NCBI RefSeq assembly: GCF_022346945.1
Contig: NZ_JAKRNI010000018.1
Span: 1-64,000 of the forward strand
DNA: 64,000 bases
Reading direction: 5' to 3'
DNA from: Microbacterium sp. ACRRU
GTDB taxonomy: Bacteria; Actinomycetota; Actinomycetes; Actinomycetales; Microbacteriaceae
In this document: positions 1 to 64,000 of the stretch, in pieces
Layout: the number at the start of each line of letters is the position of its first letter
How positions within the stretch are numbered: the first letter of the stretch is position 1
Notes under the pieces: model-generated
Told to the model about the DNA's origin: nothing
The model's input: only the letters and a program-made list of their open reading frames with translations
The model's database searches: none
Position numbers and translations under genes: made by a program

Positions 1-8
1 GGGCGGAT

Positions 9-38
9 TTGGCGGGGGCGGGGGATGCCGAGTACAGT
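9..38 (+). promoter_or_regulatory. Candidate rplJL promoter
   Basis: A -35-like TTGGCG (9-14) lies 18 bases before a -10-like TACAGT (33-38). Transcription from here would produce a leader of about 210 bases before rplJ, the usual arrangement for L10-leader-controlled rplJL units. The -35 match is modest, so this is a candidate only. Confidence 0.45.
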
Positions 39-59
39 AGAGACCAAGCCAAAGACCGC

Positions 60-188
60 CGGTCATCGTCGTGCGTGCACGAAGATCGAAGCGTCTGCCG
101 AAAGGCAGAGGACCTGCGCAGGTGACATGAACTCCTCCCGATCGGGAATCCGAGCTCCGTGCGCCTGCGCCGGAGCTCTTCTTTTTTG
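60..188 (+). promoter_or_regulatory. Ribosomal protein L10 leader with attenuator
   Basis: The long untranslated region before rplJ contains several short hairpins (for example the arms CTGCC/GGCAG around 101-116) and ends in a terminator-like stem-loop followed by a T tract. In many bacteria L10, or its complex with L7/L12, binds the mRNA leader to repress its own operon. Position and architecture fit an actinobacterial L10 leader. The exact kink-turn was not resolved by eye. Confidence 0.6.
152..187 (+). terminator. Attenuator in the rplJ leader
   Basis: GAGCTCCG (152-159) pairs perfectly with CGGAGCTC (171-178) over an 11-base loop and is followed directly by a T-rich tract (179-187). It is the only hairpin in the window with a classical U tract. 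It lies 67 bases before the rplJ start, so it is probably a regulated attenuator rather than the end of an upstream unit. Confidence 0.65.
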
Positions 189-254
189 CCGTCGCCCGGT
201 GTCTTGGCCGGCGCCCCGCCTCCGCGGAGCGCCTCGTACACACAAGGAGTGGCC

Positions 255-770
255 ATGGCGCAGAAGGACGCATCGGTCGCCGAGCTCACGAAGCACTTCG
301 AGAACTCGACTGCCGTTCTGCTGACCGAGTACCGCGGTCTGACGGTTGCCCAGCTCAAGCAGCTGCGCAACGACATCCGTCAGGACGCGGAGTACGCCGT
401 GGTGAAGAACACGCTGACCAAGATCGCCGCGGCCAACGCGGGGGTCACGGGACTGGACGACGAGCTCAAGGGCCCGTCTGCCATCGCGTTCGTGCACGGC
501 GACCCGGTCGCCGTCGCGAAGGGGCTGCGTGCCTTCGCCAAGGCTAACCCTCAGCTCGTGGTGAAGGGCGGCTACTTCGATGGCGCCGCTCTGACCGCGG
601 ATGAGGTCAACAAGCTCGCCGATCTCGAGAGCCGTGAAGTCCTGCTGGCGAAGCTCGCCGGTGCGATGAAGGCGACGATGACCAAGGCGGCATACGTCTT
701 CCAGGCGCTTCCGTCGAAGGCCGTTCGCACGGTCGACGCGTTGCGCGAGAAGCAGGACACCGCGGCCTGA
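255..770 (+). CDS. rplJ: 50S ribosomal protein L10
   Basis: Encodes the 171-residue base of the L7/L12 stalk of the large ribosomal subunit, which recruits elongation factors. The N-terminal rRNA-binding part carries the family core [16 protein letters not shown] near residues 23-38 and the NTLTKIA stretch. The C-terminal helix (from about residue 135) is the docking site for L7/L12 dimers. An in-frame start exists upstream at 159, but the ATG at 255 is preferred because AAGGAG sits 5 bases before it and the protein then has normal family length. It is followed after 38 bases by rplL, as in nearly all bacteria. Confidence 0.96.
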
Positions 771-808
771 CCCGGCCCGGATGACAATCCCGATCAAGGA
801 GAAACACA

Positions 809-1198
809 ATGGCTAAGCTCAGCACCGAAGAGCTGCTCGACGCGTTCAAGGAGCTCACCCTCATCGAGCTCTCCGAGTTCGTGAAGGCGTTCGAGGAGAC
901 GTTCGACGTCACCGCCGCCGCCCCCGTGGCCGTGGCCGCTGCCGGCGCCCCCGCCGGTGGTGCCCCCGCCGAAGAGGCCGAGGAGAAGGACTCGTTCGAC
1001 GTCGTCCTCGAGGCCGCCGGTGACAAGAAGATCCAGGTCATCAAGGTCGTCCGCGAGCTCACCTCGCTCGGCCTCGGCGAGGCCAAGGCCGTCGTCGACG
1101 GTGCCCCCAAGGCCGTGCTCGAGGGCGCGAACAAGGAGACCGCCGACAAGGCGAAGGAGGCCCTCGAGGCTGCCGGCGCCACGGTGACCCTCAAGTAA
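809..1198 (+). CDS. rplL: 50S ribosomal protein L7/L12
   Basis: A 129-residue acidic stalk protein, present as several dimers on L10, that stimulates GTP hydrolysis by translation factors. It shows the N-terminal dimerisation helix ([20 protein letters not shown]), an Ala/Pro/Gly-rich hinge around residues 35-58, and the conserved C-terminal domain with [27 protein letters not shown] lies 6 bases before the ATG. It ends one residue after the typical terminal TLK motif and is closed by a strong hairpin, so the transcript is rplJ-rplL only. Confidence 0.97.
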
Positions 1199-1218
1199 TT
1201 CCACGCACTTCGCGTACA

Positions 1219-1253
1219 CGAAGGCCCGGATGCCATTGGCATCCGGGCCTTCG
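1219..1253 (+). terminator. rplL terminator built from a GGATGCC/GGCATCC pair
   Basis: A perfect 16-bp stem (1219-1234 with 1238-1253) with a 3-base loop. The stem contains GGATGCC on one side and GGCATCC on the other. No long U tract follows, only TCGTT. It closes the rplJL unit. Confidence 0.8.
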
Positions 1254-1421
1254 TCGTTCCGCGCCCGCGGCTCCGGGTCTCGCTGCGGGCGGCGGCGGAT
1301 GTTCACCTACTCGAAACAAAGAAGTCTGGGAAATCGGTATGCGTCTCGTCTACGGTCGAGATGACCCCCCGTCGATCCCCCCACCGGCGTCGCTCCGTCG
1401 CGCGTCGTTCTCTGGAGACCC

Positions 1422-4400
1422 ATGCATCACGCACCCTCCCGCGCGCCCGCGCGCCGCTTCACCACGACCCTCAGCGCCGTCCTGGGGGCGGCGTTGCTCG
1501 GCTCCGCCCTCGCTCCCGCCCCCGCGTTCGCGGCCGACGGCCCCCGGGTGGTGATCAACGAGGCCTACCTGAAGGGCGGTAGCGGCGCCGCCGCGTACAC
1601 GCAGAAGTTCGTCGAGTTGTACAACGCCGGCGACACCTCTCAGGACCTCAGCTCGTGGTCGCTGCAGTACCGCTCGGCCTCGAGCACGAGCGCGCCGAAC
1701 GGCGCCAACACCCTGCGCCTGACGGGTTCCATCGCCGCCGGCGGCTACTACCTCATCGCGCTCCCCGGCAACGGCGTCGTCACCAACGCGTTGCCGACGC
1801 CCGACGTCACGAGCACGGGTCTGAACCCGTCCGGGACGACGGGGCAGCTCTTCCTCGCGAATGTCGCCGAGTCGCTCGCTCTGCCCGCGGGCAACGTCGA
1901 CGACCCCCGGGTCGTGGACTTCCTCGGCTACGGCGCCGGGGTGAGCTTCGAGACCGCCCCGGCGGTGGTCGACGGCCCCAATGCCACGCAGAACGCGCTG
2001 ATCCGCAGCGGATTCGTCGACAACGACGACAACTCCGCCGACTTCACCAATACCGCGACCGTCACGCCGCAGAACTCCGGCGGCAGCACCCCCGCCCCCG
2101 AGCCGACCGTCACCCCGACCACGGCGCCCACGACCCCGGCGCCGACGCCGAGCGTCACCCCCGGCGAGGTCGTCGCGATCCGCGACATCCAGGGCACCGG
2201 TGCCACGACCCCGCTCGACGGCGCCACCGTGACCACGCGCGGCATCGTCACCGCCGCGTACCCGACCGGCGGCTACAACGGCTTCTACATCCAGACGCCG
2301 GGGACGGGCGGCGACATCGACCTCGCCGCGCACGCCGCATCGGACGCGATCTTCGTCTACGGCTCCGCGGCCACCGCGAAGGTGCAGATCGGCGCCCACG
2401 TCGAGGTCAGCGGCACCGCGAGCGAGTACTACGGCCAGACCCAGATCACCGCTGCCGCCGACGGCGTCCAGTCGCTCACCGAGCAGGCCGCACCGGTCGA
2501 GCCGGCGAAGATCGGGTGGCCGAAGACGGACGAGGAGCGCGAGCGGTTCGAGGGGATGCTGCTCGCCCCGCAGGGTGACTTCACGGTCACCAACACCTAC
2601 ACGACGAACCAGTACGCCGAGGTCGGCCTCGCGGCCGGCACCACGCCGCTGCGCACCCCGACCGATGTCGCGCGTCCCGACACCCCGGAGTACGTCGCGG
2701 CCGTCGCCGACAACAAGGCCCGCGCGATCGTCCTCGACGACGGGGCTTCGCTGAACTTCCTCAGCACGGCGAAGAACGTTCCCCTGCCGTACGTGTCGCT
2801 CGCCGAGCCGGTCCGCGTCGGCGCTCGCGCGACGTTCGAGACTCCGGTGATCTTGGACTTCCGCAACAACACCTGGAAGTTCCAGCCGACCGAGCAGCTG
2901 ACGGTGGAAAACGCGGATGCCGTGCAGCCGGCGACCTTCGAGAACACCCGGACGGTGGCTCCAGAGCCCGTCGGCGGCAACGTGAAGATCTCGAGCTTCA
3001 ACGTGCTCAACTACTTCACCACGACCGCCGAGAGCGTCGGCTGCACCTCGACCTACGACGACCGCGAGGGCAACCCCATCACGGCGAACCGCTGCCCGGA
3101 CAACGGTCCGCGCGGTGCCGCGAACGACGAGAACCTCCAGCGCCAGCAGGCCAAGATCGTCGCGGCGATCAACGGCCTCGGCGCCGACGTGGTCTCGCTC
3201 GAGGAGATCGAGAACTCGGCGCAGTTCGGCAAGGACCGCGACGCGGCCCTGTCCACCCTCGTCGACGCTCTCAACGCCGCCCTCGGCTCGGAACAGTGGG
3301 TCTTCGTTCCCTCACCGGCCGATCTGCCGGCGTCGGAGGACGTCATCCGCACCGCCTTCATCTACAAGAAGGCCGTCGTGGCGCCGGTCGGTGACAGCGT
3401 CATCCTCGACGACCCTGCGTTCGCGAACGCGCGTCAGCCGCTCGCGCAGGCATTCGCCCCCGTGGGCGACGAGGATGCCGCCATCCTCGCGATCGTGAAC
3501 CACTTCAAGTCGAAGGGCGACAGCGACCCCAAGGCGACCGGCGACAACGCCAATGGCATCCAGGGTGCGTTCAACGGCGACCGCGTGCGTCAGGCCGAGG
3601 CCCTTGCGGCCTTCGCGGACGAGCGTGCGGCCGCGATCGGCACCGACGACGTGTTCCTCCTGGGCGACTTCAACGCCTACTCGCAGGAAGACCCGATCGA
3701 GAAGCTCCGTGAGTTCGGCTACGAGCCGCTCGAGGCGGGAACGGGCAAGTACTCGTACTCCTTCAGCGGACAGTCGGGGTCGCTCGACCACGTGCTGGCG
3801 TCGCCCTCGGCGCGCGAGCTCGTCACCGGTACCGACATCTGGAACATCAACGCCGTCGAGGCCCTCGCCCTGGAGTACAGCCGCTACAACTACAACGCGC
3901 TGAATTTCTATGAGGCCTCGCCGTACCGCTCGAGCGACCACGATCCGGTGATCGTGGGCCTGGACCTGTCGTCGACGACCGAGATCAACCTGCTCGGCAT
4001 CAACGACTTCCACGGCCGCATCGACGCCAACACGGTGAAGTTCGCCGGGACGATCGAGCAGCTGCGCGCGGAGTACGGCGACGACAACTCGCTGTTCGTC
4101 TCGAACGGCGACAACATCGGCGCGTCGCTGTTCGCCTCGTCGGAGTTCGGTGACAAGCCCACGATCGACGTGCTCAACGCGCTCGAGCTGGCGGCCTCGG
4201 CCGTGGGCAACCACGAGTTCGACAAGGGGGCCGACGACCTGACCGGACGCGTGTCCGACCTGGCCGACTTCCCCTACCTCGCGGCCAACGTCTACAAGGA
4301 CGGCCAGCCCCTCCTCCCCGGTTACGAGATCGTCGAGGTGGACGGCGTCCGCGTCGGCGTCATCGGCGCCGTCACCGAGACGACCCCCCAGCTCGTCACG

Positions 4401-6041
4401 GAGAGCGGCATCCGCGGCATCGAGTTCCGTGAGCCGGTCGCCGAGGTCAACCGGGTGGCCGCCGAGATCGATGACCGGGTCGACGTCATCGTCGCCCAGT
4501 ATCACGAGGGCAGCGAGCTCGGGGACGCGGACGCGACGCTCGAGCAGGCCCTCGCCCAGGGCGGCGCGTTCGCGTCGATCGTGAACGACACGGACCCGGC
4601 GGTGGATGCCATCTTCACCGGGCACACGCACGCCGAGTACGTCTGGGACGCTCCGGTCCCCGGCGGTGAGGGCACGCGCCCGATCCTGCAGACCGGGAGC
4701 TACGGCGAGAACATTGGTCAGATCGTGCTCGACGTCGACAGCGACGGCGACGTCGTGGACTACACGGCCCGCAACGTGCCGCGCCTGTCCGCGCCGGACG
4801 CGGCCGCGAGCGCCGAGCTCGATGCGCGTCTGATCGCGACCTACCCCCGGGTTCAGGAGGTCAACGACATCGTCACGGCCGCGCGTGCCGAGGCGGACGT
4901 CGTGGGCCGCGTCCCGGTCGGCTCGGTCACGGCCGACATCACCACCGCCTTCAGCGGCGGCGCCTACGTCGACGGCGTCTACACCGGAGGCAAGCGCGAC
5001 GACCGGTCCAAGCCGTCGGCCCTGGGTGGTCTCGTCGCCGACGCTCTGCTGACGACGCTCGAGGCGCCCGCCCGTGGCGGTGCCGACCTGGCGGTGGTCA
5101 ACCCGGGCGGTCTGCGCGCCGAACTCCTCTACGACGGCGACGGCATCATCACGCGTGCGGAGGCGAACGCCGTGCTGCCGTTCGTGAACAACCTGTGGAC
5201 GACGACCCTCACGGGAGACCAGCTTCGCGTGATGCTCGAGCAGCAGTGGGGCGACGCCGCGGGACGCGGCACGACCAACCTCGCGCTGGGCGTGTCCGAG
5301 AACGTGCGCTACACCTACGACGCCTCGCGCCCGGCGGGCCAGCGCATCCTGGGCATCTGGATCGACGGCGTCGCCGTCGATCCGGCGGCCGAGTACCGCG
5401 TGGGCTCGTTCAGCTTCCTCCTCGGCGGCGGTGACAGCTTCTCGGTCTTCCGCGAGGGCGCCGATACGCGCGATTCCGGTCTCATCGACCGCGACGCGTG
5501 GATCGACTACCTGAGCGCGAACCCGGGCCTCACCCCCGACTTCACCGCCCGCGGCGTGCAGGTCACGGGTCTGCCGGCGCAGGTCGAGCCCGGTGCCGAG
5601 GTGACGCTGACGGTTTCGGGTCTCGACCTGACCTCGCTCGGCGCTCCCGCGCACACGTCGCTGCAGGCGTCGCTCGGAACGACGGACCTCACCCCGGTCC
5701 CCGTGGCCGCAGGGGTCGGGACCCTCACGCTGACCGTGCCCGCTGAGGCAACCGACACGCTCGAGCTGCGGCTGACGGCTCAGCCCACCGGCACCACGGT
5801 GTCGGTGCCGTTGCGGGTCGCCGCCCCGGGCACGACCGACCCGGGAGCCAGCGACTCCGGCACCGGTGCGGGCGGGACCGGACAGGACGGTCCCGGCCGC
5901 GGCAACGCGGGGCAGGCCGGCGGGAACCTCGCGGTGACCGGTGCGGAAGGCGGCTGGATCGGCGCCGGGGTGCTCTCCGCCATCGCGCTGCTCGGACTGG
6001 GCGTGGCCCTGCGCCGCCGCTCGGTGCGTTCGACCGACTGA
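1422..6041 (+). CDS. Secreted cell-wall-anchored nuclease/5'-nucleotidase fusion
   Basis: A 1539-residue multidomain enzyme. A signal peptide (cleavage after AFA, about residue 37) is followed by a lamin-tail-like domain (about 38-190), a Pro/Thr linker, and an OB-like segment. Then comes an ExeM/NucH-type endonuclease domain (about 522-850) with SFNVLNYF, EEIENS, LGDFNAY and SSDHDPVIVG. A UshA-type metallophosphatase follows (about 855-1110) with NDFHGRID, GDNIGAS, GNHEFD and GHTHAEY, then its nucleotide-binding C-terminal domain (VNPGG, LGGGDSF). The end shows LAVTG (1503-1507), a hydrophobic helix and RRR, a class E-type sortase signal. It probably degrades extracellular DNA and dephosphorylates the nucleotides to scavenge phosphate or nucleosides. 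GGAG precedes the ATG. Flanking terminators make it monocistronic. Confidence 0.9.
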   Translation: MHHAPSRAPARRFTTTLSAVLGAALLGSALAPAPAFAADGPRVVINEAYLKGGSGAAAYTQKFVELYNAGDTSQDLSSWSLQYRSASSTSAPNGANTLRLTGSIAAGGYYLIALPGNGVVTNALPTPDVTSTGLNPSGTTGQLFLANVAESLALPAGNVDDPRVVDFLGYGAGVSFETAPAVVDGPNATQNALIRSGFVDNDDNSADFTNTATVTPQNSGGSTPAPEPTVTPTTAPTTPAPTPSVTPGEVVAIRDIQGTGATTPLDGATVTTRGIVTAAYPTGGYNGFYIQTPGTGGDIDLAAHAASDAIFVYGSAATAKVQIGAHVEVSGTASEYYGQTQITAAADGVQSLTEQAAPVEPAKIGWPKTDEERERFEGMLLAPQGDFTVTNTYTTNQYAEVGLAAGTTPLRTPTDVARPDTPEYVAAVADNKARAIVLDDGASLNFLSTAKNVPLPYVSLAEPVRVGARATFETPVILDFRNNTWKFQPTEQLTVENADAVQPATFENTRTVAPEPVGGNVKISSFNVLNYFTTTAESVGCTSTYDDREGNPITANRCPDNGPRGAANDENLQRQQAKIVAAINGLGADVVSLEEIENSAQFGKDRDAALSTLVDALNAALGSEQWVFVPSPADLPASEDVIRTAFIYKKAVVAPVGDSVILDDPAFANARQPLAQAFAPVGDEDAAILAIVNHFKSKGDSDPKATGDNANGIQGAFNGDRVRQAEALAAFADERAAAIGTDDVFLLGDFNAYSQEDPIEKLREFGYEPLEAGTGKYSYSFSGQSGSLDHVLASPSARELVTGTDIWNINAVEALALEYSRYNYNALNFYEASPYRSSDHDPVIVGLDLSSTTEINLLGINDFHGRIDANTVKFAGTIEQLRAEYGDDNSLFVSNGDNIGASLFASSEFGDKPTIDVLNALELAASAVGNHEFDKGADDLTGRVSDLADFPYLAANVYKDGQPLLPGYEIVEVDGVRVGVIGAVTETTPQLVTESGIRGIEFREPVAEVNRVAAEIDDRVDVIVAQYHEGSELGDADATLEQALAQGGAFASIVNDTDPAVDAIFTGHTHAEYVWDAPVPGGEGTRPILQTGSYGENIGQIVLDVDSDGDVVDYTARNVPRLSAPDAAASAELDARLIATYPRVQEVNDIVTAARAEADVVGRVPVGSVTADITTAFSGGAYVDGVYTGGKRDDRSKPSALGGLVADALLTTLEAPARGGADLAVVNPGGLRAELLYDGDGIITRAEANAVLPFVNNLWTTTLTGDQLRVMLEQQWGDAAGRGTTNLALGVSENVRYTYDASRPAGQRILGIWIDGVAVDPAAEYRVGSFSFLLGGGDSFSVFREGADTRDSGLIDRDAWIDYLSANPGLTPDFTARGVQVTGLPAQVEPGAEVTLTVSGLDLTSLGAPAHTSLQASLGTTDLTPVPVAAGVGTLTLTVPAEATDTLELRLTAQPTGTTVSVPLRVAAPGTTDPGASDSGTGAGGTGQDGPGRGNAGQAGGNLAVTGAEGGWIGAGVLSAIALLGLGVALRRRSVRSTD

Positions 6042-6052
6042 GCCGAAACGAG

Positions 6053-6087
6053 ACGGGACCCCGGATGCCTGGCATCCGGGGTCCCGT
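6053..6087. terminator. Bidirectional terminator between nuclease and lacI-type gene
   Basis: A perfect 17-bp inverted repeat (6053-6069 with 6071-6087) around a single base, so the real loop must open a few pairs. It again contains GGATGCC facing GGCATCC. It lies between convergent genes and can serve both. Confidence 0.75.
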
Positions 6088-6092
6088 TCGTG

Positions 6093-7100
6093 TCAGACGG
6101 TGCGCGGGGGAGCGGTGGAGGCCCGTACGACCAGACGGGTCTCGGCGAGGGTGCGCGGCGGTGGCTGCTCGCCCTCGATCATCGACAGCAGCAGGCGTGT
6201 CGCCGCGACGCCCTGGGCCTCGGGGTACTGCTCGACCGTCGTGAGCGCGAACATCTCGGCGTAGTCGTGGCCGTCGATCCCGACGACGCTCAGCTCCGTG
6301 GGGACGGCGATGCCCATGCGGCGGGCGGCGATGACGACGCCGATCGCGACCTCGTCGCACGCCGCGACGACGCCGGTGGGGCGTGAGGCGGCGTCGGCGA
6401 GGAAGGATGCCGCCGCGGCGTAAGCGTCGGTGATGGTCAGTGTCGACGGGACGCTACGGATCCTTACCGCGAGACCGCTGTCGTTCATGGCGTTGCGGTA
6501 GCCGATGGAGCGTTCGTCCACGTCGCGCGCCGGCGCGTCGGTGGGCGGGGTGCTGCCCACGAAGGCGATGTCCGTGTGGCCGAGCGCGATGAGGTGTTGT
6601 GTGATGATGCGGGTGATGCCGATGTTGTCCAGGCCGAGGGTCGGGATGCCCTGGAGGGGGTTTCCGATGCAGACGGTGGGTTTGTCGATTGCGAGCAGCC
6701 GCTCCAGGTCGGTGTCGCCCGGTTCGAGAGCGACGGCGATGATCCCGTCGAATCTCTTGCGTGCGAGGTAGGTCGAGTACAGACTCTCCCGGTCGCGGGA
6801 GCCGGGTTCGGCGACGTAGAGAGTGACGTCGTAACCCTGCGAGATGAGCGAACGCTCGACCCCCTCGATGATCGCGCCGAAGTACCATCGGTTGACCTTC
6901 GGGACGATGAGGGCGACGGTGCGCGTGCGTCCGGTCGCCAGGCTCACGGCGCTGGTGGAGGGCACGTAGCCGAGGGATGCCGCGGCGTCGGTGACGCGAC
7001 GGCGCGTGTCGTCCGAGACGTAGCCGCCGCCGGTGAGCGCGCGACTCGCCGTCGACTTCGACACGCCTGCCAGGCGTGCCACATCGGCGATTCCGCTCAT
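6093..7100 (-). CDS. LacI-family transcriptional regulator of the adjacent sugar importer
   Basis: A 335-residue repressor. The N-terminal helix-turn-helix with hinge reads SGIADVARLAGVSKSTASRA, followed by a periplasmic-binding-protein-like effector domain (TVALIVPKVNRWYFGAIIEG, SVVGIDGHDYAEMFALTTVEQ). The upstream in-frame start at 7166 is rejected because the HTH normally begins within a few residues of the N-terminus and a GAGGAAG ribosome site precedes the ATG at 7100. It is divergent from the ABC importer genes, and two CG-centred palindromes in the shared intergenic region are its likely operators. A sugar effector is expected but unknown. Confidence 0.9.
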   Translation of the reverse strand: MSGIADVARLAGVSKSTASRALTGGGYVSDDTRRRVTDAAASLGYVPSTSAVSLATGRTRTVALIVPKVNRWYFGAIIEGVERSLISQGYDVTLYVAEPGSRDRESLYSTYLARKRFDGIIAVALEPGDTDLERLLAIDKPTVCIGNPLQGIPTLGLDNIGITRIITQHLIALGHTDIAFVGSTPPTDAPARDVDERSIGYRNAMNDSGLAVRIRSVPSTLTITDAYAAAASFLADAASRPTGVVAACDEVAIGVVIAARRMGIAVPTELSVVGIDGHDYAEMFALTTVEQYPEAQGVAATRLLLSMIEGEQPPPRTLAETRLVVRASTAPPRTV

Positions 7101-7171
7101 GAGCCGTCTTCCTCGAGGATCGTCGACGTCCGTGTCGACGTCATGAAGAGTATCCGACAACCGCACAAACT

Positions 7172-7183
7172 GGAACCGGTTCC
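7172..7183. promoter_or_regulatory. LacI-type operator 1 (perfect palindrome)
   Basis: GGAACCGGTTCC is a perfect 12-bp palindrome with the CG centre typical of LacI-family sites. On the minus strand a -10-like GATACT (7149-7154) lies 17 bases further on, so this operator would cover the -35 region of the regulator gene itself. Confidence 0.6.
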
Positions 7184-7245
7184 GCGCACATATCCGCCAG
7201 GAATCCCGCGTGATTCCGCGAGTTACGGAGTCGTAATCAAAGATT

Positions 7246-7275
7246 GTTGCGTAGCGGGCCTTTGTCGCCTACGGT
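7246..7275 (+). promoter_or_regulatory. Candidate promoter of the sugar importer operon
   Basis: TTGCGT (7246-7251), an 18-base spacer and TACGGT (7270-7275) form a plausible sigma-70-type promoter 60 bases before the substrate-binding protein gene. The second operator lies directly downstream, over the expected transcription start. Confidence 0.5.
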
Positions 7276-7280
7276 GATCT

Positions 7281-7292
7281 GGAATCGGTTCC
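7281..7292. promoter_or_regulatory. LacI-type operator 2
   Basis: GGAATCGGTTCC differs from the perfect palindrome at 7172 by one base. The two centres are 109 bp apart, close to a whole number of helical turns, which would suit looping by a tetrameric or paired repressor. Its place just after the -10 box predicts repression of the importer. Confidence 0.6.
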
Positions 7293-7336
7293 CGATGGGT
7301 GCCGGTGCACCACTGAACTCAAAGAGGAGAAATCAC

Positions 7337-8665
7337 ATGGGCATGTCACAGCGGTATCGCCTGCTGGCTCCCGTCGGACTGCTGGCGGTCGGCGCGATCG
7401 CGCTCGCGGGTTGTGCGGAGGGCGACTCGGGCGGCTCCAGCGGTGGCACCGAGGGTGCGACCGTCCGGATCTCCGGCGGCATCACCGGTAGCGAGGCCGA
7501 TCTGCTGAACCAGTCGTTCGAGAAGTTCACCGAAGACACCGGCATCAAGGTCGAGTACACGGGCGACAAGAGCTTCGAGGGAAACATCGTGACGAAGGTC
7601 ACCGGTGGCGACGCCCCTGACATCGCCATCGTCCCGCAGCCGGGTCTTCTGCAGACCCTCGTGGGCACGGGCGAGGTTCAGAAGGCGACGGACACCGTCT
7701 CCTCGAACGTCGACGAGTACTGGGGCGAGGACTGGAAGTCCTACGGCACCGTGGACGGAGAGTTCTACGCCGCCCCGATGCTCGCCAACGTCAAGGGCTA
7801 CATCTGGTACTCGCCCTCGAAGTTCGCCGAGTGGGGCGTCGAGATCCCCAAGACCTACGACGAGCTCCTCGCCCTCACGCAGACCATCCAGGAGAAGACG
7901 GGTGCCGCTCCGTGGTGCGCCGGCTTCGCCTCCGGCGACGCGTCGGGCTGGCCCGGCACCGACTGGATCGAGGACCTCGTCCTCCGTCAGTCCGGCCCCG
8001 AGGTCTACGACCAGTGGGTCGCGAACGAGGTCAAGTTCACCGACCCCGAGATCAAGCAGGCCTTCGACGCGGTCGGTGAGATCCTGCTGAACCCCGCCTA
8101 CGTCAACGCCGGCTTCGGTGACGTCAAGAGCATCAACTCGGTCGCCTTCGCCGATGTCGCGGCCAAGGTCGCCGACGGCAGCTGCCCGATGACGCACCAG
8201 GCTTCGTTCCTGTCGTCGAACTTCCTCACCGTCACGAACGCAGAGGGCGGCGAGGTGACCGTCGCGCCCGATGGTGACGTGTACGCGTTCCTGACCCCCG
8301 GCATCACCGAGGGTGAGCAGTCGGTCGAGGGTGGCGGCGAGTTCGTCGCGACGTTCTCCGACGACCCGAACGTGCAGAAGGTCGCCGAGTTCATGTCGAC
8401 CCCCGAATTCGCTGACGCTCGTGTGGAGCTCGGCGGCGTGATCTCGGCCAACAAGGGCGCCGACCCGTCGCTCGCTTCCAGCGAGTTCCTGAAGGAGGCC
8501 ATGGAGGTCCTTCAGAACCCCGACACCACGCTCCGCTTCGACGCGTCCGACCTGATGCCGGCCACGGTCGGTGCCGGGTCGTTCTGGAAGGGCATGGTCA
8601 GCTGGATCGACGGCACGCCCACCGACGAGGTGCTGCAGAACATCCAGGCCGGCTACGACAACTGA
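7337..8665 (+). CDS. Sugar ABC transporter substrate-binding lipoprotein
   Basis: A 442-residue extracellular solute-binding protein of the carbohydrate (family 1) type. The lipobox LAGC puts the lipidated Cys at residue 26. The mature part has the family pattern TVRISGGITGSEADLLNQSF and DAPDIAIVPQPG. The start at 7337 follows AAAGAGGAG by 7 bases; upstream starts would place non-signal sequence before the lipoprotein signal. It is first in the operon with two permeases. The overall look resembles alpha-glucoside-type binding proteins, but no glycosidase is adjacent, so the substrate stays open. No ATPase is encoded here, so a shared MsiK-type ATPase elsewhere is likely. Confidence 0.88.
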   Translation: MGMSQRYRLLAPVGLLAVGAIALAGCAEGDSGGSSGGTEGATVRISGGITGSEADLLNQSFEKFTEDTGIKVEYTGDKSFEGNIVTKVTGGDAPDIAIVPQPGLLQTLVGTGEVQKATDTVSSNVDEYWGEDWKSYGTVDGEFYAAPMLANVKGYIWYSPSKFAEWGVEIPKTYDELLALTQTIQEKTGAAPWCAGFASGDASGWPGTDWIEDLVLRQSGPEVYDQWVANEVKFTDPEIKQAFDAVGEILLNPAYVNAGFGDVKSINSVAFADVAAKVADGSCPMTHQASFLSSNFLTVTNAEGGEVTVAPDGDVYAFLTPGITEGEQSVEGGGEFVATFSDDPNVQKVAEFMSTPEFADARVELGGVISANKGADPSLASSEFLKEAMEVLQNPDTTLRFDASDLMPATVGAGSFWKGMVSWIDGTPTDEVLQNIQAGYDN

Positions 8666-8678
8666 GCCGACCCGCAAG

Positions 8679-8716
8679 ACCGGTGGGCCGTCCGCTTCGG
8701 CGGGCGGCCCACCGGT
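8679..8716 (+). terminator. Intercistronic hairpin between binding protein and permease
   Basis: A 17-bp stem (8679-8695 with 8700-8716, one G-U pair) and a TTCG-type loop. Such a hairpin after a binding-protein gene usually stabilises its mRNA or reduces read-through, giving more binding protein than permease. Confidence 0.6.
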
Positions 8717-8791
8717 ACCGTACCCCCATCACGGCGCCGCTGAGCCGGCCCGTCCATCGATGAGCACGAGGGCGTGTTCGGGAGGGAAGTC

Positions 8792-10147
8792 ATGACCCAG
8801 ATCAGGCAGGCGGAGAAGCCCCCGGAGGCATCTCCGCGACGCGGGCGGGCGGAGGCCGATCCGGCCCCGCGGGGCCCCGCACGGAGGCATCGGACGACCG
8901 TCCTGGTCGTCGTCATCGGGCTCATCGCCGCGGTGGCACTGTTCCTGTTCATGATCACGCGGGCACCCGCGGAGACGAGGCCCACGACCCTCGGCTTCTC
9001 GCTGAACAGCTTCTTCCGGACGCTGGGCGAGATGAACCCACTGATCCAGATCCCGCTCGTGATCCTGGTCTTCGCCGCGGTCGTCGGTCTGCTCCTCCTG
9101 CTCATCGAGTACGCGCCCCGATCGGGTAAGGGGTACTTCTGGCTGCGGCTGGTCGCGTGCTTCGGCATCCCGGTGCTGGCCTTCATGCTCCTGCGCCCGT
9201 ACCAGAACGCCGTCATCTACGTCCTGGGCATCGCCGTGATCCTCGGTGGCATCCTTTTCTACGCCGACTACCGCTCACGTCAGGGCGCGGGCTACCTGTT
9301 CCAGCTCGTGCTGTTCGCCGCCCCGGCCGCGATCCTGCTGCTCATGGGGCTGGTCTACCCCGCGCTGTCCACGCTCGTGCAGTCGTTCATGGACAAGACC
9401 GGCGAGAACTTCGTCGGTTTCGAGAACTACATCTGGACCTTCACGAACCCCGAGGGCTTCTGGTCGGTCATCAACACCCTCATCTGGGTGCTGCTCGCCC
9501 CGACCTTCGCCACCGCGATCGGCCTGGCCTACGCCGTCTTCATCGACCGAGCCGCGGGGGAGCGGTTCCTCAAGATCCTCATCTTCATGCCGTTCGCGAT
9601 CTCGTTCGTCGGCGCCGGCATCATCTGGAAGTTCGTCTACGACTTCCGCCAGGGCGACCAGATTGGCATCCTGAACGCGATCGTCACGGCGTTCGGCGGT
9701 CAGCCGGTGTCGTGGCTCGCGGCCACCCCGCTGATCAACACGCTCCTGCTTGTCGTGGTGTTCATCTGGAGCCAGACGGGCCTCGCCATGGTCATCCTGT
9801 CGGCGGCGATCAAGGCGGTCCCGCCGGAGCAGATGGAGGCCGCGGAGCTCGACGGGGCGAACGCCTGGGAGCGCTTCATCAACGTCACGGTCCCCGGCAT
9901 CCGCTCTTCGCTCATCGTGGTGCTCACCACGATCGCAATCGGCGCTCTGAAGATCTACGACATCGTCGCGGTCATGACCGGTGGTCGCAACGACTCCACC
10001 GTCCTCGCCTTCGAGATGGTCAACCAGCAGCAGCGGTTCCAGAGCTACGGGCACTCCGCGGCGCTGGCCGTCGTGCTGTTCCTGTTCGTCCTGCCGCTGA
10101 TCATCTTCAACGTGCGCCAGATCCGGAAGCAGAGGGAAGTGCGATGA
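8792..10147 (+). CDS. Sugar ABC transporter permease (MalF-like) with extra N-terminal helices
   Basis: A 451-residue inner membrane permease. The canonical part begins near residue 170 and contains the ATPase-coupling EAA loop (EAAELDGANAWERFINVTVP). Before it are a charged tail of about 35 residues and four or so further hydrophobic segments (for example TVLVVVIGLIAAVALFLFMI), so the protein is much longer than a minimal 300-residue permease. GGAGGG precedes the ATG at 8792. The stop overlaps the next start by 4 bases, implying coupled translation of the permease pair. Confidence 0.88.
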   Translation: MTQIRQAEKPPEASPRRGRAEADPAPRGPARRHRTTVLVVVIGLIAAVALFLFMITRAPAETRPTTLGFSLNSFFRTLGEMNPLIQIPLVILVFAAVVGLLLLLIEYAPRSGKGYFWLRLVACFGIPVLAFMLLRPYQNAVIYVLGIAVILGGILFYADYRSRQGAGYLFQLVLFAAPAAILLLMGLVYPALSTLVQSFMDKTGENFVGFENYIWTFTNPEGFWSVINTLIWVLLAPTFATAIGLAYAVFIDRAAGERFLKILIFMPFAISFVGAGIIWKFVYDFRQGDQIGILNAIVTAFGGQPVSWLAATPLINTLLLVVVFIWSQTGLAMVILSAAIKAVPPEQMEAAELDGANAWERFINVTVPGIRSSLIVVLTTIAIGALKIYDIVAVMTGGRNDSTVLAFEMVNQQQRFQSYGHSAALAVVLFLFVLPLIIFNVRQIRKQREVR

Positions 10148-11121
10148 CCACCTCCACCGTGGTGCTCGAGCCCACGTCAGACACCCGTTCGGCACGACAG
10201 GTCGCGCGGGACACCCGTCGCCACGAGGCGATGGCGCGCAAGCGCCTGACCTCGAAGGGAGCCACGATCGCGGCGATCGCGATCGCGTTCTTCTGGACGA
10301 TCCCGACCTTCGGTCTGTTCGTCACCTCGTTCCGCCCGGGCTCCGACACGCAGTCGACCGGATGGTGGACGGTCTTCACGGACCCGTCCTTCACTCTGGA
10401 GAACTACCGTCTCGCCTTCACGTCGGGCGGTACCGCGCTGACGCTGGCGGCATCGTTCCTCAACTCGCTCGCCATCACGATCCCGGTGGTCGTGTTCGCG
10501 CTGGCGATCGCCTCCTTGATCGCGTACGCGTTCGCGTGGATCGACTTCAAGGGGCGGAACTTCTTCTTCATCTTCATCTTCGCGTTGCAGATCGTGCCGC
10601 TGCAGATGGCCCTCGTGCCGCTGCTCAGCCTGTTCTCGCGCGGCTTGACGATCAACGACGTGACGATCTTCCCCGGCTTCGAGCTGCGGGGCATCGAGCA
10701 CAGCTTCGCCACGGTGTGGATCGCCCACGTCATCTTCGCAATGCCGTTGGCGATCTTCCTGCTGCACAACTTCATCGCGGAGATCCCGCACGAGGTGATC
10801 GAGGCGGCGCGCGTGGACGGCGCGGGGCACGGACAGGTGTTCTTCCGTTTGATCCTGCCGCTCGCGGCTCCCGCCCTGGCATCCTTCGCGGTGCTGGAGT
10901 TCATCTGGGTGTGGAACGACCTGCTGGTGGCGACGATCTTCGCCCCGTCGTCATCGCTGCCGTTGACGCAATCGTTGAACTCGCTGTCGGGAACGTGGGG
11001 TGACCAGTGGTTCCTGCAGTCCGCGGGAACGTTCATCTCGATCCTGGTTCCCCTGATCGTGTTCTTCCTGCTGCAGCGCTTCTTCGTTCGGGGTCTCCTC
11101 GCCGGCGCGACGAAGGGCTGA
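10144..11121 (+). CDS. Sugar ABC transporter permease (MalG-like)
   Basis: A 325-residue second permease subunit with about six membrane segments. The EAA loop is EVIEAARVDGAGHGQVFFRL near residue 220, followed by LPLAAPALASFAVLEFIWVWND. The ATG overlaps the stop of the first permease (ATGA). The reading frame is open far upstream, but that part lies within the first permease gene and is not coding. Together with the upstream genes it forms the membrane channel of the LacI-controlled sugar importer. Confidence 0.9.
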   Translation: MTTSTVVLEPTSDTRSARQVARDTRRHEAMARKRLTSKGATIAAIAIAFFWTIPTFGLFVTSFRPGSDTQSTGWWTVFTDPSFTLENYRLAFTSGGTALTLAASFLNSLAITIPVVVFALAIASLIAYAFAWIDFKGRNFFFIFIFALQIVPLQMALVPLLSLFSRGLTINDVTIFPGFELRGIEHSFATVWIAHVIFAMPLAIFLLHNFIAEIPHEVIEAARVDGAGHGQVFFRLILPLAAPALASFAVLEFIWVWNDLLVATIFAPSSSLPLTQSLNSLSGTWGDQWFLQSAGTFISILVPLIVFFLLQRFFVRGLLAGATKG

Positions 11122-11130
11122 CGCCTTACG

Positions 11131-11178
11131 ACGACGAGAGGGCGTGGCATCCGCGAGGGCGCCACGCCCCTTCGTCGT
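11131..11178. terminator. Terminator after the sugar importer operon
   Basis: An 18-base inverted repeat (11131-11148 with 11161-11178, two central mismatches) between the convergent permease and DUF305 genes. The loop contains GGCATCC. Confidence 0.7.
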
Positions 11179-11186
11179 GCGAAGGG

Positions 11187-11858
11187 TCAGCCGGAACAGG
11201 ACAGGCGGGCCTGGATGCTGCGCATCGCGTCGATCTCGGCCGACTGGCCGGCGACGATGGCCTCAGCCACGTCCTTCACGCGAGCGTCGTCGCCCAACTC
11301 GATGACGGCCTCGGCCATGGGAATCGCTCCCTGGTGGTGCCGGATCATCAGGTCGAGGAACAGACAGTCGGCGGGCTGCCCGTCGAGGGTGGCGAGGCGA
11401 TCGAGCTCGGCATCCGAGGCCATGCCCATCTGCGCGAGCACCTCGTCCTGCGAGAGGGCGGACGTGTCGCCGTGGCTGTGCGCGCCGGACGCGGCCATCC
11501 ACTGCATGAGCGGCTGGGACGACGCCTGCGGCAGCCCCCACTGCACGAGCCAGCCGTACATCTCGCCGCGCTGCCCGGACTGGGTCGTGGCGATGTCGTA
11601 CGACAGGGTGCGCAGCTCGGGGTCGGCGGTCTTGCGGTAGATCTCCATCGCCATCTGGACGGCCTGCGTGTGATGAACCTGCATGTCGCGGGCGAAGCCG
11701 GCGTCGGCCGAGGCGGTCGACGGCGTCGCCGGCGCGGCGGTCGCGCCGAACGCGGTGAAGCGCCCGACGGAGAAGGCGACCGCGAGCAGCGCCACGGCGG
11801 CGACGGCGACGACGAGCCACCGCGTCGCCGGTCGCGCGACCGGGGCGTCGTCGTTCAC
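11187..11858 (-). CDS. DUF305 membrane-anchored protein
   Basis: A 223-residue protein with one N-terminal membrane helix (WLVVAVAAVALLAVAFSVG) and an extracytoplasmic four-helix DUF305 (ferritin-like fold) domain. That domain is rich in His and Met, with MQVHHTQAVQMAMEIY and MIRHHQGAIPMAEAVIELG, the two typical HH repeats. Such proteins are often linked to copper or other metal handling, but their biochemistry is poorly defined. A GTG at 11858 immediately follows the stop of the upstream gene, with AAGG before it. A GTG at 11888 would overlap that gene by 29 bases and is less likely. It is co-transcribed with the DUF3105 gene. Confidence 0.8.
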   Translation of the reverse strand: MNDDAPVARPATRWLVVAVAAVALLAVAFSVGRFTAFGATAAPATPSTASADAGFARDMQVHHTQAVQMAMEIYRKTADPELRTLSYDIATTQSGQRGEMYGWLVQWGLPQASSQPLMQWMAASGAHSHGDTSALSQDEVLAQMGMASDAELDRLATLDGQPADCLFLDLMIRHHQGAIPMAEAVIELGDDARVKDVAEAIVAGQSAEIDAMRSIQARLSCSG

Positions 11859-11859
11859 G

Positions 11860-12567
11860 TCACGCCTTGCCGGGGCCGTCGATCGCACCCGAGCACGTGG
11901 CGTTCGGCTCGGGGACGTTCTGGCTGCGCCAGTACTCGGTGAAGAACTCCGCGATGCGCGGGTCGGTGGGGTCGTCGAGCTTCAGCTGGTGGTTCCAGGC
12001 GCTGACAGCCACGGGGGTGTCCATACCGGGGTACGGCGAGAGGATGGCGTAGCTCGAGGGCATGACCGCCTCGAGCGCCTCGACACCGGCCTCGTCGACA
12101 CGCTCGGGATCGTAGGTGATCCAGATCGCGCCGTGCTCGAGGGAGTGCACCGCGTTCTCGTTCTGCTGGGGCTCGGTGTAGACGGCGCAGTTCAACCAGT
12201 ACGGGTTGTGCGGACCGCCGGCGGGCGGGGTCTGCTCGTACGTCACGGTTCCCTCGACGTGGTCCGTGCGGTTCTCGAACGTCTCCACGCCCTCGATCTC
12301 GCGCCCGGTGCTGTTGCCGGCCTGATAGCTGGGCGGTGGCGCCGGGGCGAAGGCGAAGGATGCCACCACGAGACCGATCACGGCCAGGGCGGCGGTGGAT
12401 CCGACCACCCACCAGACGAGCTTGCTGCGCTTACGACGCGCGATCTGCTTCTGGTACTCCTGGAGCTTCTGCTGCCGCTTCTGCTCGCGTTGCTGCTTGA
12501 CGGTGAGGTCGATATCGGCCTGCGTGGCGGGGTTGCCGCTCTTGCGCTTGTCGGGGGAGGGGCTCAT
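11860..12567 (-). CDS. DUF3105 membrane protein
   Basis: A 235-residue protein with a Lys/Gln-rich cytoplasmic N-terminus (residues 1-48), one membrane helix (LVWWVVGSTAALAVIGLVVA) and an external DUF3105 domain. The domain shows the family marks GPHNPYW, AVHSLEHGAIWITYDP and the His-rich WNHQ. Function is unknown. DUF3105 and DUF305 genes commonly pair in actinobacteria, suggesting one shared extracytoplasmic role. A -10-like TAGGCT on the minus strand (12624-12629) would give a leader of about 50 bases. Confidence 0.8.
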   Translation of the reverse strand: MSPSPDKRKSGNPATQADIDLTVKQQREQKRQQKLQEYQKQIARRKRSKLVWWVVGSTAALAVIGLVVASFAFAPAPPPSYQAGNSTGREIEGVETFENRTDHVEGTVTYEQTPPAGGPHNPYWLNCAVYTEPQQNENAVHSLEHGAIWITYDPERVDEAGVEALEAVMPSSYAILSPYPGMDTPVAVSAWNHQLKLDDPTDPRIAEFFTEYWRSQNVPEPNATCSGAIDGPGKA

Positions 12568-12797
12568 GCGGTCTGTGCTGTCTCTCTCTTATGCGGGAGG
12601 CGTCGGCGCGGGCCGATGCGCCCAGCCTATGCGGGTGAATGCGGCGTCGGCCTGAAAGGAACCCGCGAGGGGATGGTGCTGAAGCTGAGCCGCGCGATAG
12701 TATTACGGTGTCGAATCGTTTCGAGGTTCGGCGATCCCCCTCTTTTGTCAGCCCGGCTCCGTCCGGGCCATCCGTGTTGCGAAACGAACTGACTGCC

Positions 12798-14135
12798 GTG
12801 CTCGATACCGCCTCCCAGCCCGTGATCCCCTCGACCGCCCGCCCCGAGACCTCGGCGACGGGTGCCATCCGCGCGCTCGGCAGCAATCCCGCCACCGCGC
12901 CGGTCGTGTTGCATCCCGGCGACAGCATCCCCGCATCGCGTCGTGTGCTGTACGTCGTGCTGCTGGGGGCGCTCACCGCCCTCGGGCCCTTCACGATCGA
13001 CCTGTACCTGCCGGCCTTCCCGGTGCTCGAGGCCGACTTCCAGACGTCGGCGGCGGCGATCCAGCTGACGCTGACCGGGACGATGATCGGCTTCGCCCTC
13101 GGGCAACTCATCGTGGGGCCCCTCAGCGACAAGGTCGGGCGCCGCATCCCGCTGCTGTCGGTCACCGCTCTGCATGTCGCGGCCAGCGTCTTCGCGGCCC
13201 TGGCCCCGACGCTCGGCACGCTGTCGATCGCGCGCGTGCTCATGGGGGCCGGTGCGGCGGCCGGTGGTGTGGTCGCCGCGGCGATCGTCCGGGACCTTTT
13301 CGGAGGGCGCCGCCTCGTCGTGATGCTCTCGCGTCTGGCTCTGGTGTCCGGCGTCGCTCCGGTCCTGGCTCCCCTCGCCGGCTCGCTGCTGCTGTCGGTC
13401 ATGCCGTGGCGCGGCATCTTCTGGGTCTTGGCCGCGTACGGCACGGTCATGCTCGTGTCTGCCATCGTGTTCGTTCCCGAGACGCTCCCCTCCGCTCGCC
13501 GCGGCGGCAAGGGCGCGACGACCGTGTGGCAGCGGTACGCGAGTGTGTTCCGCGACCGCGTCTTCATCGGTGTGCTCGTCATCGGCGCCATGACCTTCAG
13601 CGGTCTCTTCTCTTACCTGTCGGCGTCGTCGTTCCTCTTCCAACAGAGCTACGGCTTCGACGCCCAGCAGTACGGCGTGCTGTTCGCGGCCAACTCCGTC
13701 GGTCTGGTGATCGGCGTGCAGGTGGCCTCGCGTCTGGCTGCGCGATTCGGTCCCCAGTGGGTCTTGGCGTTCTCGACGGCCTCGCTGGTGTTGTGGGCGA
13801 CCGTGATCGTCGTGTTCGATCAGCTCGGCCTCGGGCTGTGGGGCACGGTGATCCCGTTGTTCTTCTTCATGACCTCCTGTGGATTCACGTTCCCGTGCGC
13901 GCAGGTGCTCGCCCTGGATCGCCACGGCAAGGCGGCAGGAACCGCGCAGTCGATCATCGGCGCGTCGAACTTCGGCATCGCGGGAGTGATCTCGCCCGTG
14001 GTCGGTCTGTTGGCCACGGGTTCCGGCATCACCGCGACGACGATGGCATCCGTCATGGTGGGGTGCGCGGTGCTCGGCGTCCTGGCCCTGTGGCTGCTCG
14101 TGCGCCCGCGCACCGTCGCGCGGCTCGCGCCGTGA
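12798..14135 (+). CDS. MFS multidrug efflux transporter (Bcr/CflA type)
   Basis: About 445 residues with 12 membrane helices. The first helix reads VVLLGALTALGPFTIDLYLP, the family signature for Bcr/CflA drug exporters. Motif A follows as GPLSDKVGRR in the loop between helices 2 and 3. Expected role is proton-driven export of drugs or small metabolites. The start is uncertain: the frame is open from 12639, with GTG codons at 12708, 12774 and 12798 and no clear ribosome site. I chose 12798 because the first helix still lies 45 residues in. TAGTAT (12698-12703) may be its -10 box. Confidence 0.82.
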   Translation: MLDTASQPVIPSTARPETSATGAIRALGSNPATAPVVLHPGDSIPASRRVLYVVLLGALTALGPFTIDLYLPAFPVLEADFQTSAAAIQLTLTGTMIGFALGQLIVGPLSDKVGRRIPLLSVTALHVAASVFAALAPTLGTLSIARVLMGAGAAAGGVVAAAIVRDLFGGRRLVVMLSRLALVSGVAPVLAPLAGSLLLSVMPWRGIFWVLAAYGTVMLVSAIVFVPETLPSARRGGKGATTVWQRYASVFRDRVFIGVLVIGAMTFSGLFSYLSASSFLFQQSYGFDAQQYGVLFAANSVGLVIGVQVASRLAARFGPQWVLAFSTASLVLWATVIVVFDQLGLGLWGTVIPLFFFMTSCGFTFPCAQVLALDRHGKAAGTAQSIIGASNFGIAGVISPVVGLLATGSGITATTMASVMVGCAVLGVLALWLLVRPRTVARLAP

Positions 14136-14212
14136 CCCGATGCCGCGGCGCGAACAGTAGCAGAGGGCGTGCCGAGGTTCCGCGGCGCCGCCCGGACGGG
14201 CATCATTAGCCG

Positions 14213-14917
14213 ATGAACGTCGATTCCGAGCCCGTGGCGCCGCTGACGGTGCGCTCCGATCGTGCGTGGGGCATCGTCGGCCTGGTGCTGATCGCTCTCG
14301 CCTGCGGACTGGGGGCGTGGGTGTACTTCCGTGGGCCGAGCCCGTTCGCGATCGACGTGTGGTGGAACCAGTTGTTCGCCGCGGCGCCGCTGGAGCCGCT
14401 GCTGTCGTTCGCGCTCGTGATGAACGAGCTGGGCGGCTACGTCACCGCCATCCTCATCGTCCCGATCGGCGGTGCGCTCGCGCTGTTCCTCTTCGGCAAG
14501 CGGTGGGCGGCGCTGTACTTCCTCGCGGCCTCGGCGGGCAGCGCTCTGCTCGTGCAGGTGCTGAAGCACACGTTCGGACGCGCGCGTCCGGAAGACATCC
14601 TCGTGCTCTCCGATTACGGCTCCTTCCCGTCGGGGCACACCGCGAACGCGGCGACCATCGCGGTGGTGGCCGGAATCCTCTTCCCGTCGCTCTGGGTGCG
14701 GCTGGCCGGTGCGGCCTGGCTCGTGCTGATGGCTTTCAGCCGCACATACCTGCACGCCCACTGGCTCTCCGACACCATCGGCGGCGCCCTCGTCGGCGCC
14801 GGCGCGGCTCTCGTGCTGGCCGCGGTGTTCTCGCGTCTGCGCGCACGCGACGCGGACCGCGCGACGCTCCGGCGCGCCGGCCGAGCCCCGGATGCCGTGT
14901 CCCCGCGCACGTCCTAG
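14213..14917 (+). CDS. PAP2-family membrane phosphatase
   Basis: A 234-residue protein with about six membrane helices and the three PAP2 phosphatase motifs: KHTFGRARP, PSGH and SRTYLHAHWLSD. Members dephosphorylate lipid phosphates such as phosphatidic acid or undecaprenyl pyrophosphate at the outer face of the membrane. Which lipid is used here is not visible. CATCAT lies 6 bases before the ATG, so translation may be leaderless. Its TAG stop forms the first half of the -10 box of the next gene. Confidence 0.88.
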   Translation: MNVDSEPVAPLTVRSDRAWGIVGLVLIALACGLGAWVYFRGPSPFAIDVWWNQLFAAAPLEPLLSFALVMNELGGYVTAILIVPIGGALALFLFGKRWAALYFLAASAGSALLVQVLKHTFGRARPEDILVLSDYGSFPSGHTANAATIAVVAGILFPSLWVRLAGAAWLVLMAFSRTYLHAHWLSDTIGGALVGAGAALVLAAVFSRLRARDADRATLRRAGRAPDAVSPRTS

Positions 14918-14920
14918 GCT
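14915..14920 (+). promoter_or_regulatory. -10 box for leaderless HerA-like gene, sharing a stop codon
   Basis: TAGGCT ends 7 bases before the ATG at 14928. Its TAG is also the stop codon of the PAP2 gene. No ribosome site lies between, so the mRNA probably starts at or next to the ATG. Confidence 0.6.
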
Positions 14921-14927
14921 GACCGCT

Positions 14928-16796
14928 ATGAGCGACAGTGCCGCCGCCCGTCCCGCCGACGATCCCGAGGTCTCACGTCTGCGCGCGGCGGCAGAGGCTG
15001 CGGAGGCGGAACTGCGTCTGGCCCGGGCGCGCGCCGAGCTCGCGTCCGCCGAGGCCGCTGCCGCTCGTGCCCGCGCGGATGCCGCCGCGGGGCCGGACGT
15101 CGAAACCACGACGTCGGCGGGCGAAGCGGCGCCATCACGTACCTCGTCGACGCGGCAGCCCGCCCCCGACGCCGAAGCTCCTCTCACCGCCGCCCAGGTC
15201 GCCGAGATCGCGGCCGGGTATGGGAGCGACGCGGCGGCCCTCGACCTCGGCGTGCTCGTCAACGGCGGCCCGGTGGCATCCGTTCGCGTGCGCATCCCGC
15301 TCGCCATGACCAACCGGCACGGGCTTGTCGCCGGGGCCACCGGGACGGGCAAGACGCGCACGCTGCAACTCCTGGCCGAGCAGCTGTCGGCCAGCGGCGT
15401 TCCCGTGTTCGCGGCCGACATCAAGGGCGACCTGTCCGGTATCGCGGCTCCCGGCGCGGAGAGCGAGAAGCTCAGGGCGCGCACCCGCTCCCTCGAACAG
15501 GACTGGTCACCGCGCGCGTACCCCACGGAGTTCTACGCACTCGGGGACGACTCCGCGTCCGGTGTGCCGGTGCGGGCGACGGTATCGGGATTCGGCCCCC
15601 TGCTGCTCAGCCGCGTGCTCGGCCTCAACGCCACCCAGGAGTCGAGTCTGGCGCTCGTGTTCCACTACGCGGACGAGAAAGGCCTCGCCCTCGTCGATCT
15701 CTCCGACCTCCGGGCGGTGCTGACGTTCCTCACCAGCGATGAAGGCAAAGCCGAGCTGAAGAACGTCGGGGGACTGTCGAGCGCGACCGCCGGTGTCATC
15801 CTGCGCGAGCTCGTTGCCTTCTCGGCCTCCGGCGCCGACGGCTTCTTCGGCGAACCGGAGCTGGACGTGACGGACTTCCTGCGCGTCACCGCCGAGGGCG
15901 AGGGCATGGTGAGCTTGCTCGAGGTGCCGAACGTCGCCGCACGCCCCGAGCTGTACTCGACGTTTCTCATGTACCTGCTGGCGGAGCTCTACGAGGTGCT
16001 CCCCGAGGTCGGCGATCTCGACAAGCCGAAGCTGGTGTTCTTCTTCGACGAGGCGCACCTGCTGTTCCGGGACGCGTCGAAGGCGTTCCTCGCGGCGATC
16101 ACGCAAACCGTGCGCCTCATCCGGTCGAAGGGCGTCGGCGTCTTCTTCGTCACACAGACACCCAAGGACGTCCCGGCCGACGTGCTGGCGCAGCTCGGTT
16201 CGCGCGTCCAGCACGCGCTGCGCGCCTTCACTCCCGATGACGCCGCGGCTCTGCGCGCCTCGGTGCGCACGTACCCGGCCTCCGGTTACGACCTCGAGCG
16301 CGTGCTGCAGGAGCTCGGGACCGGCGAGGCGATCATCACCGTGATGGATGAACGTGGCACGCCGACGCCCGTCGCCTGGACGCGGCTGTACGCACCACGG
16401 GCGTCGATGGCGCCGATCCCCGCGGGCGACCTCGCCGCCGCCGTCTCGGCATCCCCCCTGTTCGCCCGATACGGCTCACCGCTGGAGCGCGAGTCCGCGC
16501 GTGAGATCCTCGCAGCGCGGCTGCAAGCGGCGACCGAGGCGCGGGAGGCCGCCGAACGGGCGAAGAAGGCCGCCGCCGATGAAGCGGAGTACGCGCGGCA
16601 GAAGGCGGCGATCGACAAGGCCCACGCCGAGGCGCAGAAGAAGGCGCAGCGCGAGTACGACCGGCTGCTCAGGGGAACGGCATCCCCTCGGTCGAGCTCT
16701 CCCTCGTCGCCGCTCGACGACCTTCTGGGCCGCGGTTCCACGCGGACGATCCTGAACGGTGTGATCCGGGGCCTGTTCGGCACCGGCCGCCGTTAA
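14928..16796 (+). CDS. HerA-like ATPase (DUF853 family)
   Basis: A 622-residue FtsK/HerA-superfamily ATPase. The N-terminus (3-55) is an Ala/Arg-rich coiled coil. Walker A is GATGTGKT (about 138-145), Walker B is KLVFFFDEAHLLF (about 365), with an arginine-rich sensor region ending VFFVTQTPKDVPADVL. The C-terminus (about 520-590) is a second Ala/Lys-rich coiled coil. DUF853 proteins are thought to act as DNA translocases or helicases, but the cellular role is unsettled. Compared with NurA-linked HerA, no nuclease gene is adjacent. It is closed by a palindromic repeat and converges with the ProP-like gene. Confidence 0.85.
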   Translation: MSDSAAARPADDPEVSRLRAAAEAAEAELRLARARAELASAEAAAARARADAAAGPDVETTTSAGEAAPSRTSSTRQPAPDAEAPLTAAQVAEIAAGYGSDAAALDLGVLVNGGPVASVRVRIPLAMTNRHGLVAGATGTGKTRTLQLLAEQLSASGVPVFAADIKGDLSGIAAPGAESEKLRARTRSLEQDWSPRAYPTEFYALGDDSASGVPVRATVSGFGPLLLSRVLGLNATQESSLALVFHYADEKGLALVDLSDLRAVLTFLTSDEGKAELKNVGGLSSATAGVILRELVAFSASGADGFFGEPELDVTDFLRVTAEGEGMVSLLEVPNVAARPELYSTFLMYLLAELYEVLPEVGDLDKPKLVFFFDEAHLLFRDASKAFLAAITQTVRLIRSKGVGVFFVTQTPKDVPADVLAQLGSRVQHALRAFTPDDAAALRASVRTYPASGYDLERVLQELGTGEAIITVMDERGTPTPVAWTRLYAPRASMAPIPAGDLAAAVSASPLFARYGSPLERESAREILAARLQAATEAREAAERAKKAAADEAEYARQKAAIDKAHAEAQKKAQREYDRLLRGTASPRSSSPSSPLDDLLGRGSTRTILNGVIRGLFGTGRR

Positions 16797-16800
16797 CCCG

Positions 16801-16864
16801 GCGCGAGTCGCCAAGACTTGTCGCCGCGGAGCACCCGACGGCGACAAATCCTGGCGACTCGCGC
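16801..16864. repeat. 64-bp palindromic element, copy 1
   Basis: Arms 16801-16826 and 16839-16864 pair over 26 bases with two mismatches. The ends read GCGCGAGTCGCCA and TGGCGACTCGCGC. It sits 4 bases after the HerA-like stop, between convergent genes, and could work as a bidirectional terminator. A second copy of the same length with the same ends lies inside a helicase gene at 53292-53355, so this is a dispersed element and not only a terminator. Confidence 0.8.
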
Positions 16865-16876
16865 GTGGCGGGGCGG

Positions 16877-18358
16877 TCAGGGGCGGCGGATCTCGAGGGG
16901 CATCGTGGAGGTGTCGATGAGGGGGTCGTCGTCCTGGCGGGCGACCACGGCCTCCGCTTCCGCGGGTGTCTCGACCGCGGGCACCGAGCCCAGCAGGGGT
17001 CGCCGCGCGGTCTCGCGCATCGCCAGCAGCGCGAGGAGACCGAGCGCCGCGAAGAACATGATGTAGAAAGCGGGCATGAGGGTGTTCCCGGTCCACTCGA
17101 TCAGCGCCTGGCTGAACAGCGGCGTCGTTCCGCCGAACAGCGACACCGCGATGTTGTACGCCACGGCCATCGCACCGAAACGTGACGCGGTGGGGAAGAG
17201 GGCGGGGAGCGCGGATGCCGAGATCGCGACGTAGAACGCCACCGGCACCGCCGCCATGAACAGGGCGATCATGACCGCCCACAGCTCGCCGATCTGCATG
17301 ATGAGGAAGGCGGGGACGAGGAGCACGACGGCCGATCCGGCGGCGATCGCGTACACGGGCTTCCGGCCGATCCGGTCACTGAGCTTGCCGATCAGAGGGA
17401 GCGTGGCCGACATCACCAGCAGGACCGGAACCGTTGCGACGGCGGCTCCGAGGTTGGAGATGCCGACCTCGGTCTCGAGGTAGGTGGGCATGTAGCTCGT
17501 CAGCGCGTAGCCGGCCGTGTTGGTCGCCGCGACGAGCGCGATGCCGATGAGCAGCGCACGCCAGTGATGACGCACGATGCCCCTGAGCCCCTGCCGAGCC
17601 AGGGGATCGTCGGAGCCGATCTCCTGCGCGGCTTCGGCCGCATGGGTCTGCTCGAACGAGGGGGTCTCGGGGATGCGCAGACGGAAGTAGATCGCGACGA
17701 TACCCAGCGGGATCGCCAGCAGGAACGGGATACGCCAGCCGTACTCGACCATCGCGTTCTCGCCCGAGATGGAGGTCGTGATCGCCGTCGTGATCGCCAC
17801 CGCCGAGGCCCCGGCGGCGAACCCGACGTACGAGCCGACATCGAGCCACGACGACCAGAACCCCCGGCTGCGGTCGGGGGAGAACTCCGACACGTACGTC
17901 GTCGCGCCGGCGTACTCGCCTCCCGTGGAGAACCCCTGGACCATCTTCAGCAGGTACAGCGGCACGATGGCCCACAGACCGATCGCGGCCGACCCGGGCA
18001 GCAGGCCGATGAGGGCGGTCGCGGTGGCCATCATCGCCATGGTCAGGAACAGCACCTTCTGGCGTCCGATGCGGTCGCCGAGGGGGCCCAGGACGAAGCC
18101 ACCGAACGGGCGGACGAGGAACGAGATCGCGAAGCCGAGCAGGGTGACGAGGAGGCCCCACGGCTCGGGGAGGTCGGAGGTGAAGACGACCGCGAGGGTG
18201 ACGGCGAGGTACCCATAGATGCCGAAGTCGAACCACTCCATGAAGTTGCCGACGACGGTTCCGCCGATGGCCGTGCGGACGCGCTTCTTGTCGACGACGA
18301 TGACGTCATCGACCTCGAGGCGGGGATGATCGGATGCCGCGGAAGAATGCTGGCTCAT
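16877..18358 (-). CDS. MFS transporter of the ProP / metabolite:H+ symporter type
   Basis: A 493-residue, 12-helix permease. Diagnostic segments are GNFMEWFDFGIYGYLA in helix 1, RPFGGFVLGPLGDRIGR (motif A), and QGFSTGGEYAGATTYVSE in helix 4, all typical of the metabolite:H+ symporter family that includes ProP and KgtP. Likely substrates are compatible solutes such as proline or betaine, or dicarboxylates; this cannot be settled from sequence alone. The C-terminal tail of about 45 residues is acidic and lacks the long ProP coiled coil. GGGGTGGAG lies just before the ATG. Confidence 0.88.
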   Translation of the reverse strand: MSQHSSAASDHPRLEVDDVIVVDKKRVRTAIGGTVVGNFMEWFDFGIYGYLAVTLAVVFTSDLPEPWGLLVTLLGFAISFLVRPFGGFVLGPLGDRIGRQKVLFLTMAMMATATALIGLLPGSAAIGLWAIVPLYLLKMVQGFSTGGEYAGATTYVSEFSPDRSRGFWSSWLDVGSYVGFAAGASAVAITTAITTSISGENAMVEYGWRIPFLLAIPLGIVAIYFRLRIPETPSFEQTHAAEAAQEIGSDDPLARQGLRGIVRHHWRALLIGIALVAATNTAGYALTSYMPTYLETEVGISNLGAAVATVPVLLVMSATLPLIGKLSDRIGRKPVYAIAAGSAVVLLVPAFLIMQIGELWAVMIALFMAAVPVAFYVAISASALPALFPTASRFGAMAVAYNIAVSLFGGTTPLFSQALIEWTGNTLMPAFYIMFFAALGLLALLAMRETARRPLLGSVPAVETPAEAEAVVARQDDDPLIDTSTMPLEIRRP

Positions 18359-18502
18359 ACTCCACCCCTACCGCGAACGCGGTGCGTTTTCCAGTCGATG
18401 GGATGCGCGGAACGGATGTGTTAGCCCGGTCCCGTCGCCCGCCGCGAGAAGCCCGGTCGGTCGCTCAGAGCCGCTCGCCCTCGGCAGACTTCCCCCCGCG
18501 CG

Positions 18503-20056
18503 TCAGGAGAATGTCAGGATCGTATCGCCCCACGCGCGGCGGAGGTCGCCGTCGAGGTCGTTGACGACGGCGTCGTGGCGGTCGATCACGAGCGTCGCCC
18601 GCGCGTCGTCCCCGTCCGTGCGGAATGGGGGCCAGGCGGGGGTGCCGGATGCCGTCGGCTCGTCTCCCCGAGCGAAGGCAGTCCACCGCGCCAGCATTCG
18701 CGCGGAGATCAGGTCGGCGATGCGGCGCCCGCCGAGCCGGAAGGTCAGGTCCTTCGGGCCGCTCACGAGGTTCCCCCACACGTACGGCAACTCGGTTGCG
18801 TGTGTGGCCCCGAGGCCGATGAGTCGGAGGAAGGGCGCGGCGTGATCGAAGCGGTACAGCCACACCGGCGCGGCCTTCGAGTGACCTTCGGCCACCCACA
18901 GCGTGGGGAGACGGAAGCCGATATCGCGCGCCACGCCCAGCCCGATCGCACGATGACGCACGTGCTCGTACGCGGTCAGCACCTGTTCGCGCGTCGGCAG
19001 TTCGACGCCGGGGCTCTCCGCCGCCATATCGGCGAACATCTGATCGATGCGTTCGCCCGTGATGGGGATGAGCGGCGACTTCATGAACGAGAACAGTGAC
19101 GCTTCGTCTTTGTTCGTGCCGATCACGAGGGGGACCGGGATGCCGCGGCCCTCCCGGAGCACCGCGATGGGGGCCTCCGGGAGCAGGTCGCCGTCGACGA
19201 CCGGAGCGAACGCGAGCGTGCCGGGGTCGCTCGTCGGGACGTCGGCGTAGACGCGCTGGCTGGCGGCGACGATCGCGTCGACCGAGGCGGCCTCGACCGC
19301 GGTCGAAGCCGCGGGGTCGTCCGCGGCGATTCCCAATTCGGAGAGGAAGCGGCGGGCGACCTTCATCGCGCGCGCGCTGCCGTAGACGCTGGAGGCCGGA
19401 GACGATTGAGCGATCGCGCGGTGGAACAGACCCCGCGCCGACGGGGTCGCAAGGAGCGTGGTGACCAGGCCGCCCCCTGCGGACTCGCCGAACACCGTGA
19501 CGCGGCTCGGATCTCCGCCGAAGGCCGCAACATTGCGCTGCACCCACCGCAGGGCGAGCAGGACGTCCTTGAGAGCGAGATTGCCGTCGAAACCCCCGTC
19601 GGGTAGGGCGTGGGAGAGGTCGAGAAAGCCGAGGGCGCCCAGGCGGTAGTTGACCGTGACCACGATCACGTCGCCGGCCGACACCATCGACGTCGCGTCA
19701 TAGAGCGGTTGGCTCGAGGACCCGAACGTGTAGGCGCCGCCGTGCAGCCACACCATCACCGGGCGGGCGGACGCGCTTTCCCCCTCCGGCGCCCACACAT
19801 TCAGCGACAGGCAGTCCTCGTCTTCGACGGCTCCTTCTCCGAGCGGGATCGCCGGGTTCGTGGGCTGCGGGCAGACGGGGCCGAAGTCGGTGGCATCCAC
19901 GACGCCGTCGGCGTCCGGCGCGGGGAGGGGGTCGCGCCAGCGGCGATCGCCCGTCGGGGGGAGGGCGAAGCGGATGCCGCGCCACGAGCGGACGGAACGG
20001 TCCACGCGGCCGCGGAAGGTGCCGGCGGGCGCGGTGACGGTGACGGCGGTCTCCAC
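18503..20056 (-). CDS. Type B carboxylesterase/lipase
   Basis: A 517-residue alpha/beta hydrolase. It has the oxyanion loop WLHGGAYTFGS, the nucleophile elbow FGESAGGG (Ser near residue 190), EDCLSLNVW as the second family signature, and THATELPYVWGN providing the catalytic His region. It should hydrolyse carboxylic esters in the cytoplasm; no signal peptide is present. The GTG at 20056 is chosen over an in-frame start three codons upstream because TAGGGT ends 7 bases before it, fitting a leaderless message. It is divergent from the SDR gene. Confidence 0.88.
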   Translation of the reverse strand: METAVTVTAPAGTFRGRVDRSVRSWRGIRFALPPTGDRRWRDPLPAPDADGVVDATDFGPVCPQPTNPAIPLGEGAVEDEDCLSLNVWAPEGESASARPVMVWLHGGAYTFGSSSQPLYDATSMVSAGDVIVVTVNYRLGALGFLDLSHALPDGGFDGNLALKDVLLALRWVQRNVAAFGGDPSRVTVFGESAGGGLVTTLLATPSARGLFHRAIAQSSPASSVYGSARAMKVARRFLSELGIAADDPAASTAVEAASVDAIVAASQRVYADVPTSDPGTLAFAPVVDGDLLPEAPIAVLREGRGIPVPLVIGTNKDEASLFSFMKSPLIPITGERIDQMFADMAAESPGVELPTREQVLTAYEHVRHRAIGLGVARDIGFRLPTLWVAEGHSKAAPVWLYRFDHAAPFLRLIGLGATHATELPYVWGNLVSGPKDLTFRLGGRRIADLISARMLARWTAFARGDEPTASGTPAWPPFRTDGDDARATLVIDRHDAVVNDLDGDLRRAWGDTILTFS

Positions 20057-20063
20057 GCGCCTC

Positions 20064-20069
20064 ACCCTA
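20064..20069 (-). promoter_or_regulatory. -10 box for leaderless carboxylesterase gene
   Basis: TAGGGT on the minus strand ends 7 bases before the GTG at 20056, with no Shine-Dalgarno sequence between. Confidence 0.5.
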
Positions 20070-20106
20070 GCGGCGTCAAGCCCCCGCCCGTGTTGTCGGC
20101 CGGGCG

Positions 20107-20112
20107 TACGGT
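20107..20112 (+). promoter_or_regulatory. -10 box for leaderless SDR/DUF2867 gene
   Basis: TACGGT ends 6 bases before the ATG at 20119. Together with the minus-strand box at 20064 it makes two divergent leaderless promoters within about 60 bp. Confidence 0.5.
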
Positions 20113-20118
20113 GGCGGC

Positions 20119-21741
20119 ATGAACGAGCTGTCCGCCCCCACCGGCCGTGAACCCGCGCTCGTCGCGCAGCCCCGACCGGACGGATCGCCTCCGCGCGCGC
20201 TCGTCCTCGGGGCCACCGGCTATCTCGGGGGTCGTCTGGTGCCGCGCCTGCTGTCGGCCGGCTATCGGGTGCGCGTGCTCGCCCGCGACGCGCGGCGCGT
20301 CGAAGCGTTCCCCTGGGGCCATGACGTCGAGACGATCGAGGGCGACGCGACCGATCAGGCGGCGGTGGCCCGTGCCGTCGAGGCTGTCGACGTGGTCTAC
20401 TACCTCATCCACTCCATGGGCGGCGGGCGCGACTTCGAGGACACCGATCGTCGCGCGGCCCGAACGGTCGCCGACGCCGCCGCAGAGGCATCCGTGTCTC
20501 GGATCATCTACCTCGGCGGGCTCCACCCCGACGACGCGCCGCTGTCGGCGCATTTGCGCTCGCGCGTCGAGGTGGGCGAGATCCTGCTCGCCAGCGGAGT
20601 GCCGACGCTCGTGCTGCAGGCCGGTGTGGTGATCGGATCGGGCTCGGCGTCGTTCGAGATGGTGCGGCACCTCACCGACGTCCTGCCGTACATGCCCGCG
20701 CCCAAGTGGGTGCGCAATCACATCCAGCCGATCGCCGTGCGCGACGTGCTGCACTATCTGCTCGGGGCCGCGCGTGTCGCCCCCAACGTCAACCGCGCCG
20801 TCGACATCGGCGGTCCCGACGTGCTGCGCTACGGGCAAATGATGAACGGCTACGCCCTCGAGGCGGGGCTTCCCCAGCGCGCGATCGCGTCACTCCCCGT
20901 GCTCACCCCGCGGCTGGCCTCGCACTGGGTCAATCTCGTCACCCCGATCCCGAAGTCGATCGCCCGTCCGCTGGTGGAGTCGCTGCAGAACGACTGCGTC
21001 GTGAAGGACCGTGCGATCGACGACCTCGTCCCGCGTCCCGAGGGCGGGCTGATGCCTTACCGTGAGGCCGTGCGCCGAGCGCTCGGCCGGGTGAACGACG
21101 ACGCCATCGAGACCAGCTGGCAGGATTCCGAGGTCTCGGGAGCGCCGAGTGACCCGCTGCCGAGCGACCCCGAGTGGGCGGGCCGTCTGGTCTACACCGA
21201 CGAGCGGACGATGCGCACGAGCGCGAGCCCCGCGCAACTGTGGTCGGTGATCGAAGGCATCGGCGGCGAGAACGGCTGGTACTCGTCACCACTGCTCTGG
21301 GCCATCCGGGGGTGGATGGACCGTCTGGTCGGCGGGGTGGGCCTCGCGCGCGGTCGGCGCAGCCGTACGGTCGTCACGGTCGGAGACGCCCTGGACTTCT
21401 GGCGTGTCGAGGCCATCGAGCCGGGCCGTCTGCTGCGCCTGCGTGCCGAGATGAAGGTGCCTGGTGGGGCGTGGCTCGAGCTGCGCGCGAGTCCCGAGGG
21501 CGACGGTGCGCGATTCGACCAGCGGGCGTTGTTCTTCCCCACGGGGCTCGCCGGGCGGTTGTACTGGCTGGCCGTCCTCCCGTTCCACGGACTCATCTTC
21601 AGCGGTATGGCACGACGCATCACCGCCGCCGCCGAATCGGTGCAGCGCGATGACCTGGCGCCGAAGGCCAAGGCGGGGCGCATGGCCCCCGAGGTGCCCG
21701 AGGTGGAGACGATCCCCGCCGCATCGGACGCACCCGCCTAG
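20119..21741 (+). CDS. NAD(P)-binding SDR fused to DUF2867 domain
   Basis: A 540-residue protein. Residues about 28-300 form an atypical short-chain dehydrogenase (NmrA-like) with the nucleotide motif LVLGATGYLGGRLVPRLL and DVVYYLIHSMGG. Residues about 350-500 form a DUF2867 domain, an SRPBCC-like fold, with LRLRAEMKVPGGAWLEL and YWLAVLPFHGLIF. No catalytic Tyr-x3-Lys is evident in the usual place, so it may bind a nucleotide without classic dehydrogenase activity. The fusion is common in actinobacteria; the substrate is unknown. The TAG stop is part of the -10 box of the next gene. Confidence 0.82.
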   Translation: MNELSAPTGREPALVAQPRPDGSPPRALVLGATGYLGGRLVPRLLSAGYRVRVLARDARRVEAFPWGHDVETIEGDATDQAAVARAVEAVDVVYYLIHSMGGGRDFEDTDRRAARTVADAAAEASVSRIIYLGGLHPDDAPLSAHLRSRVEVGEILLASGVPTLVLQAGVVIGSGSASFEMVRHLTDVLPYMPAPKWVRNHIQPIAVRDVLHYLLGAARVAPNVNRAVDIGGPDVLRYGQMMNGYALEAGLPQRAIASLPVLTPRLASHWVNLVTPIPKSIARPLVESLQNDCVVKDRAIDDLVPRPEGGLMPYREAVRRALGRVNDDAIETSWQDSEVSGAPSDPLPSDPEWAGRLVYTDERTMRTSASPAQLWSVIEGIGGENGWYSSPLLWAIRGWMDRLVGGVGLARGRRSRTVVTVGDALDFWRVEAIEPGRLLRLRAEMKVPGGAWLELRASPEGDGARFDQRALFFPTGLAGRLYWLAVLPFHGLIFSGMARRITAAAESVQRDDLAPKAKAGRMAPEVPEVETIPAASDAPA

Positions 21742-21744
21742 GCT
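21739..21744 (+). promoter_or_regulatory. -10 box for leaderless mog, sharing a stop codon
   Basis: TAGGCT ends 6 bases before the GTG at 21751. The TAG is the stop codon of the preceding SDR gene, the second example of this overlap in the window. Confidence 0.6.
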
Positions 21745-21750
21745 GGGACG

Positions 21751-22233
21751 GTGCCGCACACCGCTCGCGTGATCACCGTCTCCGACCGCTCCGCCGCCGG
21801 GCTCCGCGAGGACCGGGGCGGTCCGCTCGCCGTGTCGCTCCTGCGCGAGGCGGGGTTCGAGTGCGCCGACGCCGTCGTCGTACCCGATGGTGCGGACAGC
21901 GTGGAGAGCGCTCTCCGCGCCGCGATCGCTGCGGGCGCGGGTCTGGTCGTCACGACCGGCGGCACCGGTGTCGCACCCACGGACCGCACGCCGGAGGGCA
22001 CCGTGACGGTGCTCGACCGTCAGATCCCGGGGATCGCCGAGGAGCTCCGCCGCCGCGGACTCGACGACACGCCGCTCGCGGTCCTCTCGCGCGGACTCGC
22101 CGGCATCGCCGACCCCGCGACCCTCGTCGTGAACCTTCCCGGATCCACGCGTGCCGTGGCATCCGGAATCGCCGTGATCGCCGAGCTGGCCCCGCACGTC
22201 CTCGATCAGCTCGCCGGAGGAGACCACGCATGA
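21751..22233 (+). CDS. mog: Molybdopterin adenylyltransferase-type protein (MogA/MoaB family)
   Basis: A 160-residue protein of the MoaB/Mog family that activates molybdopterin by adenylation before metal insertion. Family marks are VSDRSAAGLREDRGGP near the N-terminus, the molybdopterin-binding TTGGTGVAPTDRTPE, and VVNLPGS near the C-terminus. It starts with GTG directly after a -10 box, so it is probably leaderless. It overlaps moaE by 4 bases (ATGA) and opens the molybdenum cofactor island. Confidence 0.88.
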   Translation: MPHTARVITVSDRSAAGLREDRGGPLAVSLLREAGFECADAVVVPDGADSVESALRAAIAAGAGLVVTTGGTGVAPTDRTPEGTVTVLDRQIPGIAEELRRRGLDDTPLAVLSRGLAGIADPATLVVNLPGSTRAVASGIAVIAELAPHVLDQLAGGDHA

Positions 22234-22658
22234 GCGCCGTCCGTATCGCCCGCCTGTCCGAGGAACCGCTCGACCTCGACGCGCACCTGCGTGCGGTGGA
22301 AGACGACGCCTCAGGAGCGGTCACGACGTTCGTCGGGCGCGTTCGCAACACCGACCCGGATGCCACGGATGCCGTCGTCGCGCTGGAGTACAGCGCACAT
22401 CCCGACGCGCCCGCCGCGCTCCACCGCATCGCCGAGCACGCTGCCGCGGGCACCGATGCGATCGTGGCGGTGAGCCACCGTGTGGGGCGCCTAGGCGTGG
22501 GGGAGGCGGCGGTCGTCATCGCGGTGGCTTCGGGTCACCGGGCCGCGGCATTCGAGGTGTGCCGCACCGTCATCGAGACGATCAAGACCGATCTGCCCGT
22601 GTGGAAGCGTCAGGTGGAGGCAGACGGCACCACGGCCTGGAAGGGCCTCGGGGGCTAG
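22230..22658 (+). CDS. moaE: Molybdopterin synthase catalytic subunit
   Basis: 142 residues. MoaE converts cyclic pyranopterin monophosphate to molybdopterin using sulfur delivered by MoaD. Conserved stretches are GAVTTFVGRVRN, LEYSAHPDA, VAVSHRVGRLGVGEAAVVIAV, and the C-terminal PVWKRQ with the catalytic Lys. GGAGGA lies 8 bases before the ATG, inside mog. The partner moaD lies just downstream on the opposite strand. Confidence 0.94.
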   Translation: MSAVRIARLSEEPLDLDAHLRAVEDDASGAVTTFVGRVRNTDPDATDAVVALEYSAHPDAPAALHRIAEHAAAGTDAIVAVSHRVGRLGVGEAAVVIAVASGHRAAAFEVCRTVIETIKTDLPVWKRQVEADGTTAWKGLGG

Positions 22659-22673
22659 CGCTTGGCATCCGAG

Positions 22674-22746
22674 CACGCATAAACGCGTTCGGCGAGCATA
22701 AACGCGCTGTGCATGCGTTTCTGCGCGTGGAAAGCGTTTATGCGTG
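22674..22746. repeat. Nested palindromic element between moaE and moaD
   Basis: Outer arms 22674-22690 and 22730-22746 pair over 17 bases with one mismatch (CACGCATAAACGC facing GCGTTTATGCGTG). A second inner pair repeats the same word GCATAAACGC with one mismatch. The element lies between convergent genes and could terminate both, but the four-fold use of one 10-base word suggests a repeat family. Confidence 0.7.
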
Positions 22747-22752
22747 AGGGCC

Positions 22753-22800
22753 GACGGCGGGACGGCGGGACGGCGCGACGGCGCGACGGCGGGACGGCGC
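22753..22800. repeat. 8-bp tandem repeat, six units
   Basis: Six contiguous copies of GACGGCG followed by G or C (48 bases) directly after the palindromic element and before the moaD stop. No coding or regulatory role is visible; it may be a slippage-generated microsatellite. Confidence 0.75.
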
Positions 22801-22822
22801 GGAAGGCGTGGGGCGGCGCGGC

Positions 22823-23059
22823 TCAGCCGCCGGCGAACGGGGGCAGCACGTCCACGTGCGTGACCCCGGCGAGGGGGGCGTCGTCGTCGCGGCGCTCGCC
22901 GTCGACGAGGACGGCGCAGCGGTCCAGGATGCCGCCGAGCTCGGGGTGGTCGGCGACGACGGCCGCGCGCAGCGACTCGAGTCCCGGCTCGTGGCGGTCT
23001 TCGGCATCCGTTCCCGCCGCCTCGGCCGCGGCGGCGAAGTAGCGCACCCGGACGCTCAC
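22823..23059 (-). CDS. moaD: Molybdopterin synthase sulfur carrier subunit
   Basis: A 78-residue ubiquitin-fold protein that starts VRVRYFAAAAEAAG and ends in the essential FAGG di-glycine. The terminal Gly is activated by a MoeB-like E1 and carries the thiocarboxylate used by MoaE. It overlaps moaC by 4 bases and is last in the minus-strand moaA-moeB-moeA-moaC-moaD operon, separated from its partner moaE only by a repeat region. Confidence 0.93.
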   Translation of the reverse strand: MSVRVRYFAAAAEAAGTDAEDRHEPGLESLRAAVVADHPELGGILDRCAVLVDGERRDDDAPLAGVTHVDVLPPFAGG

Positions 23060-23535
23060 GCGGTCTCTCCCGGGCGGTGCCAGTCGCCGGACTTGCCGCC
23101 CGTCTTGGCGACGATCCGCACGTTCTCGATGGACGTGCCCTTGTCCAGGCCCTTCACCATGTCGACGATCGCGAGGGCGGCCACCGACACGCTGGTCAGG
23201 GCCTCCATCTCGACGCCGGTGCGGTCGGCGGTGCCCACGGTGGCCTCGATCTCGACGCCGTCGTCCACGATCGCGAGGTCGACCGAGGCCCGGTGCACGC
23301 CGATGACGTGCGCGAGGGGGAGGAGCGCGGGCGTGGACTTCGCCGCCTGGATGCCGGAAATCCGTGCCACCGCCAGGACATCGCCCTTGGGGGCGGTGCC
23401 GTCGCGGAGAGCTGCGACCACCTCGGGGCTGCAGCGGACGAAGCCGCGCGCCGTCGCGGTGCGCACGGTGGGCTGCTTGGCGGTGACGTCGACCATGCGG
23501 GCGTGACCCGCGGCATCCAGATGGGTGAAGGTCAT
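23056..23535 (-). CDS. moaC: Cyclic pyranopterin monophosphate synthase
   Basis: 159 residues. MoaC works after MoaA to form the cyclic pyranopterin monophosphate of molybdenum cofactor synthesis. Visible signatures are FTHLDAAGHARMVDVTAKQ, LLPLAHVIGVHRASVD, VGTADRTGVEMEALTSVSVA and the terminal KTGGKSGDW. It has 4-base overlaps with moeA upstream and moaD downstream. Confidence 0.95.
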   Translation of the reverse strand: MTFTHLDAAGHARMVDVTAKQPTVRTATARGFVRCSPEVVAALRDGTAPKGDVLAVARISGIQAAKSTPALLPLAHVIGVHRASVDLAIVDDGVEIEATVGTADRTGVEMEALTSVSVAALAIVDMVKGLDKGTSIENVRIVAKTGGKSGDWHRPGETA

Positions 23536-24755
23536 GGAATCAGCATGACATCGACGGGGTCGCCGACGGCGACCGAGGCCACCTCGGCGGGGACGATCGC
23601 GAACGCCTCGGCTCGCGCCAGCGACGCGGCGAGGTGCGACCCCGACCCTCCCGGGGTGGCGGGGCGCACGGTGCCGGCGACGAGGTCGACGACAGCGGGG
23701 AGGTACTGGCGGCGACCGGGGGGTGTCGTCCAGGTCTCGGATGCCGTGAGCCGGGCCCTGCGGCGGTCGATCACCGCGCGTCCCTGCAGGCGGAGCAGCG
23801 CGGGACGCACGAACACCTCGAACGATACGGCCACGCTCACGGGGTTTCCGGGGAGCCCGAAGACGAGCCGGCCGTCGTCGAGTCGACCGAAGGCCTGCGG
23901 CTTCCCCGGCTGCATCGCGACCTTCTCGAACGCGATGCGGTCGGACAGTGCCTGGCGCACCGGTTCGTACGCTCCGGCGCTGACGCCGCCGCTGAAGACC
24001 ACGACGTCGACCTCGGCCGCGTGTGCGAGCACGTCGTCGACTGCTCCGGCCTCGTCGGTCACGTGCGCCACGAGCACGACGTCGGCGTCGGCATCGGCGA
24101 CGAGCGAGGCCAGCAGCGTCGCGTTCGAGTCGGGCGTCTGACCGCGACCCGGTGCGACGCCGGGCGGCACCAGCTCGCTCCCGGTGGACACGACCGCGAC
24201 GCGCGGACGGCGACGCACCTCGACCCGGTCGACGCCCGCCGCCGCCGCAGCGGCCCGTGCGAAGGGACCGAGCCGCTCTCCCGCGGTGAGCACGACCTCG
24301 CCCGCGCGGACGTCGCCGCCGCGGCGTCGGATGAACGCCCCCGCGCCGGCCGGAGCGCGATGCACGTGGACGGTGCCGAGCGAGTCGGCGAGACCGCCCG
24401 CGGTGTCCTCGAACGGGACGACGGCGTCGGCGCCCGTCGGGACCGGCGCCCCCGTCATGATGCGCACGGCCTCGCCCGGGCCGAACGCGGGATCATCGGC
24501 GGAACCCGCCGGGAGGTCGGCCACGACCCGGAGGACCACCGGGGTCCCGGCATCCGCGCCCGCGACGTCGGCGAAGCGCACGGCGAAGCCGTCCATCGAC
24601 GAATTGTCGTCTCCCGGGAGGTCGTGGCGGGCGCGCACATCCGCCGCGAGCGTGCGGCCCGCGGCCTCCGCGAGACCGACCGTCTCGACGGGCAGCATGG
24701 TGACGGCTTCGAGCACGCGGGCGCGGTGCTCCTCGACGGTGCGGAAATCAGGCAC
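23532..24755 (-). CDS. moeA: Molybdopterin molybdenumtransferase
   Basis: 407 residues. MoeA inserts molybdate into adenylated molybdopterin, releasing AMP. It has the N-terminal dimer region with DLPGDDNSSMDGFAVR, the insertion domain GEAVRIMTGAPVPTGADAVVPFE, the MoCF-binding domain VVFSGGVSAGAYEPVRQAL with QPGKPQAFG and FGLPGNPVS, and a C-terminal beta domain. Overlaps of 4 bases (moaC) and 8 bases (moeB-like gene) indicate tight coupling. Confidence 0.95.
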   Translation of the reverse strand: MPDFRTVEEHRARVLEAVTMLPVETVGLAEAAGRTLAADVRARHDLPGDDNSSMDGFAVRFADVAGADAGTPVVLRVVADLPAGSADDPAFGPGEAVRIMTGAPVPTGADAVVPFEDTAGGLADSLGTVHVHRAPAGAGAFIRRRGGDVRAGEVVLTAGERLGPFARAAAAAAGVDRVEVRRRPRVAVVSTGSELVPPGVAPGRGQTPDSNATLLASLVADADADVVLVAHVTDEAGAVDDVLAHAAEVDVVVFSGGVSAGAYEPVRQALSDRIAFEKVAMQPGKPQAFGRLDDGRLVFGLPGNPVSVAVSFEVFVRPALLRLQGRAVIDRRRARLTASETWTTPPGRRQYLPAVVDLVAGTVRPATPGGSGSHLAASLARAEAFAIVPAEVASVAVGDPVDVMLIP

Positions 24756-25521
24756 GCGGGGTCCTTCCGACGAGCGGGACGATGTCGTGGCGGGCGCGCA
24801 GCGCGTCGATGATCGCCATGCGGCCGAGGAGCGGCTCCCCGGCGCCCGTGATCAGCTTGATCGCCTCTGTCGCGAGCACGCCGCCCACCTGCACGCACAG
24901 CGAACCGAGCACGCCGACCTGCGCGCACGTGGGGGGTTCGCCGACGGAATCCGCGGGGAACACGTCCGACAGGGTCACGGGGGCGCGCCCCTCGGGCGGA
25001 CGTGACCAGAACACCGTCGCCTGCGCCGACCATTCCTGCACCGCGCCCCACACCAGCGGCATTCCGAGGGCGTCGGTGGCGGATGCCACGGCGCTGCGCG
25101 TGTCGAAGGTGTCGCTGCCGTCGATCACGACGTGCGCGTCGGCGAGAAGCGGCCGCGCATTGTCGGCGGTGAGGCGCACCGCTTCCTCGCGCACGCGCGT
25201 GAGGGGCGAGAGGTCGCGGATCGCGCGCGCCGCCGAGGCCGTCTTCGGGACGCCGATGTCGTCGACGCGGTGCATCAGCTGCCGCTGCAGGTTCGTGCGC
25301 TCCACGATGTCGTCGTCGATCACGGTGAGTTCGCCGACGCCGGCGGCGGCGAGGGCCAGCAGCACGGGCGAACCCAGACCCCCCGCCCCCACCACCGCGA
25401 CGCGCGCGGCGGCGAGGCGCCGCTGGCCTTCCTCGCCGATGCCGGCGAGCACGGCGTGCCGGGCGGTGCGGACGAGTTCTTCGGGGGCGAGGGATGCCAC
25501 CGGGTCGACGAGCGGCTTCAT
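24748..25521 (-). CDS. moeB: MoeB/ThiF-type sulfur-carrier adenylyltransferase
   Basis: A 257-residue E1-like enzyme that adenylates the C-terminal Gly of MoaD. The ATP site is VAVVGAGGLGSPVLLALAAAG (about 40-60), followed by DDDIVERTNLQRQLMH with the catalytic Arg, and GSDTFDTR. A single CAQVG Cys is seen. There is no C-terminal rhodanese domain, unlike many actinobacterial relatives, so sulfur must come from another protein. The start at 25521 overlaps the moaA stop (ATGA); the open frame further upstream lies within moaA. Confidence 0.9.
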   Translation of the reverse strand: MKPLVDPVASLAPEELVRTARHAVLAGIGEEGQRRLAAARVAVVGAGGLGSPVLLALAAAGVGELTVIDDDIVERTNLQRQLMHRVDDIGVPKTASAARAIRDLSPLTRVREEAVRLTADNARPLLADAHVVIDGSDTFDTRSAVASATDALGMPLVWGAVQEWSAQATVFWSRPPEGRAPVTLSDVFPADSVGEPPTCAQVGVLGSLCVQVGGVLATEAIKLITGAGEPLLGRMAIIDALRARHDIVPLVGRTPRA

Positions 25522-26573
25522 CCGCCGATCGCGCTCATCGTGCGCTCGGGCTGGACGAAGTCGGCGCGCGCCAGCCCGACGCGGTCGGAACCGTGCGCGC
25601 GGGGCTTTCGCCACATGGCATCCCGCCAGATCTGCGCGAGACCCTCGTCGCTCGCGCCGTCGCGCAGCGCGGTGAGCAGATCGGTCTCCTCGTGCGAGAA
25701 CAGACACGAGCGGATGCGGCCGTCGGCGGTGACCCGCGTGCGCGTGCACGCGGCGCAGAACGGCTCGGTCACCGAGGAGATGATCCCGACGTGGCCCGCC
25801 AGCGTGCTGTGGCCGCGGCGCCGCACCTCCCACCGCTCGGCGGGGGCGGCGCCGCGCCCGCGCGGGTCGGGCGACAGGTCGAACACGTCCTCGAGGGCGC
25901 CGCGGATCTCGCGCGCGGGGACGACCTGCGTCTCGGTCCACGAGCGGTCGCCGTCGAGCGGCATGTCCTCGATGAACCGCATCTCGTAGCCGTGGGTGAC
26001 CGCCCAGTCCACGAGCGGCACGACCTCGGTGTCGTTGATGCCGCGCAGCAGCACCGCGTTGATCTTGATGGGGCCGAGGCCGGCGGCCTGGGCGGCGTCG
26101 AGCCCCGCGAGGACCTTGTCGAGGTGCGGGCGGCGGGTCAGCTCGGCGAAGGTTTCGGGGTGCAGCGTGTCCAGCGACGCGTTCAGTCGAGTGAGACCGG
26201 CATCCTTGAGGGCCTGCGCGCGACGGTCGAGCCCCACCGCGTTCGTCGTCATCGCGATCGGAAGGTCGGGGTGGTCGGCGCGGATGCGGCCGATGACGTC
26301 CTCGAGGTCTTTGCGGACGAGCGGTTCCCCGCCGGTCAGGCGCAACTCCTCGGCGCCGAGCTGGCGCACGGCGACCCGCACGATGCGCGCGATCTCCTCG
26401 CCGGTCATGAGCTGCTGCTGCGGCATCCAGGGCAGCCCCTCGGCAGGCATGCAGTACGTGCAGCGCAGGTTGCACTTGTCGATGACGGAGACGCGCAGGT
26501 CGCGGGCGACGCGCCCGAACCGGTCGAGCAACCCGCCCTCGCGGGGCGCCCCGGTCTCGCGCACGGCATCCAT
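25518..26573 (-). CDS. moaA: GTP 3',8-cyclase (radical SAM)
   Basis: A 351-residue radical-SAM enzyme that starts molybdenum cofactor synthesis from GTP. The N-terminal cluster motif is CNLRCTYC (about residues 34-41). LRLTGGEPLVRKDLE and TTNAVGLDRRA are SAM-site marks, and the C-terminal second cluster has FCAACTRTR and CLFSHEETD. The family's conserved GG tail is present at the extreme C-terminus. It is the first gene of the operon, with a TAGGCT box 6 bases before the ATG. Confidence 0.95.
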   Translation of the reverse strand: MDAVRETGAPREGGLLDRFGRVARDLRVSVIDKCNLRCTYCMPAEGLPWMPQQQLMTGEEIARIVRVAVRQLGAEELRLTGGEPLVRKDLEDVIGRIRADHPDLPIAMTTNAVGLDRRAQALKDAGLTRLNASLDTLHPETFAELTRRPHLDKVLAGLDAAQAAGLGPIKINAVLLRGINDTEVVPLVDWAVTHGYEMRFIEDMPLDGDRSWTETQVVPAREIRGALEDVFDLSPDPRGRGAAPAERWEVRRRGHSTLAGHVGIISSVTEPFCAACTRTRVTADGRIRSCLFSHEETDLLTALRDGASDEGLAQIWRDAMWRKPRAHGSDRVGLARADFVQPERTMSAIGG

Positions 26574-26579
26574 GCGACG

Positions 26580-26585
26580 AGCCTA
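26580..26585 (-). promoter_or_regulatory. -10 box for leaderless moaA operon
   Basis: TAGGCT on the minus strand ends 6 bases before the moaA ATG; no Shine-Dalgarno site lies between. It faces away from the TACCGT box of the TOBE regulator gene 47 bp further on. Confidence 0.6.
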
Positions 26586-26632
26586 GGCGAGTGGCGGCGG
26601 GCCGGGGGTCGCCGCCGTCGCGTCGGCGGCGA

Positions 26633-26638
26633 TACCGT
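26633..26638 (+). promoter_or_regulatory. -10 box for leaderless MerR/TOBE gene
   Basis: TACCGT ends 6 bases before the ATG at 26645. The 47 bp between this and the moaA box are almost pure G/C with short inverted GGCGGCG/CGCCGCC words, a possible site for the regulator itself. Confidence 0.5.
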
Positions 26639-26644
26639 CGTGCC

Positions 26645-27046
26645 ATGCCGCACACCTTCCGCATCGCGCAGGCCGCACGCCTGCTCGGGGTCAGCGACGA
26701 CACCGTGCGCCGCTGGGTCGACCAGGGTCTGCTTCCCACGACGGGCGCGACGCCCGTGGAGATTCCCGGTGAGGCGCTCGCCGCCCGCGCCGTCGCCCTC
26801 GCCGACGAACCCGAGGACCCCACCGGTGCCGTCTCCAGCGCGCGCAACCGCTTCGTCGGGATCGTCACGCGCGTACGTATCGACGGCGTGATGGCCCAGG
26901 TCGACCTGCAGTGCGGGCCGCACCGGATCGTGTCGCTCATGTCGGCCGAGGCGGCACGCGAACTCGCGCTCGTCCCGGGCGCGCTCGCCGTGGCATCCGT
27001 GAAGGCCACCGTCGTGACCGTGGAAACGCCGCGCGAGCGGATCTGA
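26645..27046 (+). CDS. Small MerR-type HTH protein with TOBE molybdate-binding domain
   Basis: 133 residues. Residues 1-50 form a MerR/excisionase-like HTH (FRIAQAARLLGVSDDTVRRW). Residues about 66-130 form a single TOBE/Mop domain (SARNRFVGIVTRVRIDGVMA and VPGALAVASVKATVV), which binds molybdate or tungstate. It is a likely ModE-like sensor that controls the divergent moa operon and the downstream modABC genes. The architecture is well known in actinobacteria, but the regulatory role here is inferred from domains and position. Confidence 0.85.
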   Translation: MPHTFRIAQAARLLGVSDDTVRRWVDQGLLPTTGATPVEIPGEALAARAVALADEPEDPTGAVSSARNRFVGIVTRVRIDGVMAQVDLQCGPHRIVSLMSAEAARELALVPGALAVASVKATVVTVETPRERI

Positions 27047-27114
27047 TCGCCCATCTGGTCCGCGGATGCGGAACAATGGATGCCGCGGCCCCGTGCCCGC
27101 GGAAAGGTCCCGCC

Positions 27115-27864
27115 ATGCGTCTCGCCCGTCTCGCACTGCCCCTCGCGGCCGTGCTGTCGATGACGGCGTGCGCTTCGGCGGTGCCCCCCGCCGCGGGCGA
27201 CGGGCCCACCGGAGTCGTGCAGGTGTACGCGGCGGCGTCGCTGCAGAGAGCGTTCGACGAGATCGCCGCGGCGTTCGAGGCCGCGCACCCGGGGGTGGAC
27301 GTCGTCTCCGTATACGACGGCTCGAGCACGCTGGCGACCCAGATCGGCCAGGGCGCCCCGGCCGACGTCTTCGCATCCGCCGACGAGGACACCATGGCCA
27401 GGATCGGCGATCTCGCCGTGGATGCCCGGATCTTCGCGGCGAACACTCTCGTCATCGCGGTCCCGGCGGGCAATCCGGGCGGCGTCACCGGCCTCGCCGA
27501 TCTGACCCGCGTGACGACGGTGCTCTGCGCGGCCGCGGTCCCGTGCGGGTCGGCGTCGGCGACGCTCCTGGCGCAGGCCGACGTGTCGGTGACGCCGGTG
27601 AGCGAGGAGCAGAACGTCACCGCGGTGCTCGCGAAGGTCGAGGCGGGCGACGCACAGGCAGGCCTGGTCTACGCCACCGACGCCGCCGGTCGCGGCGATG
27701 TCGAGGTCATCGTCCCGGAGGGGGCCGAGGGCGTGGTCAACCGCTACCCGATCTCCGCGCTCCGCGATGCCGCCAACCCCGGGGGTGCGGAGGCGTTCAC
27801 CGCGTTCGTGCTGTCACCGCAGGGGCAGGGCATCCTCGCCGACGCGGGATTCCGCGCCCCATGA
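27115..27864 (+). CDS. modA: Molybdate ABC transporter substrate-binding lipoprotein
   Basis: 249 residues. A lipoprotein signal ends MTAC with Cys19. The mature part is typical ModA: VQVYAAASLQRAFDEIAAAFE, YDGSSTLATQIGQGAPADVFAS, and VYATDAAGRGDVEVI. Ser and Tyr/Ala backbone positions for oxyanion binding are in the expected places. GGAAAGG lies 7 bases before the ATG. It overlaps modB by 4 bases. Confidence 0.93.
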   Translation: MRLARLALPLAAVLSMTACASAVPPAAGDGPTGVVQVYAAASLQRAFDEIAAAFEAAHPGVDVVSVYDGSSTLATQIGQGAPADVFASADEDTMARIGDLAVDARIFAANTLVIAVPAGNPGGVTGLADLTRVTTVLCAAAVPCGSASATLLAQADVSVTPVSEEQNVTAVLAKVEAGDAQAGLVYATDAAGRGDVEVIVPEGAEGVVNRYPISALRDAANPGGAEAFTAFVLSPQGQGILADAGFRAP

Positions 27865-28643
27865 CCGGGGGCGGGTACGTTCCGCGCTGGCTCGTGGTGC
27901 CGGCGCTGGCGGGCTTGGCATTCCTCCTCATCCCCCTCGCGGCGCTCATCGGGCGCGTCGAGTGGGGCACCCTGTGGGCGGATGTGACCTCGGATGCCGC
28001 CCGCTCGGCGCTGCTGCTGTCGGTGGCCACGGGGGCCGCGGCCACCGCGGTGTGCGCCGGTGTCGGCATCCCGCTCGCCGTCCTCATCGCCCGCAGCTCC
28101 CGTCGCACTGCGGCGGTGTTGCGCGCGCTCGTGACCGTGCCGCTCGTGCTGCCGCCCATGGTCGGCGGCGTCGCGCTGTTGTACCTCTTCGGCCGCAGCG
28201 GATGGCTGGGCGGCCTCGGGCTCGCCTTCACCACGACGGCCGTCGTGCTCGCCCAGGTCTTCGTCGCCCTGCCGTTCCTCGTGCTCGCCGTCGAGGGGGC
28301 GCTGCGCAGCACCGGGGTGGACTTCGAGCGCGCCGCCGCGTCGCTCGGTGCGAGCCGCGGCACGATCCTGCGGCGCGTGACGCTGCCGCTCGCCGCCCCC
28401 GGGATCGTCGCCGGAGTCGTCCTGTGCTTCGCCCGGGCGATCGGCGAGTTCGGCGCGACCGCCCTGTTCGCCGGCAATCGTCCCGGTGTGACGCAGACGA
28501 TGCCGCTGGCGATCTACACCGCGTTTAACGGCGGCGGCGTGGCCGAGGGCACCGCGGTGGCACTCGCTCTGCTGCTGCTGGTCACGGCGATCGCCGTCCT
28601 CCTGCTGGTGCGCGGGTGGCGCCCGTCGGCGGGCGCGTCGTGA
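27861..28643 (+). CDS. modB: Molybdate ABC transporter permease
   Basis: A 260-residue inner-membrane permease with five to six helices. Family marks are VLPPMVGGVALLYLFGR and the coupling loop FERAAASLGASRGTILRRVT, then CFARAIGEFGATALFAGN, which is highly diagnostic of ModB. It overlaps both modA and modC by 4 bases. Confidence 0.94.
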   Translation: MTGGGYVPRWLVVPALAGLAFLLIPLAALIGRVEWGTLWADVTSDAARSALLLSVATGAAATAVCAGVGIPLAVLIARSSRRTAAVLRALVTVPLVLPPMVGGVALLYLFGRSGWLGGLGLAFTTTAVVLAQVFVALPFLVLAVEGALRSTGVDFERAAASLGASRGTILRRVTLPLAAPGIVAGVVLCFARAIGEFGATALFAGNRPGVTQTMPLAIYTAFNGGGVAEGTAVALALLLLVTAIAVLLLVRGWRPSAGAS

Positions 28644-29689
28644 CCGCCGCGCTCTCGGCGCACATCGTCGTGCGGCGTCGCGCCTTCGTCGTCGACGTCG
28701 GCTTCGACGTGGCGCCCGGTGAGACGCTCGCGATCATGGGGCGCAGCGGCGCGGGGAAATCGACGCTGCTCCAGGTCCTCGCCGGGCTTCAGCCGCTCGA
28801 CGCGGGGGAGGTGTCGCTGGATGACCGCGTGCTGGACCGTGCCGCAGCTCCTCGCGTGCGTACCGCCCCGATGCATCGGGGCATCGTGCTCCTCGACCAG
28901 GACGCACGCTTGTTCCCGCACCTCTCCGTCCGCGAGAACGTGGCCTTCGGTCCGCGCGCCGCCGGCGTGGACCGTGGGACCGCTCGGGACCGGGCGGAGG
29001 AGTGGCTCGCCCGCGTAGGGCTGCCCGGGACCGGTGAGCGTCCTCCGGCGACCCTCTCCGGCGGGGAACAGCAGCGTGTCGCGGTCGCGCGCGCCCTCGC
29101 GGCCCGACCGCGTGCGGTGCTGCTGGACGAACCCCTCGTCGCCCTCGACCCCGTCACCGCCGCCGAGATCCGGGCCATGCTGCGCGAGGCGCTGAGCGGC
29201 GTCACCGCGGTCGCCGTCACGCACGACGCCGTGGACGCCGCCGCTCTCGCCGACCGGCTGCTCATCATCGAAGAGGGCAGGGCCACCCAGGGGGGTGCGG
29301 TGGCCGACGTGCTGCGCGCTCCGGCCACCGATGTCGCGGCGCGCATCGCCGGACTGGAGCGTCTCGTCGGTCGTGCCGCGCGCGGCGGCTGGACGAGCGA
29401 CGCCGTGCGGCTGGAGTCGTCGGATGCCGCCTCCCGCTCGCTCGCCGCGAACGAGGGGCGCTCGATGGCCGCGGTGTTCCGGGCCTCCGATGTCCGCATC
29501 GGCGGGGCGGCGGTCAACGCCTGGTCCGCGCGCGTGGAACGACTGGAGCCGACCCCGTCGGGGGTGCGGGTCGTCACCTCGCGCGGAGCCGCCGAGGTCG
29601 AGCCGGTCGACGCGACCGGGCTTCGCCGCGATGACGACGTGATGCTCTCGATCGCTCCGGATCGCGTGCGGTTCGTCCCGGCATCCTGA
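28640..29689 (+). CDS. modC: Molybdate ABC transporter ATP-binding protein
   Basis: A 349-residue ATPase. Walker A is GRSGAGKST, the signature is LSGGEQQRVAVARAL, Walker B is AVLLDEPLVALD, and the H-loop is VTHD. The C-terminal 70 residues form a TOBE regulatory domain (NAWSARVERLEPTPSGVRVV). The chosen GTG at 28640 overlaps the modB stop (GTGA). It powers molybdate import for the neighbouring cofactor pathway. It ends 5 bases before the convergent cydC stop. Confidence 0.92.
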   Translation: MTAALSAHIVVRRRAFVVDVGFDVAPGETLAIMGRSGAGKSTLLQVLAGLQPLDAGEVSLDDRVLDRAAAPRVRTAPMHRGIVLLDQDARLFPHLSVRENVAFGPRAAGVDRGTARDRAEEWLARVGLPGTGERPPATLSGGEQQRVAVARALAARPRAVLLDEPLVALDPVTAAEIRAMLREALSGVTAVAVTHDAVDAAALADRLLIIEEGRATQGGAVADVLRAPATDVAARIAGLERLVGRAARGGWTSDAVRLESSDAASRSLAANEGRSMAAVFRASDVRIGGAAVNAWSARVERLEPTPSGVRVVTSRGAAEVEPVDATGLRRDDDVMLSIAPDRVRFVPAS

Positions 29690-29694
29690 TCGGT

Positions 29695-31383
29695 TCAGCT
29701 CGCCACGACCCGGCCCTCTTCCAGGCGCACGGTCCGGTCCACGAGGTTCTCGGGCACCTCGACGTGCGAGATCAGGACGACCGCACGCGCGTCGTCGACC
29801 GCGCCGAGCAGATCGCGCAGAAGGGCGTCGGATGCCGCGGGGTCCACGCCCGCGGTGGGCTCGTCGAGCACCAGCACGGGGAATCCGCGCAGCAGGGCGC
29901 GCGCGAGGGCCAGGCGCTGGGCCTGGCCTCCCGAGACGAGGGCGCCCCGGTCGCCGACGGGAGCGTCCAGGCCCCCGCGCTCGCCGATCCACGTGTCGAG
30001 TCCGACGCGCTCGAGGACGCGGCGCAGGTCGGCGTCGGTGGCGTCGTCACGGGCGAAGAGCAGATTCTGGCGCACCGACTCGTCGAACAGATACGGGGAC
30101 TGCTCGACCAGGCCGACGGTGCGGCGCAGGTCGTCGCCCGCGAGGGAGCGCGCCTCGATGCCGCCGATCGTGTACGAGCCGTCGTAGTCGAGGAAGCGGA
30201 CCAGGACGTGCGCGAGCGTGGTCTTGCCGGCGCCACTCGGACCGGTGACGAGGACGCGTTCGCCGGGTCCGACGCGCAGGGTGACGTCAGCGATGCGCCC
30301 CGGGTCGTCGGCATCCGCGTCGCTGCGCGCGGGCCAATGCGCGGCGACGTCGCGCAGCTCAAGACCGGCCCCCAGCAAGGGTGCCTCGCCCCGCGCGGCG
30401 GGCTCGTGACGGGGGAGACCGTCGGGAATCTCGGCGGGCACCGCGTCCGCGATGCGCTCGGCTGCCGCCCGCACCTGGCGCCACGACGCCAAGGCCAGCG
30501 GCACCGGTCCGAACACCTCGAAGACCGCCATCGGCAGCAGGACCACCACGGCCAGGCCCGGCCCCGAGAGCGTGCCACCGGTGACGGCCGGGGCGGCCAC
30601 GACGAGGGCGAAGAGGGAAGCGAGGCCGGCGAGTACGGAAACCGTGCCGGAGGTGAGACCCTGGGCGGCACCGCGGCGCACGACCGCGCGTCGAAGCGCT
30701 CGGTCGGCGGAGCGAACGCGTTCTTTCGCCGCGTCGAGCGCTCCGTAGGCGGTCAACACGTCGAGGTTGGTCAGCAGGTCGTGGACCGCATCGGCGACTG
30801 CGCCGCGGAGCGGTGCGATGGCACGTTCGGCCCGCGCCCCCGCCGCCCATCCGACCGCCACCGACACCGCGAACGCCCCGGCCAGGCACGCCAGGAGCGT
30901 CAGCGCGGCCGGCCACGACACCAGGGCCGTGAACGCGACGGCCGCGAGCGAGGTGATCCCGGCGACGGACAGCGGGAGAACGACGCGCAACGGGAGGTTC
31001 TGCAGCTCCTCGACGTCGTCGACGACGCTCGACAGCAACCCACCGCGTCGCGCGCGACCGAGACCGTCTGGTGCGAGGGGCACCAGGTCGCGCACGAGGT
31101 CGGCTCGCACGACCGCGAGTCGTTCGAGCGCGGCGTCGTGCCCGGTGAGTCGCTCGAGGTAGCGGAAGACGCCGCGCGACAGCGCGAAGGCGCGCACGCC
31201 CACGACCGCGGCGGACAGATACATCACCAAGGGCTGTTCGGCCGCGCGTGCGATCAACCACGCGCTCGCCGCGAGCAGAGCCACCGCGCTCGCCGCGGTG
31301 CCGAAACCCGACAGCACCGCGGGGGCGAACCGCCGGCGCGTCGGCATAGCGGAGGCCAGGATGCCGCGAACCCGGGCGTTCAC
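29695..31383 (-). CDS. cydC: Thiol reductant ABC exporter subunit CydC
   Basis: A 562-residue half-transporter with six membrane helices (residues about 15-310) and an ATPase domain: Walker A VTGPSGAGKTT, signature VSGGQAQRLALARAL, Walker B VLVLDEPTAGVD. With CydD it exports glutathione/cysteine-type reductants, or otherwise supports assembly of cytochrome bd. The GTG start at 31383 overlaps the cydD stop (GTGA). It is last in the cydABDC operon. Confidence 0.9.
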   Translation of the reverse strand: MNARVRGILASAMPTRRRFAPAVLSGFGTAASAVALLAASAWLIARAAEQPLVMYLSAAVVGVRAFALSRGVFRYLERLTGHDAALERLAVVRADLVRDLVPLAPDGLGRARRGGLLSSVVDDVEELQNLPLRVVLPLSVAGITSLAAVAFTALVSWPAALTLLACLAGAFAVSVAVGWAAGARAERAIAPLRGAVADAVHDLLTNLDVLTAYGALDAAKERVRSADRALRRAVVRRGAAQGLTSGTVSVLAGLASLFALVVAAPAVTGGTLSGPGLAVVVLLPMAVFEVFGPVPLALASWRQVRAAAERIADAVPAEIPDGLPRHEPAARGEAPLLGAGLELRDVAAHWPARSDADADDPGRIADVTLRVGPGERVLVTGPSGAGKTTLAHVLVRFLDYDGSYTIGGIEARSLAGDDLRRTVGLVEQSPYLFDESVRQNLLFARDDATDADLRRVLERVGLDTWIGERGGLDAPVGDRGALVSGGQAQRLALARALLRGFPVLVLDEPTAGVDPAASDALLRDLLGAVDDARAVVLISHVEVPENLVDRTVRLEEGRVVAS

Positions 31384-33005
31384 GCGCGTGCTCCCAGCTC
31401 GACGACCCGGTCGGCGATCTCGCGGGCGGAGAGCCGGTGCGACACCAGGAGCACGCCCGCACCGCCGTCGGCCTCGGCGCGCAGGGTGCGCCAGAGGTGA
31501 GCCTCGGTTGCGGCATCCAGGGCGCTCGAGGGCTCGTCGAGGACGAGGATGCGGGCGCCCGCGACGCGTGAACGGTACAGGGCACGCGCGACCGCGACGC
31601 GTTGCGCCTGCCCGCCGGACAAGCCTGCGCCCCCCGCGCCGAGCGGCGTGGCGGGGTCGAGGTCGGCGGCACCGGCGTCGGCCAATGCCTGTGCGATCTC
31701 GCGGGCGTCCGCGGGAGAGCCGAGAGCGATATTCTCGGCGACGGTGCCCGACACCAGGCCGGGTCGCTGCCCCGCCCACGCCACGACCTCGCGAGCGTGC
31801 GCGACCGGGCAGCCGTCGACGCGCACTTCGCCCTCATGTTCGGCGTAGCCGAGGATCGCGGCGACCAGGCTTGACTTGCCGACGCCGCTCGGACCACTCA
31901 GCAGCACGACGTCACCGGGTCCGATCGACAGCGAGATCCGTGGCATCCGGTGCGCCCCGCGCGCGACGAGGACATCGTCGAGCTCGAGGGACGTGCCCGC
32001 ACCGCCCGCATCGGCCCGCGGCCGCTCGGCCGTGCGCGCCGAATCCAGCGCGTCGAAGATCTCCTCGGTCGCGGCGACGCCCTCGGCGGCGGCGTGGAAC
32101 TGCACGCCCACCTGGCGGATGGGCAGGTACGCCTCGGGAGCGAGCAGCAGGACGAAGAGCCCCACGAGCAGGCTCAGGTCTCCCGCGAGCAGCCGGAACC
32201 CGATGGTCACGGCGATGATGGCGACCGAGATGGATGCCAGGAACTCCAGCGCGAAGCCCGACAGGAACGACACGCGCAGCACCGTCATCGTCTCGCGCTT
32301 GTAGTCACGGGTGACGCGTTCGATCGTGTCGGCGGCGCGGTGCTCGCGTCCGAAGGCCTTGAGGGTCCCCAGGCCCTCGACGGTGTCGGCGAAACGCGCC
32401 GCGAGGCGACCGAGTGTGCCGTACTGCTTCTTCTGCACGGTGCGGGTCGCGAGTCCGATGAGCACCATGAACACGGGGATGAGTGGCAGGGTCAGCACGA
32501 CGATGAGCCCGGACAGCGGATCGGCCAGGGTGATCGCCCCGATCAGGATCGGCGTCGTCACCGCGGTCGCCACCAGCTGCGGGAGGTAGCGGCTGAAGTA
32601 GGAGTCGAGCGCCTCGAGGCCGTGCCCGGCCGTCACCGATAGGGAGGCGGCGTTGCGCCGCGCGAGCCAACCGGGGCCGAGCGCGGCGACGGCGGACAGC
32701 AGCCGTTCCCTCAGCTGCAGGGAGGCGGCGGCGGCGCCGCGAGCCGCGACGCGTTCGGACGCCGCCACGAGCAGACCGCGCAGCACCACGAGCGCCGCCG
32801 CAGCGGCGATGGCTGCGGAGAGCTCTGCGAGGGGGCGTCCATCGATCGCACCCACGAGAGCGGAGGTGAGCGCCCACGCGAAGCCGACGACGACCCCCGT
32901 CTGGGCGAGGACGATCGCCGCACTCACCGCGAAGAAGCCGCGGGAGGCGGTGGCGTACCGCACCAGTCGGGGGTCGACGGGGCGCACCCGTGTCGTGTCG
33001 GTCAA
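31380..33005 (-). CDS. cydD: Thiol reductant ABC exporter subunit CydD
   Basis: 541 residues: a six-helix transmembrane domain, then an ATPase domain with LLSGPSGVGKSSL, LSGGQAQRVAVARAL and ILVLDEPSSALD. It pairs with CydC. I chose the TTG at 33005 (peptide LTDTTRVRPVDPRLVRY) because it overlaps the cydB stop in the same 4-base style seen throughout the operon. A GTG six codons later is the alternative. The much longer open frame upstream overlaps cydB and is not real. Confidence 0.86.
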   Translation of the reverse strand: MTDTTRVRPVDPRLVRYATASRGFFAVSAAIVLAQTGVVVGFAWALTSALVGAIDGRPLAELSAAIAAAAALVVLRGLLVAASERVAARGAAAASLQLRERLLSAVAALGPGWLARRNAASLSVTAGHGLEALDSYFSRYLPQLVATAVTTPILIGAITLADPLSGLIVVLTLPLIPVFMVLIGLATRTVQKKQYGTLGRLAARFADTVEGLGTLKAFGREHRAADTIERVTRDYKRETMTVLRVSFLSGFALEFLASISVAIIAVTIGFRLLAGDLSLLVGLFVLLLAPEAYLPIRQVGVQFHAAAEGVAATEEIFDALDSARTAERPRADAGGAGTSLELDDVLVARGAHRMPRISLSIGPGDVVLLSGPSGVGKSSLVAAILGYAEHEGEVRVDGCPVAHAREVVAWAGQRPGLVSGTVAENIALGSPADAREIAQALADAGAADLDPATPLGAGGAGLSGGQAQRVAVARALYRSRVAGARILVLDEPSSALDAATEAHLWRTLRAEADGGAGVLLVSHRLSAREIADRVVELGARA

Positions 33006-34033
33006 TGCGCCACCAGCGCGGCCTTCTCGATCCGTGCGCGCGTGACGCGCTTGCGGAACACCCAGTACGTCCAGCCCTGGTACGCGAGCACGACCGGCAG
33101 GAAGATCAACGCCGCCCAGCTCATGATGGTCAGGGTGTAGTCGGTGCTCGAGGCGTTCTCGATGGTGAGGCTCGAGCCGGCCTCCAGCGTCGACGGCATG
33201 ACGTTGGGGAACAGCGCGAAGAACAGCGCCGCGACGGCGGTGACGATGGTGACCGCGCCGAGGGTGAAGGCGGTGCCTTCGCGATCGCGGAGGTTCGCCA
33301 CCCACGAGCCGATGAGCGTCAGTGCGGCGATGCCGGACAGCGCCACCACACCCAGCAGCAGCGGGGCCTCGTTGTTCGCGGCCTGCAGGATCGTCCAGGC
33401 GAGGAACACCGCGGCGGCCACGATCGTGAGCAGCCCGGACGTCTTCGCCAGCGCGCGGGCGTCGCTGCGGACCTGCCCGTCGGTCTTCAGTGCGACGAAG
33501 TAGACGCCGTGGGTGAAGAACAGCAGGAGCGTCACGACGCCGCCGAGCAGGCCGTAGGGGTTGAGGAGCGTGAAGAGCGTGCCGACGTACTCGTGGTCGG
33601 CATCCAGGGGGACTCCCTGCACGATGTTCGCGAAGGCGACACCCCACAGCAGCGCGGGCACGGCCGACCCGACGACGATCATGCGGTCGAAGCCGCGCTT
33701 CCACTTCAACGACTCCCGCTGATGGCGGTACTCGAACGACACTCCCCGGGCGATCAGCGCGAGCAGGATGAGGAGCAGCGGCAGGTAGAACCCGCTGAAG
33801 AGCGTGGCGTACCACTCGGGGAACGAGGCGAACAGCGCGGCGCCGGCGACGATCACCCACGTCTCGTTGAGGTCCCACACGGGGCCGATCGTGTTGATGA
33901 TCTGACGGCGGGCGATGTCGTCCTTGCCGAGGAACGGCAGCGACATGCCCACGCCGAAGTCGAACCCGTCGAGGACGAAGTACCCGATGAAGAGGAATCC
34001 GACGATCCAGAACCAGAGATATGCGAGGTCCAT
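33002..34033 (-). CDS. cydB: Cytochrome d ubiquinol oxidase subunit II
   Basis: A 343-residue membrane subunit of cytochrome bd oxidase, with about eight helices. The N-terminus LAYLWFWIVGFLFIGYFVLD and DGFDFGVGM, plus GPVWDLNETWVIVAGAALFA, are typical. AGGAG partly overlaps the cydA TAG stop and lies 7 bases before the ATG. The oxidase gives high-affinity, non-proton-pumping oxygen respiration. Confidence 0.95.
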   Translation of the reverse strand: MDLAYLWFWIVGFLFIGYFVLDGFDFGVGMSLPFLGKDDIARRQIINTIGPVWDLNETWVIVAGAALFASFPEWYATLFSGFYLPLLLILLALIARGVSFEYRHQRESLKWKRGFDRMIVVGSAVPALLWGVAFANIVQGVPLDADHEYVGTLFTLLNPYGLLGGVVTLLLFFTHGVYFVALKTDGQVRSDARALAKTSGLLTIVAAAVFLAWTILQAANNEAPLLLGVVALSGIAALTLIGSWVANLRDREGTAFTLGAVTIVTAVAALFFALFPNVMPSTLEAGSSLTIENASSTDYTLTIMSWAALIFLPVVLAYQGWTYWVFRKRVTRARIEKAALVAH

Positions 34034-34043
34034 GACTGTGCTC

Positions 34044-35486
34044 CTAGTAGACGGTCGTCGGGGTGTTCTCGATGGTGTCGGGCTCGCGCGGCGCGTCTGG
34101 GTCGGGCAGCGGGTCCGGCCCCTTCTGCGCGTGCTTCTTGATCAGCCCGAACTCGACCACGGCCAGGGTGGCGTAGATCGCGGTGAAGGCGATGAGCGAG
34201 ATCAAGACGCTCCAGCCGGGCACGCTGGGCGAGACACCGTCCTCGGTGAGCATGAGGCCGAAGACGATCCACGGCTGTCGGCCCATCTCGGTGAAGACCC
34301 AGCCGACCAGGCTGCCCAGCAGCGGCAGGGGAGCGGCCCAGATCGCCACGCGCCACATCCAGGGAGCCACGGGGCGTGTCGCCTTCTTGCGGGTGACCCA
34401 CAGGCCCACGACGCTGATGAGGGCGGCGAGGCCGCCGAGCGCGATCATCCACCGGAACGACCAGTAGGTGACCCACAGTACGGGGGCGAAGTTGCCGTCG
34501 ACCTGGTCGGCGAACTGGGGGAACATCTCCTGCGCGTACATCGTGTTGAGGTCGTTGATGCCTTCGACGCAGCCGTCGAGCGAGTGCGTCGACAGGATGC
34601 TGAGAAGGAACGGCACGCGGATGGAGAACAGCTCGCTCGTGCCGTCCGGGGTGCCGAGCGTGAAGATCGAGAACGAGGCATCCGCCCCGCAGACGGTGTT
34701 GAAGGTCGCTTCGGCGGCGGCCATCTTCATCGGCTGCGTGGCGACCATGACGAGGCTGAGCTGGTCACCGGCGATCGCGACGAGGACGAACGAGACGACC
34801 GCAGACCACAGGCCGAAGCGCAGCGGCTTGCGCATCATCTCGACGTTGCGTCCGCGGGCGAGGTGCCACGCGGACACGGCGACCACGACCATCGCGGCGA
34901 ACATCCAGCCCGAGAAGATCGTGTGGGGGAACGCGGCGAGGGCGACGGGGTTGGTGAGCATGGCCCAGAAATCGACGAGTTCGGCGCGGCTGCCGTCGGC
35001 GGCCATCTGGTAGCCGACCGGGTTCTGCATGAACGCGTTCGCGGCGATGATGAAGTACGCCGAGAAGGTCGCCCCGAGCGTGGCCATCCAGATGCTCGCG
35101 AGGTGGGCGAGGCGGGGGAGCTTGTCCCAACCGAAGATCCACAGCCCGATGAATGTGGCTTCCAGGAAGAATGCCAACAGCCCCTCGAACGCCAGGGGAG
35201 CGCCGAACACGTCACCGACGAAACGCGAGTAGGCCGACCAGTTCATGCCGAACTGGAATTCCTGGACGATGCCGGTCACGACGCCCATCGCGAAGTTGAT
35301 CAGGAAGATCTTCCCGAAGAAGCGCGTCAGGTGCAGCCACTTCACGTCGCCCGTGCGGTACCAGACGGTCTGGAAGATGGCCACGACCAACGACATGCCG
35401 AGCGTCAGGGGCACGAACAGGAAGTGGTAAAGGGTGGTCAGGCCGAACTGCCACCGAGCGAGGATGAGGGGGTCGAGCCACTCCAC
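34044..35486 (-). CDS. cydA: Cytochrome bd ubiquinol oxidase subunit I
   Basis: A 480-residue haem-bearing subunit. Haem ligands fit His21 (LTTLYHFLFVP), His in AFPHTIFSGW and Met in WSFRWMIALG. The quinol site QPMKMAAAE and the GRQPW motif are present. The Q loop is of the short type. The GTG at 35486 is chosen because GGAGG lies 6 bases before it and the protein then begins at the conserved WLDPLILARWQFG. A longer in-frame start at 35597 would add an unconserved tail across the promoter. Confidence 0.95.
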   Translation of the reverse strand: MEWLDPLILARWQFGLTTLYHFLFVPLTLGMSLVVAIFQTVWYRTGDVKWLHLTRFFGKIFLINFAMGVVTGIVQEFQFGMNWSAYSRFVGDVFGAPLAFEGLLAFFLEATFIGLWIFGWDKLPRLAHLASIWMATLGATFSAYFIIAANAFMQNPVGYQMAADGSRAELVDFWAMLTNPVALAAFPHTIFSGWMFAAMVVVAVSAWHLARGRNVEMMRKPLRFGLWSAVVSFVLVAIAGDQLSLVMVATQPMKMAAAEATFNTVCGADASFSIFTLGTPDGTSELFSIRVPFLLSILSTHSLDGCVEGINDLNTMYAQEMFPQFADQVDGNFAPVLWVTYWSFRWMIALGGLAALISVVGLWVTRKKATRPVAPWMWRVAIWAAPLPLLGSLVGWVFTEMGRQPWIVFGLMLTEDGVSPSVPGWSVLISLIAFTAIYATLAVVEFGLIKKHAQKGPDPLPDPDAPREPDTIENTPTTVY

Positions 35487-35512
35487 GGGATGCCTCCGAT
35501 CGACGACCTTCT

Positions 35513-35529
35513 CTGTGGTCTGACCACAG
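35513..35529. promoter_or_regulatory. Palindromic operator at the cydA promoter
   Basis: CTGTGGTC and GACCACAG form perfect 8-bp arms around one base. On the minus strand a -10-like TAGCCT (35528-35533) precedes it, so the palindrome would lie on the cydA transcription start. The divergent PadR regulator is one candidate ligand. The TGTGG-N5-CCACA shape also resembles Crp/Fnr-like or Rex-like sites without matching them exactly. Confidence 0.55.
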
Positions 35530-35620
35530 GCTACTCCCGCGTCATGGTGCGGCGGAGAGCGATCACTCGGCATCGAACCATATACTCGGAAAGCCATTTG
35601 TTCACGGGTCGGAGGGCCCT

Positions 35621-36175
35621 ATGTCCGTACGCCAAAGCCTGCTAGCGATCCTCGATCGCGGCGACTGCTACGGCTCGCAACTGCGCGCCGAGTACCTGCG
35701 CCGCACGGGTGCGGCGGTCAATGTCGGGCAGGTGTACACCACCCTCGAGAGACTTCAGCGTGACGGTCTCGTGGAGCACCGGGGCGTGGATGAAGAGGGT
35801 CGCGTGCTGTGGGGGACCACCGCCGCGGGTCGCGCGGAAGCCCGCGCGTGGCTCGGCGAGGCATCGGTCGCTGATCGGCGGGATGAGGTCGCTCTGCGCA
35901 TCGCCTTGGCGCTCACTCTGCCCGGGGCGGACGTCGCGCGCATGATCGCCGTCCAGCGGGCCGCGGTTCGCGAGGCCCTGGCCGAAACGAGGGCGGACGA
36001 CGACGAGCAGATGGATGCCGTCGCGCGCGCGGTCGTCCTCGCCGCCCGCCGCGCGCGGCTGGACGCCGACCTCCGCTTCCTCGACGAGGTCGAGAGGCTG
36101 GCCGCCGATGCCACCCCGTTCGGCCTCTCGACGGAACGTCCTCGCCGCGGCCGGCCGGTGCGAGCCGCCGGCTGA
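35621..36175 (+). CDS. PadR-family transcriptional regulator
   Basis: 184 residues. Residues 1-75 form a PadR winged helix (SLLAILDRGDCYGSQLRAEY, VNVGQVYTTLERLQRDGLVE). Residues about 85-160 are helical and probably form the dimerisation domain. TATACT (35581-35586) is a likely -10 box and GGAGGG precedes the ATG. It is divergent from cydABDC and may control it, but adjacency is the only evidence. Confidence 0.85.
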   Translation: MSVRQSLLAILDRGDCYGSQLRAEYLRRTGAAVNVGQVYTTLERLQRDGLVEHRGVDEEGRVLWGTTAAGRAEARAWLGEASVADRRDEVALRIALALTLPGADVARMIAVQRAAVREALAETRADDDEQMDAVARAVVLAARRARLDADLRFLDEVERLAADATPFGLSTERPRRGRPVRAAG

Positions 36176-36275
36176 GCGGCCGTATCCCGAGATCCACGAT
36201 TCGTCAACCCCGAAACGACACGCCGACGCGCGGCGCACCCTGAGAGTACCCCGGATATCAACAAGGAGTTCTCTC

Positions 36276-36521
36276 ATGGTCATGGACATGCCCCTTCGCC
36301 GTCCGGGTCGCTTCGACACCACCACGGAGATCCCCTGGACGCGGATCGACCTGGACCTGTACGAGGTCGCACGGGACGGGCTCATCGTGGGGTACGTCGA
36401 GGTGGTCGGGGCCGTTTTCGGGGCTCTGGGGGGAACGCGTTACGACCGCGCCGTCGAGGTCGCGCAACACCTGACGTTCCATGCCGCCGTCGACACGGTT
36501 CTGCGCCGCGCCGGGAGCTGA
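36276..36521 (+). CDS. Hypothetical protein, 81 residues
   Basis: An 81-residue soluble protein preceded by a good AAGGAG 7 bases before the ATG. It contains the stretch IPWTRIDLDLYEVARDGLIV and ends in a helical region. No family recognised. Coding is supported by the ribosome site, GC3 bias and its place between genes. Confidence 0.6.
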   Translation: MVMDMPLRRPGRFDTTTEIPWTRIDLDLYEVARDGLIVGYVEVVGAVFGALGGTRYDRAVEVAQHLTFHAAVDTVLRRAGS

Positions 36522-36609
36522 CGGCGCCGGGTAGCACGCCCGTTCGCGGAGTCAACCCCCTCGGCGTCGCGGGAGGGCTGACGGAGTGTCGAATCACCAG
36601 GAGGTCGAC

Positions 36610-36732
36610 ATGCTTTACCGACTCGCCGGTGGTGGTCGACGATGACCGCCGATCCCTTCCCCACCGGACCCCACCGTCCCATTCGCATCGCGCATCTGCC
36701 CCCGGTGCGATCGCAGCGACGAGAATCAGAAG
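36610..36732 (+). other. Upstream in-frame segment with strong ribosome site and internal TGA
   Basis: AGGAGG (36599-36604) lies 5 bases before an ATG at 36610, which encodes 11 residues (MLYRLAGGGRR) and stops at a TGA (36643). The same frame then continues open into the protein at 36733, passing through a CPRC motif. Either this is a short leader peptide, or the gene truly starts at 36610 and carries a single internal stop. A second frame with ATG at 36642 (overlapping ATGA) runs for 57 codons. Confidence 0.4.
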
Positions 36733-37095
36733 ATGACGCAGACGCTGGCTCGCCTGCCGGGCGCGGCTCGAAGGTTGTGCCTGAGCCGCCGAAGAGGAGA
36801 GATCTGCACGCGTGAGAAGGGCCATCGCGGCCTCCATCACCGTCGTGGCGGCGCGCTCCTGTGGAACGACCTCCAGGCCGACCCGCCCGAGTGCCCCGCC
36901 GGGGGGTCTCCGGCCGAACCGGCTCCCCGCCTGGACGACGGATTCCCGGGTGGTCGATCCCTCTGTCCCACCTGCTGGGCCTTCGTGCCGTTGCAGGACG
37001 ACGGGACGTTGAGGCCGCACGACACGTGGCGGGGCGACCCCACCCGAGCCGATGCCGATCGACGGCGGGAGTGGTTCAACACCTTCGGCTGGTGA
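36733..37095 (+). CDS. Small Cys/His-rich protein, probable zinc ribbon
   Basis: 120 residues from the first ATG after the in-frame TGA. It has CTREKGHRGLHHR and a CPTC knuckle near residue 78, a pattern of metal-binding residues (C-x8-C, GH, LHH, CPTC). The product ends REWFNTFGW. No named family. The ATG at 36733 has only a poor ribosome site, so the true start may be different. Confidence 0.55.
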   Translation: MTQTLARLPGAARRLCLSRRRGEICTREKGHRGLHHRRGGALLWNDLQADPPECPAGGSPAEPAPRLDDGFPGGRSLCPTCWAFVPLQDDGTLRPHDTWRGDPTRADADRRREWFNTFGW

Positions 37096-37097
37096 CC

Positions 37098-38330
37098 TCA
37101 TGATCCTCGCAGAGCCACGACGGGCTCGACGCGTGCCGCACGGCGGGCCGGCAGACCCCCGGCGATCAGACCTACGAGGGCGCCCAGCAGCGCGCCACCG
37201 ATGGCGATGAACGGATCGAGCACCGGCGTCCAGTTCTGCACCACCGCCACCCCGACGACGGTGAAGACGCCTAGTGCGGCGCCGATCAGGCCGCCGAGGC
37301 CGCCGACGACGACCGACTCCACGACGAACTGAGCGGCGACCTGACGCCGCGTGGCTCCGAGGGCGCGTCGCAAGCCGATCTCGCTCGTCCGTTCGGTCAC
37401 CGAGAGCATGGTCACGTTCGCGATGCCCAGCCCGCCCACGAGAAGGACGACGAGGCCGACGGCGGCGAAGATGGTCGTGAGGTCGTTCTGAACTCCTGAG
37501 CTCACGGTCGAGGACGCGGGGGGCGCGCCGACGGTGACATCGTCGGGCTGGTCGGGGAACAGCGCGAGCGCGATCTGCTGTCGCAATTGCGGCCCGGCGC
37601 CGACGACGATCTTCGCCCGCACGGTTGCTGGCGAGCGCAGACCGAAATCCCGTCGCGCCGCGCCGTCGGGGATGACGAGAGCATTGACGAGATCGCCGAT
37701 GGCCTCGGTCCCGCTGATGATTCCGATCACGGCGTAGGCGCGCCCATCGAGGAAGACCGACGGCTGTGAGTCCACTCGCGTGATACCCAGCGCCTTGGCG
37801 GTCTCCGACCCGAGAACCGCCACGCGATCGCCGCGGCGGTCATGGCCGGCATCGAAGAAACGTCCCGTGACGACGTGCCCACCGGCTGTGCTGAGCAGGC
37901 CCTCGGAGGTCGCGTAGATCGTCGGGGGCACAGCGGCCGCCGCGGAAGGATCCGTGATCGACACGGCGGAAACCGTCCCGCCGCGCAGATCCAGAGGGCT
38001 GAGTGTCGCGGAGGCCTCCACTCCCGCCAGCCGTGCGACCCGCGCAGCGGCGTCCTCGGGGAGTGCGGCGGTGGCGACGGATTTGCCATCCTTGTCCTTC
38101 GCGGTGGCCGGCGAGGCGACGACCTGTGTCGAAGCGACGGCGTCGAACTGACGCTCGATCTGAGCCGACGCGGTCCCTGCCAGCCCGATCGTGGCGACGA
38201 GCGCGGCTACGCCCAGCGTGGCCCCGGCGATCGTGGCCACGAGGCGCCCCGGACGTACACCGATGTCGCTCGTCGCCTCGGCAAGGAGGTCGTTCCAACC
38301 GAAGCGATTCGCTCGCACGCGGCGCTTCAC
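37098..38330 (-). CDS. MacB/FtsX-type ABC transporter permease
   Basis: 410 residues. One N-terminal membrane helix (VATIAGATLGVAALVATIGLA), a large extracytoplasmic MacB-like core domain (about 65-270), and three C-terminal helices with an FtsX signature (TERTSEIGLRRALGATRRQV). This is the mechanotransmission permease of an exporter. It overlaps the ATPase gene by 4 bases and is last in a lipoprotein-adaptor-ATPase-permease operon. Confidence 0.88.
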   Translation of the reverse strand: MKRRVRANRFGWNDLLAEATSDIGVRPGRLVATIAGATLGVAALVATIGLAGTASAQIERQFDAVASTQVVASPATAKDKDGKSVATAALPEDAAARVARLAGVEASATLSPLDLRGGTVSAVSITDPSAAAAVPPTIYATSEGLLSTAGGHVVTGRFFDAGHDRRGDRVAVLGSETAKALGITRVDSQPSVFLDGRAYAVIGIISGTEAIGDLVNALVIPDGAARRDFGLRSPATVRAKIVVGAGPQLRQQIALALFPDQPDDVTVGAPPASSTVSSGVQNDLTTIFAAVGLVVLLVGGLGIANVTMLSVTERTSEIGLRRALGATRRQVAAQFVVESVVVGGLGGLIGAALGVFTVVGVAVVQNWTPVLDPFIAIGGALLGALVGLIAGGLPARRAARVEPVVALRGS

Positions 38331-39004
38331 GATCTCTCGCTCATGCGGCCGTCGCTGATGCGAATCACTCGGTCGGCGCGCTTCGCCACGGTGGTGTCGT
38401 GGGTGATGATCACCAGCGTCATGCCTCCCTCATGCAGCGCTTCGAAAAGGGTCATGATCTCCTCTGTCGTCCTTCCGTCGAGGTTCCCCGTGGGCTCGTC
38501 GGCGAGGACCAGGCGCGGCCTCGTCACCAGAGCGCGCGCGACCGCGACACGCTGGCGCTCGCCGCCCGAAAGGACGTCCGGCCTGAAGCCCAGGCGGTGG
38601 CCCAGCCCCACTCGTTCGAGGGCTTCTCTCGCGCGCGATTCTCGGTCGCCCCGGGGGGCGTCGCTGTAGATCAGAGGCAGCATGACGTTCTCCTCCACCG
38701 ATCGCCGCGGAAGCAAGTGGAACGCCTGGAAGACGAATCCCAGTTGTCGAGCCCGCAGGGCCGTGCGTGCGTCGTCATCGAGCGTCGTGGTCGGTTCGCC
38801 CCCGAGCAGGTACTCGCCACTGGTGGGCCGGTCGAGCAGTCCCAGGATGTTGAGCATCGTGGATTTCCCTGAGCCACTAGGACCGACGATGGCAAGGTAG
38901 TCGCCTTCGTGGATCGTGAGGTCGACTCCCCGCAGCGCCCGCACTTCCGGCGGCCCCGGGAAGGAACGCGTCACCTCCTGTAACTCGAGAAGCGGGGCGA
39001 TCAT
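38327..39004 (-). CDS. MacB-type ABC transporter ATP-binding protein
   Basis: A 225-residue ATPase of the LolD/MacB class. Walker A is GPSGSGKST, the signature is LSGGERQRVAVARAL, Walker B is LVLADEPTGNLD, the H-loop is ITHD. LGFVFQAFHLLPRRSVEENV is typical of the class. The start overlaps the adaptor gene stop. It pairs with the adjacent FtsX-type permease. Confidence 0.92.
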   Translation of the reverse strand: MIAPLLELQEVTRSFPGPPEVRALRGVDLTIHEGDYLAIVGPSGSGKSTMLNILGLLDRPTSGEYLLGGEPTTTLDDDARTALRARQLGFVFQAFHLLPRRSVEENVMLPLIYSDAPRGDRESRAREALERVGLGHRLGFRPDVLSGGERQRVAVARALVTRPRLVLADEPTGNLDGRTTEEIMTLFEALHEGGMTLVIITHDTTVAKRADRVIRISDGRMSERS

Positions 39005-40518
39005 CGTCCCACCACCACGAGGTCGCCCTTGGACAGCTCTCCATCGACGGGACGTACTTCTACTGCTCCCGAGGCGGACAGCCCCGTCTCGACCGCGACG
39101 CGGCGCGTCGATGCGGACTGTCCGTCCCGGGGGTCGCCGGTGACGACCTCGACCCGATCCTCGCCCCCGGGCCCCGCGGTGAGGGCGGCGAGAGGGACGT
39201 GGAGGACGTCGCCATCGGTGGCGGCGACGGGGATGCGAACACGGAGATTCTGCCCGCGCAGTTCCGTCAGCTGCTGGTCGGTGACGGCCGCCGGCGCGAG
39301 GGTCACCGTCCATCGATCACCCGCTTTCTGACCAGGAGTGACGCTGGTGACCGTGGCGTCGAGCGTCGAACCGTCGGGAAGGTCGACGACTGCCTTGCCA
39401 TCTTTCTTCACGAGCCGGGCATCGGACTCGGGAACCGATCCGGAAAGCGAGAGCGCGGCACCGGACACGGTCATCGCCGTGCCCTTGAGTTCCGCTCCGC
39501 GCTGGGCCTCCACCGAGTCGACGCGACGGGGAAGGGCCGAGAGGTAGAGCACCTCCCCGGCGGGGAGGTACGGGAGTGCTCGCTCCTGTGCCCGCGCGAG
39601 ATCTTCGCGTGCCTGATCGAGCTGCTCCTGGGCGCTACGAAGGTCCGTCTGAGCGGAGGACGCGTCCGGTGCGACGTCCAGCTGCGCGCGCTTGGTTTTG
39701 GCCAACGCGAGCGCGTCCCGCAAATCGGCCACGCGCGCCTCGGTTTCGCCGCTGGCCACAGCGGCATCCAAGGCCCGTTGTGCACTCGCCACAGCGTTGT
39801 CCGCCTCTTGCTTCTCCGCGGCCGTCGCTCCGGCTCTCGCCTTGTCGTAAGCGGACGAGGCGGTTGCGACGGCCCGTTCGGCGCTGGCGACGGCGGACCG
39901 AGACGAACGAACCGCCGCCTCGGCATCCTCAGAGACTGCCGGAGCCGGGTAGCCCGCCTGCGCGTACAGTGCCTTCACTGCTGAAGCGGCCTGCTCATCG
40001 AAGACCGCGTTCTCTGGGTCGCCGGCGTCCAACCCGATGGAGCGCATCGCGGACTTGAACTGAGACACGTCCGGTCCGGAGACGCCGAAGCGGAGCGAAC
40101 GGTACGCGGGAAGGTCCCCGGGCAGCACAATGACGGGGCGTCCCGCGACTTCCAGAGCGACGGAGAGCGGGTTCAGCTGGGTACCGACCTCCGGCACCCG
40201 TCCGGTCACGATGGGTTGGCCGGGCAGGTCGGTCGTATCGATCTTCACGTCGACTGGATCGGCGTAACCGAAGTCGGCTCGCATCGTGACCTCGTTGCTG
40301 AGCGGCCCATACTCCACCGGGGCGGTCACGTAGCCGGGCGCGGGGGGAGACCCCAGAGCAGCGGCGTCCGTCGGTGACACGACGAAGCGTCCCACCACGA
40401 GACCGGTCACCAGCGACGCCACTGCGACCGCGGACACGATCCACAGCGGGCGGTTGCGGCGGATGATCGCCCGGACCGGCGCGACCATATGGCCCACCCG
40501 AGTGCGCACGCCCGTCAC
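39001..40518 (-). CDS. Membrane-fusion (HlyD/MacA-like) adaptor with peptidoglycan-binding domain
   Basis: 505 residues. One N-terminal membrane helix (LWIVSAVAVASLVTGLVVG); a peptidoglycan-binding-like segment near 140-200 (RFGVSGPDVSQFKSAMRSIG); a long Ala/Arg-rich coiled-coil hairpin (about 205-320); and beta-barrel domains with EVLYLSALPRRVDSV and GQNLRVRIPV. The wall-binding module makes sense in a Gram-positive cell with no outer-membrane channel. It overlaps both neighbours by 4 bases. Confidence 0.86.
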   Translation of the reverse strand: MTGVRTRVGHMVAPVRAIIRRNRPLWIVSAVAVASLVTGLVVGRFVVSPTDAAALGSPPAPGYVTAPVEYGPLSNEVTMRADFGYADPVDVKIDTTDLPGQPIVTGRVPEVGTQLNPLSVALEVAGRPVIVLPGDLPAYRSLRFGVSGPDVSQFKSAMRSIGLDAGDPENAVFDEQAASAVKALYAQAGYPAPAVSEDAEAAVRSSRSAVASAERAVATASSAYDKARAGATAAEKQEADNAVASAQRALDAAVASGETEARVADLRDALALAKTKRAQLDVAPDASSAQTDLRSAQEQLDQAREDLARAQERALPYLPAGEVLYLSALPRRVDSVEAQRGAELKGTAMTVSGAALSLSGSVPESDARLVKKDGKAVVDLPDGSTLDATVTSVTPGQKAGDRWTVTLAPAAVTDQQLTELRGQNLRVRIPVAATDGDVLHVPLAALTAGPGGEDRVEVVTGDPRDGQSASTRRVAVETGLSASGAVEVRPVDGELSKGDLVVVGR

Positions 40519-41450
40519 GAGTTACCCTGCTCGGCCGCCGCTTTGGCCTTATCGAGCTCCGACCTGTGGTCGGCGACGAACTTCTCCTCGGCCGCCCACT
40601 GAACCTTCTCAACCCGCTCGTCGTAGCCGGTCTTCGTGCGGCAGTCCAGATCAGCCAGTGCCGTCTCGATCTCCTCCGTCTTGAACTTCTCCTTCGCGGA
40701 GGCGTCGGGCTGTGTGCTCCCGTCTCCCAGCAGCTCCATCCACTGCTGACTGAGGCTCGTGATGGCGCCCTGCGGGTTCGTGAAGCTGTATCCGGCCGCC
40801 GTCATGCAGGCCGCCCACTCACTATCCGCCCGCGCGATCTCCGGCGACGACGTGACCTTCTCCTGGAGCGTGCCCAGGGCCTGCCGGAGGTCGGCGAACT
40901 CGTCCGAGTCTGCGGAGGTCTGTTGGTCGGCCTTGCCGGAGCATCCGGCCCTCGCGGGAATCCACTCCTGCGGGGCCTCTTCTCCGGCGTAGTCGCCCAG
41001 CAGTGCTCGATTCCAGGCGCGCTGCTGCGATTCGGGAAGCGATTCCAGGTGCTTGGTGTTGGGGTCTGGTTCTGACGTCTCGGGGGTCTGCTCGAATGAT
41101 CGGAGCATCCCGTACCCGTTCTGCGCGACCCACGAGCGGTCGTCGGGCTTCCAGTCATCCGCGGACACGGTGCTGTACGCCGTGGCGTCGACGTATGGTA
41201 CGTAATCGAAGCCCTGCTCTTTCATGCATTCGGCGATCACTCCTTGCCGCTTCTTCTCTTGCTCCAGGAGCGCGGCACTGTCCGCGTTGGGATCGCTGGC
41301 GGCGCCGAAGAGCGCAGAAAGGTAGGGCGTGAGGGGCGATTGTCCTGTTGCGGTGCTGTCGTCTGCTGGGGATGACGCCGTGCACCCGGCGAGAATCAGC
41401 ACGATACCGAGGGCGGCGGGGACGGCGAAAGTGTTGCGGTGGAATGACAT
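40515..41450 (-). CDS. Secreted lipoprotein of the ABC exporter operon
   Basis: 311 residues. The lipobox ILAGC gives lipidated Cys23. The mature part is acidic and has four further Cys (in AECMKEQGF, ARAGCSGK, WAACMTAAG and DLDCRTKTG), probably two disulfides. The repeated C-M/x-x-x-G-(F/Y) pattern recurs in actinobacterial lipoproteins beside such exporters. It is first in the operon with AGGAGG before the ATG. Role unknown; a substrate-capture or sensing part for the exporter is a reasonable guess. Confidence 0.78.
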   Translation of the reverse strand: MSFHRNTFAVPAALGIVLILAGCTASSPADDSTATGQSPLTPYLSALFGAASDPNADSAALLEQEKKRQGVIAECMKEQGFDYVPYVDATAYSTVSADDWKPDDRSWVAQNGYGMLRSFEQTPETSEPDPNTKHLESLPESQQRAWNRALLGDYAGEEAPQEWIPARAGCSGKADQQTSADSDEFADLRQALGTLQEKVTSSPEIARADSEWAACMTAAGYSFTNPQGAITSLSQQWMELLGDGSTQPDASAKEKFKTEEIETALADLDCRTKTGYDERVEKVQWAAEEKFVADHRSELDKAKAAAEQGNS

Positions 41451-41606
41451 GAGTACCTCCTGGTCGAAAACCAGAGGTAGCAGCGAAGCTTTTGGAGACA
41501 TGAGGCACACCTGTGAGCCAGTGATGTGTGCCGCGCGGGTCCGCGAAGGAAGTAGCCGGGCCGCCCAGTGATTCACCCGTCTGCTCATCCGTTCGGTTGC
41601 GGCCCC

Positions 41607-41612
41607 TAACAT
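41607..41612 (+). promoter_or_regulatory. -10 box for leaderless DUF151 gene
   Basis: TAACAT ends 6 bases before the ATG at 41619, with no ribosome site between. Confidence 0.55.
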
Positions 41613-41618
41613 GGCGTC

Positions 41619-42122
41619 ATGGTCCCGGTACGCGTGCTCGGCGTGGCTCTCGACTCCGCCCAACAGCACGTCATCCTGCTGGCCCCGCTGTCGGGCGCCG
41701 AGCGGGAAGATGCCGTGGTCCTCCCGATATGGATCGGCCCGCAGGAGGCGATGTCGATCCTCGTCGCGATCGAGGGCGCGGCCGCCCCACGCCCGCTTTC
41801 GCACGACCTGATGGTCGTCATGCTCCAGGGCCTCTCGGCATCCGTCGACCGGGTCGAGGTGACTCGGTTGGTCGAGGGCACGTTCTACGCCGAGATCCAC
41901 GTGCGTACGCCGCGGGGACCGTTCGTCGTCGACGCGCGCCCCTCGGATGCCATCGCTCTCGCCGCCCGCACCGACGCGCCGATTGCGGTCGCCGAGGCGG
42001 TGCTGGCCGAGGCGGGCGTGCCCGAAGGGGCGGTCGAGTTCGACACGAGGGGCGACGACGACCGGGTCGAGGAGTTCCGGAAGTTCCTCGACGACGTCGA
42101 CCCCGACGACTTCCAGGGCTGA
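41619..42122 (+). CDS. Bifunctional nuclease family protein (DUF151)
   Basis: 167 residues. Conserved stretches are VRVLGVALDSAQQHVILL, LPIWIGPQEAMSI and FYAEIHVRTPRGPFVVDARPSDAIALAARTD, split here across the DUF151 core. The C-terminus is acidic (FLDDVDPDDFQG). The family has DNase/RNase activity reported for some members; the role in actinobacteria is unclear. Probably leaderless. Confidence 0.88.
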   Translation: MVPVRVLGVALDSAQQHVILLAPLSGAEREDAVVLPIWIGPQEAMSILVAIEGAAAPRPLSHDLMVVMLQGLSASVDRVEVTRLVEGTFYAEIHVRTPRGPFVVDARPSDAIALAARTDAPIAVAEAVLAEAGVPEGAVEFDTRGDDDRVEEFRKFLDDVDPDDFQG

Positions 42123-42205
42123 CCCGGCCGCGACGTCTCGCCACGCTTCTAGACTCGCGTGAGAGCCGTCGATCGCGGCGGTGATCCACGACGAACGGGG
42201 TACGG

Positions 42206-43267
42206 ATGCAACTCGCCATGGTCGGACTCGGACGGATGGGCGCCAACATCGTCCGCAGACTCATGAAGGACGGCCACGACTGCGTCGTCTACGACGTCAA
42301 TCAGGATGCCGTTTCGGCCCTGGTCGCGGAGGGCGCCGTCGGCGCTTCGAGCATCGCCGACCTCGCCGCCAAGCTGGAGAAGCCGCGCGCGGTCTGGCTC
42401 ATGATCCCCGCGGGGCTCACCGGCGGTGTCGTCGACGAGGTCGCTCAGGTGCTGGACGCCGGTGACATCATCATCGACGGCGGCAACTCCAACTATCGCG
42501 ACGACGTGCGGCGGGCAGCGAAGCTTCAGGACACTGGCATCCACTATGTCGACATCGGCACCAGCGGCGGTGTCTTCGGTCTCGAACGCGGCTACTGCCT
42601 CATGGTGGGCGGCCACGACGAGGCCGTCGCGCACCTGGAACCCGTCCTGCGTACGATCGCTCCCGGCCCGGGTGAGGTCGAACGCACACCCGGCCGCACG
42701 GGCGACTACACGCCGGAGGAGCGCGGCTACCTGCACTGCGGTCCCTCGGGTGCCGGGCACTTCGTGAAGATGGTGCACAACGGCATCGAGTACGGCATCA
42801 TGGCGGCGCTCGCCGAGGGGCTCAACGTCCTGAACAACGCCGACGCGGGGATGCGTCAGGGGGAGCACTCCGCCGAGGTCGCGCCGCTGGAGGAGCCGGA
42901 GTACTACCAGTTCGACATCGACACCGCGAAGGTCGCCGAGCTGTGGCGGCGCGGATCGGTGATCTCCTCGTGGTTGCTCGACCTCACCGCCGCCGCTCTC
43001 GCGCAGAATCCGACGCTCGACGGACTGGCCGGTCGTGTATCGGATTCGGGTGAGGGCCGATGGACGGTCAAGGCCGCCGTCGACATGGGCGTGCCGGTGC
43101 CCGTCCTGGCCTCGTCGCTGTTCGAACGATTCGCCTCACGGGGCGAGGACCACTTCGCCAACCAGGTGCTGTCAGCCATGCGGTTGCAGTTCGGTGGACA
43201 CCAGGAGCTCCCCGCGGGCGATGTGCTCGAGGCGGGCGCGAAGAAGGCTGACAGCAGCGAGGGGTGA
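42206..43267 (+). CDS. gnd: 6-phosphogluconate dehydrogenase, decarboxylating (short GndA type)
   Basis: 353 residues. N-terminal Rossmann fold QLAMVGLGRMGANIVRRL with an acidic VVYDVN after beta-2, suggesting NAD rather than NADP. Substrate and catalytic segments are DIGTSGGVFGLERGYCLMVG and GPSGAGHFVKMVHNGIEYG (catalytic Lys and Asn). Converts 6-phosphogluconate to ribulose 5-phosphate and CO2. It is longer than the usual 300 residues owing to an insert around DYTPEERGY. A TAGACT at 42150 may be its -10 box. Confidence 0.93.
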   Translation: MQLAMVGLGRMGANIVRRLMKDGHDCVVYDVNQDAVSALVAEGAVGASSIADLAAKLEKPRAVWLMIPAGLTGGVVDEVAQVLDAGDIIIDGGNSNYRDDVRRAAKLQDTGIHYVDIGTSGGVFGLERGYCLMVGGHDEAVAHLEPVLRTIAPGPGEVERTPGRTGDYTPEERGYLHCGPSGAGHFVKMVHNGIEYGIMAALAEGLNVLNNADAGMRQGEHSAEVAPLEEPEYYQFDIDTAKVAELWRRGSVISSWLLDLTAAALAQNPTLDGLAGRVSDSGEGRWTVKAAVDMGVPVPVLASSLFERFASRGEDHFANQVLSAMRLQFGGHQELPAGDVLEAGAKKADSSEG

Positions 43268-43276
43268 CCCATCGCG

Positions 43277-43795
43277 TCAGCGAGCGAGCGAGATAGCGCA
43301 GATGAAGAGGGCGGCTCCGTCGTTCCACACGTCGGTGGCGGGTGCGACGCAGCCGCTCTCTTGCGCCGTGAGCAGTACGACCTCGTCGCCGCGGTACTCC
43401 ACGTAGGGGCCGATCGTCCCGTTCACGGCAGCGGAGACACCCGTGGGAAGGGTTCCGACGGAGGCGAGCGCCTCCATGAGTTCGACGCTGCCCTGTTCGG
43501 TGTAGTAGTTGCTCGCGTCGTAGTCGCGGCAGTTGGTCGTGCCCCCGCTCCCCGTGGGGAATCCGGTCCCGAGGCAGTAGCCGCCGTCTGGGAGAGCGGG
43601 CAGCGCGCCGTTCGTCTCCCGGTATTGCTCGAAGAGTTGCTGCCACTGCTGCAGTCTCTGCGTGGCTTCTTCGTTCGGATCCTCGGGGGTGTTCAGGAAC
43701 CAGATGAGGAAGCCGACGGCACCGGCGATGATTACGGCAGCCGCGGCGATGGCGACGCGGGCAGCGATCGACAGTCGGGTGCGGAGCTCAGGCAT
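43277..43795 (-). CDS. Membrane-anchored pilin-like protein
   Basis: 172 residues: a short cytoplasmic N-terminus, one helix (VAIAAAAVIIAGAVGFLIWFL) and an extracytoplasmic part beginning with an amphipathic helix (RLQQWQQLFEQYRETNGALP) and a four-Cys C-terminal region. The order resembles type IV/II pseudopilin globular domains, but the prepilin-peptidase motif is missing. It converges with gnd, 9 bases apart. Function unknown. Confidence 0.6.
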   Translation of the reverse strand: MPELRTRLSIAARVAIAAAAVIIAGAVGFLIWFLNTPEDPNEEATQRLQQWQQLFEQYRETNGALPALPDGGYCLGTGFPTGSGGTTNCRDYDASNYYTEQGSVELMEALASVGTLPTGVSAAVNGTIGPYVEYRGDEVVLLTAQESGCVAPATDVWNDGAALFICAISLAR

Positions 43796-43900
43796 GGGGA
43801 GACTGTGCCACGCCCGTCGACGTCGCTGCGACGACCGGCACGCAATACCGCCCTTCGACGCTCATGAGTTCATCCGGCCGGCGTCGGCGAGACTAGAGAG

Positions 43901-44461
43901 ATGAGCACCGCCGAGTCTTCCCCCGATCGTTACATCGTCGCCACCGACGGCGCGTGCAAGGGCAACCCCGGACCCGCGGGGTGGGCCTGGGTGGGAGAGG
44001 ACGGGCACTGGGCCGCGGGGTCCGTCCCCGAGGGCACGAACAACATCGGCGAACTGCTCGGACTCTTGCACGCCATCACCGATCATGCCGAGGTGCGCGA
44101 CCTCGTGGTGCAGGCGGACTCGAAGTACGCCATCGATACGTACTCGTCGTGGATGGACGGCCATCGCCGACGCGGCTGGGTGACCTCGGCGAAGAAGCCT
44201 GTGGCCAACCGCGGCATCCTCGAAGCGCTCATTGCGGCGCGCGACGCGCGCCGGGCGGCGGGGCTCCCGGATGTCGTGCTGGAACACGTGCGTGGACACA
44301 GCGGCCACGTGCTGAACTCGTGGGCCGACGAGCGTGCCGTGCGCGCGTCGCAGCACGCCGCGAAGGGCGAGGAGCTGATCTGGACGTCGCTGCGAGGCCT
44401 GGACCGGCTCGACGTCTCGTCGGCGCCCCCGCGATCAGCGGCCGATCGTCACGGACGGTGA
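43901..44461 (+). CDS. rnhA: Ribonuclease HI
   Basis: 186 residues. Catalytic carboxylates are in DGACKGNPG, NNIGELLGL, ADSKYAIDT and NSWADERA, the full RNase HI set. Removes RNA from RNA-DNA hybrids. It has a C-terminal extension of about 35 residues beyond the core. GAGACT lies 6 bases before the ATG, a weak leaderless-type box. Confidence 0.92.
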   Translation: MSTAESSPDRYIVATDGACKGNPGPAGWAWVGEDGHWAAGSVPEGTNNIGELLGLLHAITDHAEVRDLVVQADSKYAIDTYSSWMDGHRRRGWVTSAKKPVANRGILEALIAARDARRAAGLPDVVLEHVRGHSGHVLNSWADERAVRASQHAAKGEELIWTSLRGLDRLDVSSAPPRSAADRHGR

Positions 44462-44467
44462 CGCGAG

Positions 44468-44493
44468 AGAGGGGTGCCCTCAGGCACCCCTCT
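44468..44493 (+). terminator. rnhA terminator
   Basis: A perfect 11-bp stem (44468-44478 with 44483-44493) and a 4-base loop, 7 bases after the stop, followed by TCGG. It lies between convergent genes. Confidence 0.8.
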
Positions 44494-44535
44494 TCGGACA
44501 CCTCGGGGCCGAGGACGCGCAGCGGCGGGCGAGGA

Positions 44536-45264
44536 TCACCGCACCGATGCGCGGCGCAGCAGGACGTACTGCCCCACGATCGACATGACGATCATGGTCG
44601 TGGAGGCCACGACGAGCCACCACGGCTGAAACGCGGAGGCCAGCGGGACCAGGAGGATCGCGACGATACCGAGGGCGAGGACGAGCACCACGCCGAGCGC
44701 CGTCGGGCCCAGCGCCCCGAATCGCACCCACGCGGCAGCGAAAGCCCCGCCGATCGACAGGACGAACAGGGTGCTGAGGAAGGTGGTCAGGGCGAGCTGG
44801 AAGGGATTTCCCGACCCCAGAATGGTCACGTCCGTCATATAGATGTCGAAGAACCAGTGCCCCGTGGCCAGTTCGATGGCCAGGAGGACGAGCAGCATCG
44901 CGGTGACGTAGAGCGAGAGTGCGACGTGAGTGATCACGGTGCCGGCGACGAAGCTCCGGCGCGTGCAGCCCAACGACAGCGCGAGCGGGAACGTCAGCGA
45001 GACGGTCTGGACACCCAACCATCCCAGGAAGCCGGGAAGCGCCCAGAACACCGCGGCGTTGTTCCGGCTGTTCTGCACCCACTCGGCGCTTCCGGGAACG
45101 GAACCGGCCCGCCAGAAGATGATCGCGATGATCACGGTGAGTGCGAACACCACGAGCATGATCCCGGGCGGGGTCCGCAGCAGCAACGCGCGCTGCGAGA
45201 AGTGCAGGCGGAGGACGTCGAAGGGAGCGGCCCCGCGGCGGGAGCCGGCGATCAGTGCGGTCAT
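44536..45264 (-). CDS. ABC-2-like membrane permease
   Basis: A 242-residue protein with six hydrophobic segments (for example IMLVVFALTVIIAIIFW and GVVLVLALGIVAILLVP). It has no own ATPase and overlaps the ATPase gene at 45261 by 4 bases. Together with the GntR gene this is a BcrA/YtrB-like system. Such systems often answer cell-wall antibiotics or exported peptides, but the substrate is unknown. Confidence 0.8.
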   Translation of the reverse strand: MTALIAGSRRGAAPFDVLRLHFSQRALLLRTPPGIMLVVFALTVIIAIIFWRAGSVPGSAEWVQNSRNNAAVFWALPGFLGWLGVQTVSLTFPLALSLGCTRRSFVAGTVITHVALSLYVTAMLLVLLAIELATGHWFFDIYMTDVTILGSGNPFQLALTTFLSTLFVLSIGGAFAAAWVRFGALGPTALGVVLVLALGIVAILLVPLASAFQPWWLVVASTTMIVMSIVGQYVLLRRASVR

Positions 45265-46157
45265 GCGGGTGTTCCTTCCAGGGATTCGCTCTCGACGCCG
45301 TAGGCGGCGACGAGGTCTTGCAGTGTGGCCGGGGTGAGCTGCGCTCCGGCGCGGGCGACGCGGGCTCGCAGGTCCTCATCGGCGTGCGTCTCCAGGACGA
45401 CGGAGGTGAGTCCGCCGATGGTCCTGCGCTGGAGGACTCGGAGCCCGCGAGCGAGATCCTCGACGGCGGTGGTCAGCCCGCTCAGGGTGACCGCGCTTCC
45501 CCGCAGGTCGTCCGCCGCGGCGGAGCGGACGAGTCGTCCTTCGTCGACGATGACGACGTGCTCGAGGAGGGGTTCCATCTCGTCGATCAGATGCGTGGAC
45601 ACCACGATCGTTCGGGGGTGATCGAGGTAGTCCAGCATGAGTGTGTCGTAGAAAAACCGGCGGGCCGTGGCATCCAGGCCCAGGTAGGGCTCGTCGAAGA
45701 TCGTCAGGGGAGCCCGCGACGCCAGTCCCAGGACGATTCCGAGCGAGGAGGACTGACCGCGGGAGAGCTTCTTGATCGCCGTCTTGTGGGGGAGGCGGAA
45801 GCCGCGGACCAGATGGTCGGCGACCTCGGCATCCCATCCGGTGTGAAAGAGCGGGGCGACTTCGAGCACCTGTCGCAGTGTGAAGTCGTCGGGGTATCGC
45901 TGGTTGTCGCGGACGAAGCTGATGGCGGACATCGTCGCGGCGTTCTCGAACGGGTCGGTGCCGAAGACGCGGACCGAGCCCGACGTGGGACGGTCGTGAC
46001 CGGCGATGATCGACATGAGCGTCGTCTTGCCGGCGCCGTTGCGGCCGAGCAGGCCCGTGATGGCGTTCTCAGGGATGTCGAGGGTGAGGTCGTCGAGGGC
46101 TCGCGTGCGCCGGAAGCGTCGCGACACCCCCGAGAGGTGGGCGGCGGGCTGCGTCAT
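45261..46157 (-). CDS. ABC transporter ATP-binding protein of the GntR-linked system
   Basis: 298 residues. Walker A is GRNGAGKTT, the signature is degenerate as LSRGQSSSLGIVLGLA, Walker B is LTIFDEPYLGLD, and the H-loop STHL. Residues after about 215 form a regulatory tail. The signature departs from LSGGQ, but the same change is common in YtrB/EcsA-like ATPases. It overlaps both neighbours by 4 bases. Confidence 0.88.
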   Translation of the reverse strand: MTQPAAHLSGVSRRFRRTRALDDLTLDIPENAITGLLGRNGAGKTTLMSIIAGHDRPTSGSVRVFGTDPFENAATMSAISFVRDNQRYPDDFTLRQVLEVAPLFHTGWDAEVADHLVRGFRLPHKTAIKKLSRGQSSSLGIVLGLASRAPLTIFDEPYLGLDATARRFFYDTLMLDYLDHPRTIVVSTHLIDEMEPLLEHVVIVDEGRLVRSAAADDLRGSAVTLSGLTTAVEDLARGLRVLQRRTIGGLTSVVLETHADEDLRARVARAGAQLTPATLQDLVAAYGVESESLEGTPA

Positions 46158-46516
46158 GACGGTGCCCCTTCCTGGTCGATGATGCGGTGGACGTCGGAGA
46201 GATCGAGACCGAGCGAGGCCGCCTCGTTGAGGAGCGGGGCGACGAAGTCGGCACGGAAGGCGGTGGCGCGTTCGTCGCGCAGCTGACGTCGGGCGCCGTC
46301 GCTGACGAACATGCCGAGACCGCGACGCTTGTGAAGGATGCCGCGGTCGACGAGGAGTCCGAGACCTTTTCCGACGGTCGCCGGATTGATGCGGTGGAAC
46401 GCAGCCAGCTCGTTGGTCGAGGGAACCTGCGTTCCCTCGGGGTACACGCCGGCGAGCACGCCGTCGGCGATGGATTCGGCGATCTGAAGGAAGATCGGCT
46501 TGCCGTCGTCGAGCAT
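46154..46516 (-). CDS. GntR-family regulator (YtrA subfamily)
   Basis: 120 residues. The N-terminal winged helix is LDDGKPIFLQIAESIADG and VPSTNELAAFHRINPATVGK, followed by a short C-terminal dimerisation part typical of YtrA. I chose the ATG at 46516, which follows AAGGAG. The ATG at 46534 would place coding sequence inside a perfect palindrome. It is first in its operon and probably autoregulates through that palindrome. Confidence 0.85.
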   Translation of the reverse strand: MLDDGKPIFLQIAESIADGVLAGVYPEGTQVPSTNELAAFHRINPATVGKGLGLLVDRGILHKRRGLGMFVSDGARRQLRDERATAFRADFVAPLLNEAASLGLDLSDVHRIIDQEGAPS

Positions 46517-46528
46517 CACACTCCTTGG

Positions 46529-46550
46529 GTTCATTACTTGAGTAATGAAC
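46529..46550. promoter_or_regulatory. GntR operator, perfect 22-bp palindrome
   Basis: GTTCATTACT and AGTAATGAAC are perfect inverted arms around TG. It is unusually AT-rich for this region. It overlaps the -10 box on the minus strand, so binding would block the operon promoter, as expected for an autoregulated YtrA protein. Confidence 0.75.
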
Positions 46551-46577
46551 CTACGAGGTGTCTCGCTGTCGTGTCAA
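46548..46577 (-). promoter_or_regulatory. Promoter of the GntR/ABC operon
   Basis: On the minus strand TTGACA (46572-46577), an 18-base spacer and TAGGTT (46548-46553) form the best consensus promoter in the window. The GntR palindrome covers the -10 and the transcription start. Confidence 0.75.
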
Positions 46578-46622
46578 GTGAGCGTGCGCGCACGTTGAGC
46601 GGAACCGGACGTGCGCCACCGG

Positions 46623-47933
46623 TCAGAACGACGGCGGATCAGGTTCGGGGACGAAAGCCACGTACCGTTCCGGACGGTCGGTTGCTCGGCGGCCGAGCGG
46701 ACTCGTCCATTGGATGCTGCCGTCGGGGAGCTGGCGAGCGACCCATGGCGTCTCGGTCTTCAACGTGTGATGTCGTTTGCACAGGCAGGCCAGATTGCAC
46801 CGGGCGGTGGGGCCGCCGCGCGCATGGTCGTGGTTGTGGTCGAGGTCGCACCGGCGAGCGGGCTGACGGCATCCAGGGAACCGGCAGTGCACGTCGCGGG
46901 CTCGGACGAACCGTTGCAGGGCGGGGGAGGGGCGGTACCGATCGACCGCCAGGACGCTGCCCGTGACGGGGTGCGTGACGAGTCGGTCCCACGCGGGGGC
47001 ACCCGCCAGAAGGCGGCGAGCCGTGTCGGCGTCGATGGGACTGAGCCCGTCGATGGAGGCGTCCCGATCGGTCGCTCCCGCGGCGGTGAGCGCGGGAACG
47101 ATGACCGACACGTTCGCGCGGATCGCGCCGAGACCGCCCGGAAGCGTGCCGGCCGTCGGGTCGACGGCGGGCTGTCCGGCGAGGACGAGGTCGCACAGGA
47201 GATCCGCGCGCGTCTGGTCCGTGGTGCGGCGGTCTTGCACGGCATCCGGATGGATGTCACCGACCTCGGCCTCGGCACGCGCGACCACGCGGATCGCACG
47301 TGCCTGTTGCGTCAACCGGTCGTACATCGCGCGGATCTTCGCCGCGCCGTCGATCACCCCCAGCCGTGCCATGCCGTCGACGCCGTCCTCCATCCACACG
47401 CGCCGCTGCTGCTCGGCACTCTCGAACCGCTCGGTGATCGAGGCCGGGTGCAGCTCTTCGAGCAGGGCGCGCGCGAACGCCCGTGTTCCCGCCGCGGTGT
47501 CGCTCGCGGCCCGCGTGACGACCCGGGCCTCGAACGCCGCTCGCAGCGTCGGATCAACGAGTTCGGTCCCGACATCGCGGATGACGGCCGCGTGGCGCGC
47601 GCTGATCCTGCCGTCGGAGAGGGCCTGCACCGTGGTCGGGAAGTCGTCGACGAGCTGGAGTGCCTCGCCGAGCCGCCGCTGGACAGTGCGGTCGTTCCAT
47701 CGCAGCGCGACGCCGATCTCCGCCGCGATCGAGCGCAGCGCCATCTCGCGCTCCTGGATCGCCCGCGGACGGTGCTCCGACCGCCGCAGGGCGACGCGCA
47801 TCGCCGCGGCGAACTGCACGATGCGCACGCCTTCGAGCTCGGCGAGAGCCCGTTCGCTCTCGACGAGCGCGCCGACGACCTCGGTGAGGACGGCGTCCTC
47901 GCGATCGTCGAAGACGGGCGGTCGATCCGGCAT
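46623..47933 (-). CDS. DUF222 and HNH endonuclease domain protein
   Basis: 436 residues. The N-terminal three quarters are the helical DUF222 domain. The C-terminus is an HNH nuclease with CRFPGCRQPARRCDLDHN, DHARGGPT and CLCKRHHTLK. These 13E12-like proteins are numerous in actinobacteria and may be parts of mobile elements, but no repeats or partner genes mark one here. CAGCAT lies 6 bases before the ATG, so it may be leaderless. Confidence 0.87.
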   Translation of the reverse strand: MPDRPPVFDDREDAVLTEVVGALVESERALAELEGVRIVQFAAAMRVALRRSEHRPRAIQEREMALRSIAAEIGVALRWNDRTVQRRLGEALQLVDDFPTTVQALSDGRISARHAAVIRDVGTELVDPTLRAAFEARVVTRAASDTAAGTRAFARALLEELHPASITERFESAEQQRRVWMEDGVDGMARLGVIDGAAKIRAMYDRLTQQARAIRVVARAEAEVGDIHPDAVQDRRTTDQTRADLLCDLVLAGQPAVDPTAGTLPGGLGAIRANVSVIVPALTAAGATDRDASIDGLSPIDADTARRLLAGAPAWDRLVTHPVTGSVLAVDRYRPSPALQRFVRARDVHCRFPGCRQPARRCDLDHNHDHARGGPTARCNLACLCKRHHTLKTETPWVARQLPDGSIQWTSPLGRRATDRPERYVAFVPEPDPPSF

Positions 47934-48041
47934 GCAGACATGCTGTCACGGACCTCCGACATCGCCGGCCGCACATCCACCGGGGGAGGAACGATCGATC
48001 CGCGCTGTGGCGGACGAGGCTCCACGCCCGACCGGAGATCG

Positions 48042-48707
48042 TCAGCCGACGATAGCCCCGCTCAGTCCCGAAACCGTCACGTCGGCTCGCGCGCGTGTGA
48101 CCTCGATCAGGGCCGCGTTGGCGCCGTCGACCTCGCGCGCCCACGCGGTCGCCGCCTCACGCGTTCGACCGTAGGTCTGGTGTCGCTCGATGAGCCGTTC
48201 CTCGCGCAGCGCTGCCGGTGTCGCACAGAACCACGTCTGATCGAGCGCGTCACGAACGCGTGCCCACGGGCCCTCGTCGACCAGCAGGTAGTTTCCCTCG
48301 ACCACCACGATCCGCGTACGGGGCTCGACGGCGATCTCACCGGCGACGCCTTCGTCGACCTCGCGACGGAAACTCGGCGCGAACACGGTGTGCCCCGTCT
48401 CTGCGCGGAGGCGATGAAGCAGTGCGAGGAATCCCCAGCCGTCGAAAGTGTCGATCGCGCCTTTGCGGTCGCGGCGGCCGAGGCGATCCAGGGTGGCATT
48501 GGCGAGGTGGAAGCCGTCCATCGGCAGGACCGCGGCCGAGCCTGCGCGGCGGGCGTTCAGCTCGGCGACGACGGCAGCCGCGAGCGTGGACTTGCCGCTG
48601 CCCGGACTGCCCGCGATCCCGAGGAGGAAGCGCGAGGATCCGGATGCCGCAGCCTCCACGCGCGCGACCAGAGCGGCGACGGCGTCGGCGGGTGGGGACG
48701 CGGGCAT
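48042..48707 (-). CDS. P-loop kinase of the uridine/pantothenate kinase type
   Basis: 221 residues. Walker A GIAGSPGSGKST (about 31-42), DGFHLANATLDRLGRRDRKG with the substrate region, and VVVEGNYLLVDEGPW as Walker B-like. It resembles the nucleoside/fructose kinase-like P-loop family (FrcK, YfdG type names vary). Substrate unknown. TACAGT lies 6 bases before the ATG. Confidence 0.82.
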   Translation of the reverse strand: MPASPPADAVAALVARVEAAASGSSRFLLGIAGSPGSGKSTLAAAVVAELNARRAGSAAVLPMDGFHLANATLDRLGRRDRKGAIDTFDGWGFLALLHRLRAETGHTVFAPSFRREVDEGVAGEIAVEPRTRIVVVEGNYLLVDEGPWARVRDALDQTWFCATPAALREERLIERHQTYGRTREAATAWAREVDGANAALIEVTRARADVTVSGLSGAIVG

Positions 48708-48713
48708 GCTTCG

Positions 48714-48719
48714 ACTGTA
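48714..48719 (-). promoter_or_regulatory. -10 box for leaderless kinase gene
   Basis: TACAGT on the minus strand ends 6 bases before the ATG at 48707. Confidence 0.55.
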
Positions 48720-48790
48720 ACCGCGGCGTGGTCAGCGTCGACGGAAGATCCCGAGCAGGAGCGAGCGCCCTCGGCGTGTGCAACGACGAA

Positions 48791-48831
48791 CGCCCCCGCC
48801 TCCTCGGCCGAAGCCGGAGGATGCGGGGGCG
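48791..48831 (-). terminator. Hairpin downstream of the GlsB-like gene
   Basis: CGCCCCCGC (48791-48799) pairs with GCGGGGGCG (48823-48831), with a further inner stem CCTCGGC/GCCGGAGG. It lies 20 bases past the GlsB-like stop on the minus strand. Confidence 0.6.
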
Positions 48832-48850
48832 CGTCGCCTCGTGCGGGCGC

Positions 48851-49132
48851 TCAGCGCGTGCGAGCGCTACGGCCGCGCGTGGCGAAGACGTAGATGCCGA
48901 GCACGATGATGGCGCCGATGATCGAACCGATGATCCCGGACGGCTGCAGGAAGCCGCCCATGGGGTCGCTGCCGAAGATGAGGAAACCGAGGAATCCGCC
49001 GACGAACGAGCCGACGATCCCGAGGATGATGGTCATGAGGATGCTCATGCTCTGCTTGCCGGGGATGACGGCGCGCGCGATGAAGCCTGCGATCAGACCG
49101 ACCAGGATGAGGCCGAGGATCGTCCAAAGCAT
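48851..49132 (-). CDS. GlsB/YeaQ/YmgE-family stress-response membrane protein
   Basis: 93 residues with three hydrophobic Gly-rich segments (ILGLILVGLIAGFIARAVIP, IILGIVGSFVGGFLGFLIFG). This is the transglycosylase-associated protein family, small membrane proteins often induced by stress. Molecular role unknown. Confidence 0.88.
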   Translation of the reverse strand: MLWTILGLILVGLIAGFIARAVIPGKQSMSILMTIILGIVGSFVGGFLGFLIFGSDPMGGFLQPSGIIGSIIGAIIVLGIYVFATRGRSARTR

Positions 49133-49270
49133 GCTGTACTCCTTGCTGCGAGGTGCCGGGTGGCACAGCGCTTCTGCTGTGTGAAGCGCCTCCGGAACGC
49201 TAGGCCAGCGGCATCCGTCTTCGCGCGCCCTTGAGGGACGGCATGCCAGTGGCTATGCTCTCGCGCTCGC

Positions 49271-49339
49271 GAAAGCGCATATGGCGTTCGCCGCATGCGA
49301 GAGTCGCTACCTTCCTCGAAACGCATATGCCTCGTTCGC
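49271..49339 (+). promoter_or_regulatory. Direct repeats flanking the YiaA-like promoter
   Basis: GAAAGCGCATATGGCGTTCGC (49271-49291, here in two parts GAAAGCGCATATG and GCGTTCGC) recurs as GAAACGCATATG and CTCGTTCGC (49318-49339). Between them lies a possible -10, TACCTT (49309-49314). Two related 20-bp sites around one promoter suggest a dedicated regulator. Confidence 0.45.
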
Positions 49340-49362
49340 GAGGCCCGAGGAAGGTGGGACCA

Positions 49363-49827
49363 ATGATGGATCAGCAGACGCACCTCGAGATCGGACGGCC
49401 GACCGCCGCCTTCGTCGGGGCCTCATGGGTGGCGCTGGGGCTCGGCGCTTCCGTCTACTTCATCGGCCTGGCGAATGCCCAGATGCAGCTCGCGGAGAAG
49501 GGGTACTTCCTCGCGATCTTCCTGCTCGGCCTGTTCGCCGCCATCTCCGTGCAGAAGGCGGTGCGCGATCGCGCGGAGGACGTCCCCGTGACGGGGGCGT
49601 ACTTGGGTGTCGCCTGGGGCATGCTGCTCGCGTCGCTCACGCTGATGTCGGTGGGCCTGTGGAACGCCGATCTCCTGCTGTCGGAGAAGGGCTTCTACGG
49701 CATCGGCTTCGCCATGAGCCTCTTCGCGGTAGTCGCGGTGCAGAAGAACGTGCGCGACATCGCGGCGTTCCGCGCGATCCACCCCGACCCCGTGCCGGCC
49801 GAGCGGCCCGGTCTGGTCGGAAGCTGA
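49363..49827 (+). CDS. YiaA/YiaB-family inner-membrane protein
   Basis: 154 residues with four membrane helices in two similar halves: both halves end in a KxVRD motif (VQKAVRDRAED and VQKNVRDIAAF). This internal duplication is the YiaAB two-helix domain present twice. Function unknown; the family is often stress-linked. The start at 49363 (two consecutive ATGs) follows GAAGGTGGG. Confidence 0.82.
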   Translation: MMDQQTHLEIGRPTAAFVGASWVALGLGASVYFIGLANAQMQLAEKGYFLAIFLLGLFAAISVQKAVRDRAEDVPVTGAYLGVAWGMLLASLTLMSVGLWNADLLLSEKGFYGIGFAMSLFAVVAVQKNVRDIAAFRAIHPDPVPAERPGLVGS

Positions 49828-49841
49828 GGCTCGCACGGAAG

Positions 49842-49871
49842 CAGCCCCGGATGCCATGGCATCCGGGGCTG
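49842..49871. terminator. Bidirectional terminator with GGATGCC/GGCATCC pair
   Basis: A perfect 30-bp palindrome (two arms of 15) centred on CATG, between the convergent YiaA-like and LLM genes. It contains GGATGCC and GGCATCC. Confidence 0.75.
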
Positions 49872-49886
49872 TCCTTTCGTGCGGCC

Positions 49887-50921
49887 TCACGCGGTGGCGA
49901 GCGTCGACTCCCACCCGAGCGCCGGCGCGACGTGCGTGGCGAAGTTCTCGACCAGGCGCAGGTTGAACTCCACACCCATCTGGGACGGGATCGTCAGGAG
50001 CAGAGTGTCGGCGCTCATCACGGCCGCGTCGTTCTGCAGCTGCTCGACGAGGACGTCGGGTTCGGCAGCGTACGTCTTGCCGAAGGTCGATCGCATGCCG
50101 TCGATGACGCCGATCTGGTCGGACCCCGCCGAGCCACCGAAGTACAGGTGATCCTCGTCGCTGACGATGGGGAAGATGCTGCGGCTCACCGAGGTGCGCG
50201 GCTCGCCGGGGTGGCCGGCCTCACGCCACGCGGCGCGGAAGGCGTCGAGCTGACGCGCCTGCAGGATGTCGAACGGCGTGCCGTCGGCCTCGGTCAGCAG
50301 CGTCGACGACATGAGGTTGACGCCGATACGCCCCGCCCACTCGGCCGTGGCCGTGGTGCCGGCGCCCCACCAGATGCGCGTACGCAGTCCGGGGGAGTGC
50401 GGTTCGATCCGCTGCCGCCCGGTGCCGCCGCCGAAGGGGCTCAGGGGGTCGCGTTCGGCGAGGCCTTCGCCGTCGATGGCGCGGAGGAACAGGTCGAAGT
50501 GGTCGCGGGCGATGTCGGCACCGCGCGGATCCTCCGAGCCGGTGTAGCCGAATGCCTCGTAGCCGCGCACCACCGTCTCGGGTGACCCGCGGCTCACGCC
50601 GAGGGCGAGGCGGTTTCCGCTGATGAGGTCGACGGATGCCGCCTCCTCGGCGAGCATGAGGGGGTTCTCGTACCGCATGTCGATGACGCCCGTCCCCACC
50701 TCGATACGCGAGGTGCGTGCGGCGATGGCGGCCAGGAGCGGCATGGGCGCCGACTGCTGTCGGGCGAAGTGGTGGACGCGGAACGAGATGCCGTTCACGC
50801 CGAGGTCGTCCATGCCCTGAGCGAGGTCGATCGCCTGCAGCATGGAGTCGCCGGCGGAGAGGTGATGCCCGCCGCCGAGGGGGCCGTAGTGCCCGAAAGA
50901 GAGGGTGCCGAAGGAGCGCAT
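49887..50921 (-). CDS. LLM-class flavin-dependent oxidoreductase
   Basis: A 344-residue luciferase-like TIM-barrel enzyme. Family marks are VNGISFRVHHFARQQSAP, SRIEVGTGVIDMRYENPLML and LALGVSRGSPE. It should bind FMN or F420; the substrate is unknown. AGGA precedes the ATG. It is transcribed alone. Confidence 0.88.
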   Translation of the reverse strand: MRSFGTLSFGHYGPLGGGHHLSAGDSMLQAIDLAQGMDDLGVNGISFRVHHFARQQSAPMPLLAAIAARTSRIEVGTGVIDMRYENPLMLAEEAASVDLISGNRLALGVSRGSPETVVRGYEAFGYTGSEDPRGADIARDHFDLFLRAIDGEGLAERDPLSPFGGGTGRQRIEPHSPGLRTRIWWGAGTTATAEWAGRIGVNLMSSTLLTEADGTPFDILQARQLDAFRAAWREAGHPGEPRTSVSRSIFPIVSDEDHLYFGGSAGSDQIGVIDGMRSTFGKTYAAEPDVLVEQLQNDAAVMSADTLLLTIPSQMGVEFNLRLVENFATHVAPALGWESTLATA

Positions 50922-51007
50922 GTCCTGTGCAACGCGGCATCCGGAAATCTATTCCGTCGAATGAACGTCCGACCCCGCCGTCCGCCAGCTGTGAAACGAT
51001 GCAGGGC

Positions 51008-51766
51008 ATGGATGCCGAGGAGCGGAGCGAGCTCGAGAGGCTCCGGGCGCGGGCCTACGGACCGGATGCCGATCTCGCCGACGACCCGGACGCGTGGGCG
51101 CGGTTGCGTGAACTGGAAGAGGACGACCGGCAGGGCAGGACCGAAGCGTCCGAGAGTCTCGCCGCGGCCGAAACCGAACCGCCCGACGCCGGTGTCGCCG
51201 ACGACGCCGAAGAGCGGGACGCCGGCGGCGACCGGACCGCGTCCCGACGACCCCGAGTGAAGAATCCGCGGACTCTCTGGCTCTGGGCCGGCTCACTTGC
51301 GGCTGTCGCGGCGATCGCGAGCGCGGCCTCGATCGCCGCGGTGACCGTCGTTCCGGTGGCGCGTACCGCCGGCGTCGCACAGGTGGACAGCCTGCTCCCG
51401 GACCCGTCGGTGCGGACCGATTCCCTCTCATCGCTCGGCATCGACTCATCGCAGCTGACGGGTTATGCGGACTACCTCGGTCTCACCGCCTTCGCGGGGC
51501 CCACCCAGATCGATTCCGCCGGCAACCGGGCGGACTGCCTCGTGCTCGTCGACACGAACGAACTCTCCGGTGAGGACGACGACGAGGACTCGTTCCGCGG
51601 CGGATTCCGTTACGGCGGCTGCGGGGCGGGCAGCTTCCCCGCGACCGTCGAATTCATCGTCACGCCTGAACTGCCCGAGGATTTTCGCAACCGATTCCCC
51701 GTCGGCACGGCGGTGCAGTTCGTGCGGGAGGGGGAGCGCGTCGGCGTCTTCTCCGACGCCGAGTGA
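51008..51766 (+). CDS. Hypothetical single-pass membrane protein
   Basis: 252 residues: an acidic cytoplasmic N-terminus of about 90 residues (MDAEERSELERLRARAYG), one membrane helix near residues 96-118 (LWLWAGSLAAVAAIASAASI), and an external C-terminal domain with two Cys and acidic runs (LSGEDDDEDSFRGG). No family recognised. AACGAT lies 7 bases before the ATG and no ribosome site is seen, so it may be leaderless. Confidence 0.7.
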   Translation: MDAEERSELERLRARAYGPDADLADDPDAWARLRELEEDDRQGRTEASESLAAAETEPPDAGVADDAEERDAGGDRTASRRPRVKNPRTLWLWAGSLAAVAAIASAASIAAVTVVPVARTAGVAQVDSLLPDPSVRTDSLSSLGIDSSQLTGYADYLGLTAFAGPTQIDSAGNRADCLVLVDTNELSGEDDDEDSFRGGFRYGGCGAGSFPATVEFIVTPELPEDFRNRFPVGTAVQFVREGERVGVFSDAE

Positions 51767-51810
51767 GCGATCCGACCGGCCGCGCAGCGGCGGGATGAGA
51801 GGCTGGAACG

Positions 51811-54411
51811 GTGACCTCCCTCCTCGACCACGTGCCCGCAGGCAGCGACCCGGATGCCGCCTACCTCGGGTTCGTGGAGTGGGCGAGCGGTCGCGGACTG
51901 ACCCTCTACCCCGCCCAGGACGAGGCGGTGATCGAGATCGTGTCGGGCGCCAACGTGATCTTGTCGACCCCGACCGGCACGGGGAAGTCCCTCGTCGCTG
52001 TCGCCGCGCACGCGGCATCCCTCGCCCGGGGTGGTCGCAGCTACTACACCGCCCCCATCAAGGCCCTCGTGAGCGAGAAGTTCTTCTCCCTCGTCGAGGT
52101 CTTCGGTGCCGAGAACGTCGGCATGGTCACGGGCGACTCGTCGGTGAACTCCGACGCCCCGATCATCTGCTGCACGGCCGAGATCCTCGCCAACCTCGCC
52201 CTGCGGCAGGGGGCGGATGCCGACGTCGACCAGGTCGTCATGGACGAGTTCCACTACTACGGCGAGCCCGATCGCGGCTGGGCGTGGCAGGTCCCGCTGC
52301 TGCTCCTGACGCGAGTGCAGTTCGTCCTCATGTCGGCGACCCTCGGTGATGTCACCGACATCGCCGACGACCTCTCGCGGCGTACTGGCCGGCCGACGGC
52401 GCGGGTGACCGGCGTCGAGCGACCCGTGCCGCTGCACTTCGAGTACGCGCGGACGCCCGTGCACGAGACGGTGCAGGAGCTCCTCGACACCCGGCAGGCT
52501 CCCGTCTACGTCGTCCATTTCTCGCAGGCGGCGGCGATGGAGCGCGCGCAGGCCCTGTCGTCGATCCGCATCATCGGGCGGGAGCAGCGCGACGAGATCG
52601 CCGAGGCCATCGGTGGTTTCCGCTTCACGACGGGGTTCGGCAAGACGCTTTCCCGTTACGTCCGCGCGGGGATCGGCGTGCACCACGCCGGGATGCTGCC
52701 GCGGTACCGCCGCCTCGTCGAGACGCTCGCGCAGCGGGGCCTTTTGCGTGTCATCTGTGGTACCGACACGCTCGGCGTGGGCATCAACGTCCCGATCCGC
52801 ACGGTGCTGCTGACGGCGCTGACGAAGTACGACGGGCAGCGCATGCGGCAGCTCTCCGCCCGCGAGTTCCACCAGATCGCCGGTCGCGCGGGCCGCGCGG
52901 GGTATGACACGGCGGGGACGGTGGTCGTCATGGCCCCCGACCATGAGATCGAGAATGCCGCGCAGATCGCCAAGGCCGGCGACGACATCAAGAAGCAGAA
53001 GAAGATCGTCCGCAAGAAGGCGCCGCAGGGCTTCGTCAATTGGACCGAGCAGAGCTACGACCGCCTCGTCGCGGCGGAGCCCGAGCCGCTGCAGCCGCAG
53101 ATGAAGCTCACCGCCGCCATGCTGATCAACGTCATCGCGCGGGGCGGCGACGTCTTCGGCAATGTCCGCGCGCTCGTCTTCGACAATCACGAGCCCCGCG
53201 CCCGCCAGTACGAGCTCGCCCGCCGCGCGATCGCCATCTTCCGCACGCTGGTGCAGGCAGGGGTGGTCGAGGTAGTCCCCGGCCCCGCCCCGCGCGAGTC
53301 GCCAAATTCTGTCGCTTCGGGCGGCCCCGAAGCGACAAATCTTGGCGACTCGCGCATCCGGCTCACCGTGGACCTGCAACCGAACTTCGCGCTCAACCAG
53401 CCGCTGTCGCCCTTCGCGCTCGCCGCCATCGAGATGCTCGACCCCGACGTGGAGCTCGGCAGGGGAGCGGATGCCGCACCGTCGGCGTCCTCGGTCGGCA
53501 CGGGGCACTACGCGCTCGATGTCGTCAGCGTCATTGAGGCGACGCTCGACGACCCGCGACCGGTGCTGTCCCAGCAGCAGTTCCGTGCGCGGGGCGAGGC
53601 CGTGGCGGCGATGAAGAGCGAGGGGATCGAGTACGACGAGCGCATGGAGCTGCTCGAAGAGATCACGTGGCCGAAGCCCCTGGACGAGCTGCTCGCACAG
53701 GCGTACGAGGTGTTCGCCTCCAGCCAGCCGTGGATCCGTGACTTCGAGCTGTCGCCCAAGTCCGTCGTTCGCGACATGTACGAGCGGGCGTGCTCGTTCG
53801 GCGAGTACGTCTCGCTATACCAGCTCGCGCGCAGCGAAGGACTCGTCCTCCGCTACCTGAGCGATGCGTACCGGGCGATCCGGCAGACCGTGCCGGTCGA
53901 TGCGCAGACGCCCGACCTGCTCGACCTCATCGCGTGGCTCGGCGAAGTCGTGCGGCAGGTCGACTCGAGCCTGGTCGACGAGTGGGAGCAGCTCGTCAAT
54001 CCCGCCGACGACCCGTCAGCTCCGGTGGTCCCGCCGGCGCCGCCGTCGATCCTGACCAACCACCGCGCGTTCGTCGTCCTCGTGCGCAACGAGATGTTCC
54101 GCCGCGTGCAGTTGGCCGCGTTGCAGCGCGACGACGAACTCGTCGAGCTCGACCCGGCCGTGGACTGGCCCGCGGCGCTCGACGCCTACTTCGACGAGCA
54201 TGACGCGATCGGTACGGGGGGAGCGGCGCGGTCGTCGGCGTACGTCGCGATCGACGAGTCCGCGGCGTCGGATGGCCTGTGGCGGGTAGAGCAGACGATC
54301 GACGATCCGGCCGGCGACCACGATTGGCGCATCCGCGCCGGGGTGGACCTCGCGGCCTCCGAGGACGAGGGCACCGCGATCGTGCGTGTCACGGAGGTGC
54401 TGCGGCTCTGA
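51811..54411 (+). CDS. Ski2-like DEAD/DEAH-box RNA helicase (DUF3516)
   Basis: An 866-residue superfamily 2 helicase. Motif I is TPTGTGKS (about 52-59), motif II is VMDEFHYY, motif III is MSATLGD, then the HHAGMLPRYR and QIAGRAGRAG motifs of Ski2-like enzymes, then a DUF3516 C-terminal domain. Acts on RNA (possibly decay or ribosome work). The GTG start follows GAGGCT by 6 bases. About 22 residues near 494-515 are encoded by a palindromic repeat inserted in frame, in a linker before RIRLTVDLQPNFALNQPL. Confidence 0.9.
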   Translation: MTSLLDHVPAGSDPDAAYLGFVEWASGRGLTLYPAQDEAVIEIVSGANVILSTPTGTGKSLVAVAAHAASLARGGRSYYTAPIKALVSEKFFSLVEVFGAENVGMVTGDSSVNSDAPIICCTAEILANLALRQGADADVDQVVMDEFHYYGEPDRGWAWQVPLLLLTRVQFVLMSATLGDVTDIADDLSRRTGRPTARVTGVERPVPLHFEYARTPVHETVQELLDTRQAPVYVVHFSQAAAMERAQALSSIRIIGREQRDEIAEAIGGFRFTTGFGKTLSRYVRAGIGVHHAGMLPRYRRLVETLAQRGLLRVICGTDTLGVGINVPIRTVLLTALTKYDGQRMRQLSAREFHQIAGRAGRAGYDTAGTVVVMAPDHEIENAAQIAKAGDDIKKQKKIVRKKAPQGFVNWTEQSYDRLVAAEPEPLQPQMKLTAAMLINVIARGGDVFGNVRALVFDNHEPRARQYELARRAIAIFRTLVQAGVVEVVPGPAPRESPNSVASGGPEATNLGDSRIRLTVDLQPNFALNQPLSPFALAAIEMLDPDVELGRGADAAPSASSVGTGHYALDVVSVIEATLDDPRPVLSQQQFRARGEAVAAMKSEGIEYDERMELLEEITWPKPLDELLAQAYEVFASSQPWIRDFELSPKSVVRDMYERACSFGEYVSLYQLARSEGLVLRYLSDAYRAIRQTVPVDAQTPDLLDLIAWLGEVVRQVDSSLVDEWEQLVNPADDPSAPVVPPAPPSILTNHRAFVVLVRNEMFRRVQLAALQRDDELVELDPAVDWPAALDAYFDEHDAIGTGGAARSSAYVAIDESAASDGLWRVEQTIDDPAGDHDWRIRAGVDLAASEDEGTAIVRVTEVLRL
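53292..53355 (+). repeat. 64-bp palindromic element, copy 2, inside the helicase frame
   Basis: Arms 53292-53321 and 53326-53355 pair with few mismatches and share ends with copy 1 at 16801 (GCGCGAGTCGCCAA and GGCGACTCGCGC). It is translated as a Ser/Gly/Pro-rich stretch (RESPNSVASGGPEATNLGDS) within the helicase, without breaking the frame. Confidence 0.85.
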
Positions 54412-54525
54412 CCACCCTCCCCAGCGGGCGGCAGGGTGAAGTTGTCCACGGTGGGCGCCTGTCGACTCGCGAGCGGGAGACAGACGTCGTACATTCGACC
54501 GCACCCCCGCTCGAAAGGACGCACC

Positions 54526-54987
54526 GTGACCGTCGACGCCGCGCAAGCGATCATCGCTCTCGTCGCGCTCTTCGTCACGTTCGCCTCCCTGATTCTCGGC
54601 GGGACGAAGTGGATGATCGTGCGGATGGAACAGCGCATGGATCGCCGCTTCGTCGACTCGGAAACGCGATGGGACGCGCGGTTCGCCCGTGCGGAAGAAC
54701 GGTGGGAAGCGCGGTTCGCTCGATCCGAGAGCCGCCTCGCCGAGCGCTTCGAGCAGGTCGACAAGCGCTTCGAGCAGGTCGACAAGCGCTTCGAGCAGGT
54801 CGACAAGCGGTTCGAGCAGGTCGACAAGCGCTTCGAGCAGGTCGACAAGCGCTTCGAGCAGATCGACCATCGTCTCGTCGCTCTCGACGAGGAGATCCGG
54901 GGTGTGCACGACTCCCTGTCAGACGTCAAGGTCGCCCTCGCCCGGCTCGAGGGCCCTCACCCGCCCTTCCTGATCGCGCGCGGCTGA
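54526..54987 (+). CDS. Membrane-anchored coiled-coil protein with heptad tandem repeats
   Basis: 153 residues. A membrane helix near the N-terminus (IIALVALFVTFASLILGG), then a long coiled coil. Residues about 74-115 are six RFEQVDK-type heptads, the last diverged to RFEQIDH. The C-terminus continues HRLVALDEEIRGVHDSL. No family recognised beyond a general YdaO/DUF1640-like coiled coil. GTG at 54526 follows GAAAGGA; an earlier in-frame ATG lacks a ribosome site. Confidence 0.75.
   Translation: MTVDAAQAIIALVALFVTFASLILGGTKWMIVRMEQRMDRRFVDSETRWDARFARAEERWEARFARSESRLAERFEQVDKRFEQVDKRFEQVDKRFEQVDKRFEQVDKRFEQIDHRLVALDEEIRGVHDSLSDVKVALARLEGPHPPFLIARG
54745..54870 (+). repeat. 21-bp tandem repeat encoding heptads
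   Basis: Six contiguous 21-base units (CGCTTCGAGCAGGTCGACAA plus G); unit 4 differs by one base and unit 6 by four or so. Each unit is exactly one coiled-coil heptad, so copy-number changes keep both frame and helix register. Confidence 0.9.
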
Positions 54988-54997
54988 AATTCACGCC

Positions 54998-55045
54998 GGA
55001 ACGACGGATGCCGAGGCCCCGAGGCCCCGGCATCCGCTGTGTTCC
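54998..55045. terminator. Bidirectional terminator with GGATGCC/GGCATCC pair
   Basis: Outer arms GGAAC (54998-55002) and GTTCC (55041-55045) and inner CGGATGCC with GGCATCCG enclose repeated GAGGCCCC. It lies between the convergent coiled-coil and Dps genes. Confidence 0.6.
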
Positions 55046-55052
55046 GTCGCTC

Positions 55053-55613
55053 TTACGACTTCCGGGCGACGCGGTTTTCGGCGCTGACCATCCACGACAG
55101 CTGCTCGAGACGCTCGAGGATCCCGTGCAGGATGTCGGCGCTCGTGGGGTCCTCGTCGTCGACGTCGTCGTGTACGTCGCGAACGGTGCCCACGGTCGCG
55201 TCGATGCGCTCGGTGATGAGGTCGACGACCTCGGCCGTGTCGACTTCGCCCTGCGGGAACTCCGGCAGGGTCGTCGTCTCGGCGATGGTGTCGCTGCGAC
55301 CGTCCGGCAGTGCGTGCAGCGAACGCATGCGTTCGGCGACGGTGTCGCTGAACTCGCGTGCGGCTTCGATGATCTCGTCGAGCTGCAGGTGCGTGTCGCG
55401 GAAGTTCTTGCCGACGACGTTCCAGTGGGCCTGCTTGCCCTGGATCGACAGCTCGATGAGGTCGACCAGAACGGCCTGCAGGCTCTCGGTGAGCTTCTCG
55501 GAAGCCTGGAAGCCCTTCTCGGCGTTCTGCTCCTCGGTGGTCTCGGGGCCGCTGCCGCCGCGAGCCGGGCGACGACGGTTCTTGGTCGGGGAGTCCTTCG
55601 TGGTGGAAGACAT
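55053..55613 (-). CDS. dps: Dps-family DNA-protecting ferritin-like protein
   Basis: 186 residues. The Dps core has QAVLVDLIELSIQGKQAHWNV and GKNFRDTHLQLDEI, giving the inter-subunit ferroxidase ligands (His, Asp, Glu). The N-terminus (about 1-35) is positively charged (TKNRRRPARGG), as in DNA-binding Dps. The start at 55613 follows AAAGGAA; an ATG five codons upstream lies before that site. Confidence 0.88.
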   Translation of the reverse strand: MSSTTKDSPTKNRRRPARGGSGPETTEEQNAEKGFQASEKLTESLQAVLVDLIELSIQGKQAHWNVVGKNFRDTHLQLDEIIEAAREFSDTVAERMRSLHALPDGRSDTIAETTTLPEFPQGEVDTAEVVDLITERIDATVGTVRDVHDDVDDEDPTSADILHGILERLEQLSWMVSAENRVARKS

Positions 55614-55670
55614 GCGCGTTCCTTTCACTCGCGGTCGGAGTCGACGTTAGGCCGTGGAACCTCGGGTGGG

Positions 55671-55746
55671 CCGGGGGTTGCGAGTGCGGCGGTGCCGCGG
55701 TACCGCCGAGCCCGTAGCCGCTTGCCCCCGGATCGACAACCCCCGG
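55671..55746. repeat. Palindromic element between dps and GH15 gene
   Basis: CCGGGGGTTG (55671-55680) pairs perfectly with CAACCCCCGG (55737-55746), with a smaller inner palindrome around GGTGCCGCGGTACC. It lies in the divergent promoter region, so it is not a terminator. Confidence 0.5.
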
Positions 55747-55767
55747 CGGCGGGCGGAGACCGGTTCT

Positions 55768-55773
55768 TACCGT
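55768..55773 (+). promoter_or_regulatory. -10 box for leaderless GH15 gene
   Basis: TACCGT ends 6 bases before the GTG at 55780. Confidence 0.55.
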
Positions 55774-55779
55774 GGGGAC

Positions 55780-57588
55780 GTGCCCTCGACACCATCCTCA
55801 CCGTCCCGCCCTCTGCGCGACTACGCGGCGATCGGCGACGGCCGCACGGTGGCACTGATCGCGCGCGACGGAGCCGTCGACTGGTTGCCGTTGCCGAACA
55901 TCCACTCCCGCCCGGTCTTCGCACGGCTCGTCGACGAGTCGGCGGGCGGCTGCATCGAACTGGCGCCCGTGGGCGAGTTCGAAGTGACGCGTCGCTACAT
56001 CGCGCACACCAACGTGCTCGAGACCACCTTCACGACCGACACGGGCGTGGCCACGCTCACGGATGCCATGGTCACGGGCATCGCCGGGCGGCTGCCGTGG
56101 GCTGAGCTCGCTCGAAGAGTCGAGGGCGTCTCGGGCGAGGTGGAGTTCGCGTGGTGCGTGCAGCCCGGCACCATGCTGCGTTCGGCAGCTCCGTGGACCG
56201 AACGCATCGACGGGTTCTCCATCATGCGGGTCGGGCACGTGTCGCTCGCCGTGGTGGGCTCGGAGCATGGCATCCACGGCGAGCCCGACGAGCGAAGCGA
56301 GAGCATCTCCGGCAGCTTCACCACGGCAGGGGGTTCGCGGCATCTGCTCGTGATCGCGGCGACAGAAGGCGAGCCCTTGCGGGTCCCCGACGCGAAGAAC
56401 GTGGACCGCGGTATCGACCGCACCATCGACGGATGGTCGATGTGGTCCGAGGAGTTCTCGTACGACGGGCCGTGGGCGGAGGACGTCCAGCGCAGCGCGC
56501 TGGCGCTGAAACTCCTGCTGTTCAGTCCGACCGGCGCGATCGCCGCCGCCGCCACCACATCGCTCCCCGAGAACCCCCGCGGCGGCAAGAACTGGGACTA
56601 CCGCTTCGCGTGGGTGCGCGATCTGGCGTACACGGCGCACGCGTGGGTGGGATTCGGTCTTCGCGAAGAGACCCACGCGGCCTTGTCGTGGATGCTCCGC
56701 ACCATCCGTGAGCACGGTCCCGAGGTGCGGGTGATGTACACGCTCGACGGCGGTACCGACGTGGGCCTGGAGAAGCACGAAGTGCCCGGGTGGAATGGCA
56801 TCCAGCCCGTCGTCACGGGAAATCCGGCACAGGGCCAGCTGCAGCTCGGTGTGTACGGCGATCTCATCGCGATCTGCCGGACCTACGTCGAGGCCGGCAA
56901 CCGTCTCGATACCCAGACCGGGAGGCTCCTCGCCGACGTCGCCGACAAGACGTGCGATCTGTGGCGCCGCCAGGACTCCGGCATGTGGGAGCTCCCGCAG
57001 CTCGAGCACTACACGTCGTCGAAGATGGGCTGCTGGAAAGCGCTCGACGATGCTCAGTGGCTCGCCTCCGGCGGACACATCCCCGACAACGGTGAGCGGT
57101 GGCGCGCCGAACGCGACCGCATCCACGTCTGGGTCGAGGAGAACTGCTGGTCCGAGACGCTGCAGGCGTACACGCTGCGCCCCGGCACCGACGATCTCGA
57201 CGCCTCGGTGCTCCTGCACGCCCCGACCGGTTTCGATCGCGGCGAGCGGATGTCGAAGACACTGGATGCCATCACCGAGCGTCTCGGTACGGAGAACCAC
57301 CTCGTCTACCGCTACACCGGCATGGACCAGGAGGAGCACACCTTCGTCGCGTGCGGGTTCTGGCGCGCGACGGCCCTGGCCTGTGTCGGCCGCCACGCCG
57401 AAGCGCTCGAGGCGATGGACGCTCTCGTCGCCCAGGCCAACGACGTCGGCATCTACGCCGAGATGATCGCCGAGGACGACGGCGCGTTCTGGGGCAACCT
57501 GCCGCAGGCCCTCAGCCACCTGGCGCTCATCAACGCCGCCCTCGTCATCCGTGACGTGGTCGACGAATCCGACCTCGGCGACCGCTGA
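55780..57588 (+). CDS. Glycoside hydrolase family 15 protein
   Basis: 602 residues. An N-terminal beta-sandwich (DYAAIGDGRTVALIARDGAV) is followed by an (alpha/alpha)6 barrel with NWDYRFAWVRDLAYTAHAW and SKMGCWKALDDAQW, which hold the likely catalytic acid and base regions. GH15 enzymes are glucoamylases or trehalases; actinobacterial cytoplasmic members of this type often act on trehalose or glucan. No signal peptide, so it is intracellular. Confidence 0.88.
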   Translation: MPSTPSSPSRPLRDYAAIGDGRTVALIARDGAVDWLPLPNIHSRPVFARLVDESAGGCIELAPVGEFEVTRRYIAHTNVLETTFTTDTGVATLTDAMVTGIAGRLPWAELARRVEGVSGEVEFAWCVQPGTMLRSAAPWTERIDGFSIMRVGHVSLAVVGSEHGIHGEPDERSESISGSFTTAGGSRHLLVIAATEGEPLRVPDAKNVDRGIDRTIDGWSMWSEEFSYDGPWAEDVQRSALALKLLLFSPTGAIAAAATTSLPENPRGGKNWDYRFAWVRDLAYTAHAWVGFGLREETHAALSWMLRTIREHGPEVRVMYTLDGGTDVGLEKHEVPGWNGIQPVVTGNPAQGQLQLGVYGDLIAICRTYVEAGNRLDTQTGRLLADVADKTCDLWRRQDSGMWELPQLEHYTSSKMGCWKALDDAQWLASGGHIPDNGERWRAERDRIHVWVEENCWSETLQAYTLRPGTDDLDASVLLHAPTGFDRGERMSKTLDAITERLGTENHLVYRYTGMDQEEHTFVACGFWRATALACVGRHAEALEAMDALVAQANDVGIYAEMIAEDDGAFWGNLPQALSHLALINAALVIRDVVDESDLGDR

Positions 57589-57640
57589 GCCTCCCCGCCG
57601 GGGCGGTCCGTCTCGGTATCCCCCTACGAAAGGACTCGCC

Positions 57641-58534
57641 ATGACCTCGCAGTACACCTTCACCGACCCGGCGAAGCTCTACGCCGACATCGAGCCGTCG
57701 AAGCAGCACCAGCCGGAACCCGGTCTGGACGCCGAACTGGCGCCGAAAGCCGCGCTCGGCGAGGACACCTATGTCGGCAGCGGCCGCCTCGAGGGCCGCA
57801 AAGCCCTCATCACGGGCGCCGACTCCGGCATCGGGGCTGCCACGGCGATCGCCTTCGCCCGCGAGGGCGCGTCCGTGGCGATGTCGTATCTGCCCGAAGA
57901 GAAAGAGGATGCCGACCGCATCGCGGGCATCCTGCGCGAAGCCGGGGCGACCGTGGCGCAGATCCCCGGCGACCTGCGCGATCCCGAGTACTGCCGCACC
58001 CTCGTGGCTCAGGCTGTCGAAGAGCTCGGCGGTCTCGACATCCTCGTGAACAACGGCGGCAAGCAGCTGTTCAACGAAGACCTGACCACCCTGACCGACG
58101 AGCAGTTCGACGCGACGTTCAAGACCAACGTCTACGCGATGTTCTGGATCACGAAGGCAGCACTGCCGCACCTGCCGGCGGGTTCCGCGATCATCAACAC
58201 GACGTCGATCCAGGCGTATTCGCCGTCGGCCATCCTCGTCGATTACGCCTCGACCAAGGCGACCATCAACGCCTTCACCAAGGCGCTCGGCCAGCAGCTG
58301 GCCCCGAAGGGCATCCGCGTGAACGCGGTCGCCCCGGGTCCGATCTGGACGCCCCTGCAGGTGTCGGACGGGCAGCCCCAGGAGAAGGTCGCCGAGTTCG
58401 GCGAGGAGACCCCCCTCGGTCGCATGGGACAGCCCGCCGAGCTCGCCCCGGCGTACGTGTACCTGGCATCCGCGGAGTCGAGCTACGTCATCGGCGAGAC
58501 GCTGAACGTCAACGGCGGCATGCCCACCCCGTAA
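57641..58534 (+). CDS. SDR-family oxidoreductase (YghA/glucose-dehydrogenase-like)
   Basis: 297 residues. An N-terminal extension of about 45 residues precedes the classical SDR core: TGADSGIGAATAIAFAREGA, LVNNGG, NTTSIQAY (catalytic Ser), DYASTKATI (Tyr and Lys) and VNAVAPGPIWTPLQ. Typical of the stress-related YghA/GsiB-like reductases. GAAAGGA precedes the ATG. Confidence 0.9.
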   Translation: MTSQYTFTDPAKLYADIEPSKQHQPEPGLDAELAPKAALGEDTYVGSGRLEGRKALITGADSGIGAATAIAFAREGASVAMSYLPEEKEDADRIAGILREAGATVAQIPGDLRDPEYCRTLVAQAVEELGGLDILVNNGGKQLFNEDLTTLTDEQFDATFKTNVYAMFWITKAALPHLPAGSAIINTTSIQAYSPSAILVDYASTKATINAFTKALGQQLAPKGIRVNAVAPGPIWTPLQVSDGQPQEKVAEFGEETPLGRMGQPAELAPAYVYLASAESSYVIGETLNVNGGMPTP

Positions 58535-58574
58535 GGCGACGCGTTCCCCGTCGCCTGGGGGTTCTCCCCGACTG

Positions 58575-58627
58575 AGTGTCCAAGACACGCGGACGGCCCG
58601 TCGTGGCATCCGCGTGTCTTGGACACT
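58575..58627. repeat. Perfect 19-bp inverted repeat between convergent genes
   Basis: AGTGTCCAAGACACGCGGA (58575-58593) and its exact complement (58609-58627) around a 15-base loop. It follows the SDR stop by 40 bases and precedes the aldolase stop by 31. It may terminate both, but its length and sequence resemble a dispersed palindrome. Confidence 0.75.
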
Positions 58628-58658
58628 GGGGCACTCTGAGTTCGAGACGGTGGGATCG

Positions 58659-59627
58659 TCAGCGGTGGCGGTAGGACTGGCCCGCCTGGCCGAACACCTG
58701 CATGCGCTCCGCCACCATGCTCTGCATCGCGACGCGGCCGCGTGAGCCGTAGAGCGCGGGGTCGCAGCCGATGCCGTCCTCGTCGAGGTAGGTACGCACA
58801 GCCGCGGCGTGGGCCATGTGCGAGTCCATGCCCTGATTGATCTTCCGGATGCCGAGTTGCGTCGACCGTGCCTTCTCGGACTCCGGTACACCCCACGATT
58901 CGGGCAGTTTCCCGCCGTGGGCGTTGATGGTCTCGCGCAGATCTGCCGGCAGCGAGGACGAGCCGTGCATCACCAGGTGCGTGTTCGGCACGCGCGCGGC
59001 GATCTGCTCGATCAGATCCATGTGCAGCACCGTTCCATCGGGCGGGCTGGTGAACTTGTACGCGCCGTGGGAGGTGCCGATCGCGACGGCGAGGGCGTCG
59101 ACTCCGGTTGCCGCCACGAAGCGCTCGGCCTCGTCGGGGTCGGCCAGAACGATCTCCTTGCTGCTGGCGCCGCCGTCCTCGGACCCGCCGATGGTGCCGA
59201 GTTCTCCCTCCACGGATACCCCGTGCGCGTGCGCGTAGTCCACGACCTTCTTGGTAACGGCGACGTTCTCCTCGAAGGAGGCCGGGGTGACATGATCGTC
59301 GCGCATCGACCCGTCAATCATGACGCTGGTGAATCCCGCCCCGATGGCGCGGACACAGTCGCCATATGACGCGCCGTGATCCAGGTGCAGGACGACGGGC
59401 ACGTCGGGGTAGTGCGCGATGAGGTTGACCAGTGCCTCCCAGAACAATTCGTCGCGTCCGTGCGTCGATGCTCCGGCGATGGTCTGCACGATCACGGGGG
59501 AGTCGGTCTCGGCGGCGGCGTCGAGCACGGCTTCGGCTTGTGCGAGGTCGGTGACGTTGAACGCCCCGACTCCGTACGATCCGGCGCGCGCGGCGTCGAG
59601 CGCGTCGGTGAGTGAGATGAGAGCCAC
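58659..59627 (-). CDS. Class II ketose-bisphosphate aldolase
   Basis: 322 residues. Zinc and substrate residues are in VLHLDHGASYGDC, VEGELGTIGGSEDG, GTSHGAYKF and MHGSSSLP. Cleaves a ketose bisphosphate to two trioses or similar. The GTG at 59627 is chosen because GGAGGA lies 7 bases before it; the ATG at 59642 falls upstream of that site. It is divergent from the FGGY kinase and shares its operator, which suggests a catabolic rather than a housekeeping glycolytic role. Confidence 0.86.
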   Translation of the reverse strand: MALISLTDALDAARAGSYGVGAFNVTDLAQAEAVLDAAAETDSPVIVQTIAGASTHGRDELFWEALVNLIAHYPDVPVVLHLDHGASYGDCVRAIGAGFTSVMIDGSMRDDHVTPASFEENVAVTKKVVDYAHAHGVSVEGELGTIGGSEDGGASSKEIVLADPDEAERFVAATGVDALAVAIGTSHGAYKFTSPPDGTVLHMDLIEQIAARVPNTHLVMHGSSSLPADLRETINAHGGKLPESWGVPESEKARSTQLGIRKINQGMDSHMAHAAAVRTYLDEDGIGCDPALYGSRGRVAMQSMVAERMQVFGQAGQSYRHR

Positions 59628-59680
59628 GGGCTCGTCCTCCATTTCGTCGGCCCGTCGGGACGGGCGGTGTCTGACAACGG

Positions 59681-59709
59681 TAGACAGGCTATGGGGGCCG
59701 TGCTACTTT
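59681..59709 (+). promoter_or_regulatory. Promoter of the kinase operon
   Basis: TAGACA (59681-59686), a 17-base spacer and TACTTT (59704-59709) form a good promoter reading right. It overlaps the left-reading aldolase promoter so that the two -10/-35 elements interlock. Confidence 0.65.
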
Positions 59710-59714
59710 GTCCA
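59686..59714 (-). promoter_or_regulatory. Promoter of the aldolase gene
   Basis: On the minus strand TGGACA (59709-59714), a 17-base spacer and TAGCCT (59686-59691). Its -35 lies inside the operator and its -10 touches the -35 of the opposite promoter. Confidence 0.6.
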
Positions 59715-59724
59715 TCGTTGGACA
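59709..59724. promoter_or_regulatory. LacI-type operator of the right-hand sugar regulon
   Basis: TGTCCATCGTTGGACA has 6-bp perfect arms and a CG centre. It covers the kinase transcription start and the aldolase -35. A weaker related site (TGTCTACCGTTGTCAG on the minus strand, 59672-59687) lies on the aldolase start. The LacI protein at 61207 is the probable ligand. Confidence 0.65.
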
Positions 59725-59768
59725 GAACACCGACGGCGACGAGGCCGACGGAGGACGCGGAGGCCGCC

Positions 59769-61157
59769 ATGCGAGACGAGCTGTTGCTCGGCATCGATCT
59801 GGGCACGTCGTCGATCAAGGCGAACGCGATCGACCGCCACGGACGATCGATCGGCCTCGGCGTCGCCCCCACGCCGTTCGAGTCGGGTCCGCACGGCGTC
59901 GAGATGAGCACCGCCGCGCTGTTCTCCGCGATCCGCGACGCCATCGTCGACCTCGGCGTCCTCGCGACGCGTGTCGCGGGAGTGGGCATCGCCAGCATGG
60001 GCGAGACTGGCACCATCATCCGCTCCGACGGGCCGAGCGATCTGCCCCTCGTGGCCTGGCATGACGCGCGCGGCGCCGACATCGTCGATGAGGTGATCGC
60101 GCACTTCGGGGCCGACGAAATATACCGGCGCACCGGACGTGCTCCCCGCAGCGTGACGAGCATCGCGAAGCTGGGCTGGCTGTTGCGCAACGGCCACCGC
60201 ACCGGAGGCACGTGGACGGGGGTCGCGGGTCTGACCCTCTGGCGCCTGACCGGCGCGCTCGCGCAGGAGCAATCTCTCGCGGCTTCCAGTGGGGCTTTCA
60301 ATCCGCTCTCGGGAGAGTACGACCGCGAGATCCTCTCGTTCCTCGGGTTGGACTCGCTCGTGTGGGCCCCCGCTCGCATCGGCGGCACCGCGCTCGGGCG
60401 GATCTCGACCGAGGGCGCCGCCTGGAGTGGCCTGCGCCCCGGCATCCCCGTGACCATCGCCGGACACGACCACCCCGTCGGAGTCATCGGCGCCGGAGGA
60501 GACCACACCGAGGTCATCGACTCGATGGGTACCGGAGAGCCGCTCGTGGTGGCGTGGGAGCAACGTGCTGGCTCCGGGCGTTCCCACCCACGGTGGCCCG
60601 ACCAGTTCGGCGATCTCACAATCACCGCGTGGCCCGGAACGTCCCGTCACATGCTCCTGTGGGAGACGCTGCGGCCCGGCTTGGCCATGCGTCATCTGCG
60701 ACAGGCGCTCAGAGTCGATCGCGACGACATCGAGTTCGCCGCCATCGGCGTCGAGGCGTCGCCGCTGTCGCTTTCGACGCTGCTCGCGCTCCAGGACGGC
60801 GAGGTCTCCGAGGACCTGCGTGGTCTCGCCCCCCAGGTCGCGTGGGCCAGCGTACTCGAGGGGTTCGCTCTGGCATCGGCCGACGCGGAGCAGCATCTGC
60901 GCGCTCTGTCGGGAGTGTCGGGGCAGACGCTGCTGATCGGGGGTGGCCTGCGCAGCCGCCGCTGGGTCGAGGCGAAGATCCGGCGCACACTTCACCCCGT
61001 CGCGATGGCGCAGGAGAGGGAGGCCGTCTCTCGCGGCGCTGGCCTGCTCGCCGGTGTCGCCGCCGGCTGGTGGGCACCGGAGAACTATCCGCCTGCCGAC
61101 GCGGTCCCGCTGGCCGCGGGGGCCGAGCGGGGCGAGATGGTGAGGGGTCTGTCATGA
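59769..61157 (+). CDS. FGGY-family carbohydrate kinase
   Basis: A 462-residue sugar kinase of the hexokinase/actin fold. N-terminal phosphate motif LLLGIDLGTSSIKANAID, then VAWHDARG, and the C-terminal adenosine motif with LLIGGGLRSRRWVEAKI. VTIAGHDHPVGVIGAGG is typical of the xylulose/fuculose kinase group. GGAGG precedes the ATG by 5 bases. It phosphorylates the imported sugar or its ketose form; the sugar is not identified. Confidence 0.87.
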   Translation: MRDELLLGIDLGTSSIKANAIDRHGRSIGLGVAPTPFESGPHGVEMSTAALFSAIRDAIVDLGVLATRVAGVGIASMGETGTIIRSDGPSDLPLVAWHDARGADIVDEVIAHFGADEIYRRTGRAPRSVTSIAKLGWLLRNGHRTGGTWTGVAGLTLWRLTGALAQEQSLAASSGAFNPLSGEYDREILSFLGLDSLVWAPARIGGTALGRISTEGAAWSGLRPGIPVTIAGHDHPVGVIGAGGDHTEVIDSMGTGEPLVVAWEQRAGSGRSHPRWPDQFGDLTITAWPGTSRHMLLWETLRPGLAMRHLRQALRVDRDDIEFAAIGVEASPLSLSTLLALQDGEVSEDLRGLAPQVAWASVLEGFALASADAEQHLRALSGVSGQTLLIGGGLRSRRWVEAKIRRTLHPVAMAQEREAVSRGAGLLAGVAAGWWAPENYPPADAVPLAAGAERGEMVRGLS

Positions 61158-61206
61158 ACTGCACGCTGGCGGCGACGCCGCCGCCCCGCCGTCAGGACGG
61201 ACGATC

Positions 61207-62313
61207 GTGACCGGCTCGCCGCGCCCTGGCCTCCGCCCGCCCGCGCGGCTCGTCGACATCGCCCGCGCCGCAGGAGTGTCGACGAAGACGGTCTCGCGCG
61301 TGCTCAACGACGAGATCTACGTCACGGATGCCACGCGCCAGCGCGTCATGGACGCGGTCACCGAACTCGCCTATGTCGGTGACGCCGCGGCCACGGGTCT
61401 TCGCACCCGCAAGTCGGGGTTCATCGGGCTCATCCTCCCCGACGTGCGCAACGGCTTTTTCGCGTTGCTCACGCGCGCGATCGAGGAACGCCTGTCACCG
61501 GCGTCGCCGACTCTGCTGTTCGGCGACTCCGACGAGGAAGCCGACCAGGAGGAGAGGTACCTGCGGACCTTCCGTCAGCAGCGGGTTGACGGGCTCATCA
61601 TCCTCCCCAGCGGAGCGCCCAGCCTTCCCGATGCCGTGTCGGAGATTCCCACCGTGATCGTGGACCGTACCGTCCCATCTGTCCGCAAAATCGCCGACCA
61701 CGTCCTCGCCGACAACTCCCGAGCCGCGGGACGACTCGTCGAGCACCTTGTTCGCCACCACGGCCTCCGCTCAGTTGCGCTGGTCGCCGGCAACACGCGG
61801 GTCTCGAACGTGCGCGACCGCCAGGCCGGCTATCTGCGAGTCGTCCGCGACGCGGGCCTCGAGCCGCACATCACGTCGGGGCACTCGACGCCGGACGACG
61901 CCGCCGCCGGAGCGATGGAGCTGTTCCGCACGCTCACACCGCCCTTCGGTGTCTTCGCCACGAACAACCGGATGTTCTGGGGTGCGATGGCGGCCATCGC
62001 GCGTCTGGGTCTGCATGTCCCGCGAGACGTGCTGGTCACCACGATCGACTCGATCGGTGAGGCGACGGTCACCGGGCTCAAGCCCACGCAGGGCGTCGTC
62101 CCGGTCCAGACGGTCGCCGCCAAAGCGATGCGCCTGCTCGCCGAGCGCACCGAGGACCCGACCCTGCCCCCGCGCCGGGAGACCGTCGACATCGACATCG
62201 AGTTCGGCACCACGTGCGGGTGCATCCCGCTGACGAATCCCCTGATGATGGGCCCCGTCGGCTCCGTTCCCACCTCTCCCGCGGGCGACACGCGGGAAAA
62301 AAGCGAGGACTGA
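61207..62313 (+). CDS. LacI-family regulator of the right-hand sugar regulon
   Basis: 368 residues. HTH/hinge LVDIARAAGVSTKTVSRVLN, then a periplasmic-binding-like domain (GFIGLILPDVRNGFFALLTR, VLADNSRAAGRLVEHLV). The C-terminus carries an unusual TTCGCIPL pair of Cys and a disordered tail. GTG start 49 bases after the kinase stop. It likely binds the CG-centred operator at 59709. Confidence 0.88.
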   Translation: MTGSPRPGLRPPARLVDIARAAGVSTKTVSRVLNDEIYVTDATRQRVMDAVTELAYVGDAAATGLRTRKSGFIGLILPDVRNGFFALLTRAIEERLSPASPTLLFGDSDEEADQEERYLRTFRQQRVDGLIILPSGAPSLPDAVSEIPTVIVDRTVPSVRKIADHVLADNSRAAGRLVEHLVRHHGLRSVALVAGNTRVSNVRDRQAGYLRVVRDAGLEPHITSGHSTPDDAAAGAMELFRTLTPPFGVFATNNRMFWGAMAAIARLGLHVPRDVLVTTIDSIGEATVTGLKPTQGVVPVQTVAAKAMRLLAERTEDPTLPPRRETVDIDIEFGTTCGCIPLTNPLMMGPVGSVPTSPAGDTREKSED

Positions 62314-62398
62314 CCTCGGCAGCCGCAAGCACGACGAGATCAGCCCCCGCAATGTCGCACCAGTAGTCCCGAAAGTCACATCCTCAAAGGAGAGAACC

Positions 62399-63439
62399 AT
62401 GACCCGACACACCCTGACGCGCTCCGCCGTAGCGGCCGCCGCGACGGTGACGATCCTAGCCGGGGCACTCGCTGGCTGCTCGGATTCCGCTGCGCCGCAG
62501 GGGACCCCTGCGGCCGGTGAAGACGGCAACGGCAAGATTGCCCTGGTCCTCAAGCCGCTGGACAACACCTACTTCGGTGCGATGGCCGAGGGAGCGCAGG
62601 CAGCGGCAGACGAGGCCGGCGTCGATCTCACGATCGTCGCGGCGGAGAACGTCACCGACGACTCCGGGCAAGCGACGAAGCTGAACTCGCTCGTGACCGC
62701 GGGCTACGGCTGCTACATCGTCAACCCGACCAGTCAGACCAACCTGATCACCGGGCTGGTTCCCGTGACCCAGGCCGGAGCGCCCATCGTCAACCTCGAT
62801 CTGCCCATCGACCTGGATGCCGCCGAGCAGGCAGGCGTGAAGGTGACGACCTACGTCGGCACCAACAACGAGACCGCGGGCGAGGCCGGCGGCGAGGCGA
62901 TGCTGTCACTGGTGCCCGAGGGCTCGCAGGTCGCCCTCATCGGCGGTCTGGTCGCCGACCCCGGCAACATCGCACGGCTCGGAGGCTTCGAGAAGGCGGT
63001 CGAAGGCAAGCTCGAGATCACTCAGACGGTCGCGGCGGACTTCGACAAGGCGAAGGCCAAGAGCGCGGCATCCACGATCCTCATCGCCAATCCCGACATC
63101 AAGGGCTTCTTCACTCCGTCGGGCGACATGGCGATGGGAATCCAACAGGCCGTGGAAGAGGCCGGGAAGAAGGGTCAGGTCTCGGTCGTCGGCATCGACG
63201 GCACGCAGGACCAGCTCAAGGACATCGTCGCCGGCGGCCAGCCGGCCGCGATCGAGCAGTTCCCGTACCTGATGGGCGCGCAGTCGGTCCAGGCGTGTGT
63301 CGCGGCGATGGGGGGCGCCTCGATCCCGTCCACGGTCGAGACCCCGGTCCTGATCGTCGACTCGGAGAACGCCCAGGACGCGCTCGACGCCTTCCCGGCA
63401 CCGCCGAAGGGCTTCGACGTCCCGAACCCGTTCAAGTAA
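62399..63439 (+). CDS. RbsB-like sugar-binding lipoprotein
   Basis: 346 residues. The lipobox LAGC gives lipidated Cys27. The mature protein is a periplasmic-binding-protein type 1 fold: IALVLKPLDNTYFGAMAEGA, YIVNPTSQTNLITGLV, VVGIDGTQDQLKDIVAGGQP. AAAGGAGAGA lies before the ATG. It delivers a pentose, hexose or similar sugar to the adjacent permease. Confidence 0.92.
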   Translation: MTRHTLTRSAVAAAATVTILAGALAGCSDSAAPQGTPAAGEDGNGKIALVLKPLDNTYFGAMAEGAQAAADEAGVDLTIVAAENVTDDSGQATKLNSLVTAGYGCYIVNPTSQTNLITGLVPVTQAGAPIVNLDLPIDLDAAEQAGVKVTTYVGTNNETAGEAGGEAMLSLVPEGSQVALIGGLVADPGNIARLGGFEKAVEGKLEITQTVAADFDKAKAKSAASTILIANPDIKGFFTPSGDMAMGIQQAVEEAGKKGQVSVVGIDGTQDQLKDIVAGGQPAAIEQFPYLMGAQSVQACVAAMGGASIPSTVETPVLIVDSENAQDALDAFPAPPKGFDVPNPFK

Positions 63440-63469
63440 CTCCTCACCAGTGATCGGGGATCCTCACCC

Positions 63470-64000
63470 ATGACTACGCAGACACCCCCTCGGCCGGCGG
63501 CTGCCGCAGAGACGGCCGCGACGGGGCTCCGTCGGGCGTTCGGTTCCGAGGAGATCTGGATGAAGCTGGCCGCACCGGTCGCTCTCATCGTGCTTTCCAT
63601 CGTGTTCACGGCGCTGAACCCTCGGTTCCTGTCGTGGCCGAGCGTCTCGACGATGCTCGCCGACTCGACCATTCCGATCCTGCTGGCGCTGGGCGCGACG
63701 TTCGCCGTGTCCCTCGCGGGCATTGATCTGTCGCTCGCAGCGACGGTGGCCCTCGGCAGCGTCACGATGGCGACGGCCTATCAGAGTGGGATGCCGCTCA
63801 TCGTGTGCTGCGCGATCGCGCTGCTCACGGGGCTCGCGGTTGGCGCGGTCAACGGCACGTTCATCGGCTGGGTGAGGATTCCCGACTTCATCGTCACGCT
63901 GGGCTCGCTCAGCGTCGTGATGGGGCTCAGCCTCATCATCTCGCAGGGCAAGCCGGTGGCGATCCCCGAGCGCGCACTCACCTCGCTCAGCACCATGAGC
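63470..64000 (+). CDS. RbsC-like sugar ABC permease (cut by the window end)
   Basis: The first 177 residues of a ribose-type permease: a polar N-terminus, then WMKLAAPVALIVLSIVFTAL, NPRFLSWPSVSTMLADS, SLAGIDLSLAATVALGS, GWVRIPDFIVTLGSLSV and GLSLIISQGKPV. These segments are diagnostic of RbsC/XylH. The frame is still open at the last base. The ribose-type ATPase should follow outside the window. Confidence 0.92.
   Translation, partial: MTTQTPPRPAAAAETAATGLRRAFGSEEIWMKLAAPVALIVLSIVFTALNPRFLSWPSVSTMLADSTIPILLALGATFAVSLAGIDLSLAATVALGSVTMATAYQSGMPLIVCCAIALLTGLAVGAVNGTFIGWVRIPDFIVTLGSLSVVMGLSLIISQGKPVAIPERALTSLSTMS

Follow-up and report, generated by a model that had tools for sequence, protein, structure and literature searches.

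A dispersed 64-bp palindromic element of Microbacterium resides at gene 3' ends and lies in frame within one helicase gene

The window analyzed here is a stretch of 64,000 nucleotides of DNA from Microbacterium sp. ACRRU. On its plus strand, positions 51811 to 54411 encode a DEAD-box helicase with a DUF3516 domain, identified from the open reading frame, its translation, and Pfam, and this gene bears an in-frame copy of a 64-bp palindromic element at positions 53292 to 53355. Inverted-repeat, pattern, and limit analyses delimit the element, and neither it nor its parts are assigned to a strand. By alignment of the copies in the same genome, the helicase copy is made up of a 24-nt left arm of the GAG-TCGCCA subfamily (53292 to 53315), a variable 16-nt loop (53316 to 53331) that also folds as self-complementary in this copy, and a 24-nt right arm (53332 to 53355). 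Viewed simply as an inverted repeat, it has 30-nt arms that are 90% complementary (53292 to 53321 and 53326 to 53355). The same unit recurs at 16801 to 16864, as the inverted repeat and the comparison with relatives both indicate, with 26-nt arms that are 92% complementary (16801 to 16826 and 16839 to 16864), and it fills a convergent intergenic gap of 80 bases (16797 to 16876). Both copies are therefore where the preliminary description had put them, one inside the helicase gene and one between two convergent genes, the convergence being that given by our codon-usage gene caller. This caller was trained on 21 open reading frames of the window, and all gene contexts reported below derive from it and not from annotation. 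Two arm patterns had 3 and 4 matches in the window, compared with 0.00 on average over 100 shuffles for each, and three stretches gave folding z-scores of -7.45, -7.52, and -8.46. No known RNA family matched the window at its gathering score, and the helicase copy gave 17 weak matches, mostly to microRNA models and all below their cut-offs; a known RNA family was ruled out as the identity of the element on these grounds.

The helicase copy had been described as translated without a break in the frame, in a linker between the helicase core and the C-terminal part of the protein. The frame from 51811 to 54411 is indeed open through the element, which, when read from its second base, supplies 21 codons (RESPNSVASGGPEATNLGDSR). 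Pfam placed Helicase_C at residues 285 to 364 and DUF3516 at residues 375 to 863. The insertion site does follow Helicase_C, but it lies inside DUF3516 and not between two named domains. In the gene after the helicase, we also read about five near-perfect 21-bp tandem repeats coding for FEQVDKR (54730 to 54860).

When one arm was searched for in the whole genome (3.14 Mb in 71 contigs), allowing three mismatches at most, 36 forward and 39 reverse matches were found, compared with 0 for a reversed control. These matches assemble into 40 copies, in which a loop separates the 23-nt arm CGYGAGTCGCCARGATTTGTCGC from the same arm in reverse; a looser pattern gave 42 matches. The loop is 16 nt long in 38 of the 40 copies and 14 nt in another, and one copy has a decayed right arm. 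The preliminary description had left room for there being no further genomic copies of its 64-bp consensus; with 40 of them in this genome, the element belongs to an interspersed palindrome family. In all 40 copies, the 62-mer is preceded by G and followed by C, and one base further out the preference is gone, which sets the length of the unit at 64 bp. Flanking target duplications, which had been proposed as something to look for, were absent at the 40 copies: the flanks were equal over 2 nt in 6 copies, over 3 nt in 1, and over 4 to 9 nt in none. A DNA uptake sequence was considered and rejected because nearly all arm matches in this genome are paired. Separately, we observed that contigs G000:C2 (50618 to 50704) and G000:C11 (1 to 87) have in common the end of one gene, which we take to be murB-like, and one element arm, with two differences in the first three bases, and then diverge; an assembly artefact, a duplication, or recombination at an element could each account for this.

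We then looked for covariation in an alignment of the 38 copies with a 16-nt loop. Half of the pairs (15 of 30) show change on both sides, and for each of five covariation measures, none of 500 shuffles reached the observed value, with slid controls lower as well. The loops differ among copies, yet by folding energy each half fits its own partner: the mean was -15.8 kcal/mol, compared with -12.8 kcal/mol (standard deviation, 0.38) for half-swapped loops and -14.1 kcal/mol for the best of 300 swaps. Single loop columns pair little above the shuffled expectation because the small loop hairpins are offset.

The strict pattern occurred in 7 of 198 genomes of the genus, and a covariance model matched 68 of 366 (E ≤ 1e-3); at most 14 matches were scored per genome with this model, so its figures are not copy numbers. 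The looser pattern was found in 48 of the 366 Microbacterium genomes, 22 of which had at least 8 copies and the richest three 46, 43, and 42, although single matches may be due to chance, as 13 genomes had one match to the reversed control. All 25 loci with the exact pattern in GTDB contigs are titled Microbacterium. Beyond the genus, the model matched 25 of 199 genomes at the family level (our own included), spread over 18 of 85 genera, and 11 of 297 at the order level, namely, our own, two of the same family, seven from one genus of another family, and one from a third family. The arms read in these genomes were GARTTGCC in G404, with a 62-nt core in 12 of 12 copies, GARGTGTC in five copies of G472, and TTGCC...GTCGC in five copies of the other family, with cores of 60 to 62 nt. 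A 26-nt loop was read in two copies of G390; in genus g26, all 7 listed places span 72 to 73 nt, and the 2 read have this 26-nt loop, 10 nt longer than usual. Loops of 15 nt were also read (two copies of G357 and one of G482). Taken together, these readings show that arms are alike within a genus and different between genera, while the geometry stays nearly constant. One 24-base pattern had no exact match in viral contigs, and one 64-base copy had no blastn match in plasmid or phage records; a phage or plasmid vehicle was set aside on these results, which, with a single short query each, are weak evidence.

With respect to genes, 17 of the 40 copies are convergent, 15 tandem, 3 divergent, 1 intragenic, and 4 at contig edges. 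All 15 tandem copies are closer to the 3' end of the upstream gene, and 39 of the 40 copies have no deep overlap with a called gene, most of them lying just behind stop codons. The 99 distinct copies that we examined at other loci came from several searches and include close relatives, so they are not an even sample: 34 were convergent, 47 tandem, and 5 divergent, 2 overlapped gene edges, 1 was at an end, and 10 were called intragenic. Among the tandem copies, 43 of 47 were closer to the 3' end (medians of 9 and 67 nt). The 10 called intragenic comprise seven helicase orthologues (L083 to L089), which the helicase search itself had fetched, the same gene in G328 (L158), which the covariance model had found, and two copies (L133 and L138) that lie 24 nt from the gene end, at the C-terminal end of the protein. 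Within this uneven sample of 139 copies, then, all deep intragenic ones are at one helicase codon.

The gap at 16801 was searched in 27 relatives, in 25 of which both flanks were found. The element was present in 2 of these (G197 and G275) and a GGATGCC...GGCATCC hairpin in 20, whereas none had both and 3 had neither; in two of the latter three, only 9 bases separate the aligned gene ends. This alternation is our best evidence that the element may do the work of a terminator, as judged by position and at one junction. Of our 40 copies, 1 has a GGATGCC hairpin within 120 nt. The window itself has such hairpins at 1228 to 1244 and 49849 to 49864 (3 matches, compared with 0.02 expected), and in this group they appear to be an ordinary hairpin of terminator type. 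Of the nine convergent gaps of the window, the eight that were judged by reading all contain a strong hairpin; the other spans 576 bases. Other palindromes were seen as well. One, with GTGTCCAAGACAC arms, lies in a convergent gap at 58575 to 58627, and in G197 and G275 arms of this type belong to a unit about 64 bp long; there may thus be more than one palindrome family of this kind. Another convergent gap holds a 73-bp inverted repeat with CATAAACGC motifs (22674 to 22746). At the 16801 site of four relatives (L181, L183, L187, and L189), a further motif pair, TGCGCAACCTCAG...CTGAGGTTGTGCG, is present, sometimes more than once.

Next, we compared our copies with those of the relative G197, which were collected with a pattern requiring a 16-nt loop and are uninformative on loop length. 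Sixteen of 23 G197 copies are at loci where our genome also has one; the pattern listing contributed 11 of its 18, and regions already aligned with our copies all 5 of theirs. For 4 of the 16, the match is one-sided; a copy without a match is one at none of our loci, with about 1 kb compared beside each. Over the 16 orthologous pairs, identity was 676 of 768 positions (88.0%) in the arms, 139 of 256 (54.3%) in the loops, and 159 of 480 (33.1%) in the 15 bases flanking on each side. In nonorthologous pairs, the arms were 87.5% and the loops 43.0% identical. Because the arms are nearly as alike between nonorthologous copies as between orthologues, descent cannot be read from them. Some junctions carry different arm types in different species (GAGTCGCCA versus GAGGGGTCA). 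Where an arm pair differed between orthologues (72 cases), the change was compensated in 13, the pair was Watson-Crick in one genome only in 53, and it was so in neither in 6. These comparisons indicate that copies persist and that their arms are held to a family consensus while the loop and flanks drift.

The G197 copies are clustered, with 8 spacings below 2.5 kb where 1.2 were expected (0 of 5,000 simulations). Copies within 60 kb of each other have more similar loops (9.2 versus 7.9 of 16 positions; 0 of 2,000 permutations as high), but their arms are not more alike (480 of 2,000 permutations). In a group of six copies at 878 to 924 kb, a span of 46 kb, the arms are nearly identical, and the loops begin with CTCGG in all but one; without this cluster, the loop signal is matched by 256 of 4,000 permutations. 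In our own genome, neighboring loops are not more alike (3,067 of 4,000 permutations as high). Local hopping as a general rule was therefore rejected, as it holds only with the one G197 cluster. A segment of element, gene, and element in G197 (L268:11216-12725), in which the gene looks like an MFS transporter, is missing in G052 (L270:4496-4694). The preliminary description had also pointed to a REP-associated transposase. The model for such enzymes, PF01797, matched 0 of 17 genomes and 5 of 14 control genomes, and a RAYT/IS200-type transposase as mover was rejected as far as PF01797 represents it.

The history of the helicase copy was examined in the 30 best-scoring orthologues from 198 genomes, 21 close and 9 more distant. 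An in-frame element is present at the same codon in 8 of the 21 close genomes and absent in 13. All 9 more distant helicases also lack the 21 codons, although three of them (G046, G099, and G089) contain different additional residues at this place. Thus, the prospect that all orthologues would have the same residues at this place, which would have spoken against an inserted unit, did not materialize. None of the 8 aligned carriers, nor G328, has a stop in the in-frame copy. A helicase tree built without the insert columns needs at least 7 presence changes, compared with a mean of 7.2 for shuffled labels, and 4 of them are forced by well-supported branches. A second tree, from the two genes beside 16801, needs at least 7, of which 6 are forced; both trees come from quick searches in which SH-aLRT was the sole measure of support, and in the second, G009, G054, and G170 fill less than half of the columns and G043 was left out. 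The sister pairs G016/G020, G006/G071, and G166/G052 differ in the insert.

How this pattern arose is a matter of weighing gain, loss, and exchange. The loops of the eight helicase copies look related by eye, which speaks for one origin and disfavors repeated independent insertion at this codon, although coding constraint could also cause the likeness. Repeated precise loss is opposed by the 13 empty alleles, which share an AG.DG-like stretch that we could not derive from the filled form. Allele exchange between species could also account for the patchiness, but flanking helicase sites showed no linkage with insert presence, and divergence beside the insert was not clearly raised (slightly in G016/G020 and G072/G062 but not in G166/G052 or G006/G071). 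Both arms are of the GGGTC type in G166, G083, G016, and G072, with GAGTC-type sequence on some right arms, and the G328 copy has by eye a single arm mismatch. The patchy distribution of the in-frame copy provides natural pairs of sister species with and without the element.

The reading that we favor, with somewhat better than even confidence, is that the element is a slowly moving REP- or MITE-like palindrome of an old family, chiefly of Microbacteriaceae, that doubles as a bidirectional transcription stop. It starts from what the sequences themselves display: dispersed copies with sharp limits, a near-fixed 16-nt loop, covariation, genus-specific arms, residence at gene 3' ends, the hairpin alternation at 16801, and presence and absence between sister species at the helicase site. 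A trans-acting factor would read the arms and make new copies, and those that land just behind stop codons would be retained. There, the hairpin of about 30 bp may act as a bidirectional transcription stop for the neighboring, often convergent genes, and a terminator role retained in this way would keep the arms and length conserved while allowing drift in the loop and flanks. That GGATGCC hairpins and the element alternate at one junction hints at a way in which the task of stopping transcription may pass to a repeat. The helicase copy would be an uncommon insertion into a region of a gene that tolerates it, where it is probably hardly usable as a terminator, where ribosomes would read its 21 Ser/Gly-rich residues, and where it may have been gained or lost repeatedly between species. 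Against this explanation, conserved arms and a constant loop length are not required of a terminator, a common U-tract and a target duplication are absent, PF01797 matched none of 17 genomes, and 53 of the 72 changed arm pairs are Watson-Crick in one genome only. One alternative is that the element is a binding site on duplex DNA, at which a protein would touch, from a single side of the helix, the conserved GNC and TGTCGC blocks in each arm. Helical phasing would then set the loop length, and the symmetry of the protein would account for the palindrome, with termination, if any, by roadblock. By reading, the block centers lie at about 11, 21.5, 43.5, and 54 of the 64 positions, or about one, two, and one turns apart; the loop is 16 nt long in 38 of 40 copies here and in 12 of 12 in G404, the 26-nt loop of g26 (2 read), the one genus whose element length is clearly different, is 10 nt longer, or about one turn, and arms are alike within a genus. 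However, duplex binding does not ask for loops that covary, loops of other lengths exist (14 nt in one of our copies and 15 nt in two of G357 and one of G482), and there is no protein candidate; we regard this explanation as a real alternative, though an unlikely one.

Somewhat less probable still, in our judgment, is that these are terminators only, that is, hairpins under selection that gene conversion or hairpin-templated repair has made uniform without any transposition. Their position at gene ends, the alternation with GGATGCC hairpins, and the covariation all suit this view, and compensatory evolution of terminators is described in PMC5381666. Yet an in-frame helicase copy in 8 species and sharp 64-bp limits imply insertion as a unit, and the similar loops of neighboring G197 copies likewise speak against uniformity without movement. 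We give very little credence to the resemblance with which the preliminary description began, a mobile unit like the Rickettsia palindromic elements that has been selected to tolerate translation; the in-frame copy is free of stops in all 8 aligned carriers and in G328, but the 139 copies include a single deep intragenic site and two at C-terminal ends, the unit is only 64 bp long, and the remaining copies lie between genes, at gene edges, or at contig ends. A bolder version of the favored reading, which we offer as a speculation with the odds clearly against it, is that a whole class of transcription stops in these actinobacteria is a mobile, protein-read element whose sequence-specific factor binds both arms at a spacing of whole helical turns (the 16- or 26-nt loop), copies or exchanges the element between gene ends, and toggles the helicase copy between sister species. 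Because the geometry is fixed while arm positions are paired but changing, hairpin formation and helical phasing each make clear predictions.

Much is known about interspersed palindromes in Proteobacteria and in the pneumococcus. Among the papers listed in our literature searches, drawn mostly from outside subscription journals, none was seen to describe a family of this kind in Microbacterium or Microbacteriaceae. Each system with which we compared the element has one or more defining features, tested here, that the element lacks, and it is thus a member of none. The pneumococcal SPRITE differs from the 64-bp element in sequence and size. The SPRITE, RUP, and BOX repeats are nevertheless similar in being interspersed, in including a terminator-like repeat (SPRITE), and in being bunched, as described in PMC10969869; they belong to another phylum, and the element here is nearly two-fold symmetric and alike on both strands. 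MITEs, as characterized in the same source, are also noncoding inverted-repeat units with sharp ends, but here there is no target duplication, the interior (the loop) differs between copies, and no parent insertion sequence is known. The Rickettsia palindromic elements share with ours a palindrome in frame inside a gene; according to PMC10969869, they are about 150 bp long, and close to half of the 44 in the first report lay in open reading frames, whereas our 64-bp unit occupies a single gene in this way. Frequent in-frame insertion in unrelated reading frames was not seen, with 1 of 40 copies intragenic, at one deep codon, and 39 outside called genes, so the likeness drawn in the preliminary description is weak. 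With REP elements, whose transposases (RAYTs) are IS200/IS605-like, the element shares a short, GC-rich palindrome, an intergenic position, arms specific to a lineage, and a number of copies per genome in the tens; these REP features are taken from PMC2817692, which also gives over 100 copies per genome as usual, whereas our richest genomes have 42 to 46 by the looser pattern. Unlike REP elements, the 64-bp unit has a nearly fixed 16-nt loop, PF01797 is found in 0 of 17 genomes, and no common GT(A/G)G head stands beside the hairpin in the flanks of the 40 copies. Stem-loop families have been surveyed (PMC2267715). Bidirectional intrinsic terminators differ from the element in that its arm sequence is conserved, its length is fixed, and it forms a dispersed family; the flanks of the 40 copies, read by eye, have no common U-tract behind the stem. 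What the element does have in common with such terminators is a strong, stable hairpin just behind stop codons, in both directions and often between convergent genes, with some of its changes compensated.
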